Assembly: GCF_000372825.1 (NCBI RefSeq) | Contig: NZ_KB910516.1 | Coordinates: 3,825,825-3,889,824, forward strand | DNA length: 64,000 bases | Reading direction: 5' to 3' | Origin: Methylobacterium sp. 77 | GTDB lineage: Bacteria > Pseudomonadota > Alphaproteobacteria > Rhizobiales > Beijerinckiaceae | Part shown: positions 1-64,000 of the stretch, piece after piece | Layout: every line of letters starts with the position of its first letter | How positions within the stretch are numbered: the stretch's first letter is position 1 | Made by a program: the position numbers and the translations under genes | Notes under the pieces: generated by a model | The model's database searches: none | The model's input: the letters and a program-made list of their open reading frames with translations, nothing else | What the model was told of the DNA's origin: nothing

Positions 1-893
1 TCGAGGAAGATCTGATGTCCTTCCCGGTCGCCGAAGCGCACAACCTTGTCCTCGATCGACGGGCAATAGCGCGGGCCGCGGCTGCTGATCCCACCGGAAT
101 ACATCGGCGAGCGATGGAGATTGGCGCGGATGAGATCGTGTACCGCCTGCGTGGTACGAGTGATGCCACACTGGACCTGTGGGGTGGTGATCCGCTCGGT
201 CAGGGTCGAGAACGGCACCGGATCGTCATCCGCCGATTGCATGTCGAGGCCGGACCAATCGATGGTACGGCCGTCGAGGCGGGCAGGGGTACCGGTCTTG
301 AGGCGTCCCAGGGCGAAGCCCAGACGGTCGAGGGTCTGGGCAAGGCCGACCGATGGGCCCTCGCCGACGCGCCCGGCCGGAATCTGGACCTCGCCCATAT
401 GGATGAGGCCGCGCAGGAAGGTGCCGGTGGTGAGCACGACCGCTGCGCAGGGTATCGCCCGGCCATCCGCCAGGACCACGCCGGCGATGCGTGCCTTGTC
501 GATCTCGATATCGGCGACTTCGCCCTCGACGACCGTCAGGTTGGCCGTCTCGGCCACGGCTTCCTGCATCGCCCGCGCATAGAGCTTGCGGTCGGCCTGG
601 GTGCGAGGGCCGCGCACGGCCGGTCCCTTGCGCCGATTGAGCAACCGGAACTGGATTCCGGCCGCATCGGCGACACGGCCCATCAGGCCATCGAGCGCAT
701 CGACCTCGCGGACGAGGTGGCCCTTGCCAAGCCCGCCAATGGCCGGGTTGCATGACATCGCGCCGATCGTGGCGGCGGAATGGGTGACAAGAGCGGTGCG
801 GGCACCGATGCGGGCGGCCGCGCTGGCGGCTTCCACTCCGGCATGGCCGCCGCCGACCACGACCACGTCGAAGGAGAGACTCGTCTGGGACAT
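1..893 (-). CDS. mnmG: tRNA uridine-34 carboxymethylaminomethyl synthesis enzyme MnmG (N-terminal part)
   Basis: With MnmE, this FAD enzyme installs the carboxymethylaminomethyl group at wobble uridine 34 of certain tRNAs in the cytoplasm. The reverse strand reads from an ATG at 893 to the window edge, giving about 297 codons of a family usually near 620-630 residues, so the C-terminal half lies outside. The dinucleotide-binding GGGHAG is at residues 14-19 after a run of valines. The family stretch [13 protein letters not shown] follows near residue 45, and GRVGEGPS and [13 protein letters not shown] come later. It lies 92 bp downstream of holA on the same strand, so it could be the last gene of a leuS-lptE-holA-mnmG run. 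mnmE is not next to it. Identity is secure; it is partial only because of the window boundary. Confidence 0.95.
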
Positions 894-985
894 GGGGTGA
901 TTAGGCGCGGCGGGAGCGAGTCGTCAACGCCGGGCGTGACGGGACAGGCCTTCCCTCGATCGACGATGTACGACCGAAGGCATCG

Positions 986-2017
986 TCACGCTCTTCGACG
1001 CGCAGCCTCGGTGGCGATGCGCAGGAGCGTCGCCGACGCATGGGCATGGGCAAGGTCGGGTTGCGCGCGGCGACAGGCTAGCACGGCCTCCTGGAGAAGC
1101 TGCACCGCATGGCGCAGGGCGACGGGCGACCACCGCCCGAGCTGGGCCTCGACGATGGATTTGCGGCGAAAGTGCAAGCCGCGCCAATTGCCGACCATCA
1201 TGCTCGGGCTCTGCCCATCCCCAGCGATCCGCGTCGAGAGAAGGGTGAGGGCATGGCGCAAGGCCGAGCCGAGCATCACCGAGGGATCCATACCCTCGTG
1301 GCGAAACCGGCGATAATCACGCTCGACCTCCTCGCTACGGCCGACGAAGGCAGCATCGATCAAGGTATTCAGGACGCTACCGGCGACGTCGCTCACCACC
1401 GCCTCGACGTCGTCCAGGCTGATCTCGGTCTGGCCCTTCGCATAGAGAGCGAGCTTCTCGATCTCGGATAAACTGGCCCGGCGGTCGCCACCGAGGCTCA
1501 TGGCGAGGACGTCCCGTGCCTCGCGGGCGATGCGCAAGCCGTGGTCCTGAAGGGTGCGGTCGATGAGGTCGGCGAGGGTTCGCTCGTCATCGGCGTAGCA
1601 GGGCAGCGCGAGAGCCCGGCTCGACTTCTCGCAGAGCGTTCGCAACGGCGCGCTCTTGGCGAGGTCACCCGCCTCCACGACGATGCGGGCGCCGGGGATC
1701 TCCGACTTCAGAGCCGCATCCACGGCGGGGGCATAATTGCGGCTTCCCGGCCGGACCCAGATGCTGCGCTGGCCGCCGAACAGGCCGACCGTACCGGCCT
1801 CGTCCACGAGGCGGCCGGTATCCGAGGCCAGGATATCGCCATCGATCTTGACCAGTGCGAACGGGTCGGACGGATCGGTGACGAAGCTTTCCGCCAGGCG
1901 CTTGGCACGCTCGAACACAAGGCCGGTATCCGGCCCGTAGACGAGGATCACCGCGATCTGCGACGCGGGTCCGCGTCGCAGCAGGGCTTCGATCTCGCCG
2001 GCCTTGACGGCGGTCAG
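986..2017 (-). CDS. holA: DNA polymerase III subunit delta (probable CTG start)
   Basis: Delta is the clamp-loader subunit that opens the beta sliding clamp during replication. The protein keeps the family's opening strand (VILVYGPD), the middle segment LSEIEKLALYAKG, and the C-terminal clamp-loader helices ending in ARRRA. The first ATG/GTG in frame is a GTG at 1951, but that start would remove about 22 residues (TAVKAGEIEALLRRGP and the lead-in to the first strand) that match normal delta N-termini. No ATG, GTG or TTG exists further upstream in this frame. A CTG at 2017 overlaps the lptE stop as CTGA and restores a normal length of 343 residues, so I chose it. This suggests translational coupling to lptE. 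The family call is strong; the start is an inference. Confidence 0.9.
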   Translation of the reverse strand: MTAVKAGEIEALLRRGPASQIAVILVYGPDTGLVFERAKRLAESFVTDPSDPFALVKIDGDILASDTGRLVDEAGTVGLFGGQRSIWVRPGSRNYAPAVDAALKSEIPGARIVVEAGDLAKSAPLRTLCEKSSRALALPCYADDERTLADLIDRTLQDHGLRIAREARDVLAMSLGGDRRASLSEIEKLALYAKGQTEISLDDVEAVVSDVAGSVLNTLIDAAFVGRSEEVERDYRRFRHEGMDPSVMLGSALRHALTLLSTRIAGDGQSPSMMVGNWRGLHFRRKSIVEAQLGRWSPVALRHAVQLLQEAVLACRRAQPDLAHAHASATLLRIATEAARRRA

Positions 2018-2565
2018 GGCTTGGTCACCAGCACGGAGGCGATCCGCGTCTTGATCTGATCTGCCAGGGTCTTGGCCAGACGAATCTCGGCATCGCGGGC
2101 CGCACGCAGGGAGGCGAAGCGCTGGATCGAGCGATCATAGGTGGTGGTGGCGACGGCGACACCCTCACTGATGATCTTCGTACCATCGAGGGTCTCGAGG
2201 GAGAATCGAATGGTCCCGACCAGGGTGCCGGCCTCGGCACGTCCCGTCTGCGAGGAGACGATCGGAGTCTGGATCGATTCGCTGCCCTGCATCTTCAGCC
2301 GGTACCGCTTCGGAGAGGGCTGGCCCGAGCCGTCGAGATCGAAGATCAACTCGCTGCGCAGGTAATGGCCGAGCCGCTCCTGGCCCGATGCGGTCGAGAC
2401 GTCGTCGACCTGCACCGAGGCGAGGAGGGCGGCCATGGGCTCGCCCGACGCGGTCGGTCCGTAGAGCGGTCGAAAGCAGGCCGACAGGTTGACGGCCATC
2501 AGGGAGACCAGCGCGACTTTCGCCGCCCGGGACCGCACCGCCTGTCTCAACCCATGCATCATCAT
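2014..2565 (-). CDS. lptE: LPS-assembly lipoprotein LptE
   Basis: LptE is the outer-membrane lipoprotein that plugs the LptD barrel and helps deliver lipopolysaccharide to the cell surface. The 183-residue product begins with a positively charged stretch and a hydrophobic segment ending in a lipobox (NLSAC) with the lipidated cysteine at residue 30. The mature start CFRPLYGP is typical of alphaproteobacterial LptE. The middle is a mixed alpha/beta domain (RYRLKMQ, TTTYDRS) and the C-terminal helix carries the RLAKTLADQIKTRI pattern. It sits between leuS (130 bp upstream) and holA (4-bp overlap if the CTG start is right), the conserved order in alphaproteobacteria. Two methionines follow the first one, so the exact start is uncertain by one or two codons. 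Confidence 0.92.
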   Translation of the reverse strand: MMMHGLRQAVRSRAAKVALVSLMAVNLSACFRPLYGPTASGEPMAALLASVQVDDVSTASGQERLGHYLRSELIFDLDGSGQPSPKRYRLKMQGSESIQTPIVSSQTGRAEAGTLVGTIRFSLETLDGTKIISEGVAVATTTYDRSIQRFASLRAARDAEIRLAKTLADQIKTRIASVLVTKP

Positions 2566-2694
2566 CGCAGCACTGCTCTCCGTCCGGTCTCGCTGTTTAC
2601 GGCGATCCCGCCCCTCACGTCACCCGTATAAGCGTCAAGCTTTACGATTCCTCTGCGGCAGGACGATGGTCGGATCGGAAGCATGATGCCGCGC

Positions 2695-5295
2695 TCATAC
2701 GACGAGGTTCACGATCCGGCCCGGCACCACGATGACCTTGCGCGGCGAGCGGCCTTCGAGAGCCTTCTGGACGGCTTCGTCGGCGAGGACCAGGGCTTCC
2801 ACCGTTGCCGTATCGGCCGTGCGGGGCACCGTGACATCCGCGCGCTTCTTGCCGTTGAGCTGGACGGGGAGGGTGATCTCGTCCTCGACGAGGAGCGCGC
2901 GGTCGACCACGGGCCACGGAGCCTGGGCGACGAGTCCATCGCGTCCGAGGGCCGACCAGCATTCCTCGGCCAGATGCGGCATCATCGGTGCGACGAGCTG
3001 CGTGAGGATACCGGCGGCTTCCGTGACCGCGGCACGGGACACCGAGGCCGACCGGATCGCTTCGTCGAGGGCATTCGACAGCGTGTAGATATGCGCGACG
3101 CAACGGTTGAAGCGCAGACGCTCCACATCGTCTTCCACCGCCGCGAGGGCCTTGTGAGCCGCCTTGCGCAGGGAGGCATCGGAGCCACCGGTTTCCGAGG
3201 TGATCGCGGTCGCGAGCGAAATCAGCCGCCAGACGCGCTGGACGAAGCGGGCCGCGCCCTGCACGCCGTCTTCGGTCCAGATGACGTCGCGCTCCGGTGG
3301 TGAATCCGAGAGCATGAACCAGCGGGCGGTGTCGGCGCCGTAGCTCGCGATGATGTCGTCCGGGTCGACCACGTTCTTCTTTGACTTCGACATCTTCTCG
3401 ATGGAGCCGATGGACACCGGAGCATCTGTTTTCACGTGAAACGCCTGACGCTCGCCGCCATCGGCGGTGATCCGGATATCGGCCGGCTGAACCCAGGCTC
3501 CGGCTTCGTCCTTGTAGGTCTCGTGGACGACCATGCCCTGCGTGAACAATCCGGCGAAGGGCTCGGATACGCCGGACCACCCGGTCGCCTGCATCGCGCG
3601 GGTGAAGAAGCGGGCGTAGAGCAGGTGGAGGATCGCGTGCTCGATGCCGCCGATATACTGATCCACCGCTAACCAATGATCGACCGCCGCGCGGTCGGTC
3701 GGCGCGTCCTGCAGCCACGGTGCGGTAAAGCGCGCGTAGTACCAGGACGAATCGACGAACGTGTCCATCGTATCGGTCTCGCGCCGCGCCGCGCCGCCGC
3801 ATTGCGGGCAGGGCACGTTGCGCCAGGCATGGTCGCGCTCGAGCGGATTGCCGGGCGTGTCGAAAGAGACCTCGTCCGGCAGCTTCACCGGCAGGTCGGC
3901 GACGGGCACTGAGACGGGGCCGCAGGCATCGCAATGGATGATCGGGATCGGGCAGCCCCAGTAGCGCTGGCGCGAGACACCCCAGTCACGCAGGCGGAAC
4001 TGGACCTTGCGCTGCGCCACGGCCTCGCCGTTCAGAATCTCGCCCTCCAGCCGGTTGGCCACGGCGTGGAAGGCTTCGTCCGTCGTCATGTCGTCGAGGA
4101 AACTCGAATTCACCATCCGCCCGTCGCCGTCATAGGCGGTGTCGGTGATGATGAAGCTCGCCGCGTCCTGTCCCTCCGGGCAGACCACGGGCGTATTGCC
4201 GAGGCCATACTTGTTGGAGAAATCGAGATCGCGCTGGTCGTGGGCCGGGCAGCCGAACACGGCGCCGGTGCCGTACTCCATCAGCACGAAATTCGCGACG
4301 TAGACCGGCAGCAGCCAGGACGGGTCGAGCGGGTGGCGCACCCGCAGGCCCGTGTCGAAGCCGAGCTTCTCGGCGGTATCGATCGCAGCCTGCGCCGTGC
4401 CGGTACGGCGGCACTCGTCGATGAAGGTCTGCAACTCGGGGCGTGTCGCGGCGACCGACGCGGCGACCGGGTGATCCGCGGCGATCGCCAGGAACTTGGC
4501 GCCGAACAGGGTGTCGGGGCGTGTGGTGTAGACCTTGATCTCGGAGGCCTCACGGCTCCCGCCATCGAGAGCGAACCGGACCTCGAGCCCTTCCGAGCGG
4601 CCGATCCAGTTCTTCTGCATGACCCGTACTTTTTCGGGCCAGCGCTCCAGACCGTCCAGGGCGTCATAGAGATCCTGGGCGAAGTCGGTGATCTTGAAGA
4701 ACCATTGGGTCAGCTCGCGCTGTTCCACCAGCGCGCCCGAGCGCCAGCCGCGCCCGTCGATGACCTGCTCGTTGGCCAGCACGGTGTGGTCCACCGGGTC
4801 CCAGTTCACCTTGGCCGTGCGGCGGGTGACGAGGCCCTTGTCGAGGAAGTCGAGGAACATCCGCTGCTGGTGTTTGTAATAATCGGGGTCGCAGGTCGCG
4901 ATCTCCCGGCTCCAGTCGAGCGACAGGCCCATGCTCTGCAACTGGCCGCGCATGGTGGCGATGTTGGCGTAGGTCCATTCACGCGGGTTGACCTTGCGCT
5001 CCATGGCCGCGTTCTCGGCGGGCAGGCCGAAGGCGTCCCAGCCCATCGGGTGAAGCACGGCGAAGCCCTTGGCGCGCTTGTAGCGGGCCACCACGTCGCC
5101 CATGGCGTAGTTGCGGACATGCCCCATATGGATGCGCCCCGACGGATAGGGGAACATCTCCAGCACATAGTATTTCGGCCGCGGATCGTCGTTGCGCGTG
5201 GCGTAGATGCCTTGCGCGGCCCAGGCCTCCTGCCAGCGCGGCTCGGCATCCTTGGCGTTGTAGCGCTCGGGGGCGGGCGTGGGAGAGGAGGTCAT
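2695..5295 (-). CDS. leuS: Leucyl-tRNA synthetase
   Basis: This class I synthetase charges tRNA-Leu with leucine and edits mischarged products. The 866-residue protein has the HIGH motif as HMGH at residues 56-59, just after EMFPYPSG. The CP1 editing domain shows [11 protein letters not shown] and the HDQRD segment, and the KMSKS loop ([10 protein letters not shown]) is near residue 630. The tRNA-binding C-terminal domain ends in [10 protein letters not shown] zinc-ribbon-like cluster (CDACGP, CPQCGG) is present before the synthesis core resumes. I chose the ATG at 5295 rather than an in-frame ATG at 5343 because [13 protein letters not shown] leads directly into the conserved N-terminus. It is first in the leuS-lptE-holA run. 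Confidence 0.97.
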
Positions 5296-5508
5296 GGTGC
5301 GGACTCTGAAAAGTGGGTCAGGCCGGAATATGGGCCATGCCACGCTGGCGAGGCGCCTGACGCAGCGCCGGATCGATTGGATGCCGGACTAGCACGGCAC
5401 GTTTGCCGGTCAACAGAGCCATGATCGGCGGAGCCCCGCGCTTGCAGCGTGCGTTGCGGGTGATAGGTCAGGCGCAAAGCGCCCTTCCTCCTTCGCTGAC
5501 GAGACACC

Positions 5509-6228
5509 ATGCCCGACACCTCCCCGCCGAGATACGCTCATCCGAACGCCGCCGACGTCGTCGCCGGCCTGAAGGCCGTGCGCGATAAGATCGTCCAGGC
5601 GTCCCATGATTCCGAGCGGGATCCGGCCACGGTCTCGCTGGTCGCCGTGTCGAAGCTCATCGATGCGGAGGGGATCGTGCCGGCCTTGGAGGCGGGGCAT
5701 CGTGTCTTCGGAGAGAACTACGTTCAGGAATCCAAGGCGAAATGGCCGGCGCTCCGCGAGCGCTTCCCCGATGTCGAGCTTCATCTCGTCGGGCCGCTCC
5801 AGTCCAACAAGGCCCGCGAGGCGGTGGAATTGTTCGACGTGATCCACGCCCTCGACCGGCTGTCGCTGGCGGCGGCCCTGGCGAAGGAGATCGAGCGCAC
5901 GGGTCGGACGCCGAAGTTGCTGGTTCAGGTCAATACCGGGGATGAACCGCAGAAGGCCGGGGTGTCGCCCTCGCAGGTCGACGTTCTCCTCAGCGAATGT
6001 CGCGAGACCCATGGCCTCGCGATCAATGGGCTGATGTGCATTCCGCCGGCCGACGCGCCGCCCTCGGCGCATTTCGCCCTGCTGGCGCGGATCGCCGAGC
6101 GCCACAACCTGCCCATCCTCTCCATGGGCATGAGCGCCGATTATCCGGCCGCGATCCAGATGGGCGCGACCCATATTCGCGTCGGCACCGCGATCTTCGG
6201 TGAAAGGCCGCGCCCGGCGGGAGCCTGA
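5509..6228 (+). CDS. YggS/PROSC-family pyridoxal phosphate homeostasis protein
   Basis: Members of this family bind pyridoxal 5'-phosphate on a lysine in an alanine-racemase-like barrel and buffer free PLP; they have no firmly established enzyme activity. The 239-residue protein has the PLP lysine in LVAVSK at residue 49, the FGENYVQES motif, the HLVGPLQSNKAR motif, and the phosphate-binding end LSMGMSADYPAAI followed by RVGTAIFGER. Family members are usually 220-245 residues, so this one is full length. It is transcribed away from leuS, separated by about 210 bp, and converges on the PEPC-like gene. There is no sign of an operon partner such as proC. Confidence 0.93.
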   Translation: MPDTSPPRYAHPNAADVVAGLKAVRDKIVQASHDSERDPATVSLVAVSKLIDAEGIVPALEAGHRVFGENYVQESKAKWPALRERFPDVELHLVGPLQSNKAREAVELFDVIHALDRLSLAAALAKEIERTGRTPKLLVQVNTGDEPQKAGVSPSQVDVLLSECRETHGLAINGLMCIPPADAPPSAHFALLARIAERHNLPILSMGMSADYPAAIQMGATHIRVGTAIFGERPRPAGA

Positions 6229-6282
6229 GGCGGCTTCGCCGAACCCCCCTGGCGCTCGCTTCGGTCGTAGCGGCGAGGTCGG

Positions 6283-9180
6283 CTACCCGAACGCGCCGAC
6301 CTCATGCTGGATCATGCCGGAGAGTTCGCGGACGCGGGCGAAGGACTGGCGGATCGGACCGAAGATCGTCGTGTGTTCCGATTCGTAGGTGCCGACGTCG
6401 CGCGGGCCGGCCGGCTCGCCGAAATTGAGGCCGAGCGTCGGGTCCGGCGTGATCGGGAAGATCTCGTCGAGCATGGCGAGGCAGCCGTCGATATCGAGGC
6501 GCAGGAAGCGCTCGATCAATTGCTCGCGGGTGATGCCCGATTGCGGGCGGAAGCCCGGAATATGCACGGCGAGGAACCAGATCCTGTGGATCAGGGCGAG
6601 GCGCAGGGCGTGCAGCATGGTCAGCCGCACCGACATCTTGCCGAGATCGGGCGCGGCCGCCTGCAGGCTCAGCCAGTCGCTGGTGAGGCGGCCGAACAGG
6701 CGGCGAAGGTCGGGTGCGAGACGCAGGCGATCGAGGGCAGTCGCGATGACGAGGAGTTCGTCGCGCCGGTCGTCCCGCTGGGTCCGTCTCGCCCGCTCCA
6801 GCCACATCGCCGGATCGAGCGTGTCGATATAGGCGCGCAGCACGTCGAGGTCGCCCACCGCCGAGGCGTGCTGGGCCAACCGGAAGGCACGTGAGAACCG
6901 GACCGAATCGCGGCGCATGTCGCGGAACAGGTCGGGCGCGCGGCTTGCCGCCCGGCCGAGGCCATGCAGCGAATTCGCGAGATAGCCGAGCTGGTGCAGG
7001 ATCGCGTTGTTGGGGATCGCCCGCATCTGGCGCGGATGCGTGATCATGCTGGGGCCGCCGCCATCCGTCTGGCGGGCCACGGGACGCGAGCCGGTGCGAT
7101 CGAGCAGGCTCGGGCCGAACGTGCCGAGAAGGGCCGCATAGCCGGGATCGTCCACCAGCGCCTCCATGTCCTGGCGGGCGACGGTGAAGAATTCGGCGGC
7201 GAAATCGGCCTCGCCATAGATCGGGTCGTCGGTCTCGTCGGCACCCGGCGCGTCGGACAGGACATAGTCGGCGAAGGAATCGTCGTCGGCGACATCGAAG
7301 GCGAAGACGTGCTCGGCGATCCGCTCCACCGTCGAGCGCGCGAGCGCCTGCGTCCCGAACATCAGGTAGCCGTCCGAACCCTGGAAACTCGATTCGAGGC
7401 GGACCTTGATCCCGGCCTTGCGGTTCTTGTGGCGCGAATCCTCCGGCGCGAGATAGGCGAGGCGGTCACGCAGGGAGGTCGGATGCGCGCCGCGCCCGAT
7501 CGATTCGCCATGCGTGTCGAAGATCGCGAGCTCGACGCCGGTGAGGTCGTTCTGCGCCATCAGGTCGGTGATGCGCAGACGCAGCCGCTCGATCCAGAAG
7601 CTCGCGGCGAGCTGACCGACGTAGCGGCCCGAATCCGAATAGCCGAACTGCACGGTCAGCCGGCCGATGCGCTTGAGGTAGGCACGCCAATGCGGGTTGC
7701 GCAGAGCGTCGTCGAGCACGCGGATGCCCTGTTCCAGGGCACTCGCCGTCTCGAAGAGCGGCGTGATCTCGACCTTGTCGGCGATGCCGTAATGCCGGGC
7801 CAGCCAGAGTGCGGCGAGCAACGTATAGCCGGTCTCCGTCTCGGCGATGAGGAAGCGCACCGGATGGCTGCCGTCCACATGCTTGAGGATCTGCGCGATC
7901 GTCATCATCAGCCGCGCGGCCGAGGCGCGTTCGGCGGCCAGCGCTCCGAAATCGACGGCCACCGGATGCACGTCGTTGAGCAGCGCGTGGATGGTGGAGA
8001 GGTGCGAGCGGCGCTGGGCCGCATCCGTCGGCTCGCCTTCGAGGTCGATGACCCGGCGGACGGCATTGTGGATCTGGCTGGCGTTGAGCCGGAAATGCGG
8101 TAGGGCGTTCGACAGGCCATGGGTGGCGATGCCGGAGCGCAGGAGCGCGATGGCACGCTTGTCCTCGTCGCTCTCGACGCCTCCGAGCGCGCCGGCGAGG
8201 CCTGCCAGGATCGGACCGGAATCGGTCTGCGCCCGCTCGCGCTCGATGATGAGCGCCAGGGCGAAGCGGTGGACCGCCTCAAGCGAGGGTTTGGTGCCGA
8301 GGCGCGGTGCGACGGCGAGCTGCCGGTTCACGGCCGCCAGCGCGCCCTGCGTCAGGTCGCGCACCACCTTGGTGGCCGGCACGTCGGGCAGGTGGCGCAT
8401 CACCCGGTCGAGCTGCATGCGCTTCGATTCCAGGCGGTAGCGCACGGTGTCCCACCAGCCGATATCGGTGCGCCCGTCGGTGTCGCAGCCGACCCAGGAT
8501 GCAATGGCGAAGGGCTTGGGCACCAGTTCGGTCCAGCGGTCGGGCCAGCGCGCACGGGCGGCGTCGAGGAGGGCGGCGTTGAAGCTGTCCAGGGCCGTGC
8601 GGCCGTGATTGGCGGCGAGGCAGGCCTGTTCGAACTCGTCGTCGAGGCTGATCTTGGCATCCGGCCGCGTCGAGAGGGCGGCGGCCTTCTCCATCAGGGG
8701 CAGGCGCGCGACCGCCTTGTCCTGGGACGCGGCCTCCGCGATCAGCGCGGCGACGGCCTTCGGCATGCCGAAGGTCGGGTGGGCGGTGAAGACCACGGCA
8801 AAGCCGGTGCGCCCGACGAGATCGCGAAAGGTCTCGAAATCGCCCGTCCCTTTCGGGATCGCGGCCACCAGGCGCGCGGGCATCGTGGCGTCCGCCGATG
8901 CGTGAGCGTCGTGATCCAGCCCGACATAGCCGCGCAGGCGTTCGGCCCGAGCGACCAGGGATTGCAGCCGCAGCCGGGCGAACAGACTGTCGAGATCATC
9001 CTCGCCGATCTCCTCGCGGTCGAAGCGGCGGGTGATCGCGAGCGTCACCGCGAGGACGGGATTGCGGAACGGATCCTCGCTCGCCCGCTCACGAGATTCC
9101 TCGATCAGGGCGATCAGGTCCTGTTCCAGCTCACCGGAATCGGGAACCGCATGGGCTGGGCTGCGGTCAAGCATGCGCAT
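6283..9180 (-). CDS. Divergent phosphoenolpyruvate carboxylase-like protein
   Basis: At 965 residues this belongs to the PEP carboxylase superfamily, whose classical members carboxylate PEP to oxaloacetate. Family landmarks in order are FTAHPT with the essential histidine at 134, WVGCDTDGR (about 229), PLFET (about 474), GYSDSGRYVG (513-522), FDTHGESIGRG (554-564) and GSRPVAR further on. Several catalytic positions differ from classical enzymes. The lysine of YSDSAKDAG is arginine, FHGRGGS reads FDTHGES (His and Arg lost), GGDRDGN reads GCDTDGR, and the C-terminus ends in AFG instead of the usual NTG. A good ribosome site (AAGG) precedes the ATG. It may be a distant PEPC with changed activity or a non-catalytic relative. 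It is not the canonical serine-cycle enzyme in sequence, and function is not assigned. Confidence 0.75.
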   Translation of the reverse strand: MRMLDRSPAHAVPDSGELEQDLIALIEESRERASEDPFRNPVLAVTLAITRRFDREEIGEDDLDSLFARLRLQSLVARAERLRGYVGLDHDAHASADATMPARLVAAIPKGTGDFETFRDLVGRTGFAVVFTAHPTFGMPKAVAALIAEAASQDKAVARLPLMEKAAALSTRPDAKISLDDEFEQACLAANHGRTALDSFNAALLDAARARWPDRWTELVPKPFAIASWVGCDTDGRTDIGWWDTVRYRLESKRMQLDRVMRHLPDVPATKVVRDLTQGALAAVNRQLAVAPRLGTKPSLEAVHRFALALIIERERAQTDSGPILAGLAGALGGVESDEDKRAIALLRSGIATHGLSNALPHFRLNASQIHNAVRRVIDLEGEPTDAAQRRSHLSTIHALLNDVHPVAVDFGALAAERASAARLMMTIAQILKHVDGSHPVRFLIAETETGYTLLAALWLARHYGIADKVEITPLFETASALEQGIRVLDDALRNPHWRAYLKRIGRLTVQFGYSDSGRYVGQLAASFWIERLRLRITDLMAQNDLTGVELAIFDTHGESIGRGAHPTSLRDRLAYLAPEDSRHKNRKAGIKVRLESSFQGSDGYLMFGTQALARSTVERIAEHVFAFDVADDDSFADYVLSDAPGADETDDPIYGEADFAAEFFTVARQDMEALVDDPGYAALLGTFGPSLLDRTGSRPVARQTDGGGPSMITHPRQMRAIPNNAILHQLGYLANSLHGLGRAASRAPDLFRDMRRDSVRFSRAFRLAQHASAVGDLDVLRAYIDTLDPAMWLERARRTQRDDRRDELLVIATALDRLRLAPDLRRLFGRLTSDWLSLQAAAPDLGKMSVRLTMLHALRLALIHRIWFLAVHIPGFRPQSGITREQLIERFLRLDIDGCLAMLDEIFPITPDPTLGLNFGEPAGPRDVGTYESEHTTIFGPIRQSFARVRELSGMIQHEVGAFG

Positions 9181-9555
9181 CGATCGACCTTGTCTGGGCA
9201 GAAGAAGAGCTGGGTGGTCGTGAAGTCGAACCGTCTTAGATCAGGTTGAGCGTCGGTCTGGCGACAATGGGCGCATGACGATCCGCCATCCACCGCCGGA
9301 TGGCCTTGTCGGCCAGCGTCTTCGCGGTGCAAGTCCAATCCGTCCGCATGGTTTCGGCTCCGCATCCCATCGACGCAAGGGGTTGGACACGACGCAAGGA
9401 CCGTTCCGGCATGCGCGCCTCGGGCGTCGGCCTTCCGCTCTTGTGCGAAAGCGCTCGTCGCATACGCGCCGAATGGCCCGGGAGGCGCGGCAAGTGCTTC
9501 GCGATGCGCGACGAGTGGATGCAACCGCGCTCCGCCTGGGGTAACCCTCGGGACC
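9181..9555. other. Intergenic region with one doubtful 37-codon frame
   Basis: This 375-bp stretch lies between the divergently transcribed PEPC-like gene and the Lys-Pro-rich protein gene, so it should hold both promoters. I see no RNA gene or strong hairpin in it. The only coding hint is a minus-strand frame at 9236-9349 starting at an ATG and encoding a 37-residue basic peptide (MRTDWTCTAKTLADKAIRRW and onward). It has no clear ribosome site and no family I recognise, so I do not call it a gene. Confidence 0.4.
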
Positions 9556-10395
9556 ATGCAGATCCCGTCGATGCCGCCTTTCCCCCCCGGCAATCCTCCC
9601 TCCACGCTTCGGCCGGGGACGGTGCGGCCCGCGAGCCGCCTCGTTCTCGCCTCCTGCGCCGCTCTCCTGTGCGTGACGCTGGGAGGCGCTTCCGCCCTCG
9701 CCCAGGAGGATGCGGCCGCGCCGACGGGCGAAGTCGAGACTCCGGCCGCGAAACCGAAACCGAAGCCAAAACCCAAGCCGAAGCCGAAACCCGTCGCGAA
9801 GCCCGTCGATCCGGCGGAGGCCGTCCCTGCCACGCCCTTCGCGATGCCGGCGGCCAAACTCGCCCCCGTGAAGCTGCCGGAACTGATCGTGGTCTGCGAC
9901 AACGGCCAGGCCGCCTTCTACGAGGGCGAGGGCGCCGTCTCGCTATGGGTGACGCGCAGTGGCGCCATCACCGTCGACAACCCGCTGCGCCCCCTGACAC
10001 CGGAGACGACGCGCGTGCTCCAGGTCGTCATCGGCAACAAGGCCGCCACAGCCTTCGGCCCCGACCTCCTGGCCCTGCGCAGGGGCGGAAGCCCGGCCGC
10101 TCTCGAGGCGACAACGGGCGGCCCGGTGCGCTGGGACGAGCAGCTCACGGTGCTGCCCGAATTTCTCAACATCGTCTCCGAGGCCGGCGAGGTTCTGGCG
10201 CGGCTCGATTACCGCCGCTGCGGCGATGCGCCGGAGGTGAAGGTGGCCCCGGTCGCCAAGGTGAAGGCCAAGCCCGTCGCGAAGTCGCCGCGTCCGCCCA
10301 AGGCCCCCGCCGCCGAGGGGGCGGGACGAGGGGAGGGGGCCGCCCCGCGCGGTCTGCAGGTGCCGCAGGGCGCCATTCCGGCGCCGCAACCGTGA
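9556..10395 (+). CDS. Secreted protein with a Lys-Pro repeat spacer, unknown function
   Basis: I do not recognise a named family. The 279-residue product begins with an unusually long proline-rich leader, then a hydrophobic signal segment (about 28-45) and a likely signal peptidase I site after ALA at 47-49. A pure Lys-Pro repeat at about 66-79 follows, like the periplasm-spanning spacer of TonB-type proteins. A compact domain (about 100-235) contains two cysteines (VVCDNGQ and RRCGD) that could form a disulfide. The tail is basic, Pro/Ala-rich and probably disordered. The leader before the signal segment is long enough that the true start may be later, but the next in-frame methionine (residue 6) changes little. 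A periplasmic location is inferred. Confidence 0.75.
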   Translation: MQIPSMPPFPPGNPPSTLRPGTVRPASRLVLASCAALLCVTLGGASALAQEDAAAPTGEVETPAAKPKPKPKPKPKPKPVAKPVDPAEAVPATPFAMPAAKLAPVKLPELIVVCDNGQAAFYEGEGAVSLWVTRSGAITVDNPLRPLTPETTRVLQVVIGNKAATAFGPDLLALRRGGSPAALEATTGGPVRWDEQLTVLPEFLNIVSEAGEVLARLDYRRCGDAPEVKVAPVAKVKAKPVAKSPRPPKAPAAEGAGRGEGAAPRGLQVPQGAIPAPQP

Positions 10396-10417
10396 TCGAC
10401 GCGACGAGGGGACCGAC

Positions 10418-10846
10418 ATGAACGCTGCCGAGGTGATCGCCAGACTGGGGCTGCAGCCCCACCCGGAGGGCGGCCATTACCGCGAGACCTTTCGCGATCC
10501 GATGGAGATCGACGGTCGCTCGGTGGGAAGCGCGATCTACTACCTGCTCGATCTCGGCGAGACCTCCGAATGGCACCGGGTCGATGCCGCCGAGATCTGG
10601 TTCTGGCATGCCGGCGCGCCGATGGTGATCACCACGAGCCCGAACGGGCACGACGCCGCCGCCACCTATCTCGGCCCCGACCTCAGCCATGGGCAGCAGC
10701 CGCAGATCGTGGTGCCGGCGGGCCATTGGCAGACCGCCACGAGCCTGGGCGCATGGACGCTGGTGAGCTGTACCGTGTCCCCGGCCTTCCGGTTCGAAGG
10801 CTTCGAGATGGCGCCTCCCGGCTGGCGGCCGATGCCACGGGGGTAG
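10418..10846 (+). CDS. Cupin domain protein (DUF985 type)
   Basis: This 142-residue protein matches the small single-domain cupins of the DUF985 group, whose members are metal-binding beta barrels of mostly unknown substrate. The signature N-terminus LGLQPHPEGGHYRETFRDP and the strand SAIYYLLDLGETSEWHRVDAAE are diagnostic. Histidines of the cupin pocket appear in WHRVDAAEIWFWHAG, and the C-terminal strand reads LVSCTVSPAFRFEGFEMA. A strong ribosome site (GAGGGG) lies just before the ATG. It starts 22 bp after the Lys-Pro-rich protein gene, suggesting one transcript, and converges on the CorC/HlyC gene. The biochemical role is unknown. Confidence 0.88.
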   Translation: MNAAEVIARLGLQPHPEGGHYRETFRDPMEIDGRSVGSAIYYLLDLGETSEWHRVDAAEIWFWHAGAPMVITTSPNGHDAAATYLGPDLSHGQQPQIVVPAGHWQTATSLGAWTLVSCTVSPAFRFEGFEMAPPGWRPMPRG

Positions 10847-10882
10847 GGCGCGCGCGGGGACGATCCCTCGCGATCCGGCCTC

Positions 10883-12187
10883 CTACCCCTCTTCCTCATC
10901 CTTTTTCGTGATCATCGGCACGAGCGGCGTGATGCGCAGCGAGGTGATGCGGTTCTTGGCCTTGCGCAGAACCTGGAACCGGAAGCCGTGGAAGTTGAAC
11001 GCGGTGCCGGTATCCGGGATGGCCCGCGCCTCGTGGATGACGAGGCCGGCGATGGTCGTGGCCTCCTCGTCGGGCAGGTTCCAGTCCATGGCGCGGTTGA
11101 GGTCGCGGATGGCGACGGAGCCGTCGGCATTCACCGAGCCATCGCCCTGGGGCCGCACGCCCGAGACCGCGACGTCGTGCTCGTCGGCGATGTCGCCGAC
11201 GATCTCTTCCAGGATGTCCTCCAGGGTCACGAGGCCCATCACCTCGCCGTACTCGTCGACGACGAGGGCGAAATGCGTCTTCTTGGTGAGGAAGGCCTTC
11301 AACTGGTCGCGGAGCGACGTCGTGTCGGGCACGAACCAGGTCTCCAGAGCCAAGGCCTCGACCTTGAGACCCGACGCGTCGCCCCCGGCGGCGTCCAGCG
11401 CGCGCAGCAGATCCTTGGCGTGCAGCACCCCGACGATGTTCTCCGACGTGCCGCGCCAGAGCGGCATGCGGGTGTAGGGGGAGGCCAGCACCTCCCGCAC
11501 GATCTCCTCGGAGGGAAGATCGGCGTTGATGGTGCGCATTTTTGTGCGGTGCACCATCACTTCGGAAACGGTCAGTTCGTGCAGGTCGAGAAGCCCGCCG
11601 AGCATGTCGCGCTCGGCTTTGGCGACGCCGCCTTCACGATGAAGCAGGGCGACCTGTCCACGGATCTCCTCGGTCGGCGACAGGATCGATTGATGATCGC
11701 CGATGGTGATGCCGAAGGGGCGCAGCATCAGCCGCACCAGATTCTCGATCGCGATGGCCGCCGGCCCGAGGAGCGCCACCGCGAAGGCGACCGGACGCGC
11801 CATGACCAGGGCGGCCTGATCCGGCTTGTTGATGGCGAGGGTCTTCGGCAGCACTTCGGCGAAGACGATGACCAGCACCGACATCACCCCAGTGGCGTAG
11901 AGCACGCCGCTCTTGCCGAAGATCGTGGTCAGCACGCTGGTGGTGAAGGCGGAGGCCCCGATGGCGACGATGTTGTAGCCGATGAGCATGGCGCCGATGA
12001 ACCGCTCGCGCGAGGCGAGAATGCGGTTCACGAGGCGCGCCCGCAGGTCGCCGCCATTCTCCAGAGAGAGCATCCGTGCCCGCGAGGCGGCGGTGAAGGC
12101 GGTCTCGGCCCCGGCGAAGAAGGCCGAGAGCAGCAGCGACATCACCACGATGCTCGCGGCGAGCCAGAGGTCGGTATGCGTGTCCAT
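10883..12187 (-). CDS. CNNM/CBS-domain membrane protein of the CorC/HlyC (hemolysin) family
   Basis: Members sit in the inner membrane and have been linked to divalent cation transport or tolerance; the hemolysin name is historical. The 434-residue chain has an N-terminal CNNM (DUF21) domain with about four membrane segments (roughly 8-190), including AFFAGAETAFTAASR and FAEVLPKTLAINKP. A CBS pair follows (about 200-330; SEVMVHRTKM and FALVVDEYGEVMGLVTLEDILEE cover its two ends). The C-terminal CorC_HlyC domain (about 345-425) contains DEEATTIAGLVIHEARAIP. It lies 203 bp downstream of aroB on the same strand, an arrangement repeated in many alphaproteobacteria (aroK-aroB-this gene). Substrate is not predictable here. 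Confidence 0.93.
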   Translation of the reverse strand: MDTHTDLWLAASIVVMSLLLSAFFAGAETAFTAASRARMLSLENGGDLRARLVNRILASRERFIGAMLIGYNIVAIGASAFTTSVLTTIFGKSGVLYATGVMSVLVIVFAEVLPKTLAINKPDQAALVMARPVAFAVALLGPAAIAIENLVRLMLRPFGITIGDHQSILSPTEEIRGQVALLHREGGVAKAERDMLGGLLDLHELTVSEVMVHRTKMRTINADLPSEEIVREVLASPYTRMPLWRGTSENIVGVLHAKDLLRALDAAGGDASGLKVEALALETWFVPDTTSLRDQLKAFLTKKTHFALVVDEYGEVMGLVTLEDILEEIVGDIADEHDVAVSGVRPQGDGSVNADGSVAIRDLNRAMDWNLPDEEATTIAGLVIHEARAIPDTGTAFNFHGFRFQVLRKAKNRITSLRITPLVPMITKKDEEEG

Positions 12188-12390
12188 CAGGAGGTCGTCG
12201 CACCAAGCCGCGCCATCCCGGCACGGTGCCGGTTTTGGGAAGGCCTTCTCTTATACCAATGAGCGGCCGAATCGATCCTGCGGTTCGGATCGCGGATCCG
12301 CTGCTCGCGGGAGGCACTGCTTCGGCGCGCGGCGCGACGAGGCCGCCCGCTTTCGGGTGTCATGCTGGGCGAGGGAACGGCGGACGCGGC

Positions 12391-13509
12391 TCAATCCGCC
12401 CGGAATTCGTCTTCGAGGAAGGCCCGCACCTCGGCTCGGTCGATGCCCGGTGCGATGAAGCTCCGGCCGATCCCGCGGGCGAGGATGAAGGTCAGCGCTC
12501 CGTCGCGGACCTTCTTGTCCTGGGCCATGGCCTCGAGGAGGGAATCGGCGTTGCCGCATCCGCCGGGGACGGCCTGGAGCCGGGTGGGCAGGCCGGCCAG
12601 CGCCAGATGGTTGGCGACGCGGCCGGCATCCTGGCCCGGGCAGAGTCCGAGCCGGGCCGAGAAGCGGAACGCCAGCGCCAGGCCGATCGCCACGCCCTCG
12701 CCATGGACGAGGCGGGCGGATTCGTAGCCCGTGAGACGTTCCAGGGCGTGGCCGAACGTGTGCCCGAGGTTGAGCAGAGCGCGCTCGCCATCCTCGCGCT
12801 CGTCGCGCACCACCACGCCGGCCTTGGCCCGGCAGCAGATCGCCACCGCCTCGTCGCGCTCCGGGCCGCCGGAGAAGATGCCGGACCAGTTGGCCTCGCA
12901 CCAGTCGAAGAAGCCGGCATCGGCGATGAGCCCGTATTTCGCCACTTCGGCATAGCCGGCGCGCATCTCGCGCTCGGACAGGGTGTCGAGGGTGCTGGTA
13001 TCGGCGAGGACCAGGCGCGGCTGATGGAAGGCGCCGATCAGGTTCTTGCCCAGGGGCGAGTTGATGCCGGTCTTGCCGCCCACCGAGGAATCGACCTGGG
13101 ACAGCAGGGTCGTCGGCGCCTGGACGAAGCGCACGCCGCGCCTCAGGGTCGCCGCCGCGAAACCCGCGAGATCGCCGACGACACCGCCGCCGAGGGCCAC
13201 GACGAGGTCGTTGCGCTCGATCCTGTGGGCGAGGAGGCCGTCGCAGACCTGCGCATAGGTGGCGTAGCTCTTCGAGGCCTCGCCGGGCGCGACGACGACG
13301 AGGCCGGAGCGCAGGCCTGCCGCCTCCAGGCTCTCGCGCAGGCGCTCGCCATAGAGCGCCGACACGGTCTCGTCGGTGACGATGGCGGCGGCTCGGGCCC
13401 CGAGGGCGGCCACGCGTACGCCGGCTTCGGCGAGGAGGCCGCGACCGATATGGATGTCGTAGTCACGGCCCTGGTCGAGGGGGACGTGGACCGTCTGTCC
13501 GTCACTCAC
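12391..13509 (-). CDS. aroB: 3-dehydroquinate synthase
   Basis: AroB converts DAHP to 3-dehydroquinate, the second step of the shikimate pathway, using NAD and a divalent metal. The 372-residue protein is the usual length. It shows the nucleotide-binding GGGVVGDLAGFAAAT, the TTLLSQVDSSVGGKTGIN motif, the metal-ligand region LNLGHTFGHALE, and HGEGVAIGL. The ATG overlaps the aroK stop by four bases (ATGA), so the two are almost certainly co-translated. Its downstream neighbour is the CorC/HlyC gene. Confidence 0.97.
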   Translation of the reverse strand: MSDGQTVHVPLDQGRDYDIHIGRGLLAEAGVRVAALGARAAAIVTDETVSALYGERLRESLEAAGLRSGLVVVAPGEASKSYATYAQVCDGLLAHRIERNDLVVALGGGVVGDLAGFAAATLRRGVRFVQAPTTLLSQVDSSVGGKTGINSPLGKNLIGAFHQPRLVLADTSTLDTLSEREMRAGYAEVAKYGLIADAGFFDWCEANWSGIFSGGPERDEAVAICCRAKAGVVVRDEREDGERALLNLGHTFGHALERLTGYESARLVHGEGVAIGLALAFRFSARLGLCPGQDAGRVANHLALAGLPTRLQAVPGGCGNADSLLEAMAQDKKVRDGALTFILARGIGRSFIAPGIDRAEVRAFLEDEFRAD

Positions 13510-14150
13510 TGCGCGGCGACGCCTTGGTTCGAGGGGCCGTTGAGATAGGCATCGAGGGCCTCCATCACGTCCTCCACCACGCGATCATGGGAGACGTCGC
13601 GCGAGGGGATCATCACGTCGGCACTGCCATAGACGGGGTGCCGGATCTCCATCAACTGCCGCATCGTCTCTTCCGGGTCTTCGGTCTGGAGCAGGGGGCG
13701 GTTGCCGCGCTTGCGCACGCGGCGCATCAGCACGTCGAGTTCCGCCTTCAGCCAGACCGAGACCCCGCCCTGGGCGATGCGGGCCCGCGTCGCCTCGCGC
13801 ATGAAGGCGCCGCCGCCGGTGGCCAGCACCAGGGGGCCCTCACGGATGAGACGGGCGATGACACGCTCCTCGCCTTCGCGGAAACTCGGCTCGCCGTAGA
13901 TGGCGAAGATATCGGGGATGGTGAGCTTGGCCGCGGCCTCGATCTCGTTGTCGGCATCCTTGAACATCAGCCCGAGCCGGGTCGCCAGACGCCGACCCAC
14001 CGTGCTCTTTCCCGCGCCCATGAGACCGACGAGCACGATCGAGCGCGCGCCGAGCGCGCGGCGGAGCCTGACTTCGATGGGATCGCCGGCGATGTCGCCT
14101 CCCGCTGGCTCGGTCTCGGTCATCGTTGGAATCTTGATATGCCCTTTCAT
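13506..14150 (-). CDS. aroK: Shikimate kinase
   Basis: AroK phosphorylates shikimate with ATP in aromatic amino acid synthesis. The 214-residue protein has the Walker A loop GLMGAGKST at 42-50, an acidic substrate-binding segment DADNEIE at about 65-71, the arginine-bearing FREGEERV segment, and the GGGAFM loop. An extra ~30 residues precede the P-loop strand, as in many Hyphomicrobiales enzymes. The ATG at 14150 has AGGA seven bases upstream; an ATG nine codons later is an alternative. It is first in the aroK-aroB pair. Confidence 0.96.
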   Translation of the reverse strand: MKGHIKIPTMTETEPAGGDIAGDPIEVRLRRALGARSIVLVGLMGAGKSTVGRRLATRLGLMFKDADNEIEAAAKLTIPDIFAIYGEPSFREGEERVIARLIREGPLVLATGGGAFMREATRARIAQGGVSVWLKAELDVLMRRVRKRGNRPLLQTEDPEETMRQLMEIRHPVYGSADVMIPSRDVSHDRVVEDVMEALDAYLNGPSNQGVAAQ

Positions 14151-14420
14151 CCGATCCTAGCGCGTTTCACCGTCCGGGCGAAGCGAGGCTGTAAGGCGCG
14201 GCACGATTCTTAAGCGGCGCCGGTGCTTCATGCCCGGCGAAGCCGCCTGCCGCTCGCCGGCCACGAACTCCTGCGGCGCAAACTGTGACCCCGAAGTCCT
14301 TGCCATCGCGCGCCCGGCGTGATGCAAACCCTTGGCTTGGCAGTGCAACCCTCGCCCGCCAGATCCACCCGCCGACGCCGCGCTGTCCCGCCGAGTTTCC
14401 TCCGACCGAGGTTCGTCCGA

Positions 14421-14573
14421 GTGCCGACCCTGTTTCGCTTCCTCGCCACGCTCGCCATCCTCGGGGGCCTGGTCTTCGCCGGCATGTTCGCGCTCGCCAC
14501 CTTCGTTCAGCCCACGCCCCGGGAAATGAGCGTCATCATTCCCGCCGCGAAACTCCAGCCGCCGAGCCGGTGA
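14421..14573 (+). CDS. Small single-pass membrane protein, unknown function
   Basis: A GTG start with GAGG nine bases upstream gives a 50-residue protein: a short N-terminus, one hydrophobic helix (LATLAILGGLVFAGMFALATFV) and a short tail with PTPREMSVIIPAAKL. The pattern of one helix followed by PxPREM and IIP recalls a small conserved protein found upstream of xerD in other Hyphomicrobiales; that comparison is from memory. The frame continues upstream to an ATG at 14319, but the extra 34 residues are low-complexity and basic. The stop overlaps the likely GTG start of xerD (GTGA), which supports it being a real, translated gene. Confidence 0.7.
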   Translation: MPTLFRFLATLAILGGLVFAGMFALATFVQPTPREMSVIIPAAKLQPPSR

Positions 14574-15583
14574 CGGGCGGGGGCGCGGTGGAGGACGGGC
14601 AAAGTCGACCGGACGTGGATGGGGCCGAAGGCCCGGACCTCATCGTCGCCTATCTCGACATGCTCGCCGCCGAGCGTGGGGCCGCGGCCAACACGCTCGC
14701 TGCCTATCGGCGCGATCTCGACCATTACCTCGCCGCGTTGTCCGCCTCGGGGCGCGATCCGCTCGACACCGATGCCGGCGAAGTGCGGGCCTATCTGGCG
14801 GATCTCGAGACGCTGGGCCTGAAGGCCTCCTCCGCCGCACGCCGCCTCTCCTGCATCCGTGGCTTCCACAAGTTCCTCTACGCGGAAGGTCTCGCCGAGA
14901 CAGACCCGAGCGCGCCCGTGGGCGGACCGCGCCGTGGGCGGGTTCTGCCCAAGGTGCTGTCCGTGGCCGAGGTCGACGACCTTCTGCGCACCGCCCGCGA
15001 GCGGGCCGTGGCGGCGGAGGCGGATGCCGAGGACCCGGCAGGGCCGGGCGAGCGGCGGCGCGCCGTGCGGATGCTGTGCCTGCTGGAAACGCTCTACGCC
15101 ACGGGCCTGCGCGTATCGGAACTCGTCGCCCTGCCGCGCTCGGCCGCCACCACGAAGCAGCGCTACCTGGTGGTGAAGGGCAAGGGCGGAAGGGAGCGAC
15201 TGGTGCCGCTCACCGACCTCGCGCGCGCCGCCATGCGCGAACACCTGACCCATCTCACGGGCGACGGCCCGTTCCTGTTCCCGGCCGACAGCGAGAGCGG
15301 ATACCTGACCCGGCAGGCCTTCGCCCGCGACCTCAAGGCGGCGGCCTCGGCGGCGGGCATCCGCGCGGATCGCGTGAGCCCGCACGTGCTGCGCCATGCC
15401 TTCGCCAGTCACCTGCTGCAGAACGGCGCCGATCTCCGAGTCGTGCAGGAGCTCCTCGGCCATGCCGACATCTCGACGACGCAGATCTACACGCACATCC
15501 TCGACGAACGCCTGAAGAGCATGGTCCGCGATCTCCATCCGCTCATGGACGATCCGGCGGAAACGGAGACCGCGTCCCGCTGA
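14570..15583 (+). CDS. xerD: Site-specific tyrosine recombinase XerD
   Basis: XerD acts with XerC at dif to resolve chromosome dimers at division. The 337-residue product has the SAM-like N-terminal core-binding domain (AYLDMLAAERGAAANTLAAY) and the catalytic domain. Catalytic residues visible are Arg in TGLRVSELVAL, Lys in VKGKGGRERLVPL, His-x-x-Arg in HVLRHAFASHLL, His in LLGHADISTTQIYTHI, and the nucleophilic Tyr in that same stretch. The frame is open further upstream, but the GTG at 14570 overlaps the stop of the small membrane protein and yields a normal XerD N-terminus. A GTG six codons later is an alternative. XerD rather than XerC is favoured by the C-terminus but is not certain. Confidence 0.93.
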   Translation: MTGGGAVEDGQSRPDVDGAEGPDLIVAYLDMLAAERGAAANTLAAYRRDLDHYLAALSASGRDPLDTDAGEVRAYLADLETLGLKASSAARRLSCIRGFHKFLYAEGLAETDPSAPVGGPRRGRVLPKVLSVAEVDDLLRTARERAVAAEADAEDPAGPGERRRAVRMLCLLETLYATGLRVSELVALPRSAATTKQRYLVVKGKGGRERLVPLTDLARAAMREHLTHLTGDGPFLFPADSESGYLTRQAFARDLKAAASAAGIRADRVSPHVLRHAFASHLLQNGADLRVVQELLGHADISTTQIYTHILDERLKSMVRDLHPLMDDPAETETASR

Positions 15584-15655
15584 GAGGACCGCTCGGCGCA
15601 AAGCGGTGGGCCGCAGATGCGCGGCGGTTTTCAAAGGAACCGTCAGCTTCCGATG

Positions 15656-16756
15656 TCAGCTGCCCTTGCCGACCGTGACCCTGGCCCCCTCGTCGAGCGA
15701 GAAGACGATGCCCGCCCGGCGAAGGGCGGCGACGACCTGATTGCGGTTGGCGACCGTGACCGCGTCGGTGCGTCCTTCGAGGCGCCGGATCGTCGAGAGA
15801 GACACGGCGGAAGCCTTGCTCAGGTCCGTCATGGACCAGTCGAGGAGCGCGCGCGCAGCGCGAACATGCTCGCACCCGATCCGTTGTTCGAGACCGGCCA
15901 GGAGGCGGCCGGTGGGCCTGACGTTCAGGTGGATCGGGCTGACGAAATTGGTCCAGCTTTCGACACTTCCCGCTTCGTCCAGCATGGGAATCATCACCAG
16001 GCGGTAGGTTGCGGTTTCGCCATTCGCCAGTCGGATGTTCGGCGTCGTATGGACGAGACGCTTGGCGAGATACGATTCCCGCCCGTGGTCCCGCCAATAC
16101 CGCCGCTCGTCCTTCAAAACCGGCAGCGTCGGTTCGTGCAGGAGTTCCGCTTCAGGCATGCCGACGAGGGTGAGCCATTCGTCGGAGAATTTCGTGAACG
16201 GGTAGATGGTCGTCGTCGAGGTGAACGCACGGGTCGTCTCGAAGATCGCCCGGTCGCGCCGCCGCTGCTCTGCCTCGGCTCGCGCCAGCGTCTCGCGGTC
16301 GCTGACGTCGATGAGGATGCCGCGGGCGCTGAGCCGTTTTCCGCCGGGGGAGGTCTTCACCTCCACGCGGCTCATCACGGTGCAGATCGTCGTGTCGGGC
16401 CGCAGGATGCGGAAGGTGACGGGCGGGATCGTTCCGCCATGCCTGACGTAGCGAGGATCCATCCAAATCGCGCAATCGTCCGGATGGATCAGCTGGAACA
16501 GCAGGCGATAGTCGGGTCTGACGAGCTCGACGGGTATGCCCACGATCCGGCACAGGCCGGGCGACCAATAATGGGTGTCGTCGACGAAATTCCATCCCCA
16601 GTAACCGACGATCCCGAAGTCTTCGATCAGGGTTAGAACGTCGTAAGGCGAGTTTTGAAGAGTTCCACCCAACATCATGAGGCCATAAAGGAACGGGACG
16701 CTTACATCTAGGCTCGGACTATGAGCTGCAATTACAGCAGTATAGTAACGGTACAT
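15656..16756 (-). CDS. PAS-domain protein with C-terminal helix-turn-helix
   Basis: The protein of up to 366 residues looks like a one-component regulator. An N-terminal PAS fold (about 40-160) contains WGWNFVDDTHYWSPGLCRIVGIP and LIHPDD, typical of PAS_3 type sensors. A second sensor-like region (about 180-280) contains EWLTLVGMPEAE. The C-terminal 75 residues carry an XRE-type HTH: IGCEHVRAARALLDWSMTDL followed by VSLSTIRRLEG. No kinase or cyclase domain is present. Ligand and targets are unknown. The start is uncertain: no good ribosome site precedes the ATG at 16756 or the ATG pair near 16678. Its upstream region is clearly more AT-rich than the neighbourhood and contains a long inverted repeat. 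Confidence 0.8.
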   Translation of the reverse strand: MYRYYTAVIAAHSPSLDVSVPFLYGLMMLGGTLQNSPYDVLTLIEDFGIVGYWGWNFVDDTHYWSPGLCRIVGIPVELVRPDYRLLFQLIHPDDCAIWMDPRYVRHGGTIPPVTFRILRPDTTICTVMSRVEVKTSPGGKRLSARGILIDVSDRETLARAEAEQRRRDRAIFETTRAFTSTTTIYPFTKFSDEWLTLVGMPEAELLHEPTLPVLKDERRYWRDHGRESYLAKRLVHTTPNIRLANGETATYRLVMIPMLDEAGSVESWTNFVSPIHLNVRPTGRLLAGLEQRIGCEHVRAARALLDWSMTDLSKASAVSLSTIRRLEGRTDAVTVANRNQVVAALRRAGIVFSLDEGARVTVGKGS

Positions 16757-16784
16757 ATTTTTGTATAAAATGCAACATGTTCTG

Positions 16785-16825
16785 CGCAGATATGGGATCC
16801 GGAGGCAAAAACTCGGATATCTGCG
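16785..16825. promoter_or_regulatory. Inverted repeat upstream of the PAS-HTH gene
   Basis: CGCAGATAT at 16785-16793 is repeated as its exact reverse complement ATATCTGCG at 16817-16825, separated by 23 bp. It lies 28 bp upstream of the ATG of the PAS-HTH gene, within an AT-rich island (about 16700-16860). The arrangement fits two half-sites for a dimeric regulator, possibly self-regulation. No binding data exist here. Confidence 0.45.
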
Positions 16826-17010
16826 TATTTCCCCGGATCGTCACATTTGAATTCATTCGCGATTGCGCATCGATGTCGAGTGCCAGCAGCCGATGACGTT
16901 TCATACTACCCGGAAAGTGCATCCCACTCTCATCGGCGGGTCGCCTGACCTTTCCGCTCCCGCAGATCTGTTGTCGCGGCTGTCGTCACGCTCGCCGATG
17001 GGCGGCGCGC

Positions 17011-18159
17011 TCAGACCTCGGCGTTCTCGTCGAGCGTATCCTCGATATAGACCTGCTCCAGCACGACCTTGATCACCGCCATCAGCGGCAGCGCCAGGGC
17101 GATGCCCCACAGGCCGAACAGGACGCCCAACACGAGCTGGCCGGCGAAGATGGTGGCCGGCGGGATGTCCAGGGCCCGCTTCTGGATGAACGGCGTCAGC
17201 CCGTAGCTCTCCAGGCACTGCACGACGAGGTAGACGCCGAAGGCGCCCAGGGCCGCGTTGGTGCCGGAGGCGAGGCCCGCCAGCACGATGATGACGCCCG
17301 CGATCAGCGGCCCGATGGTGGGGATGAAGGCGAGGAGTCCGGCCTGCAGGCCGAGGATGAGCGCGCCGCCGATGCCGAGGAAGGTCAGGCCCGCCCAGAT
17401 GCAGGCGAAGATCACCGCCATGGTGATGAGCTGTCCGAACAGCCAATGGCGCAGGGTCTCACCCATCCCGTCGAGGAGGGCGGTGGCGCGCGGGCGGTAA
17501 TGCGGCGGCACGAACCGCACGGCGCCGTTGCGATAGCTGGCGGGATCGGCCGCGCAGGCGAGGCCGAGGAACACGATCACCAGGACGTTGCCGAGGGCGC
17601 TGAACAGCCCGGTGATGACGGCGGCCGCCGGTCCCAGCATGCTGCCGGCCTCGGAGAGCAGCGAGCCGGGGCTCTTGATCGCTCCCGAGGCGAGGCCGCC
17701 GAGGCCGCCCGGCTTCTTCTCCTTGTCGCCATCGGCGTCCTGGCCGCCCGACGTATCGGTCGCCGCCGAGAAAGCCGGCAGGTCGATCCCGTATTGTTTC
17801 AGGCGGTCGCGGACCGACCCCGCCTGTGTCGCGATGGTCTGGCCGAGTTCCCGACCCTGCTGCACCACCGTCGCGCTGCCGAAGGTGAGGAAGCCGAGGG
17901 TCAACCCGCCGAGGACCAGGCTGACGAGGGTGAGCCGGAGCCCGCGGCCGAGCCCGATCACCTGGCCGAGCAGGCGCGTGAGCCCGTCGAGGAAGACCCC
18001 GAGCAGGATGCCGGAAAAGATCAGGAGCAGGGTCGAGGCCGCGGTCCAGGCCAGGATCAGCAGGGCGATGAACGCCACCACGGCGATTCCCGACACCGCC
18101 GGCGACCAGTGAGCCGGCCGAGGGCCCGGTTCGTCCTTCGTGGTCGTGCCGTGCTGCAT
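17011..18159 (-). CDS. AI-2E family (PerM-like) membrane permease
   Basis: The family includes TqsA (autoinducer-2 export) and sodium/proton antiporters, so the name does not fix a substrate. The 382-residue protein has two N-terminal membrane segments (about 20-65), one more near 75-95, a soluble insertion (about 100-200) with a Gly/Asp/Lys-rich linker, and a C-terminal bundle of four to five helices. The latter includes the family signature FIPTIGPLIAGV and the end GLWGIALALPLMAVIKVV. The basic stretch PPHYRPRATALLDGMGETLR is typical of the central domain. It lies upstream of the PAS-HTH gene on the same strand, 254 bp away. Confidence 0.9.
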   Translation of the reverse strand: MQHGTTTKDEPGPRPAHWSPAVSGIAVVAFIALLILAWTAASTLLLIFSGILLGVFLDGLTRLLGQVIGLGRGLRLTLVSLVLGGLTLGFLTFGSATVVQQGRELGQTIATQAGSVRDRLKQYGIDLPAFSAATDTSGGQDADGDKEKKPGGLGGLASGAIKSPGSLLSEAGSMLGPAAAVITGLFSALGNVLVIVFLGLACAADPASYRNGAVRFVPPHYRPRATALLDGMGETLRHWLFGQLITMAVIFACIWAGLTFLGIGGALILGLQAGLLAFIPTIGPLIAGVIIVLAGLASGTNAALGAFGVYLVVQCLESYGLTPFIQKRALDIPPATIFAGQLVLGVLFGLWGIALALPLMAVIKVVLEQVYIEDTLDENAEV

Positions 18160-18293
18160 CTGTCTGCCCCCGTGCGCGCTGTGCGTCGCGCGGCGCCACC
18201 GGGCGCCCCGATCCTGTCATAGGCAAGGCCCGTCCGGCGGGCGGGCGGCTCTCGCCTGTGGATGCTGCGGAGAGAAGTCCGGTCGGGCCGTCG

Positions 18294-18785
18294 TCACGCC
18301 CAGCGTGCGGCGGCCTCGTCGTCGGCGCCCGTGGCCTCGACCCAGCCCCCCGTCGTGCCATCGGCGAGGTGCTCCCGCTTCCAGAACGGGGCCGTGGTCT
18401 TGAGGTAGTCCATCAGGAAGCTCGCGGCCTCGAAGGCGGCCACGCGGTGGCTCGACGCCGTCACCACGAGGACGATGCCGTCGCCCGGGGCGACGAGGCC
18501 GTGCCGGTGGATCACCCGCACCGCCTGGAGCGGCCAGCGCTCCCGCGCCGTCACCACCACCCGGCCGATCTCGGCCTCGGCCATGCCGGGGTAATGCTCG
18601 AGTTCGAGGCCGGTCAGGCGACCGCCCTCGTCACGGCACAGGCCGGTGAAGGTGACGATCGCACCGGCACGGCCCTGGAGACGTTCGGTCAGCCGCGCGA
18701 TCTCCGCGGCCGCGTCGAAGGCCTCGCCCTGGATGCTGATGTCGGACGCACTCTGCGCCCCTGCCGCGATTCCGCCTGCCGACAT
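18294..18785 (-). CDS. moaE: Molybdopterin synthase catalytic subunit MoaE
   Basis: MoaE with thiocarboxylated MoaD inserts the dithiolene sulfurs into cyclic pyranopterin monophosphate to make molybdopterin. The 163-residue protein shows the family core GAIVTFTGLCRDEG, LELEHYPGMAE, VIHRHGLVAPGD and the catalytic-lysine segment FLMDYLKTTAPFWKRE. The frame is open upstream to 19058, but the ATG at 18785 with AGGG nearby gives the standard N-terminus. moaD and the rest of the pathway are not in this window. It is divergent from the gamma-carbonic-anhydrase-like gene. Confidence 0.95.
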   Translation of the reverse strand: MSAGGIAAGAQSASDISIQGEAFDAAAEIARLTERLQGRAGAIVTFTGLCRDEGGRLTGLELEHYPGMAEAEIGRVVVTARERWPLQAVRVIHRHGLVAPGDGIVLVVTASSHRVAAFEAASFLMDYLKTTAPFWKREHLADGTTGGWVEATGADDEAAARWA

Positions 18786-19066
18786 CCGTGGATTCCCTTG
18801 CGATTTCCTTGGCTCACGGGCGCGAAAGCGCTCGCGACCCGGTTTGATCCCCCTTAAGGGAAGCGCGAGATTGCAATGTGGGCGCGGTGATTCCACGCTG
18901 TTCGTCATCGTTGTCGCCATTGCCACCCCGGCATCCGGCCTTACCACTCGATCGGCATGGGCTCCATTCCTCCGGACGTCCATGCCTTCCGGACGTCCGT
19001 CCCTCCGGATGCCCGGCACCTCAAACACCCGGTCCACGCCACCGGCCTCGAAGGACACCCCCTCGC

Positions 19067-20086
19067 GTGACGCCTGAGCTGATCCTGCCCCATGACGGCA
19101 TCATGCCGGTCTTCTCGGCCCGTCCGGTCTGGTGCGGGCGCGGAAGCACGGTCATCGGCGCCGCGACGATCGGCGCACAGGCCTGGCTCGGCGACGACAG
19201 CGTGATCCGCGCCGACGGCGAGACCGTGACGATCGGCGAACGCTTCTGGCTCGGCCACCGCTCCACGGTCCACATCGCCACCGATGCGCAGCCCACCCTC
19301 GTCGGCGACCGGGTCACGGTCGGCCGCAACGCCGTGGTCCATGCCTGTACGGTGGGATCCGACGTGGTGATCGAGGACGACGTGATCGTCCTCGACGGTG
19401 CCACGGTGGAGGATGGGGTGCTGATCGAGGCCGGTGCCACCATCTTCCCGCGCTCGCACCTCGCCGCCGGCTTCGCCTATGCCGGCAGTCCGGCAAAGCC
19501 CCAGCGGCCGGTCACCCTGGCCGAGATCGCCGAGCGGGCCGAGCGGGTGCGCGAAGCCACCGGGGATACCCTGTCGCCGGGTGCCGGAGACGAGGTCGAT
19601 GCGGATCCCAGCGTCTACGTCGCCAGCACGGCGCGCTTGCGCGGTCGGATCGCCCTCGGAGCGGGGTCGAGCGTGCTGTTCTCCTGCGACCTGCACGCCG
19701 AGATCGGCCCCATCCTGATCGGGGCCGATACCAACATCCAGGACAATACGGTCATCCGCGCACGGGCCGAGGGCGTGGTCATCGGCCGCGACACCACGAT
19801 CGCGCACAACGTGCGCATGGCCGATTGCCGCATCGGCGCCCGCAGCCTCATCGGCATCGGCTGCGTGCTCGCCCCCGGCACGGTGGTGGCCGACGACGTG
19901 CTGCTCGCCGGCGGCTCCACCACCGATCCGGGCCAGCTCCTCGAAAGCGGCCAGCTCTGGGGCGGCCGCCCCGCCCGCATACTCGGCCCCCTCGATGCCG
20001 ACAAGCGAGCGATGATGACCCGCATCGTCGCCGGCTATTGCGAGCACGGGCGGGTGTATCGCCAGATGGAGGCGGAAGGATTCTGA
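19067..20086 (+). CDS. Tandem left-handed beta-helix, gamma-carbonic-anhydrase-like protein
   Basis: The 339-residue protein contains two consecutive hexapeptide-repeat domains, each aligning with a whole gamma carbonic anhydrase (about 12-145 and 180-305). In domain 1 the three metal-histidine positions of the archetype read His69 (STVH), Arg87 (VGRNAV) and His92 (VVHAC). In domain 2 they read Arg231, His247 (IAHNV) and Asp253. Domain 1 keeps the Arg-Asp pair (VIRAD) but lacks the Gln-Asp pair; domain 2 keeps Gln-Asp (NIQD). Neither half is a complete active site alone. A GTG start at 19067 with AAGGA upstream is preferred; an ATG 12 codons later is possible. It may be an enzyme with a composite site, or a structural or acyltransferase-like protein. 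Confidence 0.8.
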   Translation: MTPELILPHDGIMPVFSARPVWCGRGSTVIGAATIGAQAWLGDDSVIRADGETVTIGERFWLGHRSTVHIATDAQPTLVGDRVTVGRNAVVHACTVGSDVVIEDDVIVLDGATVEDGVLIEAGATIFPRSHLAAGFAYAGSPAKPQRPVTLAEIAERAERVREATGDTLSPGAGDEVDADPSVYVASTARLRGRIALGAGSSVLFSCDLHAEIGPILIGADTNIQDNTVIRARAEGVVIGRDTTIAHNVRMADCRIGARSLIGIGCVLAPGTVVADDVLLAGGSTTDPGQLLESGQLWGGRPARILGPLDADKRAMMTRIVAGYCEHGRVYRQMEAEGF

Positions 20087-20195
20087 GGCGGCGATCCTCG
20101 ATCTCGTGGATTGCCTCCTCGCGCGGAGGGTGCAGGTTCGCACCGCCACGGGTCTCGACGTCCGCCAGAGAGGGATGGTGGCAAGAGGGCAGTGC

Positions 20196-21068
20196 ATGAC
20201 CGCCGGTTCCGGTAATGCTCCAGAGGGACGGACCGCTGCTCGTGTCTGCGCGGTTCTGCTGCTCCTCGCGGCGACCGGGCCCGCAACGGCCGACCCCGTG
20301 CCGCAGCGATTTTCCGCCACCTACCGCCTCTTCTTCCTCAACCTTCCCGTCGGTGAGGCGAGCCTCTCCGTGGACCAATCCGCCGGACGCTACGGCTACG
20401 ATCTGAAGGCGGGCCTGCGCGGCCTCGCCGGTGTGTTCTTCGATGGCTCGGGAACGGCCTCGGCGTCGGGGGAGCGGGGGCGGAACGGTGCGCTCACCGG
20501 CACGTTTCGGACCGAGAGCCGCTATGGCGGCAAGCCCGTCCAGGTCTCGATGGTCCTGTCGGGCGGGCGCGCGCACGACGAGAGCGTGGAACCACCCCCG
20601 TCCCCGGCTCCCGACCGCGTTCCGGTGGCGCCGCAGGACAAGGTCGGCGTCGTCGATCCCCTGACCATGCTGGCGATCCCGCTCGGCGCCGCCGCCCTCG
20701 ATCCGGCTCTGTGCGAGCGGCGCATCCCCGTCTTCAACGGAAGCGCCCGCGCCGATCTCGTCCTGTCGCGCGGCACGCTGGTGACCGTCCAGGAAGGACC
20801 CTATCGCGGACCGGCGCTGGATTGCCGCGTGCGCTGGGTGCCGATCTCCGGACATCGCGCCAATGGAACCAGCGTGCGCCGCATGGCCGAGAACGACGAG
20901 ATCCGCGTGCGCTTCGCGCCGCTTCCCAATGGTGCGCTGCTGTTGCCTCTGACCATCTCGATGGCCACGGGCTGGGGCAATGCGGGGATCGAGGCGACGC
21001 AATGGGGAGCGAAGGCGGAGCCCTCGGGTCGGACCTCCGTGAAGGTGCACCTGCCCAACGCGCGGTAG
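20196..21068 (+). CDS. DUF3108 periplasmic protein
   Basis: This 290-residue secreted protein has a signal peptide (hydrophobic run VCAVLLLLAATGPATA, cleavage near residue 32) and the DUF3108 opening RFSATYRLFFLNLPVGEASL. The domain continues with LRGLAGVFFDGSGTASASG and a closing strand set including RFAPLPNGALLLPLTISM. Such proteins are predicted beta-rich envelope proteins of unknown function. A good ribosome site (AGAGGG) precedes the ATG at 20196; an upstream in-frame ATG at 20106 would place a long hydrophilic leader before the signal peptide and is rejected. It ends four bases from the convergent PPOX gene. Confidence 0.88.
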   Translation: MTAGSGNAPEGRTAARVCAVLLLLAATGPATADPVPQRFSATYRLFFLNLPVGEASLSVDQSAGRYGYDLKAGLRGLAGVFFDGSGTASASGERGRNGALTGTFRTESRYGGKPVQVSMVLSGGRAHDESVEPPPSPAPDRVPVAPQDKVGVVDPLTMLAIPLGAAALDPALCERRIPVFNGSARADLVLSRGTLVTVQEGPYRGPALDCRVRWVPISGHRANGTSVRRMAENDEIRVRFAPLPNGALLLPLTISMATGWGNAGIEATQWGAKAEPSGRTSVKVHLPNAR

Positions 21069-21072
21069 GGCG

Positions 21073-21639
21073 TCAGTCCGCCCCATCCGCCGTGAACAGC
21101 CCCGTGGACAATCCGTCCATGCTGCGCGCGTTCTTGCTGCGCCGATAATCGTCGAGTTCGGCTTGCGTCTTCGACGAGGCCCAGCGGTCGAGGGTCGGAC
21201 GGTCCTCGCGGTAGTCGAACAGGGGCACGCCGAAGCCGCAGGAGGTCTGCACCAGATCGATGTGGAGCCGCACCATCTGACGCGCGCCGGGCGGCTCCCC
21301 TCCGTCGAACGCATCGGCGAGGAGGCCGGCATAAGCCGCGCCGCCTCGTGCCAGTACCTCTCCGCGCCCGTAGAGCCGCAGGATTGTCGGCGCCCCGTCG
21401 AACGCACAGAACATCACCGTCAGGCGTCCGTCCGCGCGCAGATGCGCGGCGGTCTCGTTGCCGCTGCCGGTGCGATCGAGATAGACGACGGTGCGCGCGT
21501 CGATCACCCGGAACGTGTCGGTGCCGCGCGGCGACAGGTTGACCCGCGTGCCCTCCGCCGCCGATGCGGTGAAGACGATCCGTTGCCGGGCGATGAAATC
21601 GATATGGCGCTCGTCGAGAGCCGGGAATTGCTTGGCCAT
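21073..21639 (-). CDS. Pyridoxamine 5'-phosphate oxidase-like flavin-binding protein
   Basis: The 188-residue protein matches the PPOX split-barrel family that binds FMN or F420-like cofactors. Visible features are the N-terminal helix LDERHIDFIARQRIVFTASA, the barrel strands with NLSPRGTDTFRVID and YLDRTGSGNETAAHL, LTVMFCAFDG, and a C-terminal extension with SCGFGVPLF and a KNARSMDGL tail. Members of this subgroup are annotated as general-stress or pyridoxamine oxidase-related proteins and are not proven vitamin B6 enzymes. It is convergent with the DUF3108 gene with almost no gap. Confidence 0.88.
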   Translation of the reverse strand: MAKQFPALDERHIDFIARQRIVFTASAAEGTRVNLSPRGTDTFRVIDARTVVYLDRTGSGNETAAHLRADGRLTVMFCAFDGAPTILRLYGRGEVLARGGAAYAGLLADAFDGGEPPGARQMVRLHIDLVQTSCGFGVPLFDYREDRPTLDRWASSKTQAELDDYRRSKNARSMDGLSTGLFTADGAD

Positions 21640-21778
21640 GCCGGCTTCCGTGCTGCGGGTTCGGGCCTCGAATCCTACGCAGGTTCAGCAAAAGTCGTCA
21701 CCGGTTTCGCGTCCTGAAACCTGCGACACTTCCAATGCCTCAGCGAGGTGAAGCGTTGGCGTGCCAACGCGACCCTGC

Positions 21779-22393
21779 TTAGCGCAGGAACCGCCCGACC
21801 AGAAGTCGCGCCAGGTCGCGCGGCGGCTCGGGCGTCAGCACCGCGAGCTTGTTCGAGGTGGACAGAGAGGCGAGCCCGTGGAGACCGGCCCACAGGGTCG
21901 CCACCGCCTGCCGCCTCTCGCCCGCATCCGAGATCAGCGGCTCGAGCACCCCGTCCACGAGATCGGTCGCCCGTGCGAGCGCGGCGGCGTACCACTCGGG
22001 AAAGGCCGAGTCGGGCGCGACGGAATGCTCGAAGACGAGGCTCCAGACCTGAGGGTCCGAGGCGACGAAGGCGAGGTAGCCATCGGCCAGCGCCAGGGCG
22101 TTGTCGCGCGGGGCGGCATCGGGGCGGATCGCGCCGGTGAGCGCCGCATGCAGCCGCTCCAGGGTGCGGGCATTGACCCGCATCACCACCGCGTCGAGAT
22201 CGCCGACACCGTTATAGATCGAGTTCGGAGCATAGCCGATCACCGAGGCGAGCCTGCGCATGCCGAGGCCGCGAAGGCCCTCCATCCGCACCAGCCCCTC
22301 GGCCGCCTTGGTCACCAGGGCGGCGAATTCTTCGCGGTTGTGCTCGCCCCTCGGGCCGGTGCCGCGCTTTGCCGGTTTCGTCGCCTTCGCCAC
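21779..22393 (-). CDS. TetR/AcrR-family transcriptional regulator (WHG-type C-terminal domain)
   Basis: The 204-residue protein has an N-terminal HTH (EEFAALVTKAAEGLVRMEG, then MRRLASVIGYAPNSIYNGVG) and an all-helical C-terminal ligand domain with the pattern YLAFVASDPQVWSLVFEH and LWAGLHGLASL found in WHG-type TetR proteins. The GTG start at 22393 with GAGGGG directly upstream is much better than the upstream ATG. It is divergent from the LplT-Aas fusion, and two palindromes in the shared intergenic region look like its operators. I infer that it represses the fusion gene and itself. The ligand may be a lipid or acyl compound. Confidence 0.9.
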   Translation of the reverse strand: MAKATKPAKRGTGPRGEHNREEFAALVTKAAEGLVRMEGLRGLGMRRLASVIGYAPNSIYNGVGDLDAVVMRVNARTLERLHAALTGAIRPDAAPRDNALALADGYLAFVASDPQVWSLVFEHSVAPDSAFPEWYAAALARATDLVDGVLEPLISDAGERRQAVATLWAGLHGLASLSTSNKLAVLTPEPPRDLARLLVGRFLR

Positions 22394-22440
22394 CCCGTCC
22401 CCTCGTTCGCGTGCCGCCCGGCACGTCATCGCCGCATAGA

Positions 22441-22455
22441 TTGCACGGCGTGCAA
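22441..22455. promoter_or_regulatory. Palindromic operator 1 in the TetR/LplT-Aas intergenic region
   Basis: TTGCACG-G-CGTGCAA is a perfect 15-bp palindrome with 7-bp arms. It lies 48 bp upstream of the TetR start. Its length and symmetry suit a TetR dimer. A near-copy lies 52 bp away, centre to centre, about five helical turns, so both would face the same side of the DNA. Confidence 0.65.
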
Positions 22456-22492
22456 AATCAATGTTGTCGCGCTCCGAGAGGCGCGCTAATTT

Positions 22493-22507
22493 TTGCACGA
22501 CGTTCAA
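22493..22507. promoter_or_regulatory. Palindromic operator 2 in the TetR/LplT-Aas intergenic region
   Basis: TTGCACG-A-CGTTCAA repeats operator 1 with one arm mismatch; the symmetry extends outward with TT before and AA after. It lies 72 bp upstream of the LplT-Aas start, nearer that gene's promoter. Two matching sites within a 170-bp divergent region make a shared regulator likely. Confidence 0.6.
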
Positions 22508-22578
22508 AAGCGGCGACCCGCCGGATTTGACGGTTCGTTACAGGGTGGGCAGTCATGGTCCGCCCCGAGGAGACCCCG

Positions 22579-25500
22579 ATGTTCCGTACATTGATGACCA
22601 CGCGCCGGTTCGCGCCCTTGTTCTGGTGCCAGTTCTTCTCGGCGTTCAACGACAATTTTCTGAAGAACGCCCTCGTCTTCCTGATCCTGTTCAAGGTGTC
22701 CGGCGCCGGCGGCGAGGCCGCCCATTCCGGCATCCTCGTGACCCTGGCCGGGGCGGTCTTCATCGGCCCGTTCTTCATCCTGTCGGGTCTCGGGGGCGAG
22801 CTCGCCGACCGCTACGACAAGGCGCTCATCGCCAAGCGGCTGAAATTCGCGGAGATCTTCGCCGCCGGCGCCGCCGCGATCGGGTTCTTCCTGCATTCGG
22901 TTCCGGTGCTGTTCGTGGCGCTTGGCCTGTTCGGAACGGTCGCGGCCCTGTTCGGCCCGATCAAGTACGGCATCCTGCCCGACCACCTGAAACGCAACGA
23001 GCTGACGGCGGGCAACGCGCTGGTCGAGGCGGCGACCTTCCTCGCGATCCTGCTCGGCACCATCGTGGCGGGCTTCGCCAGTGCGCTCGGCGGCGATGCC
23101 CTGGCCTTCAGCGCCCTGATCATGGTGTTCGCGATCCTGTGCTGGCTCTCGGCGAGGCAGATCCCCTCCACCGGCGAGGCGGCGCCGACCCTCAGGATCG
23201 ACCCCAACGTCGCTCGTTCGACCGTGGCGCTGCTGCGCGATCTCTACGCCGATACGCGGCTGTGGCGCGGCTCGCTCATCGTCAGCTGGTTCTGGCTGGT
23301 GGGCGCGGTGGTGCTGGCCCTGCTGCCGGTCCTGGTGCGCGAGAGCCTGAACGGCTCGGAGACCGTGGTCACCCTGCTTCTGGCGATCTTCTCGGTGGGC
23401 ATCGCCGTCGGCTCGGCCCTGGCCTCCTGGCTCGCCAGCGGACGCATCGTCCTGCTGCCGACGCCGATCGGCGCGCTGTTCATGGGCCTGTTCGGCCTCG
23501 ACCTCGCCTGGACCGTCTCGCACCTCCCGCCCATCTCCGGCGAGGCGATCGGCGCGGCGGCCTTCCTCTCCACCGGGACGGGACTGCGGGTCTCGGGCGC
23601 ATTTGCCGGCCTCGCCATCGCCGGCGGCCTCTACATCGTTCCCTGCTTTGCCGCCGTGCAGGCCTGGACCGACAAGGACAAGCGCGCCCGCGTGATCGGC
23701 GCCGTCAACGTGCTTACCGCCGCCTTCATGGTCACGGGAGCGCTGGGCCTCGCCGCCCTGCAGGGGGCGGGCTGGTCCATGGCCGCGCTGCTCACCCTCA
23801 TCGGTGTCGCCAACCTCGCGGCCGGCGTGATCGTGCTCGCGGTGATGCCGACGAGCGCCTTCCGCGACTTCCTCTCGATCCTGTTCCGCGCCTTCTACCG
23901 GCTCGAAGTGCGCGGCCTGGAAAATGTCGAGAAGGCCGGCCCCAACGCCATCATCGCCCTCAACCATGTCTCGTTCCTCGACGCGCCTCTCGCCCTCTCG
24001 CTGCTGGAGAAGGAGCCGGTCTTCGCCATCGACCACGGCATCGCGCAGCGCTGGTGGGTGAAGCCCTTCCTCCGGGTCACGAAGGCGATGCCGCTGGACC
24101 CGACCCGGCCGCTCGCCACCCGCACGCTCATCAACGCCGTGAAGAACGGCGAGACGCTGATCATCTTCCCCGAGGGGCGCCTCACCGTCACGGGCAGCCT
24201 GATGAAGGTCTATGACGGCGCCGGCCTTATCGCCGACAAGTCCGGCGCGATGGTCGTGCCGGTGAAGATCGAGGGTTTGGAAAAGACCGCGTTCTCGCGG
24301 CTGTCGCGCAAACAGGTCCGCCGCCGCTGGTGGCCGAAGGTGATCGTCACGGTGATGTCGCCGGTGGCGCTTACGGTCGATCCTGCGCTCAAGGGCAAGA
24401 ACCGGCGGCGCGCGGCTGGAGCGGCGCTCTACGACATCATGTCCGATCTCGTCTTCGACACCGCCTTCATCGACCGCAGCGTGATGAGTGCCCTGATCCA
24501 GGCAGGGACCGACCATGGCTGGCGCCGCACGGCGCTGGAGGACCCGGTCACGGGCACGCTCAGCTATTCGCGCCTGGTCATGGGCGCCAACATCCTGGGC
24601 CGGAAGCTGATGCCGCTGGCCGGCGAGGGCAAGCCCATCGGGCTGATGCTGCCGAATGCCAACGGCGCGGCCGTGACCTTCTTCGCTCTCGCCAGCGCAG
24701 GGCGCGTACCGGCGATGATCAACTTCTCCGCCGGCCCCGCCAACGTCCTCTCGGCCTGCCATGCGGCCGAGGTCGACACCATCCTCACCTCCCGCGCCTT
24801 CATCGAGAAGGGGCGCCTCGGCAGCCTGGTCGAGGCGATCCAGGGCAAGGTGAAGCTCGTCTACCTGGAGGATGTGCGCGCCAGCGTCACCACCGCGGAC
24901 AAGATCCGGGGTCTCCTCGCCCCGCGCAAGCCCCTGGTGGCCCGGCGCGGCGACGATCCGGCGGCGATCCTGTTCACCTCGGGTTCCGAGGGAACGCCAA
25001 AGGGCGTGGTGCTCGCCCATCGCTGCATGCTCGCCAACACCGCCCAGGTGGCCGCCCGCATCGATTTCGGGCCGATGGACAAGGTCTTCAACGTCCTGCC
25101 CGTGTTCCACGCCTTCGGGCTGACGGCGGGCCTGATCCTGCCCCTGGTCTCCGGCGTGCCGGTCTACCTCTATCCCTCGCCGCTGCATTACCGGATCGTG
25201 CCGGAGCTCATCTACGGGTCGAACGCCACGGTCCTGTTCGGCACCGACACCTTCCTGGCCGGCTATGCCAAGACGGCCCATTCCTACGATCTGCGCTCGC
25301 TCCGCTACGTCGTGGCCGGCGCCGAGGCGGTGAAGCCGTCGACGCGTCAGACCTGGGGCGAGAAGTTCGGCCTGCGTATCCTCGAAGGCTACGGCGTCAC
25401 CGAATGCGGGCCGGTGGTCGCCCTCAACACGCCGATGTTCAACCGCTTCGGCACCGTCGGCCGGCTCCTGCCGGGCATCGAATCCCGCCTCGAACCGGTA

Positions 25501-26004
25501 CCCGGCATCGAGACCGGCGGTCGCCTGTCGGTGAAGGGACCGAACGTGATGCTCGGCTACCTCCGGGCCGAGAATCCGGGCGTGCTGGAGCCGCCGCCGG
25601 AGGGCTGGCACGACACCGGCGATATCGTCGCCATCGACGCGGAGGGCTTCGTCACCATCAAGGGGCGCGCCAAGCGCTTCGCCAAGATCGCCGGCGAGAT
25701 GGTGTCCCTCGCCGGGATCGAGGCGATCGCCGCCGAACTCTGGCCCGACACGGCCAGCGCGGTGGCCGCGGTGCCGGACGCGCGCAAGGGCGAGCGGCTG
25801 ATCCTGTTCACGGAAGCCAAGGGCGCCACCCGACCCGCCTACCAGGCCTTCGCCAAGGCCAAGGGCGCGACCGAGATCGCCATCCCCGCCGAGGTAGTGG
25901 TGCTCGACAAGCTCCCGATGCTGGGGACCGGCAAGATCGATCAGGTCGGCGTGGTCAAGCTGGCGCGCGAACGGGCATCGGGCGAAGCGAACGCGGCGGC
26001 GTAG
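22579..26004 (+). CDS. LplT-like MFS transporter / acyltransferase / acyl-ACP synthetase fusion (lysophospholipid repair)
   Basis: This 1141-residue protein joins three activities. Residues 1 to about 420 form an MFS transporter (RFAPLFWCQFFSAFNDNFLK, about 12 helices) like LplT, which flips lysophospholipids inward. A PlsC-type acyltransferase follows with NHVSFLD near 461 and the FPEGRLTVTG motif. The C-terminal AMP-forming ligase carries LFTSGSEGTPKGV near 797, GYGVTECGPV, and the closing lysine in LGTGKIDQ. In enterobacteria LplT and Aas are separate neighbours; the fused form occurs in several proteobacteria. It should import and re-acylate lysophosphatidylethanolamine at the inner membrane. 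The ATG at 22579 has AGGAG seven bases upstream and is preferred over one at 22555. TetR-controlled by inference. Confidence 0.9.
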   Translation: MFRTLMTTRRFAPLFWCQFFSAFNDNFLKNALVFLILFKVSGAGGEAAHSGILVTLAGAVFIGPFFILSGLGGELADRYDKALIAKRLKFAEIFAAGAAAIGFFLHSVPVLFVALGLFGTVAALFGPIKYGILPDHLKRNELTAGNALVEAATFLAILLGTIVAGFASALGGDALAFSALIMVFAILCWLSARQIPSTGEAAPTLRIDPNVARSTVALLRDLYADTRLWRGSLIVSWFWLVGAVVLALLPVLVRESLNGSETVVTLLLAIFSVGIAVGSALASWLASGRIVLLPTPIGALFMGLFGLDLAWTVSHLPPISGEAIGAAAFLSTGTGLRVSGAFAGLAIAGGLYIVPCFAAVQAWTDKDKRARVIGAVNVLTAAFMVTGALGLAALQGAGWSMAALLTLIGVANLAAGVIVLAVMPTSAFRDFLSILFRAFYRLEVRGLENVEKAGPNAIIALNHVSFLDAPLALSLLEKEPVFAIDHGIAQRWWVKPFLRVTKAMPLDPTRPLATRTLINAVKNGETLIIFPEGRLTVTGSLMKVYDGAGLIADKSGAMVVPVKIEGLEKTAFSRLSRKQVRRRWWPKVIVTVMSPVALTVDPALKGKNRRRAAGAALYDIMSDLVFDTAFIDRSVMSALIQAGTDHGWRRTALEDPVTGTLSYSRLVMGANILGRKLMPLAGEGKPIGLMLPNANGAAVTFFALASAGRVPAMINFSAGPANVLSACHAAEVDTILTSRAFIEKGRLGSLVEAIQGKVKLVYLEDVRASVTTADKIRGLLAPRKPLVARRGDDPAAILFTSGSEGTPKGVVLAHRCMLANTAQVAARIDFGPMDKVFNVLPVFHAFGLTAGLILPLVSGVPVYLYPSPLHYRIVPELIYGSNATVLFGTDTFLAGYAKTAHSYDLRSLRYVVAGAEAVKPSTRQTWGEKFGLRILEGYGVTECGPVVALNTPMFNRFGTVGRLLPGIESRLEPVPGIETGGRLSVKGPNVMLGYLRAENPGVLEPPPEGWHDTGDIVAIDAEGFVTIKGRAKRFAKIAGEMVSLAGIEAIAAELWPDTASAVAAVPDARKGERLILFTEAKGATRPAYQAFAKAKGATEIAIPAEVVVLDKLPMLGTGKIDQVGVVKLARERASGEANAAA

Positions 26005-26015
26005 GGCCGGGGAGC

Positions 26016-26037
26016 GACGGTCTTAGGCAAGACCGTC
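26016..26037. terminator. Hairpin between convergent LplT-Aas and bioF
   Basis: GACGGTCTT-AGGC-AAGACCGTC forms a perfect 9-bp stem with a 4-base loop, 12 bp after the LplT-Aas stop and 42 bp from the bioF stop. There is only a weak pyrimidine-rich tail (CTCTCTTCC) on the plus side. A role as terminator for one or both genes is likely but not proven. Confidence 0.55.
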
Positions 26038-26078
26038 CGCTCTCTTCCGCGAGCTGGCCGGGGGAAGGGGGCGAGCCC

Positions 26079-27218
26079 TCACCCCGGCATGTGCCCCGCC
26101 ACCGCCTCCGCCAACCCATCCACCTGCGCTTCCGTATGCGCGGCGGAGAACGCCACCCGCAGGCGCGCCGTCCCGGCCGGCACGGTCGGCGGGCGGATGG
26201 CGACGACGAGGTAGCCGTGCTCCTCCAGGGCCGCGGAAACGCCGAGCGCCGCCTCCGCCTCGCCGACCAGGATCGGAACGATGGGGCTCTGTGCCTCGGG
26301 CAGGCCGAGCCGGGCGGTGAAGCGGCGGGCGAGGGCGAGGGGGCGGGCGGCGAAATCCGGCTCGGCCTCGACGATCTCCAGGGCGGCCAGAGCGGCGGCG
26401 GCCGAAGCCGGTGGCAGGCCGGTCGTGTAGACGAAGCTGCGCGCCCGGCTCGTCATCAGGTCGACCACGGCGCGAGAGGCGCAGAGATAGCCGCCATAGG
26501 ATCCGAGCGTCTTCGATAGGGTGCCCATTTCGAGGGGCGCGCGGGCATCCGCCTCGATCACGCCGAGGCCATGGGCGTCGTCCACCAGCGTCCAGGCATC
26601 GTGGATTTCTGCGAGACGCAGGATCTCTGAGATCGGCCCCTGGTCGCCGTCCATGCTGAAGACGCGCTCGGTCAGGATCAGCGCGTGCTGATGACGGGAA
26701 CGGTGCTTAGCCAGCAAACCTTCCAGATCGCCGACGTCGTTATGGGCGAAGCGCATCACCTTCGCGCCCGAGAGCCGCGCTCCCGCCCAGAGGCAGGAAT
26801 GGCCGAGCGCGTCCACGAGGATCAGGTCGCGCGGGCCGGCGAGCCCCGAGACGATGCCGAGATTGGCGAGGTATCCGCTGCCGAAGACGAGGGCCGCCTC
26901 CGCGCCCTTGTGGGCGGCGAGGCGTTCTTCCAGGGCGCCCAGGACCGGGTGGCTGCCGGTGACGAGGCGGGAGGCGCCGGCGCCGGTGCCGTAGCGGGCG
27001 GTCGCGGCGCGGGCCGCCGCGATGACCCGGGGATCCTGCGACAGGCCGAGATAATCGTTGCAGGAGAAGGAGACGAGGCTGCGCCCGTGCCGCGCCGCCG
27101 CGGCTTGCGGGCCGCGCGTGGTGGGGACGAGATGCCGGCGCAGGGAGGTCTCGTCGAGGCGGGCGAGATGATCGCGCGCGAACGTCTCCAGGCTGGTCGT
27201 GCTGTCGGTGCTGGACAT
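26079..27218 (-). CDS. bioF: 8-amino-7-oxononanoate synthase
   Basis: BioF condenses pimeloyl-ACP/CoA with alanine in biotin synthesis using PLP. The 379-residue protein carries the family markers FSCNDYLGLSQDPRV, GTGAGASRLVTGSHPVL, RVFSMDGDQGPI, VDDAHGLGV, and the PLP lysine in TLSKTLGSYGGYL. Length is normal. The ATG at 27218 starts a typical N-terminus. It lies 49 bp downstream of a GT-C-like membrane gene on the same strand; bioA is divergent beyond that gene and bioD is about 16 kb away, so the pathway is scattered. Confidence 0.95.
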   Translation of the reverse strand: MSSTDSTTSLETFARDHLARLDETSLRRHLVPTTRGPQAAAARHGRSLVSFSCNDYLGLSQDPRVIAAARAATARYGTGAGASRLVTGSHPVLGALEERLAAHKGAEAALVFGSGYLANLGIVSGLAGPRDLILVDALGHSCLWAGARLSGAKVMRFAHNDVGDLEGLLAKHRSRHQHALILTERVFSMDGDQGPISEILRLAEIHDAWTLVDDAHGLGVIEADARAPLEMGTLSKTLGSYGGYLCASRAVVDLMTSRARSFVYTTGLPPASAAAALAALEIVEAEPDFAARPLALARRFTARLGLPEAQSPIVPILVGEAEAALGVSAALEEHGYLVVAIRPPTVPAGTARLRVAFSAAHTEAQVDGLAEAVAGHMPG

Positions 27219-27267
27219 GGGACTGGAAGGAGGCCGGCCCCTTCGCGAAGTCAAGCGAACGCGACGC

Positions 27268-28797
27268 TCACTGCCGCGGTTCGGGCGTCCCGATCCGATA
27301 GAGGGCGAAGCGCGAGGATGCGGCCAGCGGCACGAGCAGGCCCGGCATCGGGTTCGGGATCGAGGGGCCGACCACGTAGAGGTAGTCGAAATCCTTCGTC
27401 CAGGCGCGGGCATAGTCCGGCACGCCATCGCCGGGCCGGCCCTCGGCCACGTCCCGGAGCGCCGCGATCGGCGTCGGGGCACCATAGGGGACGGCGAGGT
27501 GGCGAAGCCCGTCGATGACGGTGACCGGCTGCTTGCCGAGGGAGGTGAACAGCGTCGGCACGAACGCATCCGCGTAGGCGACGGCGAGGGTGGCCGCGTT
27601 GTAGATCGGATAATCGGCGAGGTCGCCGAGGGGCGGATCCTGGCCGCTGCCGCTATGGCCGACGAGCACGCGGGCACCGGGCTTCACCTGCCCGAACGAG
27701 GTGATGAGCGCCGCGTATTCCCCCCGATAGGTCGCGGCGACGGTGAGGGCGCTCGCCACGTTCACCAGGGTCAGGCCGAGAACCACCGTTCCGGCGAGAC
27801 GCCCCCAGGCCCGGCTCGGCGGCGATACCACGATGAAGCCGGGAACGATGAGGAGGGCGGCCACCGTCACCCGCAGATCGACGAAGGCGGTGTCGAACAG
27901 GCGCGTGGGCAGCGCGACGAACAGGGCCGCGAGGCCGGCGGCCAGCCAGGAGCCGGACTGAACCGGGCGGAATGCGCCTCGCATGGCGGCGAGCGCGGTG
28001 AAGCCGACGAGGATCACCGTGCCGCCGGTCGACAGCCACAGATCGTAGCCGTTCAGGGTCGCGAACAGCATCATGAGCTTGGTCTGGCCGTTCCAGGAGG
28101 TTCCCTCCTGGCCGACGGCGCCACCGGACATCCGCATGATCGCGAAGGCGACGAGCGCCGGCAGCGCCAGGACGAGGAAGCGCGAAAGCGTCTCGCGCAA
28201 GGGCGGATGCCGGGTCAGGGCGCGCCAGAGTTCGTGCATGCCGAGGGTGAAGCCGTAGAGGCCGAGGGCGAACAGGTGAGCCCCGAACAGCAGGGCCACG
28301 AAGCCCGTGTGAACCCCGAGCCGGAGCGCCCAGGCGCGGTCCTGCAGGACGATCCAGCCGGCGATGCCCCAGAGCGCGATGCCGAGGGCGAACTGGAAAT
28401 TCACGAAGCCCCAGGCGAAGGGAACGCTGTAGAGGACCATCAGCGCCAGGAAGCCGCTCACCTGAAAGCGGCGCTTCACCGCGAGCTCGATGGCGCAGGC
28501 GCCGGTGACCGTGAGGATCTGGCTCGCCAGCAGGAACAGGCGGGTCGCGAACTCGACGCTGGTCCATCGCGCGATTCGCGGCACGACGAGGTCCATGGCG
28601 AGGTTCGGATAGAATGCCCAGGTCACCCGGTAGAACGGGTGGGCCGCCGGCGTCCCGTCGCGCACCAGGATGTGCATGCGGGCCAAGTGGTTGGGATAAT
28701 CCACCATGGCCGGGATCGGCGTCGCCAGCACCGGCAACAGGGCGACGGCGAACAGGACGGCGAAGACAGCGACGGCCAGCGGGGACGTGCCCCACAT
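27268..28797 (-). CDS. Polytopic membrane protein, possibly a GT-C type glycosyltransferase
   Basis: The 509-residue protein from the ATG at 28797 has roughly 11-12 hydrophobic segments followed by a soluble C-terminal domain of about 120 residues. An acidic first loop (AMVDYPNHLARMHILV) after the first helix is reminiscent of the catalytic loop of GT-C glycosyltransferases, but I cannot match it to a named family. Upstream in-frame starts exist (to 29004) but add a basic, non-conserved leader. It sits between bioF and bioA, with bioF 49 bp downstream, so it may share bioF's transcript. A link to biotin is not implied by its sequence. Confidence 0.75.
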   Translation of the reverse strand: MWGTSPLAVAVFAVLFAVALLPVLATPIPAMVDYPNHLARMHILVRDGTPAAHPFYRVTWAFYPNLAMDLVVPRIARWTSVEFATRLFLLASQILTVTGACAIELAVKRRFQVSGFLALMVLYSVPFAWGFVNFQFALGIALWGIAGWIVLQDRAWALRLGVHTGFVALLFGAHLFALGLYGFTLGMHELWRALTRHPPLRETLSRFLVLALPALVAFAIMRMSGGAVGQEGTSWNGQTKLMMLFATLNGYDLWLSTGGTVILVGFTALAAMRGAFRPVQSGSWLAAGLAALFVALPTRLFDTAFVDLRVTVAALLIVPGFIVVSPPSRAWGRLAGTVVLGLTLVNVASALTVAATYRGEYAALITSFGQVKPGARVLVGHSGSGQDPPLGDLADYPIYNAATLAVAYADAFVPTLFTSLGKQPVTVIDGLRHLAVPYGAPTPIAALRDVAEGRPGDGVPDYARAWTKDFDYLYVVGPSIPNPMPGLLVPLAASSRFALYRIGTPEPRQ

Positions 28798-29026
28798 CCG
28801 GCCTGCGGCGATGCTGGATCTCTCGGCTGGCAACACGCGCTCGGCAGGCACTGGACGTTCCCGGACCCGGACATCCCCCCGAAGGAAGGCCCGGAAGTAA
28901 GCCCCCCGAGGAAGGCGGCTCGATCGCCTGAAGGGTGAGGTGGCCGACGATGCAGCCGGCGCCTTTAAGATCGGGTTAGAGGCCCGGTCCCTTGACCGTT
29001 CCACTCCGCGCGCTCATCCCCCCTCG

Positions 29027-30325
29027 ATGCCCGCCTCCTCAATGCCTGCCCCGCCGCTCCCCGCGCACGCGAAAAATTCCCTCTGGCGGCCCTATACGCA
29101 GATGAAGAATGCGGCGCCTCCGCTCGAGGCCGTGCGCACCTCGGGCTCGCGCATCACGCTCGCCGACGGGCGCGACCTCATCGACGGCATCGCCTCGTGG
29201 TGGACCGCGGTCCATGGCTACAATCATCCTCACATCCGCGCGTCCATGGCGGCGCAGCTCGAATCCATGCCGCACGTGATGTTCGGCGGGCTCACCCATG
29301 CGCCGGCCGAGCGCCTGGCCGCCCGCCTCGCCGCCCTGACGCCGGGTGACCTCGACCATGTCTTCTTCACCGATTCCGGATCGGTGGCGGTGGAGGTGGC
29401 CCTGAAGATGGCCGCGCAGATGTGGCTCAACCGCGGCATTGCCGGACGCAGCCGGTTCCTCGCCTTCCGTAACGGCTACCATGGCGACACGATGGGGGCG
29501 ATGTCGGTTTGCGACCCCGAGGAGGGCATGCATCGACGCTTCGGCGCTTATCTGCCGGCGCAGGTTTTCTGCGATCTGCCGAGGGACGAGGCCAGCGCCG
29601 CCGCGCTCGAGCGGACGCTCGCCGGCCATCGCGACACGCTCGCGGCGGTGATCGTCGAGCCGCTGGTCCAGGGGGCGGGTGGCATGGTGATGCATGCACC
29701 GGAGGTTCTGGCGCGGGTGGCGGAGGCCGCCGCGCGGCATGGACTTCCTCTCATCGCCGACGAGATCTTCACCGGGTTCGGCCGCACCGGCACCCTGTTC
29801 GCGTGCGAGCAGGCCGGCATCGTCCCCGACATCCTGTGCCTGTCGAAGGCGCTCACCGGCGGCACCATGGCCTTGGCCGCGACGATCGCACGGCGCTCGG
29901 TGTTCGAGGCGTTCCTGTCCGACGACCCGTCGGCGGCCCTGATGCACGGGCCGACCTTCATGGCCAATCCCCTCGCCTGCGCCGCCGCCAATGCCAGCCT
30001 GGACCTGTTCGAGACGGAGCCGCGCCTCGAACAGGCGCGGGCGATCGAGCGCCGCCTGCGGGACGGGCTCGCGGCCCTGCACGGTCTCGCCGGTCTCGCC
30101 GACATTCGTGTTCTCGGTGCCATCGGCGTGGTTCAGTTCGAACGCGCGCCCGATCTCGCGGCGTTCAAGGGCCGCCTCGTCGAGAAGGGCGTCTGGGTCC
30201 GCCCCTTCGGCGACATCGTCTACCTGACACCGGCCCTGACCATACCGCCCGACGATCTCGACCGCTTGTGCGATGCCGTCGCCGATGCCGTTCGCGAAAC
30301 CTTGGAGGTCGATGCCGCGGCGTGA
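29027..30325 (+). CDS. bioA: Adenosylmethionine-8-amino-7-oxononanoate aminotransferase
   Basis: BioA transfers the amino group of S-adenosylmethionine to 7-keto-8-aminopelargonate, giving 7,8-diaminopelargonate. The 432-residue class III aminotransferase begins SLWRPYTQMKNAAPP, the substrate-binding signature of BioA. It also has GIASWWTAVHGYNHP, FRNGYHGDTMGAMSVCDP, ADEIFTGFGRTG and the PLP lysine in CLSKALTGG. PTFMANPLACAAA matches the family. The ATG at 29027 is chosen; one five codons later is equally possible. It is transcribed away from the GT-C-like gene and bioF. Confidence 0.95.
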   Translation: MPASSMPAPPLPAHAKNSLWRPYTQMKNAAPPLEAVRTSGSRITLADGRDLIDGIASWWTAVHGYNHPHIRASMAAQLESMPHVMFGGLTHAPAERLAARLAALTPGDLDHVFFTDSGSVAVEVALKMAAQMWLNRGIAGRSRFLAFRNGYHGDTMGAMSVCDPEEGMHRRFGAYLPAQVFCDLPRDEASAAALERTLAGHRDTLAAVIVEPLVQGAGGMVMHAPEVLARVAEAAARHGLPLIADEIFTGFGRTGTLFACEQAGIVPDILCLSKALTGGTMALAATIARRSVFEAFLSDDPSAALMHGPTFMANPLACAAANASLDLFETEPRLEQARAIERRLRDGLAALHGLAGLADIRVLGAIGVVQFERAPDLAAFKGRLVEKGVWVRPFGDIVYLTPALTIPPDDLDRLCDAVADAVRETLEVDAAA

Positions 30326-30406
30326 AAACTGGCCGCATGGACCCTGCAACCTGAACGGATGTTTATCGTTGGATCAAGTTGGGTCAAACGGTGAAGGGTG
30401 GGCATC

Positions 30407-30796
30407 GTGGTGAATGAGACGACGCGCTCGGACGACGACAGGCCGGTGATCCTCCTCGTCGAAGATGAGGCCCTGACGATCATGGATCTCGGGGACGTCC
30501 TCGAGGATGGTGGTTACGAGACGGTGCAATGCGCATCCGCCGAACGGGCCCTCGGCATACTCCAGGCCCGCCCCGATATCTGCGGGTTGATTACGGACGT
30601 GGAATTATCCGGCAAGGTCAACGGGTTCGATCTTGCCAACGCGGTGTCGGAGGCGAGGCCGACCCTGCCGATCGTCATCGTATCGGGCCGCGCCGCGCCC
30701 GACCCGGAGCGAATTCCGGCCGGCGCCCGCTTCATTTCGCGTCCCTGCACCGGTGAGGACATCCTCCACCAGATCCAGAGCCTGATGCCCTGCTGA
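30407..30796 (+). CDS. Single-domain response regulator (receiver only)
   Basis: The 129-residue protein is a CheY-like receiver with no output domain. The acidic pocket is EDE at about 19-21, the phospho-acceptor is Asp64 in LITDVEL, and the switch serine is in VIVSGR. The usually invariant lysine of the K-P motif is arginine (FISRPC). Such receivers often act in phosphorelays or by protein binding. Several GTG codons are possible starts (30398, 30407, 30410); AAGGG upstream fits the later ones. No kinase is adjacent. Confidence 0.88.
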   Translation: MVNETTRSDDDRPVILLVEDEALTIMDLGDVLEDGGYETVQCASAERALGILQARPDICGLITDVELSGKVNGFDLANAVSEARPTLPIVIVSGRAAPDPERIPAGARFISRPCTGEDILHQIQSLMPC

Positions 30797-30821
30797 ACCG
30801 ACCCGCTCGACAGGGACGGGC

Positions 30822-30847
30822 GGCCGGCGAAGATTCCTTTGCCGGCC
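30822..30847 (+). terminator. Hairpin after the receiver gene
   Basis: GGCCGGC at 30822-30828 pairs with GCCGGCC at 30841-30847, 26 bp after the receiver gene stop. A second small stem follows (GACGATTTCGTC). No U-tract follows, so intrinsic termination would be weak. Confidence 0.4.
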
Positions 30848-30991
30848 GACGATTTCGTCGGGAATTCAGGCCGACTGTCATCCCAGCTTCACGAGCCGGA
30901 CGCCACATGCGCGCAAATGGCCGTCTTCCTCCGCCCGGGACTTCCGGCGGCGGAGGAACTCGGCCTTCTCTGAGCGTGGAGTCGGGCAGCG

Positions 30992-31639
30992 ATGGTTTCG
31001 GCTGAAGAGCGAGTGGCGGTATCGTCCGGCAAGGCCGCATTGTCGGGTAAGGCCGACAAGGCCGACAGGGACACCGAACAGACGATGGGCAAGTCCGACA
31101 AGCGTATCCGTCCTCCCGGTTCGAAGAGCGTCGGCTGGGCGCTGGTTCAGGCCGCGCGGCTGCACCGCTCCAGGGTCGGCGATCGCCTCGCCGCCCTCGA
31201 TCTGTTCGCCGGACAGGAACAGGTGGTTCAGGCCCTGGCGGTCGCCGGCACCATGACGATGGGCGATCTCGCCGCCACCCTGCGGGTTCGTCCGCCCACG
31301 GCCTCGAAGACGATTTCGCGCCTCGCGGCCCTCGGCTTCGTCGAGCGCCGGGCGGAGGCCGGGGACGGTCGCATCGTCCGCGTCCGCCTCACCGATGCGG
31401 GTCTCGCCAAGGCGGAGGCCATCGAGCGCATCTGGGACGAGGTCGAATCGGAGATGCTCGACGGTTTCGACGGCAAGGAGCGCCGCCGCCTGCGCAAGCT
31501 GCTGCGCAAGGCCGCCCGCAACCTCGCCGATGTGTCGGGCGTGACCGGCCATGAAGTCGAGGGCGATGCCGATATCGAGATCGACGAAGACGAGCCGGAT
31601 GCGCTGGTCGTCCCGATCCAGGGTGACCGTCTCGACTGA
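30992..31639 (+). CDS. MarR-family transcriptional regulator
   Basis: The 215-residue product has a winged-helix MarR core: RLAALDLFAGQEQVVQALA, the recognition region MGDLAATLRVRPPTASKTIS, and the wing FVERRAEAGDGRIVRVRLTD. A basic helix with KERRRLRKLLRKAARNL and a very acidic tail (about 185-205) close it. The ATG at 30992 has GGAG ten bases upstream; an internal ATG at 31085 would give a more typical length of 184, so the basic N-terminal 31 residues may not be translated. No target gene is evident; the neighbours are a lone receiver and a small membrane protein. Confidence 0.88.
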   Translation: MVSAEERVAVSSGKAALSGKADKADRDTEQTMGKSDKRIRPPGSKSVGWALVQAARLHRSRVGDRLAALDLFAGQEQVVQALAVAGTMTMGDLAATLRVRPPTASKTISRLAALGFVERRAEAGDGRIVRVRLTDAGLAKAEAIERIWDEVESEMLDGFDGKERRRLRKLLRKAARNLADVSGVTGHEVEGDADIEIDEDEPDALVVPIQGDRLD

Positions 31640-31642
31640 TCC

Positions 31643-31662
31643 GGTTCGGGCGAACCTGTTTT
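31643..31662 (+). terminator. Possible terminator after marR-type gene
   Basis: GGTTC-GGGC-GAACC followed by TGTTTT lies just after the MarR stop. It is a short stem (5-6 bp) with a broken T-run, so it is only a weak candidate for intrinsic termination. Confidence 0.4.
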
Positions 31663-31687
31663 CCGCGCGTCTAGACGTTTTCGCGCG

Positions 31688-31933
31688 TCAGATTTTCCGG
31701 CTCATGCCCGAATTCGCGTGAACGGCGCGCTTGGGGGCGCGGCGCTGCGTCCTGCCGCGTGCGAACACCATGGCGAGCCGGCCCGCGAGACGGTCGACGG
31801 CGATGAAGATGGCGCTGGCGACGATGGCGAGCGCGCAGACGCTCCCGATCAGAATTCCGATGACCCCCGGTGTCGGGATGACCATCAGGCAGACCAGCCC
31901 GAAAAGAGCCGTTAGGGGAACCCATTTTGCCAT
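31688..31933 (-). CDS. Small two-helix membrane protein
   Basis: I do not recognise a named family. The 81-residue protein has two hydrophobic helices (LTALFGLVCLMVIPTPG and IGILIGSVCALAIVASAIFIAV) separated by a short turn, then a basic C-terminal tail (RGRTQRRAPKRAV) likely on the cytoplasmic side. The helical and basic pattern makes a real coding sequence likely despite the short length. It is convergent with the MarR gene. Confidence 0.55.
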   Translation of the reverse strand: MAKWVPLTALFGLVCLMVIPTPGVIGILIGSVCALAIVASAIFIAVDRLAGRLAMVFARGRTQRRAPKRAVHANSGMSRKI

Positions 31934-32067
31934 TGTGCGGCCGGCCCGATCAGGAGGAACGGGCTCACACTACCGGAATGGCTTGAAGACAACCTTAAGC
32001 TATTCCGTCGCGTTGCATGCGATGGCGCCGGCCTTCCCACTGGCGGGAAAGCCGGGCCGGCGCTGCC

Positions 32068-32334
32068 TTAGCGGTGGTGGCGATGACGGTAGTGGCGACG
32101 CGAGTTCATCCGCGTGCGGTAGGCGCGACGACCCGGATCGATGCCGAGGGCGCCGTTGACCGTTCCGACTGCTCCGCCGACCGCGCCGCCGACGATGCCA
32201 CCGATCGGTCCGCCGACCCGGTCACCCTCGGCCGCACCGCGACGGACGCCGCCGGGAAGGCCCTGGGCCTCGGCCGCGCCGGACAGCGCGAAGGCGGACA
32301 GGACGAGGGTGGCAGCAAGCAATGCCTTCTTCAT
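32068..32334 (-). CDS. Small secreted glycine-zipper protein
   Basis: From the ATG at 32334 (AGGA ten bases upstream) an 88-residue protein starts with a classical signal peptide MKKALLAATLVLSAFALSG, cleavage after AEA. The mature part has a glycine-zipper segment (GGPIGGIVGGAVGGAVG) followed by a very basic, His/Arg-rich tail. Glycine-zipper segments often insert into or line membranes; the tail could bind nucleic acid, polyphosphate or metal. Function is unknown. An upstream in-frame ATG at 32481 would hide the signal peptide and is rejected. Confidence 0.7.
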   Translation of the reverse strand: MKKALLAATLVLSAFALSGAAEAQGLPGGVRRGAAEGDRVGGPIGGIVGGAVGGAVGTVNGALGIDPGRRAYRTRMNSRRHYRHRHHR

Positions 32335-32771
32335 GACGGGCTTTCCTCTTCTTTTCTTCGGGTACCGGACGCGGTCTCGCGGCTGGATCGACCCTGAGCG
32401 CTCGGGCCGGCACCGTCCCCGATTTGGGGGGCGCGCCATCACGCGTGGGCTGATAACGGCCGAGCTTCGAAAAGGTGGCATCGATCGGGGCCGGCGATTC
32501 GGATTAAAGTGAAGGGTCCGCCGATGCGGGGGTGACGAAGGCCGAGCGGCTGCTGGTCTCCGCCGCTCGGCGCTGCTAGAAGCCGGGCATGCGCGTTCAT
32601 GACGTCCCGCGCGGTCCCGGCCGCCTCCGAATTACGAGCCCGGCCTCCGCCTGAAGGCCGCCGAGGCGGCCCGAGCGGGAGCCGGGAGGGCGGCCGCACC
32701 GCCTCCGTTCGCCGACATCGGCCCGACGCCGACCGTCTTGAAGATCAGCGCACCGTTTCGCAGAAGACCCC
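32335..32771. other. Intergenic leader region upstream of ileS
   Basis: This 437-bp region separates the divergent glycine-zipper gene and ileS and holds no credible gene. Its one clear element is a perfect 10-bp inverted repeat at 32541-32571 (listed separately). No T-box hallmark, tRNA or known riboswitch core is recognisable. Confidence 0.5.
32541..32571. repeat. Perfect inverted repeat in the ileS leader
   Basis: GCCGAGCGGC at 32541-32550 pairs with GCCGCTCGGC at 32562-32571 around an 11-base loop. It lies 200 bp before the ileS start. There is no following T-tract. It may be part of an mRNA leader structure or a protein-binding site. Confidence 0.5.
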
Positions 32772-35700
32772 ATGACCGATTCGACAGCCCCCGACGCCGG
32801 CCTGCCCGCCCGCGACTATTCGCAGACCCTGTTCCTGCCGAAGACCGAGTTCCCCATGCGGGCCGGCCTGCCGGTGCGCGAGCCCCACCTTCTGGAGCGC
32901 TGGGCCGCCACCGACCTCTACGGACAGATCAGGGTGAAGGCCGCCGGCCGGCCGAAATTCGTGCTCCACGACGGACCGCCCTACGCCAACGGCAACATCC
33001 ATATCGGCACGGCGCTCAACAAGATCCTGAAGGACGTCATCGTCCGCAGCCAGGGCGCGCTCGGCTACGACGCCAATTACGTGCCGGGCTGGGACTGCCA
33101 TGGCCTGCCGATCGAGTGGAAGATCGAGGAGCAGTACCGCGCCAAGGGCCGCAACAAGGACGACGTGCCGGTCATCGAGTTCCGCCAGGAATGCCGGACC
33201 TTCGCCGCGCATTGGCTCGACGTGCAGCGCGCCGAGTTCAAGCGCCTCGGCGTCACCGGCGATTGGGAGCACCCCTACGCGACCATGGCCTTCCCGGCCG
33301 AGGCCGCGATCGCGCGCGAACTCATGACCTTCGCCATGACCGGCCAGCTCTATCGCGGCTCGAAGCCGGTGATGTGGTCGGTGGTGGAGAAGACGGCGCT
33401 CGCCGAGGCCGAGGTCGAGTACGAGGACCACGTCAGCGACACCATCTTCGCGGCCTTCCGGCTGACCGCCGGAGCCGCTGCCGATCTGGCCGCGGCGCGA
33501 ATCGTGATCTGGACCACGACGCCCTGGACGATGCCGGGCAACCGCGCCGTCGCCTATTCGAAGCGCGTGGCCTACGGGCTATACCGGGTGACGCAGGCGG
33601 CCGAGGAGAATTGGGCGAAGGTCGGCGACAGCTACCTCCTCGCCGATACCCTGGCCGCCGGGCTCTTCGCCTCCGCTCGCGTGGAGGCGTTCGAGCGCGT
33701 CCGCGACGTGAGCGCCGCCGAACTGGCCGGTCTCACGCTGGCGCATCCGCTGGCGGGCCATACGCCGGGCTACGACTTCCAGGTTCCGCTTCTCGACGGC
33801 GACCACGTCACCGACGAGGCCGGAACCGGCTTCGTCCATACGGCGCCGGGCCATGGCCGCGAGGATTTCGAGGTCTGGATGGCCAATGGCCGGGCGCTTC
33901 AGGGGCGCGGCATCGACACTCGCATCCCCTACACCGTCGATGCGGACGGCGCGCTCACGGAAGAGGCGCCCGGTTTCACGGGAAAACTCGTGCTGACGCC
34001 GAAAGGCGAGAAGGGCGACGCCAACAAGGCGGTCATCGCCGCCCTGACCGGGGCCGGGACTCTGGTGGCGCGCGGCACGCTCAAGCACAGCTACCCGCAT
34101 TCCTGGCGCTCGAAGAAGCCGGTCATCTTCCGCAATACGCCGCAATGGTTCATCGCGCTGGACAGGCCGGTGGAATCCCTCGACGGGCGCACCCTGCGCG
34201 AAGTGGCGTTGAAGGCCATCGACGAGACCCAGTGGGTGCCGACGCAAGGCAAGAACCGGATCAACGGCATGGTCGCCAACCGGCCCGACTGGGTGGTGTC
34301 GCGCCAGCGGGCCTGGGGCGTGCCGATCACCGTCTTCGTCAAGCGCGGCACCAGCGAGGTCCTGCGCGACGAGGCGGTGAATGCGCGCATCGCGGCGGCC
34401 TTCAAGGCGGAGGGGGCCGACGCCTGGTTCACCGATGCCGACGGCGCGCGCTTCCTCGCCCCCGACTACGATCCGGCCGATTACGAGAAGGTGACGGACG
34501 TCCTCGACGTCTGGTTCGATTCCGGCTCGACCCACGCCTTCGTTCTCGACGATCCCGAGATGTTCCCGGGCCTGTCCGGCGTGGTGCGCAAGCGCGACGG
34601 CGGCCGCGATACGGTGATGTATCTCGAAGGCTCCGACCAGCATCGCGGCTGGTTCCAATCGTCTCTGCTGGAATCGAGCGGGACGCGGGGACGCGCGCCC
34701 TACGACATCGTCCTCACCCACGGGTTCGTGCTCGATCCCAAGGGATTGAAGATGTCGAAGTCGAAGGGCAACGTCGTGGCGCCGCAGAGCGTCATCAAGG
34801 ATTCCGGCGCCGACATCCTGCGTCTCTGGGTGGCGGCCTCGGATTATGCCGACGACCTGCGCATCGGCCCGGAGATCATCAAGACCTTCGCCGAGACCTA
34901 TCGCAAGCTGCGCAACTCGGTTCGCTGGATGCTCGGCTCGCTGGCGCATTTCGAGGCGGGTCAGGTCGTGCCTGATGCCGGATCGCCGGACTTCGCCGCA
35001 TTGCCGGAACTGGAGCGTCTCATCCTGCACCGGCTGTGCGAACTCGACGGCGAGATCCGCGAGGCCTACGCCACCTTCGACACCAAGCGGGTGGTGGCGC
35101 TCCTCAACGGCTTCATGACCGGCGACCTCTCGGCCTTCTATTTCGACGTGAGAAAGGACGCGCTCTATTGCGATCCGATCTCGTCGCGGGTCCGCCGTGC
35201 CTCGCTGCAGGTGATCGACGAGACCTTCCGTCGGGTCACGATCTGGCTCGCCCCCGTCCTCGCCTTCACGGCCGAGGAGGCCTGGCTCGACCGCTACCCG
35301 TCCGAGGTCGGCTCGGTCCATCTCGAGACCCTGCCCGAGACTCCGGCTTCCTGGCGGAATGCGGCCCTCGCCGAGCGCTGGCAGAAGATCCGCCGTGTCC
35401 GCCGGGTGGTCACCGGCGCCCTGGAGATCGAGCGCGCGGCCAAGCGGATCGGGGCGAGCCTGGAGGCGGCGCCGACCGTCTTCGTCGCCGATCCCGACCT
35501 GTTGGCGGCGCTCGAAGGGGTCGATTTCTCGGAAGTCTGCATCACCTCCGGCATCACGATCACCGAGGGCGAGGGACCGGCCGAGGCCTTCAGTCTCGAC
35601 GACGTGCGCGGCGTGGCGGTCGTGTCGGGGCCGGCCAAGGGCCGCAAATGCGCCCGGTCCTGGCGGGTCTCCGAGACGGTCGGGTCCGACCCCGATTATC

Positions 35701-35774
35701 CGGACGTGACCCCCCGCGACGCCCGGGCCTTGCGCGAATGGGATGCCCTCCACGGCACGGCGAGCGCTGCGTGA
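32772..35774 (+). CDS. ileS: Isoleucyl-tRNA synthetase
   Basis: The enzyme charges tRNA-Ile and edits valine. The 1000-residue class I synthetase has the HIGH motif as HIGT in [16 protein letters not shown] (about 76-90), the editing domain with [13 protein letters not shown] and [12 protein letters not shown], the WCRYWGxP-like segment QRAWGVPI, and KMSKSKGN near 660. The C-terminal region that normally binds zinc through four cysteines reads [11 protein letters not shown] and later VTPRDARAL, so only one cysteine remains. I recall similar loss in other Hyphomicrobiales, so it is probably a lineage trait. It is followed by lspA, 91 bp downstream. Confidence 0.97.
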
Positions 35775-35865
35775 GCCGAGTCGATCCCCCGCCCTTCCCT
35801 CTGCCCTTCCCCCTGAACGGGGGAGGGTGCTTCCGCAGCGTGTGGGAGACGGGAACAGCGAGCGC

Positions 35866-36366
35866 ATGATGCCCTTCCGCCTCGGCCTCACCGTCCTGCT
35901 GACCACCCTCGTCCTCGATCAGGCGTCCAAGCTCGGGCTGTATTTCGGCACCGATCTGGTGCTGACCCAGCCCTGGCACCTGACCTCGTTCGCCGATTTC
36001 GTCGTGGTCTGGAATCGCGGCATCTCCTACGGACTGTTCCAGCAGGATGGCGGTCTCGGCCGCTGGATCCTGGTCGCGGTGTCGGTCGCGGCCTCCGTCG
36101 GGATGATCGTGTGGATGCGCCGCGCCGCCTCGCGGCTCCTGGCCGCCGCCCTCGGCCTCATCGCCGGCGGGGCGATCGGCAACGCCATCGACCGCGCGGC
36201 CTACGGTGCGGTGTTCGATTTCGTGCACCTGCATGCGGGTGCCTGGTCCTGGTACGTGTTCAATGTGGCCGATGCGGCCATCGTCGCCGGCGTGATCGGC
36301 CTGCTCCTCGACAGCCTGATTCCCGTCCGACGGCCCCGTGACGAGGCGCCGCCGGCCGGCGTCTGA
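35866..36366 (+). CDS. lspA: Lipoprotein signal peptidase (signal peptidase II)
   Basis: LspA cleaves the signal peptides of lipidated prolipoproteins in the inner membrane. The 166-residue protein has four hydrophobic segments and the two catalytic-aspartate motifs, [15 protein letters not shown] and FNVADAAI. The N-terminus [13 protein letters not shown] is the family signature. The ATG at 35866 (or the next one) is used; an in-frame ATG at 35743 would overlap ileS. The gene order ileS-lspA is widely conserved. Its substrates here would include LptE and the lipoprotein at 59671-60486. Confidence 0.95.
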
Positions 36367-36558
36367 AGAACCGCTCGGTTGTGATCCGTAAACCACAGTG
36401 GGGATCGTTGTGGCCGCGAGGCTGGTGCGCTGCGGCCAAGGCGCCATACGATCGCCTGAAACCGCCGTCAGGCCAGAAGGGCAGGATCGGTATCGACCAA
36501 TAAGGGCCGGAACGTTCCGGGTCGGCGCGAATTCGGGCCGGCATCATTTGGGGGCAGC

Positions 36559-37188
36559 ATGATCGGCCATCGTGGGTTCATCCTCGGCCTTACCGGGCTC
36601 CTGGCGGCCAGCGGCGCACAGGCGCAGCAGGGCGTGTTCATGCGCGACACGCTGAGCAGCATCGGTCTGATCGAGCCCGAAAAGCCGACCATCACCTATC
36701 GCGAGCGGGCTCCCCTGGTGATGCCGCCCAAGCTCGACGGCAAGGCGCTTCCGCCGCCGCGTACCGCCACCGCCACTCCGCAATGGCCCAAGGACCCCGA
36801 GATCGTTCAGCGCGACCGCGAGATCGCCGACGCGAAGAAGCCGATCGCGCGCGGGACGCAGGGTCGCATGAACGACAACAACATGACGCTGTCCGTCGAC
36901 GAGATGCGCGGCGGGCGCCGTGCCGATGCGGGCGTGCGCACCGAGCCGGGCCGGCCCGAGAGCGACGGCGCCTCGTCGTCGATCTGGAGCGCCTTCGACA
37001 TCTTCGGCAAGCGCGACACCAAGGCCGAGCCCATCCTCGCCGAGCCCGATCGCGACACGCTCACCGATCCGCCCAACGGATATCGCAAGGCTCCGAAGGC
37101 GGTGGCCAGGAACAACAGCGATCCGATCAACAACCCTTCGCGCGAGCGTGAGGAAGCCGACCCGGGTACCTACCTCCGGGGACGCTAG
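36559..37188 (+). CDS. Secreted hypothetical protein between lspA and the M16 proteases
   Basis: The 209-residue product has a signal peptide (FILGLTGLLAASGAQAQ, cleavage after AQA) and a mature part rich in charged residues, prolines and predicted disorder. Recurrent elements are SIGLIEPEKPTITYRERAPLVMPP and, later, SIWSAFDIFGKRDTK. I recall the same position (lspA, this protein, two M16 proteases) in other Hyphomicrobiales, which supports a conserved envelope role, but no function is established. The ATG at 36559 directly precedes the hydrophobic core. Confidence 0.8.
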   Translation: MIGHRGFILGLTGLLAASGAQAQQGVFMRDTLSSIGLIEPEKPTITYRERAPLVMPPKLDGKALPPPRTATATPQWPKDPEIVQRDREIADAKKPIARGTQGRMNDNNMTLSVDEMRGGRRADAGVRTEPGRPESDGASSSIWSAFDIFGKRDTKAEPILAEPDRDTLTDPPNGYRKAPKAVARNNSDPINNPSREREEADPGTYLRGR

Positions 37189-37453
37189 GGTCCGTTTCGT
37201 TCGAAGGGACCCATGATTTCGACGGTCGCGCCGGTTTCCTCGCGGCGACACCGTGAGACCGAAGCTCGCGCCGTCGGGTTCGGCGCAGTGATCGACGCGA
37301 GACAGGCGCCGGTACGGGATTTGCCCTGATCTCGCCGTCCGAGATCTTGCTGATTGAGGTCTCGGCATCCGAGGTTGGCATCCGAAGAGTGCGCAAAGGG
37401 CATTGCGCTCATGACGGGCGGTCACGATTGGCCGACGTATCAAGGAAAAGACG

Positions 37454-38839
37454 ATGCATCTGCTGCGGAAGGATACGCCCGGGTTCTCGCTCAACCGCCG
37501 CTACGGCCATGCCGGCCGGGCCGAGGCCGCGCCGTTCGGCCGGTCCGAGGCGGGCGGGCCCGAAGTCTCCGCCTTCGCCCTCGACAACGGCCTCGACGTG
37601 GTTGTGGTGCCGGATCATCGCGCCCCGGTGGTGACGCACATGGTGTGGTACCGCAACGGTTCGGCCGATGATCCGATCGGACAGTCCGGCATCGCGCATT
37701 TCCTCGAGCATCTGATGTTCAAGGGCACGGAGAAGCATCCCGTCGGCGCCTTCTCGCAGGCCGTGTCCGGTCTCGGCGGCCAGGAGAACGCCTTCACCTC
37801 CTACGACTACACCGCCTATTTCCAGCGCGTCGCCCGCGACCACCTGAAGACCATGATGGAGTTCGAGGCCGACCGCATGACCGGGCTCGTCCTCGAGGAT
37901 GCCGTGGTGGCGCCCGAGCGCGACGTGGTGCTGGAAGAGCGCCGCATGCGGGTCGAGACCGATCCTTCGGCCCAGCTCTCGGAGGCCATGGCCGCCTCGC
38001 TGTTCGTGCATCACCCCTACGGCACGCCGATCATCGGCTGGATGCACGAGATCGAGGATCTCAACCGCACCCACGCCCTCGATTATTACAACCGCTTCTA
38101 TACGCCCGAGAACGCCATCCTGGTGGTCGCCGGCGACGTGACCCCCGACGAGGTCCGCCGCCTCGCCGACGACACCTACGGCCTCGTGACGCCGCGCGGC
38201 GCGCGGCCGGTGCGGGTGCGCGCCAAGGAGCCGGAGCCGCGCGCGCTCCGCCGGCTCAGCGTCGCCGATCCGAAGGTGGAGCAGCCGACCCTGCAGCGGC
38301 TCTACCTCACCCCCTCCTGCATGACCGCCCGTGACGGCGAGTGCCACGCCTTGGAGCTCCTCGCCGAGGTGATGGGCGGCGGCTCGACCTCGTTCCTCTA
38401 TCGCAAGCTGGTGATGGAGCTCGGCGTCGCCGTGAATGCCGGCGCCTGGTACATGGGCTCGGCCATCGACGATACCCGCTTCTCGGTCTACGCCATCCCC
38501 GCCGAGGGCGTCAGCCTGGAGCGCCTGGAGGAAGAGGTCGACCGCGTCCTGCGCCGGGTTCCCTCGGAGGCCCTGGGCTCGGAGGCGATCGAACGGGCCA
38601 AGACCCGGCTCGTCGCCGAGACGGTCTATTCCTCCGACAGCCAATCGTCGCTCGCCCGCATCTACGGGTCGGCGCTGGCCATCGGCGAGAGCATCGAAGA
38701 GGTCCGCCGCTGGCCCTCCGACATCGAGGGCGTGACGCAGGCCCGGCTCGCCGCCGTCGCCGAGCGCTACCTGATCCCCGCCCGCTCCGTCACCGGATAC
38801 CTGACCAAGACGCGCGATCCCGACGCCGCCGCTGCGTGA
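37454..38839 (+). CDS. M16-family zinc metalloprotease (catalytic subunit)
   Basis: The 461-residue pitrilysin-like protein carries the inverted zinc motif HFLEH (in GIAHFLEHLMFKG) and the downstream glutamate region, so it should be catalytically active. The N-terminal domain includes VVVPDHRAPVVTHMVWYRNGS; the C-terminal domain includes GGGSTSFLYRKLVMELG. It pairs with the next gene, whose product lacks the zinc motif; such pairs resemble the alpha/beta arrangement of mitochondrial processing peptidases. Likely periplasmic or cytoplasmic; no signal peptide is visible at the chosen ATG (37454). Confidence 0.92.
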   Translation: MHLLRKDTPGFSLNRRYGHAGRAEAAPFGRSEAGGPEVSAFALDNGLDVVVVPDHRAPVVTHMVWYRNGSADDPIGQSGIAHFLEHLMFKGTEKHPVGAFSQAVSGLGGQENAFTSYDYTAYFQRVARDHLKTMMEFEADRMTGLVLEDAVVAPERDVVLEERRMRVETDPSAQLSEAMAASLFVHHPYGTPIIGWMHEIEDLNRTHALDYYNRFYTPENAILVVAGDVTPDEVRRLADDTYGLVTPRGARPVRVRAKEPEPRALRRLSVADPKVEQPTLQRLYLTPSCMTARDGECHALELLAEVMGGGSTSFLYRKLVMELGVAVNAGAWYMGSAIDDTRFSVYAIPAEGVSLERLEEEVDRVLRRVPSEALGSEAIERAKTRLVAETVYSSDSQSSLARIYGSALAIGESIEEVRRWPSDIEGVTQARLAAVAERYLIPARSVTGYLTKTRDPDAAAA

Positions 38840-38901
38840 GGCAAGCCCACGCACGATCCGACGATCCCGGCCCGGGCGCCCAGAAGAAGAATGAGGTTCT
38901 C

Positions 38902-40203
38902 ATGAACTCGGTCGAAGCCAATCTGGTCGATACCACCGCCCGCAGCGCGAACGCCCCGACGCTCGCCCTCCCGGTGGCCACTGCCGCCGGCATCGAGGCG
39001 TGGCACGTGGAATCGCCCGTGGTGCCGATGATCGCCCTGGCCTTCACCTTCGAGGGCGGAGCCGCGCAGGACCCGGAGGGCAAGGGCGGCGTCGCGCAGA
39101 TGCTGGCGCGCCTCCTCGACGAGGGCGCGGGCGATCTCTCCTCCGACGCGTTCCAGGAGCGCCTGGCGGCGCGGGCCATCGAATTGTCGTTCCATGCCGG
39201 CGCGGATGCGATCGGCGGCTCGCTCAAGATGCTGGTCAAACACGCGGACGAGGCCATCGACCTCCTCGCCCTGGCGCTCGCCAAGCCCCGTTTCGACCCC
39301 GACGCCATCGAGCGGGTGCGGGCACAGACCCTGGCCGGCCTGCGCTACCAGCAGAACGATCCGGGCGTGATGGCCTCGCGCCGCTTCTTCGCCGAGGCCT
39401 ATGCCGGCCATCCCTATGCGCGGCCCTCGTCCGGCACGCCGGAGAGCATCGCCGCCATCACCCGCGACGACCTCGTGGCGATGCATCGCCGGCTCATCGG
39501 CCGCGGCGGCCTGAAAGTGGCCGCCGTGGGCGCCATCGACGCCGACCGTCTGGCCGATGCCCTCAACCGCGCCTTCGGCGTCCTCGACGAGGCCGGCCCG
39601 CTGACCGCCATACCGCAGACGAAGGTCGGCCAGCTCGGCCGTCGCGTCGTCGTCGACATCGACGTTCCGCAATCCGTCCTGCGCTTCGGCATGGGCGGTG
39701 TGCCGTGGAACGACCCGGACTTCATCCCGGCCTACGTGCTCAACCATATCCTCGGTGGCGGCTCCTTCACCTCGCGCCTGTTCCAGGAAGTGCGGGAGAA
39801 GCGCGGGCTGGCCTATTCCGTCGGCACCTCCCTCGTCAGTCACCGGGCCAGCGCCATGACCTGGGGCTATACCGCCACCAAGAACGAGCGCGTCGGCGAA
39901 GCCCTCTCCGTGATCGGCGACGAGATCGGCCGGCTCATCACCGAGGGACCGTCCGACGAGGAACTCCAGAAGGCCAAGGACTATCTCACCGGCTCCTATG
40001 CGCTCGGCTTCGACACCTCGACCAAGATCGCTCACCAGCTCGTGCAGATCGCCTTCGAGGGACTCGGCATGGACTATTTCGGCCGCCGCAACGACATGGT
40101 GGCGAACGTAACCCAGGCCGATATCCGCCGTGCCGGCGCCCGCACCTTCGCCGACGGCAAGATGCTGGTCGTGGCCGCGGGCCGTCCCACCGACTTCGTC
40201 TGA
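38902..40203 (+). CDS. M16-family peptidase-like protein (non-catalytic partner)
   Basis: The 433-residue protein has the same M16 fold (LAFTFEGGAAQDPEGKGGVAQ in place of the zinc segment) but no HxxEH motif, so it is probably a substrate-binding partner. The C-terminal half has NHILGGGSFTSRLFQEVREK and the R/Y pair (REKRGLAYSV) seen in M16 C-domains, which can complete the active site of the partner. It starts 62 bp after the catalytic subunit with GAGG before the ATG. Together they probably form a heterodimeric peptidase. Confidence 0.9.
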   Translation: MNSVEANLVDTTARSANAPTLALPVATAAGIEAWHVESPVVPMIALAFTFEGGAAQDPEGKGGVAQMLARLLDEGAGDLSSDAFQERLAARAIELSFHAGADAIGGSLKMLVKHADEAIDLLALALAKPRFDPDAIERVRAQTLAGLRYQQNDPGVMASRRFFAEAYAGHPYARPSSGTPESIAAITRDDLVAMHRRLIGRGGLKVAAVGAIDADRLADALNRAFGVLDEAGPLTAIPQTKVGQLGRRVVVDIDVPQSVLRFGMGGVPWNDPDFIPAYVLNHILGGGSFTSRLFQEVREKRGLAYSVGTSLVSHRASAMTWGYTATKNERVGEALSVIGDEIGRLITEGPSDEELQKAKDYLTGSYALGFDTSTKIAHQLVQIAFEGLGMDYFGRRNDMVANVTQADIRRAGARTFADGKMLVVAAGRPTDFV

Positions 40204-40230
40204 CCCTCCGGCCCGGACACGGAACCCGGC

Positions 40231-40250
40231 GGCCTCCCGGTCGGGAGGCC
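40231..40250 (+). terminator. Hairpin after the M16 pair
   Basis: GGCCTCCC-GGTC-GGGAGGCC forms a perfect 8-bp stem 27 bp after the second M16 stop and before hupE. There is no clear T-run, so termination may be partial or factor-dependent. Confidence 0.5.
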
Positions 40251-40358
40251 GTTCGCGTCCCTCCCGCTCTCAGGCTTCCGGCACGACCGTTGCCAGGGAT
40301 CGCCTCATCCTGCATTCAGGGCCGATGGCGGCCTGGAACAGGTGCCGGGAGAGCAGGG

Positions 40359-40955
40359 ATGACGCGTTTCGTTCGATATCTGCCGGGGCTGGCGTTCGGC
40401 CTGATGGCCGGCCCTGCTCTCGCCCATACCGGGCAGGGTGATGCATCCGGTCTCGCCCATGGGTTCCTGCATCCGCTGACCGGCCTCGACCACATGCTCG
40501 CCATGGTGGCGGTCGGCCTCCTCGCCGCTCAGGTCGGCGGCCGGGCGATCCTGCTCGTCCCGCTCTCGTTCCTCGGCATGATGATCGTCGGCGGCGCGCT
40601 CGGCGCATCCGGCGTGGCATTGCCGCAAGTGGAGATCGCCATCGCCCTGTCGGTAGCCGTGCTCGGCGCCGCCGTCGCCCTTCATCTGGCGATGCCGGTC
40701 GCCGTTTGCATGGCGCTGGTGGGCGTCTTCGCGGTGTTCCACGGCCATGCCCACGGCGCCGAGATGCCGGAGGCGGCCTCCGGTCTCGCCTACGGCGCCG
40801 GCTTCGTTGCGGCCACCGCTCTTCTCCATGTCGTAGGTCTCGGTCTCGGCCGCGTCATGGGTCGTCTCGACGGAGCGACCGGTCGTCCGGCCCTGCGCAT
40901 CGCCGGCGCCGCCTTCACCGCTGCCGGTCTCGGCCTCCTCGCCGGCGCGCTGTGA
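40359..40955 (+). CDS. HupE/UreJ-family membrane protein
   Basis: The 198-residue protein starts with a signal-like first helix ending in AGPALAHTG, then the family motif HGFLHPLTGLDHMLAMVAVG. Six or so membrane segments follow, and a His-rich turn (FAVFHGHAHGAEMPEA) could bind nickel or cobalt. Members are thought to be Ni/Co permeases, often next to urease or hydrogenase genes, but none is nearby here. No cobalamin-type riboswitch is recognisable upstream. The ATG at 40359 has AGGG directly upstream (spacing short). Confidence 0.88.
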   Translation: MTRFVRYLPGLAFGLMAGPALAHTGQGDASGLAHGFLHPLTGLDHMLAMVAVGLLAAQVGGRAILLVPLSFLGMMIVGGALGASGVALPQVEIAIALSVAVLGAAVALHLAMPVAVCMALVGVFAVFHGHAHGAEMPEAASGLAYGAGFVAATALLHVVGLGLGRVMGRLDGATGRPALRIAGAAFTAAGLGLLAGAL

Positions 40956-40965
40956 GAGCCACGCC

Positions 40966-41589
40966 CTAGAGATTCTGCGCCAGGGCTTCGGCCTCGGCAC
41001 GGCCCCGCTCGCGGGATTGCCGGTCGAGGTCGGCCCCCATCAATCCCTTCTCGACGGCGATCTGGTGGATGTCGGTGATGCCGACCATGCGCAGCCAAGT
41101 CGCCATGTAGGTCGACTGGTGATCGTAGATCTCGGCCGGGAAATCCTCGCCGATGGCGACGCCGCGCGCGTTGACGACCACCGCCGTCGCATCGAGCATC
41201 CCGTTCTGGCCGCGCTCGTCGAAGGTGAAGAGCAGGTCCTTCTGGGAGACCAGATCGAACAGGTGCTTGAGCTTGTAGGGGATCGTGTAGTTCCACATCG
41301 GCACCGCGAACAGGATCAGATCTGCGGCGCGAAACCTCTCGGCCAGGGCGCGGATCGCGACCCAGGCCTCCTCCTGTGCCGGGCTCAGGGCCTCGCCCGC
41401 CAGCGCCGCGTATTTGCCGGCCAGGGCCTCGCCGTCGAATTCGGGAAGCGGCGTGTTCCAGACGTCGAGGACGTCCACGGTCCCATCGTCATGCTTGGCG
41501 CCCCAGGCATCCAGGAAGGCATGGGCCACCTCGATCGAGGCGGAGCGCTCCTTGCGCGGCGACGCTTCGACATAGAGCAGATGGGGCAT
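40966..41589 (-). CDS. azoR: FMN-dependent NADH:quinone oxidoreductase / azoreductase
   Basis: AzoR-type flavodoxin-fold enzymes reduce quinones (and azo dyes) by two electrons at the expense of NADH, protecting against thiol-reactive quinones. The 207-residue protein has the FMN phosphate-binding start VEASPRKERSAS, the conserved PMWNYTIPYKLKHLFDLV segment and FDERGQNGML. The ATG at 41589 gives the normal N-terminus; the frame stays open upstream without conserved sequence. It is divergent from an MhqO-like dioxygenase, a pairing seen in quinone-response regulons. Confidence 0.92.
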   Translation of the reverse strand: MPHLLYVEASPRKERSASIEVAHAFLDAWGAKHDDGTVDVLDVWNTPLPEFDGEALAGKYAALAGEALSPAQEEAWVAIRALAERFRAADLILFAVPMWNYTIPYKLKHLFDLVSQKDLLFTFDERGQNGMLDATAVVVNARGVAIGEDFPAEIYDHQSTYMATWLRMVGITDIHQIAVEKGLMGADLDRQSRERGRAEAEALAQNL

Positions 41590-41724
41590 GCGCGAGACCT
41601 TCACACGGGGTGAGCAAGTACGGGAATGTATCGCACTGCGCGCCAAGGCCCAGGGGCGGCGACCGAGCGACGTCGAACCTCCCGCGCGGGCCGTGCCCAT
41701 CGCATTCCACCGCCGGACGACCCA

Positions 41725-41782
41725 TCTAGAGAATCATCCCGAAAAGTGGGAACCGGTTGTCGAAAAAAGACGATGCCGTAGA
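41725..41782 (+). repeat. Dispersed palindromic repeat, copy 1
   Basis: The core TCCCGAAAAGTGGGAACCGG at 41737-41756 is followed by an A-rich segment and GACGATGCCGTAGA. The flanking ATCAT and ATGAT-like arms make it imperfectly palindromic. I recognise this as a short element scattered in Hyphomicrobiales genomes (recall, not a search). It lies in the azoR/mhqO divergent region, ending 29 bp before the dioxygenase start. Confidence 0.6.
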
Positions 41783-41811
41783 CCTCAGGTTTCCATCCGC
41801 AGGACAGGCCG

Positions 41812-42747
41812 ATGCAGCTCACCGGACTTCATCATCTCACCGCCATCACCGCGCGTGCCGCCGACAACGCGGCGTTCTATACGCGGGTTCTTGGGCTGCG
41901 ACTCGTGAAGAAGACGGTGAACCAGGACGACGTCTCGGCCTATCACCTGTTCTACGCCGACGGCATCGCGGCCCCCGGCACCGACATGACGTTCTTCGAC
42001 TGGCCGGCACCGCCCGAGCGTCGCGGCACCGACAGCATCGTCCGGACCGCCTTCCGCGTCTCGGGCGAGGGCACGATCGCGTGGTGGCGGGAGCATCTCG
42101 CGCGCCAGGGCGTGGCGCATGGGGAGCCCATCGTTCGCGACGGTCGGCTCACCCTGGATTTCGAGGATGCCGAGGGCCAACGCCTGATGCTGGTGGATGA
42201 TGGCGGCCTCGGCGACGCCCATCCCTGGTCCGGCAGCCCGGTGCCGGCCGAGCGCCAGATCCGCGGGCTGGGGCCGATTCGCCTCAGCCTCTCGCGGATC
42301 GAGGCGACCGAGGCCGTGCTCGCCGAGGTCCTCGGGATGAGCCATGTTCGCACCTATGAGCTGCCGGAAGGCGAGGTTCGCGTCTGGCAGATGGGAGAGG
42401 GCGGCGCCGGGGCCGAACTCCACCTCGTCGCCGAACCCGGCTCGCCGGCCGCGCGCCAGGGTGCCGGCGCCGTGCACCACGTCGCCTTCCATATCCCCGA
42501 TGCGGATTACTCAGCCTGGGCCGACAGGCTGAAGCAGCGTCGCATGCCCTCGAGCGGGCCGGTGGACCGCTATTATTTCCGCAGCCTCTACTTTCGCGAG
42601 CCCAACGGCATCCTGTTCGAGATCGCGACGGATGGGCCTGGCTTCACCGCCGACGAGGCCTTGGAGACTCTGGGCGAGCGCCTGTCTCTTCCCCCCTTCC
42701 TCGAAGGCCGCCGCGCGGAGATCGAAGCGGGGCTGAAGCCGCTGTGA
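41812..42747 (+). CDS. Ring-cleaving dioxygenase / VOC-family protein (MhqO-like)
   Basis: The 311-residue protein has two vicinal-oxygen-chelate domains. Domain 1 starts [14 protein letters not shown] with the first metal histidine and continues [19 protein letters not shown]. Domain 2 has [12 protein letters not shown] and the glutamate ligand in [14 protein letters not shown]. MhqO/MhqA-type members are linked to hydroquinone and catechol resistance. The divergent azoreductase fits that role. Substrate is inferred from family and neighbour, not from residues unique to it. Confidence 0.9.
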
Positions 42748-42895
42748 ACTCCGTCTTCACGTATTAAGAGCAATTCCAGACAGTTGGCGGTTTCGCCACC
42801 TGCGCCCCTGCTATGCCTTGACGGGCATGCCGCAGGTGCGAGAAGACCCGGCTGAAGGCCGAGATTCGCCAGCGAAGTTTGAGACGGACCCGTCG

Positions 42896-43669
42896 ATGAG
42901 CAAGTTCAACGAGGAGCGTGTGCTGAGCGTCCACCACTGGACGGACACGCTGTTCTCTTTCCGCACGACCCGTGACCCCGCGTTCCGCTTCCGCAACGGC
43001 GAGTTCGTGATGATGGGCATCGAGGTCGAGGGTCGTCCGCTCCTTCGCGCCTACAGCGTGGTCTCGGCCAATTACGAGGAGGAGCTGGAATTCTTCTCGA
43101 TCAAGGTCGAGAACGGCCCGCTCACCTCCCGGCTGCAGCACCTCAAGGTCGGCGACCCGATCATGGTCGGCAAGAAGCCCACCGGCACGCTGGTGCTCGA
43201 CAACCTGATGCCGGGCAAGAACCTCTATCTCCTCGGCACCGGCACCGGGCTCGCCCCGTTCATGTCGATCATCAAGGACCCGGAGACCTACGAGCGGTTC
43301 GAAAAGGTCGTCCTCGTCCACGGTTGCCGTCAGGTCTCGGAACTCGCCTATGGCGAGACGATCACGCAGGATCTGCCGAATCACGAATTCCTCGGCGAGG
43401 TCATCTCCGCCGGGCTGATCTACTATCCCACCGTCACCCGCGAGCCATTCCGTAACCGCGGCCGGATCACTGACCTGATGACCTCGGGCAAGCTGTTCGA
43501 GGATATCGGCCTGCCGCCGATGTCGGTCGAGAACGACCGGTTCATGCTCTGCGGCTCGCCGGACATGATCCGCGACACTCGCGAGATGCTGACCAGCGGC
43601 GGCTATGTCGAGGGCAACCACGGCGAGGCCGGCCACTACGTCATCGAGAAGGCCTTCGTCGAGAAGTGA
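42896..43669 (+). CDS. fpr: Ferredoxin/flavodoxin-NADP+ reductase
   Basis: This FAD enzyme moves electrons between NADPH and ferredoxin or flavodoxin. The 257-residue protein has the FAD motif RAYSVVSANYEEELEF, the NADP pyrophosphate region LLGTGTGLAPFMSIIKDPE, the HGCRQVSELAY segment, RFMLCGSPDMIRD, and the bacterial-type C-terminus EKAFVEK. The ATG at 42896 matches family N-termini (VLSVHHWTDTLFSF). Its stop overlaps the GTG start of bioD as GTGA, so the two are co-translated. BioB needs a reduced flavodoxin/ferredoxin, which gives a plausible reason for the coupling. Confidence 0.94.
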   Translation: MSKFNEERVLSVHHWTDTLFSFRTTRDPAFRFRNGEFVMMGIEVEGRPLLRAYSVVSANYEEELEFFSIKVENGPLTSRLQHLKVGDPIMVGKKPTGTLVLDNLMPGKNLYLLGTGTGLAPFMSIIKDPETYERFEKVVLVHGCRQVSELAYGETITQDLPNHEFLGEVISAGLIYYPTVTREPFRNRGRITDLMTSGKLFEDIGLPPMSVENDRFMLCGSPDMIRDTREMLTSGGYVEGNHGEAGHYVIEKAFVEK

Positions 43670-44406
43670 GCGCGCGAGCCCGCGCGGTCTTCGTCGCCGG
43701 CGCCGGGACCGAGATCGGTAAGACCTACGCGACCGCTGCCCTGACGCGCGCCCTGCGCCGCCAGGGACGCAGCGTGTCGACCCTGAAGCCCCTGGCGAGC
43801 GGCGTTCCGTCCCTCGGCGATCCGGATTTCCGGTTCAGCGATACGGCGATCCTGCTGGACGCGCAGGGGCTCGCCGTGACCCTCGCGAACGTCGAAGCCT
43901 GCTCGCCCTGGCGCTTCACCGCGCCGCTCAGCCCCGACCTCGCCGCCGCGCGCGAGGGGCGGAGCCTGCATCTCTCCGACCTCGTCGGCTGGTGCGAGGC
44001 CCGGCTCCGGGAGGCGTCCGCAAAAACCGGGGCGACGTCCGACCCCATCGTCATCATCGAGGGCGTCGGCGGGCTGATGAGCCCGATCACGCCGGACGCG
44101 ACCGGGCTCGACTGGCTCAAGGCCCTCGCCCTGCCGACCCTCCTCGTCTCCGGCAGCTATCTCGGGGCGATCAGCCACGCCCTGACGGCGGCCGAGACCC
44201 TGCGCCTGCACGGCCAGACGCTGCTCGGCATCGTCGTCTGCGAAAGCCTCGGCGCACCGACATCCCCCGAGACGGTGGCCGATGCCATCGCCCGCCACGT
44301 GCCGGCCCCGGTCCTTTGCATCGCCCGCGACGGCGAATGCCCGGACGCGTTGGCGCGGCTGGTCTACGGCATCGTCCCGGAAACCGTATCCGGGACGATG
44401 CCGTAG
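43666..44406 (+). CDS. bioD: Dethiobiotin synthetase
   Basis: BioD closes the ureido ring of dethiobiotin from 7,8-diaminopelargonate, CO2 and ATP. The 246-residue P-loop protein starts at a GTG overlapping the fpr stop. It shows the phosphate loop VAGAGTEIGKTYATAAL, the substrate lysine segment TLKPLASG, and VIIEGVGGLMSPI. Family members normally read GTDTxVGKT in the loop; here GTEIGKT keeps the catalytic lysine. It is separated from bioF and bioA by about 14-16 kb. Confidence 0.93.
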   Translation: MSARARAVFVAGAGTEIGKTYATAALTRALRRQGRSVSTLKPLASGVPSLGDPDFRFSDTAILLDAQGLAVTLANVEACSPWRFTAPLSPDLAAAREGRSLHLSDLVGWCEARLREASAKTGATSDPIVIIEGVGGLMSPITPDATGLDWLKALALPTLLVSGSYLGAISHALTAAETLRLHGQTLLGIVVCESLGAPTSPETVADAIARHVPAPVLCIARDGECPDALARLVYGIVPETVSGTMP

Positions 44407-44422
44407 ACTCTCGACGACGCAC

Positions 44423-44463
44423 CATCTCGTCCGAAAACCGGTTCCTCCTTTTCGGGAGGATGC
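44423..44463 (-). repeat. Dispersed palindromic repeat, copy 2 (inverted relative to copy 1)
   Basis: Reading on the minus strand this holds GCATCCTCCCGAAAAGGAGG followed by AACCGGTTTTCGGACGAGATG. It matches copy 1 at 41725-41782 in the CCCGAAAA and GGAACCGGTT blocks. It lies between the bioD stop and the truncated end of the fic remnant, so it marks a likely insertion or deletion junction. Confidence 0.6.
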
Positions 44464-44483
44464 CCTCAGCTCTACCGCTCGGT

Positions 44484-44829
44484 TCACTGCCTGAAGGACA
44501 AGGAGGGTGTTTCGATCTCGCGGTGAACGGCCAAATGGGCCTTCGCCTCCAATGCGAGAGGCCGCCGTGCCTCCTCGATCTCGGCTCCGGCCAGGGCCGA
44601 GCTCGATGTCCTTCGGTCGGGTGTTATGACCCTCGATCAGGTTGGAATAGTAGCAGTTCATCATCCGGACGAACTCGGCGAGCTCCTTCCCGGAACCGGG
44701 ATGAAGCGCGCTGCCGAGGTCGACGGAAGCGGCATGAATGTCAGTCGCCAGATCCGCGAGGATGCGCGGGATGTCGGATTCGAAATAGCACGGCTCGATC
44801 CGCGAGGGCGTTTCCAGAAGGTCCGTCAT
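44484..44829 (-). pseudogene. Fic-family protein remnant (N-terminal domain only, frameshifted)
   Basis: From an ATG at 44829 the minus strand encodes a Fic N-terminal region ending in FVRMMNCYYSNLIEGHNTRPKDIE, the signature that precedes the Fic core. Near 44600 (GAGCTCGG) the frame is lost. A +1 shift restores family-like sequence SALAGAEIEEARRPLALEAK, then AHLAVHREIE, which runs to a TGA at 44484. The catalytic Fic motif HPFxxGNGR is absent altogether, and a dispersed repeat lies immediately beyond. It is therefore a broken AMP-transferase/toxin-type gene. No antitoxin is visible. An intact short product from the first frame would be about 75 Fic-like residues plus an unrelated tail. Confidence 0.75.
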
Positions 44830-45046
44830 TCCTGCCGGTCGTCGCGTTCGAAGAAGCTGATTTTTGACAGTACGTTACACCGATATCCATCTCAACTTTG
44901 CCGATTCCGGCCGCCGATGTCGGTGACGAGCGGGCTGGCGTCCTCACCGTGAGGGGTGTGCACGGTTCCCTCCAACTGTCCGCCGCCGTGACATCCATCC
45001 CTGGACGGCGGGCGCGCCACCGCTAAGTTCGTTCTGCGGACACCGA

Positions 45047-47002
45047 ATGCGTCCAAGCTCTTCGCGGAAGGATCGCCCATTGGCCCATCGGGATTTGGCC
45101 CATGAGGCGCCTGCAGAGAGCAGGGGGGCGCCGCGCGCCAACCTGCCCATGCTGCTCGGGGCGCTCGGCATCGTCTACGGCGATATCGGCACCAGTCCGC
45201 TCTATGCCTTCAAGGAAGCGGTGCGGGCGGCGAGCGGCGGAGCACCGCCCGCGCCCATCGCCGTCATCGGCGCGGTGTCGCTGATCTTCTGGGCGCTGAT
45301 CCTCATCGTCTCGCTGAAATACGCCGTGCTGATCCTGCGGGCCGACAACAAGGGCGAGGGCGGCATCGTCGCCATGCTGGCGTTGCTGGGCGCCCGCCAC
45401 GCCAAGCCCGGCACGCGCCAGGCGGCACTCCTCGTGGTCGGCCTCGTCGGCGCCGCCCTGCTCTACGGCGACGGCGCCATCACCCCGGCGATCTCGGTGC
45501 TGAGCGCGGTGGAAGGCCTCAAGGTGGCGGCTCCGGGACTCGACCATCTCGTCCTGCCGATCACCATCGCGATCCTGGTCGGGCTGTTTCTGGTGCAGAG
45601 CAAAGGCGTGGCCTTCATCGGTCGCATCTTCGGCCCGGTGATGGTGGTGTGGTTCATCGTCCTCGCCCTCCTCGGCCTGGGCGGCATCTGGCACGCGCCT
45701 CAGATCCTCGGCGCCCTCAACCCCTGGCGCGCGGTGGATTTCCTCGTCCATGCGGGCTGGCACGTGAGCTTCGCCATGTTGGGCGCGGCCTTCCTCGCCG
45801 TCACCGGCGGCGAGGCGATGTATGCCGATCTCGGCCATTTCGGCGCCAAGCCGATCCGCGTCGCCTGGTTCGGCCTCGTCCTGCCGGCCCTCGTCATCCA
45901 TTACTTCGGCCAGGGCGGCCTGTTGCTGGTGGAGCCCGGCGCCATCGAGAACCCGTTCTACCGCCTGAGCCCGGACTGGGCCTATTACCCGCTGATCGCG
46001 CTGGCGACGCTCGCCACCGTCATCGCCTCGCAGGCCATCGTCTCGGGCGTGTTCTCGCTCACCCAACAATCGATCCAGCTCGGCTTCCTGCCGCCCATGC
46101 GGGTGGTCCACACCGCGCGCGACGAGCGCGGCCAGATCTACGTGCCGGTGATCAATTGGCTGATGGCGGCGGCGACGCTGACCGCCGTCCTCACCTTCGG
46201 ATCGTCCGACAAGCTGGCGGGCGCCTACGGCATCGCCGTGTCCTCGCTCATGGCGATCACCACCCTGCTCGCCGCCCTGGTGGCGCTGAAATGGGGCTAC
46301 AACCCCATCGCGGTCGTCGCCGTCAACGGCTTCTTCCTCGTCATCGATCTCGTCTTCCTCGGCGCCAACAGCGTGAAGCTGTTCGAGGGCGGCTGGTTTC
46401 CGCTGGTCCTCGCCGGCTTCGTCGCCTTCCTGATGCTGACCTGGCGCAAGGGGAACCTCCTGGTGGAGGATGCCCGCGTGACGCTGCGGCAGCCCGAGGC
46501 GCAGTTCATCGAGCAATTGCGCCGCGAGCCTCCGATCACCCTGCCGGGCAACGCCGCCTTCCTGTCCTCGGCGACGAGCGGCATTCCGCTTCACCTGTCG
46601 CGCTTCGTCGAGCGCAGCCATGCCCTGCACAAGCGCATCCTGATCGTCACCGCGCTCTACGAGGAAGCGCCGAGCATTCCGCGCGACAAGCGGGCCGAGG
46701 TCACGCAGATCACGCCCGACATCTTCCGCCTCGTCCTGCATTACGGCTTCATGGAGGATGCCTCGATTCCCGACGGCCTGCGCTGCGCCGTGGAAAGCGG
46801 CACGCTGCCGAAGGATTTTCTCGACGATCTGACGATCTTCATCGGCCACGAGACCATCATCCCGAAGAGCGACGACCGGGGCATGGCGACGTGGCGCGAG
46901 ACCATCTTCGCCTTCCTCCTGCGCAACGCGGAAACCACCGGCGCCCAGTTCTGCATCCCCACCCGCCAGCTCGTGGAAGTCGGCACCGAGATCGAGATCT
47001 GA
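45047..47002 (+). CDS. kup: Potassium uptake protein, KUP/HAK family
   Basis: Kup is a proton-coupled potassium importer of the inner membrane. The 651-residue protein has the signature GIVYGDIGTSPLYAFKEA at the first helix, KYAVLILRADNKGEGGI, LLYGDGAITPAISVLSAVEG, about 12 membrane segments to residue 460, and a soluble C-terminal domain ending RQLVEVGTEIEI. The ATG at 45047 has no strong ribosome site. A TTG 11 codons later (45080) has GGAAGGA seven bases upstream and may be the true start. No regulatory partner is adjacent. Confidence 0.95.
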   Translation: MRPSSSRKDRPLAHRDLAHEAPAESRGAPRANLPMLLGALGIVYGDIGTSPLYAFKEAVRAASGGAPPAPIAVIGAVSLIFWALILIVSLKYAVLILRADNKGEGGIVAMLALLGARHAKPGTRQAALLVVGLVGAALLYGDGAITPAISVLSAVEGLKVAAPGLDHLVLPITIAILVGLFLVQSKGVAFIGRIFGPVMVVWFIVLALLGLGGIWHAPQILGALNPWRAVDFLVHAGWHVSFAMLGAAFLAVTGGEAMYADLGHFGAKPIRVAWFGLVLPALVIHYFGQGGLLLVEPGAIENPFYRLSPDWAYYPLIALATLATVIASQAIVSGVFSLTQQSIQLGFLPPMRVVHTARDERGQIYVPVINWLMAAATLTAVLTFGSSDKLAGAYGIAVSSLMAITTLLAALVALKWGYNPIAVVAVNGFFLVIDLVFLGANSVKLFEGGWFPLVLAGFVAFLMLTWRKGNLLVEDARVTLRQPEAQFIEQLRREPPITLPGNAAFLSSATSGIPLHLSRFVERSHALHKRILIVTALYEEAPSIPRDKRAEVTQITPDIFRLVLHYGFMEDASIPDGLRCAVESGTLPKDFLDDLTIFIGHETIIPKSDDRGMATWRETIFAFLLRNAETTGAQFCIPTRQLVEVGTEIEI

Positions 47003-47209
47003 CCGTCCGGCGTTGCGATATCGGGCTCCCGCCGCTTTCGCGCGCGAGAGTAGCGAGAGTAGGAGCCTGATGCAGCCCGGCATCGTTCCGCCCTCGCATC
47101 GACGATCGTGCCACCGATCGACCGGCTACCCTTGCGTCCGGCGTCCCAGCGTCCCAAAGACCGGTTGGCCCCACCCTCCCATGTCCAGCCGGTCGCAGGA
47201 CCGTTTTCC

Positions 47210-48358
47210 ATGACCGATCCCTCCCCCGCCTTGGCCTTGCGGCTGCGTCAGCAAGCGCTCCTCTCAGATTTCGGCGTCGAGGCCCTGCGGGCGACCGAGC
47301 TCCTGCCGCTGCTGCATCGCGCCGTCGAGCTCTGTGCGGAAGGCATGAAGGCGGAATTCTGCAAGGCCCTGGAATATCGCAAGGAGCAGGATTGCCTGCT
47401 GGTCTGTGCCGGTGTGGGCTGGGACGCGGACGTCGTCGGCAAGGCCACGGTGGGAGCCGACCTCGCCTCCCCGGCCGGCTACGCCCTGAAGACCGGCAAG
47501 CCCGTGATCTCGAACCACCTGCAGGCGGAGACCCGGTTCCACACGCCCCAGATCATGGCCGACCACGGCATCAGGCGGGCGATCAACGTGCTCATCGCCA
47601 ACCGCGACGGGCATTACGGCGTGCTCGAAGTGGATGACACCCGCGAAGGCAAGTTCGAGGAGGCGGACATCGCCTTCATGCAGGGCTTCGCCAACCTCCT
47701 CGGCGGCGCCATCGAGCGGCAGCGTGGCGAGGCGAGGCTCAAGGCCGCCCTGGAACGCCAGGATCTCCTGTCCCGCGAGATGAGCCACCGGGTGAAGAAC
47801 AGCCTCGCCGTGGTCGCCGGGTTCCTGGCCCTCCAGGCCCGTGGCTCGGACGACGAGAAGGTGAAGGAGGCTCTCGTCGATGCGCGCACCCGCGTCGAGG
47901 CCGTGGCCGCGGTCCACGACCAGCTCTGGCGTCAGCCGACGCTCGGCGCCATCGACGTCGCCGGCTTCCTCGAAGCGCTCAGCGGCAAGCTGCAGGAGAA
48001 CGCCCAGCGTCACTTGATTCGCTGCGACGCGGTCCGCCTCGACATCCCGGCCGATCTCGCGATTCCGCTGGGTCTCTTCGTCAACGAGCTCGTCACCAAC
48101 GCGATCAAATACGCCTATCCCGACGGCGAAGGCGAGATCCGGGTCACCGCCCGCCCGCATCCCGAGGGGGGCCTGATCATCGGCGTCGCCGATGACGGCG
48201 CCGGCCTGCCGGACGGGTTCGACCCCACCGAGGCCCGCAGCGCGAGCCTCGGCATGCGCATCATCAACAATCTCGGCCGCCAGCTCGGTGGTCCGCTCAC
48301 CGTCGCGCCCGACGTGAAGGGCGCGCATTTCACCCTGAGGATGGCGCTGCCGTCGTAG
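47210..48358 (+). CDS. GAF-domain sensor histidine kinase (HWE/HisKA_2 type)
   Basis: The 382-residue protein has an N-terminal GAF domain (about 20-175; VCAGVGWDADVVGKATVGAD and HGIRRAINVLI), a short coiled linker, the phospho-acceptor helix EMSHRVKNSLAVVAGFL near 190, and a HATPase domain with NELVTNAIKYAYPDGEGE and GVADDGAGLPDGF. The HRVKN phosphobox and the N-box put it in the HWE/HisKA_2 group common in alphaproteobacteria. No membrane segment is present, so it is a soluble sensor. No cognate regulator is adjacent. The ATG at 47210 starts the conserved part; an in-frame ATG at 47108 adds a basic leader. Confidence 0.92.
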   Translation: MTDPSPALALRLRQQALLSDFGVEALRATELLPLLHRAVELCAEGMKAEFCKALEYRKEQDCLLVCAGVGWDADVVGKATVGADLASPAGYALKTGKPVISNHLQAETRFHTPQIMADHGIRRAINVLIANRDGHYGVLEVDDTREGKFEEADIAFMQGFANLLGGAIERQRGEARLKAALERQDLLSREMSHRVKNSLAVVAGFLALQARGSDDEKVKEALVDARTRVEAVAAVHDQLWRQPTLGAIDVAGFLEALSGKLQENAQRHLIRCDAVRLDIPADLAIPLGLFVNELVTNAIKYAYPDGEGEIRVTARPHPEGGLIIGVADDGAGLPDGFDPTEARSASLGMRIINNLGRQLGGPLTVAPDVKGAHFTLRMALPS

Positions 48359-48439
48359 GGGACATCGCTTGGCGGCCGGCGCGAGGCGCCCGCCTCCGGA
48401 TGGCGGAAGCGAAGCGCGCGATGGGTGTCGTCGGTCGGA

Positions 48440-49975
48440 TCAGACCAGCCCGAGCTTCTGGGCGAGGCCGATGCGCTGGAGCTTGCCGGTGGCGCCCTTC
48501 GGGATCTCCTCGAGGAAGATGATCTTGGCCGGCACCTTGAACGGGGCGAGGCGCTCCGAGGCGAAGCTGCGCAGTTCCTTTTCCGACAGGGCGTCGTGGC
48601 CCTCGCGCAGGACGATGGCCGCGACCACGTCCTCGCCGAGCTTGTCGTGCGGCATCGCGAAGGTGATGCATTGCGACACGGCGGGGTGGTCCATCAAGAT
48701 CTCGTCGACCTCGCGGGGGGAGATCTTCTCGCCGCCGCGATTGATGATCTCCTTCAGGCGCCCGGTGATCGAGAGGTAGCCCTCGGGCGAGAGGGTGCCC
48801 TGGTCGCCGGTGCGGAACCAGCCCTGGGGGGTGAAGGCGTCGGCATTGGCCTTCTCGTTGTTCTCGTAGCCCGCCATCACGTTGTCGCCGCGGATCACGA
48901 TCTCACCGGTCTCGCCGGCGGGAAGCGGCTCGCCGTCATGGTCGACGATGGCGATCTCGGGGCCGGCGGCGATGCCCACCGAGCCGGCGTAATGCGGCCG
49001 GGGCGGCAGCGGGTTCGAGGCCATCTGGTGAGCGGCCTCGGTCATGCCGTAGGCCTCCAGCAGCGGCGCGCCGAACACATCCTCGATCTCCTTCATCACC
49101 TGCGGCGGCATCGAGGAGGAGGAAGAGCGGATGAAGCGCAGCGGGTTGGCCTCGATCACGTCCTTGTTGCGGGCCGCGCGACCGAGGATGGCCTGATGCA
49201 TGGTCGGCACCGCCGTGTACCAGGTCGGGCGGACCTCACCCATCCAGCCGAAGAATTTCAGGGCGTTGAAGCCCGGCGTGCAGCACACCTGTCCCCCTGC
49301 CGAGAGCGGCGCCAGGATGCCGGCGATCAGGCCGTGGATGTGGAACAGCGGCATGATGTTGAGGCCGCGATCCTCGGCGGTGAAGGCGACGGTGGTGCGG
49401 ATGTTGCGCGCCGAGGCGCAGACATTCGACTGTTTCAGCGGCACGATCTTCGGGCGCGACGTGGTGCCCGAGGTGTGGAGCACGAGGCCGATATCGTCCG
49501 GCTCGGCCGGGCCGCCCCGTGCCGCCGGCGTCGCAGCGCGGTCGGGAAAGGCGAGGGTGAAGCTGCCCGCGCCCTGTTCCGGCGTCGGCGTCAGTCGCAC
49601 CACCGGCACGCCGAGCTTCTCGGCCACCGCGACCGCCGGGCTCTGCGAGCCGTCCGCTGCCACCAGCAGCTTGGCGTTGAGATCGGTCAGGTAGAATTCG
49701 AACTCGTCCGCCTTGTAGGCCGGGTTGAGCGGCGCCGAGGTGGTCCCGGCCGCGATCGCCATGAAGGCGGCGGCCATTTCCGGCCCGTTATCGAGGACGA
49801 TGGCGACCCGGTCGCCCCGGCCGATGCCCTGCGCGTTGAGGGCCGCGATGGTCTGCTCCGTCAAGGCCCGCAGGGCGCCGAAGGTCAGCGGCACGCCACC
49901 GGGGCTCGACAGGGCGGTGGCGTCGTCGGCGCCGGCCTGGATCAGGGCGTGGAGGGTGGTGGCGGGCTCGGCCAT
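48440..49975 (-). CDS. Oxalyl-CoA synthetase (oxalate-CoA ligase)
   Basis: The 511-residue AMP-forming ligase matches the plant AAE3/yeast Pcs60 type oxalyl-CoA synthetases. Shared segments include APLNPAYKADEFEFYLTDLN, LHTSGTTSRPK (P-loop), PLFHIHGL, TWYTAVPTMHQAIL, LRFIRSSSSSMPP, EAYGMTEAAHQMASNPLPP and the final lysine in PKGATGKLQR. It would convert oxalate, ATP and CoA to oxalyl-CoA. The ATG at 49975 has GAGGAG upstream. It is the last gene of the run oxlT - FAH - panE2-like - this gene, which strongly supports oxalate as substrate. Confidence 0.88.
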   Translation of the reverse strand: MAEPATTLHALIQAGADDATALSSPGGVPLTFGALRALTEQTIAALNAQGIGRGDRVAIVLDNGPEMAAAFMAIAAGTTSAPLNPAYKADEFEFYLTDLNAKLLVAADGSQSPAVAVAEKLGVPVVRLTPTPEQGAGSFTLAFPDRAATPAARGGPAEPDDIGLVLHTSGTTSRPKIVPLKQSNVCASARNIRTTVAFTAEDRGLNIMPLFHIHGLIAGILAPLSAGGQVCCTPGFNALKFFGWMGEVRPTWYTAVPTMHQAILGRAARNKDVIEANPLRFIRSSSSSMPPQVMKEIEDVFGAPLLEAYGMTEAAHQMASNPLPPRPHYAGSVGIAAGPEIAIVDHDGEPLPAGETGEIVIRGDNVMAGYENNEKANADAFTPQGWFRTGDQGTLSPEGYLSITGRLKEIINRGGEKISPREVDEILMDHPAVSQCITFAMPHDKLGEDVVAAIVLREGHDALSEKELRSFASERLAPFKVPAKIIFLEEIPKGATGKLQRIGLAQKLGLV

Positions 49976-50089
49976 GGCGAAAATCTCCTCATCGTCGTTT
50001 GCCTTCGCGGTCTCGAAGGCGGTCCGCCGCGTGGGGAGCGGCACATGTTCACGCGTGTCGGCGATCGGGAATCGCCGGGGAATCGGTGG

Positions 50090-51100
50090 TCAGTCGCTTG
50101 CGATGGAGAGGCGCCCCCGCGCACGGTCCAGGCTCTGGGAGAGCAGCCGCATCAGGGCATAGACGGTGCCGATATGCGGGGTCGGGGTGTCGGTGAGGCG
50201 GCCGAGTTCGATGATCGAGCCGACGAGGGCTTCGAGCTCGATCGGACGGCCTGCCTCCACGTCCTGCAGCATCGAGGTCTTGTGCGCGCCGACCTTCTCG
50301 GCCCCGGCGATGCGCCGTTCGATTCCGAGCTTGAAGGTCACGCCGAGCTTGTTCGCGATGATCTCGGCCTCGCGCATCATGTCGGCGGCGAGCGCCCGCG
50401 TCTCCGGGAACTGGCAGATATCCACGAGGGTGGCGTGGGCGAGGGCGGAGATCGGGTTGAAGCTGAGATTGCCCCAGAGCTTTAGCCAGATCTCGGCGCG
50501 GATGTCGCTCGTCACCGGCGCGCGGAAGCCGGCCTTGATCAGGAGCTGGGCGAGCGCCTGCACCCGTGGGCTCATGGAACCGTCGAGTTCGCCGAGACCG
50601 AAGCGGTGGCCCTCGATCACCTGGACGACGCCGGGCTCGGTGAGCACGGCCGCCGGGTAGACCACCGAGCCGATGACGCGCTTCGGGTCGAGATACTCGG
50701 CGATCTGGCGGCCCGGATCGGCGGTTTCGAGATGCGTGCCGGTGAGCTCGCCGCCATGGCCGCCCGAGAAGTACCACCACGGGATGCCGTTCTGCATGGT
50801 CACGACGATGGTGTCGGGGCCGATGAGGTGGTGGAGGTCGGCCGCGATCGGCCCGACCTGATGCGCCTTCACGGTGAGCAGCACGACGTCATGGACGCCG
50901 GCCTCCTCCATGGATTTCGTGGCCTTGAGGTTGGTCACGTGGATCTCGGAGCCGTTCTCCTCGATCAGCCGCATGCCGTTGGAGCGGATGGCGTCGAGGT
51001 TGGGGCCGCGCGCGATGAAGGTGACGTCCTCGCCGATATTCGCGAGCCGAACCCCCAGAAATCCGCCGATGGCGCCTGCGCCGACGATCGCGATGCTCAT
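50090..51100 (-). CDS. Ketopantoate reductase-family protein, likely oxalyl-CoA reductase (PanE2 type)
   Basis: The 336-residue protein has the NADP-binding start IAIVGAGAIGGFLGVRLA, TVKAHQVGPIAADL, TMQNGIPWWYF, the catalytic lysine region IWLKLWGNLSFNPISAL and KTSMLQDVEAGRPIELEALV of the PanE fold. By sequence alone it would be called 2-dehydropantoate reductase. In Methylobacterium extorquens a gene named panE2 encodes an oxalyl-CoA reductase yielding glyoxylate (established), and this copy sits between an FAH gene and oxalyl-CoA synthetase. I infer the same role here. The alternative is true ketopantoate reduction. Confidence 0.82.
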   Translation of the reverse strand: MSIAIVGAGAIGGFLGVRLANIGEDVTFIARGPNLDAIRSNGMRLIEENGSEIHVTNLKATKSMEEAGVHDVVLLTVKAHQVGPIAADLHHLIGPDTIVVTMQNGIPWWYFSGGHGGELTGTHLETADPGRQIAEYLDPKRVIGSVVYPAAVLTEPGVVQVIEGHRFGLGELDGSMSPRVQALAQLLIKAGFRAPVTSDIRAEIWLKLWGNLSFNPISALAHATLVDICQFPETRALAADMMREAEIIANKLGVTFKLGIERRIAGAEKVGAHKTSMLQDVEAGRPIELEALVGSIIELGRLTDTPTPHIGTVYALMRLLSQSLDRARGRLSIASD

Positions 51101-51149
51101 GCTGGTCTTCCTAATTGTCCGGATGCCGTGTCGGTCTGGTTCGTGCGGT

Positions 51150-51914
51150 TCATGAGAAGCGGTTCGACAGGATTCCGATCCCTTCGATCTCCACCTCGAC
51201 GGTAGCGCCCTTCGGGATCGGGCCGGAGCCGTTGGAGGTGCCGCAGGCGATGACGTCGCCGGGCTCCAGTGTCATGCCCCGCGACACCATGGCGACGATC
51301 TCGTGGGGACGGAAGATCATGTCGGAGAGGGGATAGGTCTGGCGCTCGCGCCCGTTCACCCGGACCTTCACCGAGAGCGTCTCGGGATCGATGTCGGTGG
51401 CGATGGCGGGGCCGAATGGACCGAACCCGTCGAGACCCTTGGAGCGCGTCCATTGCGCGAAGCTCGGATCGGCCTTCAGGATTTCGAGCGCGGTCACGTC
51501 GTTCACGCAGGTGTAGCCGAAGATGTGGTCGCGGGCCCGGTCCGGATCGAGGTCGCGGCCCCGTTTGCCGATGACGATGCCGAGTTCGCCCTCGAACAGG
51601 ATGCGCCCGGCGCAATCCGGCACGGCGATCTCCGCTCCACTGGGGCGGTAGGTGTTGGCCGGCTTGAGCAGGAACAGCGGGGCGACCGGAGGGGTCAGGC
51701 CCTGTTTCTCGGCCATGGCGGAGAAGTTGTTCCACAAGGCGATGACCTTGCTCGGCCGGCACGGCAGATCGAGGACGACGGCGCCGAGGGGGAGGGTTTC
51801 CCCGGTCGGCCGAGGCGCGTCGAACAGGTCGCCCTCGTGCACGACGACCTCGTCGCCATCGAGGCGGCCGAAGCCGCCGATTCCGTTGTGACGATATCCG
51901 ATCCAGCGGGCCAT
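51150..51914 (-). CDS. Fumarylacetoacetate hydrolase-family protein
   Basis: The 254-residue protein belongs to the FAH superfamily of metal-dependent hydrolases, isomerases and decarboxylases acting on beta-dicarbonyl or 2-keto acids. Markers are FLLKPANTYRPSGAEI, the metal glutamates in FEGELGIVIGKRGRDL, GYTCVNDVTALEI, and SDMIFRPHEIVAMVSRGMTL then GDVIACGTSNGSG. Its start is three bases beyond the oxlT stop, so it is in the oxalate operon. The substrate is unknown; a role in processing oxaloacetate-like or glyoxylate-derived compounds is a guess. Confidence 0.88.
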   Translation of the reverse strand: MARWIGYRHNGIGGFGRLDGDEVVVHEGDLFDAPRPTGETLPLGAVVLDLPCRPSKVIALWNNFSAMAEKQGLTPPVAPLFLLKPANTYRPSGAEIAVPDCAGRILFEGELGIVIGKRGRDLDPDRARDHIFGYTCVNDVTALEILKADPSFAQWTRSKGLDGFGPFGPAIATDIDPETLSVKVRVNGRERQTYPLSDMIFRPHEIVAMVSRGMTLEPGDVIACGTSNGSGPIPKGATVEVEIEGIGILSNRFS

Positions 51915-51917
51915 GGT

Positions 51918-53225
51918 TCAGACGCTCCGGGCGACGACGCGAGCCCGCCACGGCTTGAGGACGGCGATGGCGAGGAGGGATGCGAGGATGTTGGCGCCTG
52001 CTGCGACGAGGAAGACGCCGTCCCAGCTTCCGGTGCTCTGCTGGAGGTAGTTGGCGACGGGGACGAGGAGGGCGGCGGTGCCCTTGGCGGTGTAGAGCAG
52101 TCCGGCATTGGTGGCGGCGAACTTGGTGCCGAACGTGTCGGTGCAGGTCGAGGGGAAGAGGGAGTAGATCTCGCCCCAGGCGAAGAAGACGAAGCCCGAG
52201 AGCAGCACGAACCACAGCGGGTCATGGCCCCAGAGGTAGAGCATGTAGATGCCGAAGCCTTCCATGGCGAAGGCGACGAACATGGTGTTCTCGCGGCCGA
52301 TCTTGTCCGAGACCCAGCCGAAGAACGGGCGGGTCATGCCGTTGAGGACGCGGTCGATGGTGGCGGCGAAGGTGATCGCGACCATGGTGATGCCCATGAT
52401 GGTGACGGGCACCTTGTCGACGCCGATATCGGCGGCGATGGGCTTGAGGTTGGCGGTGATCATCAGGCCGCCGGCGCCGACGATGACGAACATGAAGTAC
52501 ATCAGCCAGAAGATCGGCTGGCGGGCGACTTCGCCGGGGGTGTAGTTGCGCCGGGTCTGGATGATGTTGGCGTTGGCGACGACCTCGGGCACCTGGCCCT
52601 TCTTCGGCGAGGCGAAGAAGAAGGCGAGGATGCAGACGACGAGGCCCTGGCCGATACCGAAGTTGAAGAAGGCGGCCTGGAAGCCGTGATCGGCGATCAT
52701 CCACTGGATCGGGGCGACGGTGAGCGCCGAGCCGGCGCCGAAGCCGGCGGCGATGATGCCGGCGGCCAGACCGCGCTTGTCGGGGAACCATTTCAGGGCC
52801 GAGCCGACGCAGGTGCCGTAGACGGCGCCGGCGCCGATGCCGGCGATGACCTGGCCGAGATAGAACATGTTGAGCGAGGTGGCGTAGGAGTTGATGACCC
52901 AGCCGATGCCGCAGAGCAGGCCACCGAACAGGACGACGACCTTCGGGCCGTACTTGTCGACGAACCAGCCCTCGATCGGGACGAGCCAGGTCTCGAACAG
53001 CACGAACAGGGTGAAGGCCCACTGGATCGCGGCGCGGTCGAAGCCGAACTTCTTCTGGATGTCGGGGACGAAGAACGTCCAGCCGTATTGCAGGTTGGCG
53101 ATCATCACCATGCAGATCACGCCGATCACCAGCTGACCCCAGCGCCCGAACGGCGGTGCGACGGCCGCTCCCGGGGCCGGCACGGTGGTCCCGCCCGAAC
53201 CAGGGGCAGCGGCGCGAACGGTCAT
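51918..53225 (-). CDS. oxlT: Oxalate/formate antiporter-family MFS transporter (OxlT-like)
   Basis: The 435-residue MFS protein resembles Oxalobacter OxlT. It begins its first helix with GVICMVMIANLQYGWTFFV and has KWFPDKRGLAAG after helix 4. It keeps the two charged residues that bind oxalate in OxlT: Arg in GMTRPFFGWVSDKIGREN and Lys in LLYTAKGTAALLVP. About 12 helices are visible. In a respiring methylotroph it may import oxalate by antiport or symport. The ATG at 53225 has GAGGAAG upstream. It is first in the operon and has a palindrome about 55 bp upstream of the ATG. Confidence 0.9.
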   Translation of the reverse strand: MTVRAAAPGSGGTTVPAPGAAVAPPFGRWGQLVIGVICMVMIANLQYGWTFFVPDIQKKFGFDRAAIQWAFTLFVLFETWLVPIEGWFVDKYGPKVVVLFGGLLCGIGWVINSYATSLNMFYLGQVIAGIGAGAVYGTCVGSALKWFPDKRGLAAGIIAAGFGAGSALTVAPIQWMIADHGFQAAFFNFGIGQGLVVCILAFFFASPKKGQVPEVVANANIIQTRRNYTPGEVARQPIFWLMYFMFVIVGAGGLMITANLKPIAADIGVDKVPVTIMGITMVAITFAATIDRVLNGMTRPFFGWVSDKIGRENTMFVAFAMEGFGIYMLYLWGHDPLWFVLLSGFVFFAWGEIYSLFPSTCTDTFGTKFAATNAGLLYTAKGTAALLVPVANYLQQSTGSWDGVFLVAAGANILASLLAIAVLKPWRARVVARSV

Positions 53226-53280
53226 GACCGTCTTCCTCGGTGTCTTGTTGGTTGTTTGCCGAGTTCTAGCCGGGAATATT

Positions 53281-53290
53281 TTGAATTCAA
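53281..53290. promoter_or_regulatory. Palindrome in the oxlT promoter region
   Basis: TTGAATTCAA is a perfect 10-bp palindrome 55 bp upstream of the oxlT ATG. On the minus strand TTGCCA with CAAAAT 17 bases later could be -35/-10 elements, with the palindrome over the -10 area, a typical repressor position. A second 11-bp palindrome (TTCGGTCCGAA) lies at 53313-53323. The rest of 53226-53437 holds no gene. Confidence 0.4.
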
Positions 53291-53437
53291 GAAACATTGC
53301 TGGCAAGACCGGTTCGGTCCGAAACAAAAAATTTGGATCACGTGTATAAAAAATTCAAATGCTTGGCGCTGTGGCTTTCCTGAACAGGGGCCGCGTCCGG
53401 CTTTGTCGGAAAGGATACACTCGGCCGCGCCCGGCGC

Positions 53438-53462
53438 GGAACATTCAGCATTCGATACCGTT
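53438..53462 (+). promoter_or_regulatory. EcfG-type general stress promoter upstream of csbD
   Basis: GGAAC at 53438-53442 and CGTT at 53459-53462 are separated by exactly 16 bases, the consensus of alphaproteobacterial EcfG (PhyR-controlled) promoters. It lies about 70 bp upstream of the csbD ATG. CsbD proteins are classical general-stress products, so motif and gene agree. Confidence 0.7.
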
Positions 53463-53534
53463 CAGCTTTCGACTTCGCGGTGCCCGACGCATCCAGCGTC
53501 CGGGCGGACCCGAACCAGGAAAGGGACGATTTCG

Positions 53535-53747
53535 ATGAGCAGCACGACGGACAAGATCAAGGGCCTCGCCAACGAAGCCGTCGGCAACGTCAAGCAGGGT
53601 ATCGGCTCGGTCACCGGCAACGAGAAGCTGCAGGCCGAAGGCAAGGCTCAGGAGTTGAAGGGCGAGGCCCAGAAGACGGTGGGCGATGCCAAGGACGGGA
53701 TCAAGGGCGCGGCTCAGAGCGCCGCCGACGCCGTCAAGAAGATCTGA
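53535..53747 (+). CDS. CsbD-family stress protein
   Basis: The 70-residue hydrophilic protein shows the CsbD pattern: MSSTTDKIKGLANEAVGNVK, then repeated KLQAEGKAQELKGEAQK and GDAKDGIKGAAQSAADAVKK units predicted as amphipathic helices. CsbD proteins accumulate in general stress responses; molecular function is unknown. AAGGGA precedes the ATG. An EcfG-type promoter lies upstream. It precedes a second CsbD-like gene by about 125 bp. Confidence 0.9.
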   Translation: MSSTTDKIKGLANEAVGNVKQGIGSVTGNEKLQAEGKAQELKGEAQKTVGDAKDGIKGAAQSAADAVKKI

Positions 53748-53873
53748 GGCCCGAAAAACCTCATACCGAACAACGGAACGGAGTACCGCCCGGGATTGCT
53801 CCTCGCGGCGGTGCCCGGCCGGAGTGGATCGAGGGGCGACCCCGTCTTCCGCTCACGAGAAGGAGATGCATCC

Positions 53874-54311
53874 ATGAACAGAGATCATTTCGACGGCGGC
53901 GTCCGCAACCTGCAGGGGCGGGGCAAGTCGGCCATCGGCGCCGTGACGGGCCGTGCGCGCCAGCAGGTGGAAGGCGCCTACGATCAGGCGGCCGGCGCGG
54001 CGCAATACGCCTATGGCGAGGCCCGCGATACGGTGAACGACCTGCGCCGGGACGGCGAGCGCTTCATCGACGAGGCGAGCGCCCGCGCCCACGCCCTGGC
54101 CGACGAGGCACAGCAGCGCGGCCACGCCATCGCCGATCGCGGCTATGCCCTCGCGGACGAGGCCCAGCGCCGCGGCCGTCATTATCGGGGTGAGGCCGCG
54201 CGCCATGGCCGGGCCGTGGCGTCACGCGCCGACGAGAACAAGGCAGTGACCCTCGCACTCGTGGCCGCCGCCGCTTTCGGCCTCGGTTGGCTCATGCGCC
54301 GCTCGCGCTGA
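53874..54311 (+). CDS. CsbD-like protein with C-terminal membrane anchor
   Basis: The 145-residue protein begins like CsbD (GRGKSAIGAVTGRARQQVEG) and continues as a long amphipathic, Ala/Arg/Glu-rich helix with a repeated element (ADEAQQRGHAIADRGYA, then LADEAQRRGRHYRGEA). It ends in one hydrophobic segment, TLALVAAAAFGLGWLMRRS, that probably anchors it in the inner membrane (the ElaB/YqjD-like layout). AAGGAG precedes an ATG pair. Being just downstream of csbD it may share the stress promoter. Confidence 0.8.
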   Translation: MNRDHFDGGVRNLQGRGKSAIGAVTGRARQQVEGAYDQAAGAAQYAYGEARDTVNDLRRDGERFIDEASARAHALADEAQQRGHAIADRGYALADEAQRRGRHYRGEAARHGRAVASRADENKAVTLALVAAAAFGLGWLMRRSR

Positions 54312-54398
54312 CGGCACCCTCGGATGCGTCTTCTTGTGACGGCGCATCCGGCTTAAAGCTCGCGCTCGCGGCACGGGGCCGCGCGAGGCAAGGCAGCC

Positions 54399-55175
54399 AT
54401 GGCGGTGCGGAACTGGTTCGATCTCACGACCGGCGAGATCGCATCCACCATCGGTCGGTCCATCGCGGTTCTCCCCGTGGCGGCGGTGGAGCAGCACGGT
54501 CCTCATCTGCCGCTCTCCACCGACGTCACCATCGCGGAAGGCTATCTCGCCCGTCTGGCAGAGCTGGATCCGGGCGATCTCGACATCCTCGTCCTGCCGG
54601 TCCAGAGCATCGGCAAATCGGACGAGCACGACGCTTTCCCCGGCACGCTCACGCTCACGGCCGAGACGGCGCTGCGCGCCTGGGTCGAGATCGGGCGCAG
54701 CATCCATCGCTCCGGATGCGGGAAGCTCGTCATCGTCACCTCGCATGGCGGCAATAGCGGCCTGATCGACCTCGTGGCGAGCGACCTTCGCAGCCTCGGC
54801 ATGCTCGCCGTGACCACGGCCTGGAGCCGTTTCGGCTATCCGCCGGGGTTGTTTCCCGAGGACGAGATCAGGCACGGCATCCATGCCGGCGCCGTCGAGA
54901 CGGCGTTGATGCTGGCGCTGAAACCCGACGCCGTGCGGCGGGAGGGAATCGCCGATTTCGAGCCCCGCTCGGTGGCGATGGAGCGCGACTTCGCACAGCT
55001 GCGCGCCGGTCGTCCGGCCGCCTTCGCCTGGAAGGCGCAGGACCTCCACCCCTCCGGCGCCATCGGCAACGCGACCCTCGGCACATCCGAGGCCGGCCTC
55101 GCGGCCCTCGACCACGGCGCTCGTGCCTTCCTCGCGCTCCTGCGCGACGTGGATCGCTTCCGCCTCGACCGGTGA
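54399..55175 (+). CDS. Creatininase-family amidohydrolase
   Basis: The 258-residue protein has the creatininase-family metal site: Glu and His in AVEQHGPHLPL, Asp in STDV, His in TSHGGNSGL and Glu in GAVETALM. The family includes creatininase, formamide hydrolases of riboflavin-type synthesis and mycofactocin MftE peptidase. The substrate cannot be chosen from sequence alone. No mycofactocin or creatine genes are in the window. It starts 87 bp after the CsbD-like gene and converges with the YcgN-type gene. Confidence 0.88.
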   Translation: MAVRNWFDLTTGEIASTIGRSIAVLPVAAVEQHGPHLPLSTDVTIAEGYLARLAELDPGDLDILVLPVQSIGKSDEHDAFPGTLTLTAETALRAWVEIGRSIHRSGCGKLVIVTSHGGNSGLIDLVASDLRSLGMLAVTTAWSRFGYPPGLFPEDEIRHGIHAGAVETALMLALKPDAVRREGIADFEPRSVAMERDFAQLRAGRPAAFAWKAQDLHPSGAIGNATLGTSEAGLAALDHGARAFLALLRDVDRFRLDR

Positions 55176-55192
55176 GCCGCCCGTCGCGGCGC

Positions 55193-55714
55193 CTAATCCT
55201 CGTCCTCGGTCTCCGGCGTGCGGCCGGGCCAGGTGACGATCTGTTCGAGGAGATCGTCGGTGGTGAATTCCTCCTCGTTGCCCGAGACGCGGCCGCGCAC
55301 CGAGATCCCGGCCTCGTGAACGCTGGCCTGACGGCCCGAGACGAGGGGATGCCAGGGGTAGAGGTCGTGCCCGTCGCGCACGAGGCGATAGGCGCAGGTC
55401 GGCGGCAGCCACGGGATCGTCCGCACCGCTTCCGGCGTCAGGCGGACGCAATCGGGCACCCGCCTCTGGCGATTGACGTAATCGCGGCACTTACAGGCCA
55501 GCCCGTCGAGGAGGGTGCAGCCGACATCGGTGTGGTAGACCTCGCCGGTATCGTCGTCCTCGAGCTTGAGCAGGCAGCAGCGGCCGCAGCCGTCGCACAG
55601 GCTCTCCCATTCGGCCGACGACATCTCGTCGAGGGTCTTCTCGCGCCAGAACGGTGCGACGGCCTCACGGGGCGGTCGGTCCAGGGCGAGGTGGGGGGAT
55701 GTGCGGTCCCTCAT
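55193..55714 (-). CDS. YcgN-family cysteine cluster protein (UPF0260)
   Basis: The 173-residue protein has the family metal-cluster motif [14 protein letters not shown] and further conserved cysteines ([29 protein letters not shown]), so at least eight cysteines that could hold a zinc or iron site. The N-terminus [20 protein letters not shown] is typical. I use the ATG at 55714 with AAGG upstream rather than the ATG pair at 55744. Function is unknown. It is convergent with the creatininase-family gene. Confidence 0.9.
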
Positions 55715-56044
55715 CGGGAGCACCTTCGGGGTTCGGAACATCATGGGGGGAGCGTGTGGGCTCCTTGCCGCATGTGGGCGTGATCGGCAAGCCGCGCCAC
55801 CTCCACGCCCCATTCGGCCATCAAGGTTAACGGAGAGTTATTTTCACCGACGCCGCGACTTCTCCTCCGCCAAGCGCAATATGGTGGGGAATCGATCCAC
55901 GCTCCCGGCCGTTCTCGTTCCGGTTCCGGAAGTGCGGGCGGTGTGGATTGCAGGGCCTCGCGGACGGGCGCGGAGCTTGGTAGTGCTGAACCCGCGGCAT
56001 CGGCGAGCGGTGCCGGCGATGCGTTGAGGGACAGAGATCACGTC
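55715..56044. other. Divergent intergenic region before the penicillin-binding protein gene
   Basis: This 330-bp stretch separates the YcgN-type gene and the class A penicillin-binding protein, read in opposite directions, so it should hold both promoters. The area 55824-55846 (GGTTAACGGAGAGTTATTTT) is locally AT-rich. I see no gene, strong hairpin or recognised operator. Confidence 0.4.
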
Positions 56045-58276
56045 GTGCGCCTGCCCAAAGCCGCCTCGCTCCTGACGCGTGTGAAGCGCGCCGCCCTCGG
56101 CTTCGATGCCTGGGTGAATGCGGGCCTGTACGATGGCGGCCGCTCCACCGCCGAGCTCTACGAGCGCTTCCAGGAACGGATGCAGGTCTTCTCGGTGCGC
56201 GGCTGGAAGCGCGCCGCCCTCGACCTCACCAGCGAGGCGGTGACGCTGGGCACCGGCGGCGCCGTGGTGATGCTGGCGCTCGCCCAGCCCGCCTTCAACC
56301 TCACCAGCGACAATTGGCTGAAGAAGCAGGATCTCGCCGTCACCTTCCTCGACCGCTACGGCGTCGAGGTCGGGCGCCGTGGCATCAAGCACGACGATTC
56401 GCTCAAGCTCGACGATTTTCCCGACAGCATGATCAAGGCGCTGGTCTCGACCGAGGATCGGCGCTTCTACGAGCATTGGGGTATCGACCCGATCGGCACG
56501 GCCCGCGCCCTCGTCTCGAACTCGCGCGGCGGCGGCAATACGCAGGGTGGTTCCTCGATCACCCAGCAGCTCGCCAAGAACCTGTTCCTCACCAACGAGC
56601 GCTCGCTGGAGCGCAAGATCAACGAGGCGTTCCTGGCGCTCTGGCTCGAGAGCCACCTCAGCAAGAACGAGATCCTCAAGCTCTATCTCGACCGCGCCTA
56701 TATGGGCGGCGGCACATTCGGCGCGGTGGCCGCGGCCGATTACTATTTCGGCAAGCCGCTGAAGGATGTGAGCCTCGCCGAGGCCGCGATGCTCGCGGGC
56801 CTGTTCAAGGCGCCGACCAAATACGCGCCGCACGTGAACCTGCCCGCGGCGCGTGCCCGCGCGGTGGACGTGCTGCACAACATGGTGGAGGCCGGCTTCG
56901 TCACCGAAGGTCAGATCCAGACGGCCTTGCGCAACCCGGCGACGCCGGTGACCCGCACCCGCGACATCACCGCCGATTACTACCTCGACTGGGCCTTCGG
57001 CGAGATCAAGGGGATGGCCGATGCCGGCCGCCTGCGCAACGACCGCGTGCTGATCGTGAAGACCCCGCTCGACATCGCGATCCAGAAGCGCGCCGACCAG
57101 GCGGTTGAGAACACGCTGCGCCAGTACGGCGACCAGTACGACGTGGACGAGGCCGCGATGGTCATCCTCGATCCGGACGGCGCCCTGCGCGCGATGGTCG
57201 GCGGCGCCGATTACGGCGAGAGCCAGTTCAACCGGGCCACCGATTCCCTGCGTCAGCCCGGCTCCTCGTTCAAGCCCTACGTCTACGCGGCGGGTCTCGC
57301 CTCCGGCCTCTACCGGCCGGACACCAAGGTCGTGGACAGGCCGGTCTGCCTCGGCAACTGGTGCCCGCAGAATTACGGACGCTCGTTCTCCGGCGCCACC
57401 AACCTCACGGTGGCGGTGGCCAAATCCATCAACACGATCCCGATCCAGATCTCGATCGCCCTGGGCAAGGCCATCGGCATCAAGGGCGACTTTCCCGCCG
57501 CCAAGGCCGGGCGCGCCAAGATCATCGACATGGCGCATCGCATGGGCATCACCACCCCGCTCACCGATTCCGTCTCGCTGCCGATCGGCTCGGCGGAGGT
57601 GAACGTCATCGATCAGGCTGCGGCCTATGCCGTGTTCGCCAATGGCGGCCGCAAGGCCAAGCCCTATGCGGCCATGGAGGTGAAGAACTCCTCGGGCGAG
57701 GTGATCTACCGCCACGCCGACGAGAAGCCCGAGCAGATCCTCTCCCCCCAGGTCGTGGCCGACATGAACTTCATGCTGAATAAGGTGGTGGAGGAGGGGA
57801 CCGGCCGTCGCGCGCAGCTCGAAGGAATCAAGGTCGCGGGCAAGTCCGGCACCACGAACGCCTATAAGGACGCGTGGTTCGTGGCTTATACCGGCAATTA
57901 CGTCGGCGCCGTCTGGTTCGGCAACGACGATTCCACCTCCACCAACAAGATGACCGGCGGTTCGCTGCCCGCCATGACCTGGCACGACGTGATGGAAACC
58001 GCGCATCAGGGCATCGAGCTGAAGCCGATGCCCGGCCTGAAGGAGAACACCCGTCCGGTGGCGCAGGCCGGGGCCGCCTCGGCGCCGGTCAACGCCGCCG
58101 CCAGTGCGGCCGGCAAGCTCTCGCGGCGCTCCTTCGAGGTCATCGGCAGCATGAACGGCCTGTTCCGTTCGGTCGAGACGGGTGGACCGGCCGGCTCCCG
58201 TGCCGCGTCGGGCGAGGTCACCGGCGATGTCGCCGATGGCGCCCGCTCGGTCGGCGGCCGGATCGGCATTCCGTAA
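56045..58276 (+). CDS. Class A penicillin-binding protein (bifunctional transglycosylase/transpeptidase)
   Basis: The 743-residue protein polymerises and crosslinks peptidoglycan. After a membrane segment (about 65-85) the glycosyltransferase 51 domain has STEDRRFYEHWGIDP (catalytic Glu near 135), GGSSITQQLAKNLFL and EILKLYLDRAYMGGG. The transpeptidase domain has the nucleophile in GSSFKPYVY (near 407), the SxN motif in AKSIN, and the KSGTT triad near 599. The frame is open upstream, but a GTG at 56045 preceded by GAGGGAC gives a sensible N-terminus. The Ala/Ser-rich C-terminal tail is likely disordered. It resembles PBP1A/1C-like enzymes; the exact paralog is not assigned. Confidence 0.93.
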   Translation: MRLPKAASLLTRVKRAALGFDAWVNAGLYDGGRSTAELYERFQERMQVFSVRGWKRAALDLTSEAVTLGTGGAVVMLALAQPAFNLTSDNWLKKQDLAVTFLDRYGVEVGRRGIKHDDSLKLDDFPDSMIKALVSTEDRRFYEHWGIDPIGTARALVSNSRGGGNTQGGSSITQQLAKNLFLTNERSLERKINEAFLALWLESHLSKNEILKLYLDRAYMGGGTFGAVAAADYYFGKPLKDVSLAEAAMLAGLFKAPTKYAPHVNLPAARARAVDVLHNMVEAGFVTEGQIQTALRNPATPVTRTRDITADYYLDWAFGEIKGMADAGRLRNDRVLIVKTPLDIAIQKRADQAVENTLRQYGDQYDVDEAAMVILDPDGALRAMVGGADYGESQFNRATDSLRQPGSSFKPYVYAAGLASGLYRPDTKVVDRPVCLGNWCPQNYGRSFSGATNLTVAVAKSINTIPIQISIALGKAIGIKGDFPAAKAGRAKIIDMAHRMGITTPLTDSVSLPIGSAEVNVIDQAAAYAVFANGGRKAKPYAAMEVKNSSGEVIYRHADEKPEQILSPQVVADMNFMLNKVVEEGTGRRAQLEGIKVAGKSGTTNAYKDAWFVAYTGNYVGAVWFGNDDSTSTNKMTGGSLPAMTWHDVMETAHQGIELKPMPGLKENTRPVAQAGAASAPVNAAASAAGKLSRRSFEVIGSMNGLFRSVETGGPAGSRAASGEVTGDVADGARSVGGRIGIP

Positions 58277-58314
58277 CGACGGTGTCCACACGGCCCCAGG
58301 ATCCAAGTCGCCGC

Positions 58315-58998
58315 ATGAGCACCACCGCCAATCCTGCCCGGCCGGGCGCGTCGCTGGACGTCGTGGCCGCTGCCGGCCGGGGAAGCCGCGCCCTCCGCGC
58401 CGTCCTGCGCCGCACCTCCGATGTCGGGCTCGTGATCTACACGCTCGCCCTCGGAGCGGGCCTCGGGCTGGCGACGGCCGATTACGCGACGCGGGGCGGG
58501 TATCCGTTCGGCGGCGTATCGGTGGGGAGCTGGACCGCGTGGCCGCGCACCGGTTCGCTCGGCGCCGACCCCTACGCCCGCGCGGTCAATGCGCGGCGGG
58601 GCGAGATTCCCCTCGCCGTCGGGGAGGGACTCCTTCTCACCGCGTCGCAGGACGACCAGGGCCGTGCCCTCGAGGCCGGCTGCACCTATCGGATCGCGGG
58701 GGCGACGCCTCCGGCAAGGGCCTGGACCCTCACCGTCGCCGGGCGCGGCAAGCGCGATCCCGAGCGGCCTGTGCTGCGCGAGGGCTTCACCTCGACAGAA
58801 GTGCTGCGCGAGGCGGATGGGCGCTTCTCCATCCTGCTGGCCCCGGACGTCCAACCCGGAAACTGGCTCCCCATGCCCCGCGCCGACGGGCCGGTGCGTC
58901 TGGCGCTTCGCCTCTACGATACGCCGGTGGCGGCCAGTGCCGGCACGGTGGAGCGATCCGCGGTCCCCACGATCGCCCGCACGGGATGTGCGGAATGA
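58315..58998 (+). CDS. DUF1214 envelope protein
   Basis: The 227-residue protein has one N-terminal membrane segment (VGLVIYTLALGAGLGLATADYAT) and an extracytoplasmic DUF1214 domain with WTAWPRTGSLGADPYARAVNAR and ending GPVRLALRLYDTP. In many bacteria DUF1254 and DUF1214 are halves of one longer protein; here they are two adjacent genes, and the next starts with a 4-base overlap (ATGA). Function is unknown. It follows the penicillin-binding protein by 38 bp, suggesting co-transcription and a possible cell-wall link. Confidence 0.88.
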   Translation: MSTTANPARPGASLDVVAAAGRGSRALRAVLRRTSDVGLVIYTLALGAGLGLATADYATRGGYPFGGVSVGSWTAWPRTGSLGADPYARAVNARRGEIPLAVGEGLLLTASQDDQGRALEAGCTYRIAGATPPARAWTLTVAGRGKRDPERPVLREGFTSTEVLREADGRFSILLAPDVQPGNWLPMPRADGPVRLALRLYDTPVAASAGTVERSAVPTIARTGCAE

Positions 58999-59597
58999 AC
59001 CCGCGCGGCCGCCTCCTCTTCGCGACCCTCTTCGGTCTGGTCCTGGCGGGACTGGTCCATATCGCCGTGGTGCTGGCGATCCCGAGCCTGTCGGAATCCG
59101 ATGCCCTGACCAAGGCCCGGACCAGCGAGACCCTCGACCACGCGATGCCGGTCTACACCCTGTCCACCGGGATCAATCCGGCCCCCGCCGAGGCGTGGCT
59201 CCCGATCCCCGACCCCTCCGTGGCGGTGGGCATCTGTGCCTACAATCTGGCCGACGGCCCGATGCGGGTCTCGGCCCGGACCGGGGCGCTCATGCTGTCG
59301 CTGGCGGTCCACGGACGACGCGGAGCCTTCTATGCCGTCACCGATCAGGCGGCGGTGCGCGGCGCCCTCGATCTCGTGATCCTCACCCGCGCTCAATATG
59401 ACGAGGCGCTGGCCAACGAGGACGAGAACGACGTGAGTCGCGACGTGCGCATCGTCGCCACCGAGCGGGAGGGTTTCGTCGTGGCCCGCGTGGTCGCGGC
59501 CCTGCCGAGCCAGCGGCAGGCGGCGAACGAGGCGGTCCAGGCCGTCTCCTGCACCATCGACAGCCCGACCGAGGACGCTGCGAAATCCGGCGGCTGA
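58995..59597 (+). CDS. DUF1254 envelope protein
   Basis: The 200-residue protein starts with a membrane helix (LLFATLFGLVLAGLVHIAVVL) and has the DUF1254-like region HAMPVYTLSTGINPAPAEAW and the strand set FYAVTDQAAVRGALDLVILT. It is translationally coupled to the DUF1214 gene. The ATG at 58995 overlaps the previous stop; an ATG three codons earlier is possible. The split pair probably acts together at the inner membrane. A structured element follows the stop directly. Confidence 0.85.
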   Translation: MNPRGRLLFATLFGLVLAGLVHIAVVLAIPSLSESDALTKARTSETLDHAMPVYTLSTGINPAPAEAWLPIPDPSVAVGICAYNLADGPMRVSARTGALMLSLAVHGRRGAFYAVTDQAAVRGALDLVILTRAQYDEALANEDENDVSRDVRIVATEREGFVVARVVAALPSQRQAANEAVQAVSCTIDSPTEDAAKSGG

Positions 59598-59650
59598 TAC
59601 CGGGTCTCCACCGAGACTGAGCCATGGTTCAGGCTCATCGAGGTCCGGTA
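59598..59650. repeat. Three-way inverted repeat after the DUF1254 gene
   Basis: TACCGG at 59598-59603 pairs with CCGGTA at 59645-59650. Inside lie two smaller stems, GTCTC/GAGAC (59604-59617) and GAGCC/GGCTC (59619-59636). The result is a potential three-way junction between two convergent genes, starting right at a stop codon. There is no T-tract. It may be a factor-dependent terminator or a REP-like element. Confidence 0.45.
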
Positions 59651-59670
59651 GGGCGGCCGAGACGCGCCCG

Positions 59671-60486
59671 TCAGTATTTCGCGACGATGGGCAGCGCGGC
59701 CTGGGGAGCCGGTGCTTCCACCAGGCCGCAGCGGGCTTCGGCTTCCAGCGGGAGCAGCGGATCGAGCATCGCCCGGCGGCCATCCAGCGCCGCGAGGCTG
59801 CGCTCGGCCGACACGGCCTCCGTGGAGGGAACCTCGATGAGCAGGTGCTGCAGCGCGTAGCGGTAGCGTTCCGAGCGCACGCCCGTTTCCAGCCGGACCC
59901 AAGCGACGAGGCAGCGGTTCTCGGCCACGCGCATGGCGGCCTGGCGGATGTTCTCGTCGTCGAGGGTCTTCACGAAGGGCAGGCTGCGCAGGCGCAGGCT
60001 ATCGGCCTCCGCCACCCGCGCCGCCGTCGCGACGAAGAGCGGGATCAGGCGCGCATCCACGGTGATGTCGTCCGAGAGACGGCGATAGCGCGAGACCGGC
60101 GAGCGGAAGGGCTCTGCAATCAGCGCTGCGTGGTAGGTGGTGACGTCGTCGTCGCGCCAATTCGGCGGCAGCACGCGGGTGCGGGTGAGGTTGGCCAGCG
60201 CGTCGGTGAAGGCCTCGCGCTCGGCGGCCGGCATCAGGAACCGCCAGGACCGGTCGCGCAGGGTGCGTTCGTCATCGGTGAAGGGAAAATAGGAGGCCGG
60301 CGCATTGCGATAGCGCGCGGCCACGGTGCCGGTGGTCGCGACGAGGCTGTTCCAGGCACTCGGGGCCGGTCGCCCGAAATCGCCTTCCTGAGCGCACGCA
60401 CCCAGCAGGAGCAGGAGCGAGGCGGCGGTCGACGCGGTCCGGACCACGCGCCCGGTCGGGCTGACGGTATGGGACGCCGGCATCAC
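59671..60486 (-). CDS. Predicted lipoprotein, unknown function
   Basis: The 271-residue product has a signal peptide with a lipobox LLLLLGACAQ (lipidated Cys31) and a mainly helical mature domain. Notable segments are RSWRFLMPAAEREAFTDALA, FVKTLDDENIRQAAMRVAEN and RYALQHLLIEVPSTEAV. I recall no named domain. Many charged residues and two cysteines (CLVAW and CGLVE) are present. A periplasmic or outer-membrane location is expected. It is probably processed by the LspA encoded in this window. Confidence 0.82.
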   Translation of the reverse strand: MMPASHTVSPTGRVVRTASTAASLLLLLGACAQEGDFGRPAPSAWNSLVATTGTVAARYRNAPASYFPFTDDERTLRDRSWRFLMPAAEREAFTDALANLTRTRVLPPNWRDDDVTTYHAALIAEPFRSPVSRYRRLSDDITVDARLIPLFVATAARVAEADSLRLRSLPFVKTLDDENIRQAAMRVAENRCLVAWVRLETGVRSERYRYALQHLLIEVPSTEAVSAERSLAALDGRRAMLDPLLPLEAEARCGLVEAPAPQAALPIVAKY

Positions 60487-60555
60487 GCTTCCTTAAGTCT
60501 GCAAGAGCCTGTTCGATCTGCGAGAGCCTGTTCGGTCTCACGGATGTCCGAGGCG

Positions 60556-60732
60556 TCAGGACCGGCGGCGCTGGCGGGGAGCGGGCGCCGCAGGCTCCGG
60601 CATGCGCTCGTAGCGAACGCCCGTGAACAGCAGGATCGCGCCGCGGGCTGCTCCGCCATCCTCGTCGTCGCGCCGGAAGCGGCGGGCGGCGGGCTGCTGG
60701 AACGCCACGATGCTCGCCGTCGGGCGCGACAT
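60556..60732 (-). CDS. Small conserved protein with GAILLFTGVRYERM motif
   Basis: From the ATG at 60732 the frame encodes 58 residues with ASIVAFQQPAARRF near the start and the core ARGAILLFTGVRYERMPEP. I recall the -ILxFxGVRYER- pattern in small Hyphomicrobiales proteins, which supports this as a real gene; function is unknown. The frame is open further upstream with ATG at 60807 (83 residues) and beyond, so the start is uncertain. It lies 70 bp upstream of the lipoprotein gene on the same strand and may share its promoter. Confidence 0.6.
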   Translation of the reverse strand: MSRPTASIVAFQQPAARRFRRDDEDGGAARGAILLFTGVRYERMPEPAAPAPRQRRRS

Positions 60733-61067
60733 CGAACGGTCGCCCTGTCCGACCAGCGGCTCTCCGAGATGCGTCGTGGCACTATGGGACTTACGGTCAG
60801 GCGTCATCGCTGGCGATCCCATGGATCCTCGGTCTGCATCACCCGATCCGGCCGGAATCGTCCGCCTGAATCCCGTCGGGGCCCGGCCCCTTCGGTCTCT
60901 CAATCCATCGTGATGCAGGGGGAGATCATCACGGGGTGGTTAACGGAATGTTTCCGAGGTCCCGCGATTCGAGGGAAAGCGGAGGGGCTTTCGGTCGGAG
61001 AACCGGCCCACGTGACAAATCCGCCGCAACCGCGACGCCCATCGGATTCGGGGCGGGATACGGGCCC

Positions 61068-61083
61068 TGGCTTGCAACTTGCT
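61068..61083 (+). promoter_or_regulatory. Sigma-54 (-24/-12) promoter-like sequence
   Basis: TGGCTTG-CAAC-TTGCT matches the RpoN consensus TGGCACG-N4-TTGCW at all invariant positions (GG at 61069-61070 and GC at 61081-61082, 12 apart). Predicted transcription start is near 61094. No coding sequence follows for over 200 bp, but a strong terminator does at 61128-61159. Confidence 0.5.
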
Positions 61084-61093
61084 TGGTATTTCA

Positions 61094-61159
61094 CCGCCCA
61101 TGGCGGGCGTTTCCTCCCTTGCACTCGGCCCCGCTCACCGTTCGAGCGGGGCTTTTTTT
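61094..61159 (+). ncRNA. Candidate small RNA with anti-Shine-Dalgarno loop
   Basis: Between a sigma-54-like promoter and a strong intrinsic terminator lie about 66 bases with no coding potential. They fold as a first hairpin (CCGCC-CAT-GGCGG, 61094-61106), an unpaired TTTCCTCCCTTG (61111-61122) containing CCTCCC complementary to ribosome-binding sites, and the terminator hairpin. CCUCCC-bearing linkers are a hallmark of several alphaproteobacterial regulatory RNAs. The RNA could begin further upstream. The remainder of the 60904-61335 gap shows no gene. Confidence 0.5.
61128..61159 (+). terminator. Strong intrinsic terminator
   Basis: GCCCCGCTC at 61128-61136 pairs perfectly with GAGCGGGGC at 61144-61152 (9 bp, 7-base loop) and is followed by seven T. 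It is oriented on the plus strand. The nearest plus-strand gene upstream ends 1.5 kb away with two minus-strand genes in between, so it must end another transcript. Confidence 0.9.
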
Positions 61160-61335
61160 GCGGCCGCTCCCGCCGAAGGCAGTGGCAAGGGTGTGACCGA
61201 CGCGACACGCTCATGTGTCCGTGCATACGTCCGACGATGCCTGGCCGGAACCTCGGCGGCATCCCGCGCGCTTGCTAACCCATGGGTGCGCCCGATATGC
61301 CGCCTCAATCCGATCCGAGCGAAGGACAACGCAGA

Positions 61336-61647
61336 ATGCGCGTGGCGACGACACGATCCTCCAGCCCCTCGAAGGGCCTGTCCGTGGCCCTGAAAGCGGT
61401 ACCCTTCGCCCTTCTCCTCCTTGCAGCCGGCCCCGCTCAAGCCCAGCGTGAAGACCAGGGCCTGCAACTCGGCTGCGCCAACGATTATTTCCGGCTCTGC
61501 GCCGGCGTCGATCCCAACAGCCCCGATGCCGAGAAGTGCATGGAGCGCAACCGTCCCCGTCTCTCCGCCGAATGCCGCAACGCCATCGGCGATTACGACC
61601 GCCGCAGCGGCGGCAAGTCGCAGAAGCGCGGGTCCTCCGAGAACTGA
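61336..61647 (+). CDS. Small secreted cysteine-repeat protein
   Basis: The 103-residue product has a signal peptide (ALKAVPFALLLLAAGPAQAQ) and a mature domain with a cysteine repeat: LGCANDYFRLCAGVDPNSPD, then EKCMERNRPRLSAECRNAI. Four cysteines in this spacing match the short Cys-rich repeat seen in periplasmic proteins of alphaproteobacteria. The C-terminus is basic. Function is unknown. AAGGA lies 10 bases before the ATG. It follows the small RNA candidate by 176 bp. Confidence 0.8.
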   Translation: MRVATTRSSSPSKGLSVALKAVPFALLLLAAGPAQAQREDQGLQLGCANDYFRLCAGVDPNSPDAEKCMERNRPRLSAECRNAIGDYDRRSGGKSQKRGSSEN

Positions 61648-61654
61648 GACGCGT

Positions 61655-61683
61655 CCCGACGGGCTGGTCGCCGGTTCGTCGGG
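61655..61683 (+). terminator. Possible terminator after the cysteine-repeat gene
   Basis: CCCGACG at 61655-61661 pairs with CGTCGGG at 61677-61683 around a 15-base loop, just after the stop of the secreted protein gene. No T-run follows. Confidence 0.35.
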
Positions 61684-61801
61684 AATGAATGTGTGATGTT
61701 GGTTTCGAGCCGGATCAGATCTTCGGATCGATGCTATAGGCCCATGCTCCCGCAGCGATGGGCCGATCTCCGACCCGGACGATGAACGAGGCTCGTGCGC
61801 C

Positions 61802-62752
61802 ATGGCCCTGACCGTCGCGGTTCAGATGGACCCGATCCAGGCGATCAGGATCGCCGGTGACACCACCTTCGCCCTTCTCCTCGAGGCGCAGGCGCGGGGA
61901 CACGATCTGTTGTTCTACACGCCGGACCGGCTCTCGATGCAGGGACAGGTGGTGACGGCGCGGGTCGAGCCCCTCCGGGTTCAGGACGTGGAGGGCGCAC
62001 ACGCGACTCTCGGCGCCGTGGAGCGGGTCGATCTCGCCGATGTCGACGTGGTGCTGATGCGCCAGGACCCGCCCTTCGACATGGCCTACATCACCGCCAC
62101 CCACATGCTGGAGCGGATCCATCCGCGCACCCTCGTGGTGAACAACCCGGCCGAGGTTCGCAACGCGCCGGAGAAGCTGTTCGTCCTCGATTTCCCGCAG
62201 CTGATGCCGCCGACCCTGATCACCCGCGACAAGGCGGAGATCGAGGCGTTCCGGGCCGAGCACGGCGCCATCGTCATGAAGCCGCTCCACGGCCATGGCG
62301 GCGCGGCGGTGTTCCGGGTGCTGCCGGAGGACGCGAATTTCGGCTCGATGTTCGACCTGTTCTCGGTGACGTTCCGCGAGCCCTGGGTGGTCCAGCGCTT
62401 CCTTCCCAAGATCACCGAGGGCGACAAGCGCATCATCCTCGTCGACGGCGAGCCGATGGGCGCCATCAACCGCGTCCCGGCGCTGAACGACATCCGCTCC
62501 AACATGGTTCGCGGCGGCGCCGCCTCGCCGTCCGACCTCACCAAGCGCGAGCGCGAGATCTGCGCCACGATCGGCCCGGAATTGAAGCGTCGCGGCCTGA
62601 TCCTCGTCGGCATCGACGTGATCGACGGGAACCTCACCGAGATCAACGTCACCTCTCCCACGGGCATCCGCGCGATCAAGCGGCTCGGGGGGCCCGACCT
62701 CGCGGTCTCGGTCTGGGATGCGATCGAGGGGCGGATCGCCGCTTTGGCCTGA
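61802..62752 (+). CDS. gshB: Glutathione synthetase
   Basis: GshB joins gamma-glutamylcysteine and glycine with ATP. The 316-residue ATP-grasp protein starts [20 protein letters not shown], has [36 protein letters not shown], the ATP-grasp loop [15 protein letters not shown], and closes with [20 protein letters not shown]. Length and motifs are standard. The ATG at 61802 immediately precedes the first strand. gshA is not in the window. Confidence 0.97.
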
Positions 62753-62891
62753 TCAGATTCGGCCTGATCGAATTCGGCCCGATGCGATTAAGCCGCCTTT
62801 AAGCGCGGGTGCCTAACGATCGGGGCAGGTTTTCCCTGCCGCCAGCCCGGTCCGTCCCATCCATGAACCCGAATCCGCATTCCGGTCGGAC

Positions 62892-63326
62892 GTGCGGCCT
62901 CTGCCGGTGAGCACGCTCACCCTGCCGATGCGGCTCGCGCGGATGATCGTCGTGGGCGGGATCGCGACCGTGCTCTATGCCGGGTTGAGTCTGGCGGGAA
63001 CCACGGCGCTCGGCCTTCCCCTCACCCTGGCCTCGCCCCTGTCCTACGGGCTCGCGTCGATCTGGTCCTATGCGGGTCACCGCTGGCTGACCTTCGGCGA
63101 CAGGCAGCCGGCACGCCGGGCGGCCTTGCGATTCTCCGCATTGACGATCGCCGGCTACGGCGCGGCAGCGATCCTTCCCGCCATTGTCGGCGGGATGTTC
63201 GGCGGACCTCCCTGGCACTCGATCCTCACCGTCTGCGTCGCGGTTCCGGCCGTGAACTACGTGATATTGAGCCGGCACATTTTCATCGCGCCGGCACTGC
63301 CGCCGGGAGAGGGGCAGCCCGGATGA
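62892..63326 (+). CDS. GtrA-family membrane protein
   Basis: The 144-residue protein has four hydrophobic segments in the GtrA arrangement, starting ARMIVVGGIATVLYAGLSLAG and including YGLASIWSYAGHRWLTFGD. GtrA-like proteins help flip lipid-linked sugars or act with glycosyltransferases. The GTG at 62892 is the longest start; a GTG five codons on or an ATG at 62928 are possible. It overlaps the next gene by four bases (ATGA). Confidence 0.88.
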   Translation: MRPLPVSTLTLPMRLARMIVVGGIATVLYAGLSLAGTTALGLPLTLASPLSYGLASIWSYAGHRWLTFGDRQPARRAALRFSALTIAGYGAAAILPAIVGGMFGGPPWHSILTVCVAVPAVNYVILSRHIFIAPALPPGEGQPG

Positions 63327-64000
63327 CCTCCGACCTGGCATTCATCCCGGCTGAGCAGGCGGCGCGCACACCGCCGTTTCGGCCTTTCGCGCTCCGCTCG
63401 AAGGCGGCGTCCTCGATCCTGGTCTTCCTGGGGCTGGTCGTCGTGCTCGCGACCCAGGCCGGGCAGCTCCTCAACGATCCCGACAGCCAGTGGCACATGG
63501 CGGTCGGCCGCTGGATCGTCGCCCATCGGGCGGTGCCGTGGACGGACCTGTTCTCGCACACCTTCGCCGGTTCTCCCTGGATCGCCAAGGAATGGGCCTC
63601 GCAGGTGCTGCTCTATTGCGCCCATGCCGGCGCCGGCTGGTGGGGCGTCTGCATGCTCACCGTCCTCGTCATCGCCGGCTCGCTCGCCGGCCTGCACCTG
63701 TGGCTCGTGCGCCGCGTGTCCGGCACGGCGGCCATCATGGTCGTGACGGCTGCCTTCGTCGTCCTCGCCCCGCATCTGCTCGCACGGCCGCACGTCTTCA
63801 CCCTGCCGATCCTCCTCGTCTGGATGTCGGGCCTCGTGGCGGCGCTGGAGCGGGGGAGGGCGCCGTCGCCCTGGCTCGCCTTGGTGATGACGGCCTGGGC
63901 CAACCTGCACGGCAGCTACCCGATCGGCCTCGTCATCGCCGGCGTGCTCGCGGGCGAAGGCGTGTTCTCCGGCCCCCGGTCCGAATGGATCGGCAGGGGA
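63323..64000 (+). CDS. Polytopic membrane protein, GT-C-like (partial, cut by window end)
   Basis: From the ATG overlapping the gtrA stop, 226 codons are visible before the window ends. A first membrane helix (ILVFLGLVVVLATQAG) is followed by an acidic loop QLLNDPDSQWHMAVGRWIV and then AVPWTDLFSHTFAGSPWIAK, the layout of GT-C glycosyltransferases and related sugar-lipid enzymes. At least four more helices follow. Coupling to GtrA supports a role in glycan or lipid-linked sugar transfer. The rest of the gene is outside. Confidence 0.78.
   Translation, partial: MTSDLAFIPAEQAARTPPFRPFALRSKAASSILVFLGLVVVLATQAGQLLNDPDSQWHMAVGRWIVAHRAVPWTDLFSHTFAGSPWIAKEWASQVLLYCAHAGAGWWGVCMLTVLVIAGSLAGLHLWLVRRVSGTAAIMVVTAAFVVLAPHLLARPHVFTLPILLVWMSGLVAALERGRAPSPWLALVMTAWANLHGSYPIGLVIAGVLAGEGVFSGPRSEWIGRG

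Follow-up and report, generated by a model that had tools for sequence, protein, structure and literature searches.

A divergent alphaR8 (MmgR/Sis) small RNA paralogue with a predicted sigma-54-type promoter conserved across Methylobacterium

Introduction

Does the free-standing terminator near the right end of a 64,000-nucleotide stretch of Methylobacterium sp. 77 DNA (hereafter the window; all positions are counted from its first letter) belong to a small RNA and, if so, to which RNA family and under which class of promoter? The original prediction, made from the letters alone, proposed a sigma-54-driven small RNA with an anti-Shine-Dalgarno linker. The locus leads to the alphaR8 family, whose RNAs have been described from all Alphaproteobacteria apart from Rickettsiales. 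A genome often holds several copies, and redundancy among these siblings has been named as an open question (PMC12559287).

Results

Anatomy and family of the RNA

The observation behind the prediction is confirmed as real, with all of the described parts present:

61068..61083, plus strand: predicted sigma-54-type -24/-12 promoter, TGGC-N7-TTGCT (conserved in 81 of 81 genus loci)
61094..61159, plus strand: predicted alphaR8-type sRNA, 66 nt (RF00519 match and fold)
61095..61109, plus strand: 5' hairpin CGCCC-AUGGC-GGGCG, 5 bp (minimum free energy structure)
61110..61119, plus strand: anti-Shine-Dalgarno core UUUCCUCCCU (unpaired in the minimum free energy structure; the alphaR8 core according to PMC12559287)
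61127..61159, plus strand: intrinsic terminator (stem 61127-61153 followed by a T run to 61159)

The computed fold of the 66-nt RNA runs from the hairpin through the unpaired linker to the terminator, as had been proposed, with an energy of −30.5 kcal/mol (z of −2.98) that was equalled in stability by 1 of 200 shuffles. The terminator is of the expected textbook kind, but its stem comprises 10 pairs, the final one being G-U, rather than the 9 first given. The gene layout also agrees with the prediction, with minus-strand genes to the left of the sRNA and the next plausible plus-strand gene start at 61282 or 61336, beyond the terminator. TGGC at 61068-61071 and TTGC at 61079-61082 form a GG-N10-GC in a TGGC...TTGC context, which again yields the predicted +1 at 61094.

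The Rfam covariance search that had been suggested supplies what the prediction missed, namely membership of the alphaR8/MmgR family, while the small RNA with a sigma-54-type promoter and anti-Shine-Dalgarno linker stands as proposed. RF00519 (suhB/MmgR, alphaR8 family) matches 61089-61167 with 43.4 bits, which exceeds the cut-off of 41 by 2.4 bits, and the covariance model is covered at full length (model positions 1-77 of 77). This is the sole Rfam match at gathering score in the 64-kb window; five families matching below cut-off in 60900-61300 were ignored. Besides the score, the copy has the other marks of alphaR8, an unpaired 10-mer UUUCCUCCCU after a weak hairpin and a terminator directly after the core.

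The genome of the window holds five RF00519 matches, two at 74.1 bits followed by the window copy at 43.4 and by matches at 38.8 and 29.1 bits, and the window copy is a divergent paralogue of the two 74-bit copies. We treated the 38.8-bit match, which keeps the core but has a weak terminator, as not a functional copy. The 29.1-bit match was taken as false, having no CCTCCC and lying directly after a putative hflX frame, which we take to be hflX from reading it by eye. An alphaR8-like stretch of the same genome (L004, 1501-1570) keeps hairpin and core with a poor terminator and is possibly decaying. All 99 genus genomes, and 87 of the 89 from the family, have at least one RF00519 match (E of 0.001 or better). 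Among 14 control genomes the RF00519 search gave matches in two, Caulobacter and Thermus composti, and one of these exceeded the cut-off.

Conservation of the -24/-12 element

With 61040-61180 as the DNA query, matches were obtained in 91 of the 111 genus genomes. This query contained the promoter and could therefore favour promoter-keeping loci, but in many matches only the RNA part was aligned (from query position 56). We read 90 loci, 30 returned by this search and 60 fetched, and 81 of them, from 81 genomes with that of the window included, hold the strict hairpin GCCC[AG]TGGCGGGC before CCTCCC. The anchor of the 81-locus set is thus the hairpin rather than the promoter. The nine loci left out have no strict hairpin: five (L075, L079, L080, L081, L084) carry variant hairpins in genomes that match the combined hairpin and promoter pattern, and in the remaining four (L105, L106, L112, L114) both the promoter pattern and the locus neighbours are lacking. 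Three genomes among the 91 (G042, G056, G104) are not in the locus set, and all three match the combined pattern.

GGC-N7-TTGC, and with it GG-N10-GC, lies upstream of the hairpin anchor in 81 of 81 loci. Its first G precedes the hairpin GCCC by 26 nt (53 loci), 27 nt (26) or 25 nt (2), so that the +1, a 5' end by prediction, falls 0-2 nt before the GCCC in every locus. The invariant columns are G-25, G-24, C-23, T-15, T-14, G-13 and C-12; T-26 is found in 80% of the loci, a pyrimidine (C or T) occupies -21 in 99% and a purine (A or G) occupies -20 in all, while outside -26 to -12 the highest column reaches 72%. GGCN7TTGC at the right distance occurred in 0.17% of 4050 composition-shuffled upstream sequences as against 81 of 81 real ones, and the stricter TGGCNYRN4TTGCW has one occurrence in the 64-kb window on both strands. 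The published sigma-54 consensus is TGGCACG-N4-TTGCW (quoted in PMC2573895 and PMC2245857), from which the window copy, reading TGGCTTG, departs by two mismatches. The comparison among Methylobacterium genomes that the prediction called for thus finds conservation in the genus. For the -24/-12 element the conservation is of the kind expected of a promoter, which supports the prediction of a sigma-54-type one.

The combined pattern was found in 97 of the 111 genus genomes, nine of them with a shorter hairpin, against 2 in the reversed control; a few of its extra matches are other alphaR8 copies or chance (in G019, G043, G076, G097, G103). The pattern is absent from 14 of the 111 (G041, G083, G099, G100, G102, G094, G012, G062, G105, G036, G108, G096, G060, G074), or from 13 if G074, with its shorter linker, is counted in, which brings the genomes with a recognised locus to 98. 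Eleven of these 14 genomes are of 6.5 Mb or more.

Conservation of the RNA body

The decamer UUUCCUCCCU is identical in 74 of the 81 loci, and hairpin, unpaired CCUCCC and terminator appear together in the minimum free energy fold of 77 of the 81 orthologues, the four others (L041, L116, L118, L122) folding without this three-part form. For covariation we aligned 45 of the 77 distinct RNA bodies. In these, 97.9% of cells pair, double-change cells number 42 compared to 9.9 in shuffles and at most 14 when the alignment is slid, and the covariation score is 0.252 compared to 0.129 in shuffles. Two of five covariation measures are not clearly above shuffles, as the 5 pairs with double changes were reached by 44 of 500 shuffles and the 13 further pair types by 126 of 500. 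Every compensatory change in the 45 sequences sits in the terminator, and the 5' hairpin, whose four GCCC/GGGC pairs are invariant there, gains no covariation support because its pairs never vary.

Comparison with sibling copies and alternative readings

As siblings we took 59 high-scoring alphaR8 copies, 32 from the genus and 27 from other genera of the family, and in this sample, which is biased in consisting of the best-scoring loci, GGCN7TTGC was found within 75 nt upstream of the hairpin in 0 of 59. What the siblings have is YGCR-N-YGCR, the core of the S. meliloti PhaR motif (PMC12542648), and this PhaR/AniA-like box is present in 57 of the 59 (32 of 32 in the genus and 25 of 27 elsewhere), with two or more YGCRNYGCR boxes within 75 nt upstream of the hairpin in 30 of the 59; in Methylobacterium the motif is the basis on which PhaR is named. 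For window-type copies the proportions are reversed, with GGCN7TTGC in 81 of 81 and a PhaR-like box in 9 of 81, close to the 5% seen in composition shuffles, and the window copy itself shows no YGCRNYGCR over the 75 nt that precede it. PhaR-like boxes before most usual alphaR8 copies (L001, L002, L006-L035, L250-L276) suggest that PhaR control of alphaR8 may extend well beyond Sinorhizobium. The two 74-bit copies of the same genome (L001, L002) share the hairpin-core-terminator plan of the window copy but, unlike it, have a TGCATTGCG (PhaR-like) box upstream and no GGCN7TTGC. L002 adjoins a putative N-formylglutamate amidohydrolase gene, recognised by eye. The usual alphaR8 place is beside an N-formylglutamate amidohydrolase gene (PMC12559287).

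The contrast bears on an alternative that we regard as improbable, in which the RNA is transcribed from a sigma-70 promoter and GG-N10-GC is the binding site of a regulator, for example a PhaR-type TGC repeat. The usual copies do have TGC-rich regulator boxes near the start, some such dyads in other genera also read GG-N10-GC, and S. meliloti mmgR has been described with a sigma-70 promoter (PMC2573895). However, the letters that never vary in the window-type loci agree with the sigma-54 consensus, and their set spacing places the +1 at the predicted 5' end of the RNA. In the dyad copies of other genera the spacing is off by 4-8 nt. The PhaR-like box count of window-type copies also argues against it, as does a sigma-70 scan with a single E. 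coli-type consensus, which gave no plus-strand site in 59000-63000.

Two other readings keep the transcript and change its function. That it is a leader or attenuator of the downstream cysteine-rich and gshB genes, rather than a trans-acting RNA, would fit its fixed position upstream of these genes across the genus, but the family it belongs to by sequence match is one of trans-acting RNAs, its strong terminator lies 100 bases or more before the next start, and two Methylocapsa palsarum copies with the same arrangement sit at other places, so we consider a leader very improbable. In most orthologues the AUG in the hairpin loop follows closely on the predicted +1 and might open a short leaderless frame. 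This reading has next to no chance of being the explanation, since across the 81 orthologues such a frame would be anything between 7 and 100 or more codons long and would stop at no common point, and G025, G033, G061 and G109 have GCCCAAGGCGGGC with no AUG.

Synteny and spread outside the genus

Two neighbouring genes serve to mark the locus:

60556..60822, minus strand: divergent gene for a small protein, with an uncertain start codon (18 of 60 family genomes have homologues)
61802..62752, plus strand: gshB, glutathione synthetase, the locus marker (PF02955 and PF02951; synteny)

Using the proteins of the divergent gene, the cysteine-rich gene, gshB and a lipoprotein-like gene, we found at least one of the four as a neighbour at 86 of the 90 loci, all 81 included, and all four in matching orientation at 65 of those 86. 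Judged by this synteny, one predicted alphaR8 paralogue is kept at the gshB locus across Methylobacterium and Methylorubrum.

In a collection of named genomes the hairpin and promoter together matched 86 stretches, 80 of them listed. Among the 80 listed, 71 lie in Methylobacterium, Methylorubrum or MAGs labelled Methylobacteriaceae or Beijerinckiaceae, each with a gshB-locus marker; seven, in unrelated bacteria, look like chance; and two, in Methylocapsa palsarum, have CGGCAC...TTTTGCTT before alphaR8 RNAs with no marker genes. The Methylocapsa palsarum elements (L214 at 4079, plus strand, and L232 at 1930, minus-strand numbering) are very good -24/-12 elements away from the gshB locus.

Family-wide, 44 of 298 genomes carry the pattern, and the genus accounts for 23 of these. 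Most of the apparent sigma-54 copies in other genera are dyads of the GGCAAC..GTTGC type, in which TTGC stands so near the hairpin (5-8 nt) that a sigma-54 start would fall inside the stem; we read these by eye as regulator dyads. The match in G724 seems to be due to chance, and in G519 the spacing is different. Genus-like spacing outside the genus was seen only in G688 (three copies) and Methylocapsa palsarum (two loci). Order-wide the pattern was found in 11 of 397 genomes, nine in the genus and two outside it, neither of which is convincing, as G160 looks like chance and the element before the alphaR8 copy of G375 is poor.

Candidate activators and upstream elements

The genome of the window has one RpoN match and one Hfq match, together with six frames holding a strong Sigma54_activat domain. 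FlbD, NtrC and NtrX pass NCBIfam cut-offs, and the other three are two response regulators and one PAS protein; a GAFTGA-type loop is present in five of the six, the NtrX frame having none of the three variants sought. Two elements upstream of the promoter come into question:

61011..61028, no strand assigned: candidate activator-binding palindrome CGTGAC-N6-GCCGCA (phased upstream of -24)
60925..60950, minus strand: conserved ATCAKCACG...GGTTAACGG element (upstream of the divergent small gene)

The 18-bp palindrome YGTGRY-N6-RYCRCR, at 11-12 of 12 positions, is present in 22 of 81 loci, counted singly without a tree, compared to 3.0% in dinucleotide shuffles, a test that is partly circular because the motif was read off the same sequences. 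Twenty of these 22 loci, that of the window included, belong to one RNA subtype and hold the palindrome upstream of G-25 at two phased distances that differ by about two helical turns, 55-59 nt in 8 loci and 35-36 nt in 12. It is absent from 59 of the 81, seven loci of the same subtype together with the other subtypes, and alone it has 4 occurrences in the 64-kb window. Palindrome and sigma-54 pattern together have two matches in the genome (the sRNA locus and one other) against 1 in the control, so this search is uninformative on a regulon. The palindrome does not resemble the NtrC site, TGCACC-N5-GGTGCA, and for this reason NtrC and nitrogen cannot be claimed.

As an enhancer of the sRNA, the TGGTTAACGG element at 60925-60950 was rejected, because its distance to -24 is variable and a TTAACCA-type match (at most 2 substitutions) lies upstream of 8 of 15 divergent-gene homologues outside the genus; no alphaR8-like RNA was found at those 8 loci. 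From this distribution, the ATCAKCACG...GGTTAACGG element probably belongs to the divergent gene and not to the sRNA. It also explains the strongest dyad, CACG-N1-CGTG, which occurs in 11 of 35 non-redundant sequences and at most 3 in shuffles. The reverse complement of 60925-60950 holds GTTAACCA, which we take to be reminiscent of CtrA half-sites.

Discussion

We propose, with a probability of roughly 85%, that the window RNA is an alphaR8 (MmgR/Sis) paralogue whose promoter is of the sigma-54 class instead of the PhaR-boxed kind found in its siblings, which would make it an activator-gated anti-Shine-Dalgarno RNA. A genus-kept paralogue with this exchange of promoter follows from the element in 81 of 81 loci, its count of 0 in 59 siblings and the synteny of all 81 loci. 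RpoN polymerase would wait at 61068-61083 for a bacterial enhancer-binding protein, and once that protein was active the 66-nt RNA ending at 61159 would be made. With Hfq, its UUUCCUCCCU would pair with the Shine-Dalgarno regions of mRNAs and lower their translation, so that the outcome would be a sigma-54-gated input to a regulon common to the siblings. We infer the transcription, the Hfq binding, the targets, the activator and any nitrogen or carbon signal; an Hfq-dependent trans-acting RNA would be expected from the described relatives and the presence of the Hfq gene. Since the siblings have the same core, their targets would be expected to overlap with those of the window RNA, and what is new would lie in the input and not in the output.

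Among described RNAs the likeness is closest to the RF00519 relatives. MmgR of Sinorhizobium meliloti (Sm8/SmelC689, RF00519) has, like the window copy, a hairpin, an unpaired UUUCCUCCCU and a terminator, whereas the window copy differs in having a -24/-12 element and no PhaR-like box. MmgR is reported to be Hfq-dependent, linked to nitrogen and carbon status, activated by NtrC and repressed by AniA (PMC7143759, PMC8401924), and it limits PHB storage; repression by Shine-Dalgarno pairing has been suggested for this RNA (PMC8401924). Its promoter was predicted to be sigma-70 with a dyad between -35 and -10 (PMC2573895), while RpoN is also given for it in the table of one review (PMC7143759). 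SisA-D of Caulobacter crescentus (alphaR8) are several siblings with a common core and unrelated promoters, controlled by the sponge RNA CrfA, and Hfq-assisted pairing of the SisA core with Shine-Dalgarno regions, with repression, has been reported (PMC12559287); no sigma-54 promoter is mentioned for them, and 'RpoN' and 'sigma54' are absent from the text of that paper as available. NfeR1 (alphaR14) and the 'cuckoo' RNAs resemble the window RNA in having anti-Shine-Dalgarno CCUCC in unpaired regions (PMC10746234, PMC3927594). Unlike it, they are described with three or more hairpins each with CCUCCUCCC, and NfeR1 with a sigma-70 promoter. CrcZ/CrcY of Pseudomonas are small RNAs from sigma-54 promoters, as predicted for the window copy (PMC8401924). 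They sequester Hfq/Crc, unlike the proposed window RNA. To our knowledge, they are unrelated to it in sequence.

What is new, as far as we have seen, is the genus-wide change of promoter class, the RNA family itself being already known. No sigma-54 alphaR8 RNA in Methylobacterium appears in the titles and abstracts of the best-ranked literature matches, many subscription papers lying beyond reach. A start-site map of Methylorubrum extorquens DM4 exists (PMC9320726), and its main text, as available, does not contain 'sRNA', 'ncRNA', 'rpoN', 'sigma54' or 'suhB'. A promoter invariant in 81 of 81 genus loci sets one copy apart and makes a division of labour among siblings directly testable in laboratory methylotrophs.

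A wider reading, possible at somewhat under even odds, is that Methylobacterium has a dedicated sigma-54 arm of alphaR8 riboregulation in which an enhancer-binding protein (in part of the genus the reader of YGTGRY-N6-RYCRCR) replaced PhaR, giving one regulon with two inputs. If this is true, carbon storage would be read in by the siblings with their PhaR boxes, and the window copy would add a signal acting through sigma-54, be it nitrogen, C4-acids, motility or something else. The Methylocapsa palsarum promoters before alphaR8 copies at other loci suggest that the promoter swap happened more than once.

Two minor observations concern other genomes. The three alphaR8 copies of G688 are similar to those of Methylocapsa palsarum. 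An expansion of alphaR8-like RNAs was seen in G062 (8.8 Mb), with 30 RF00519 matches compared to 2-23 in the other 98 genomes.
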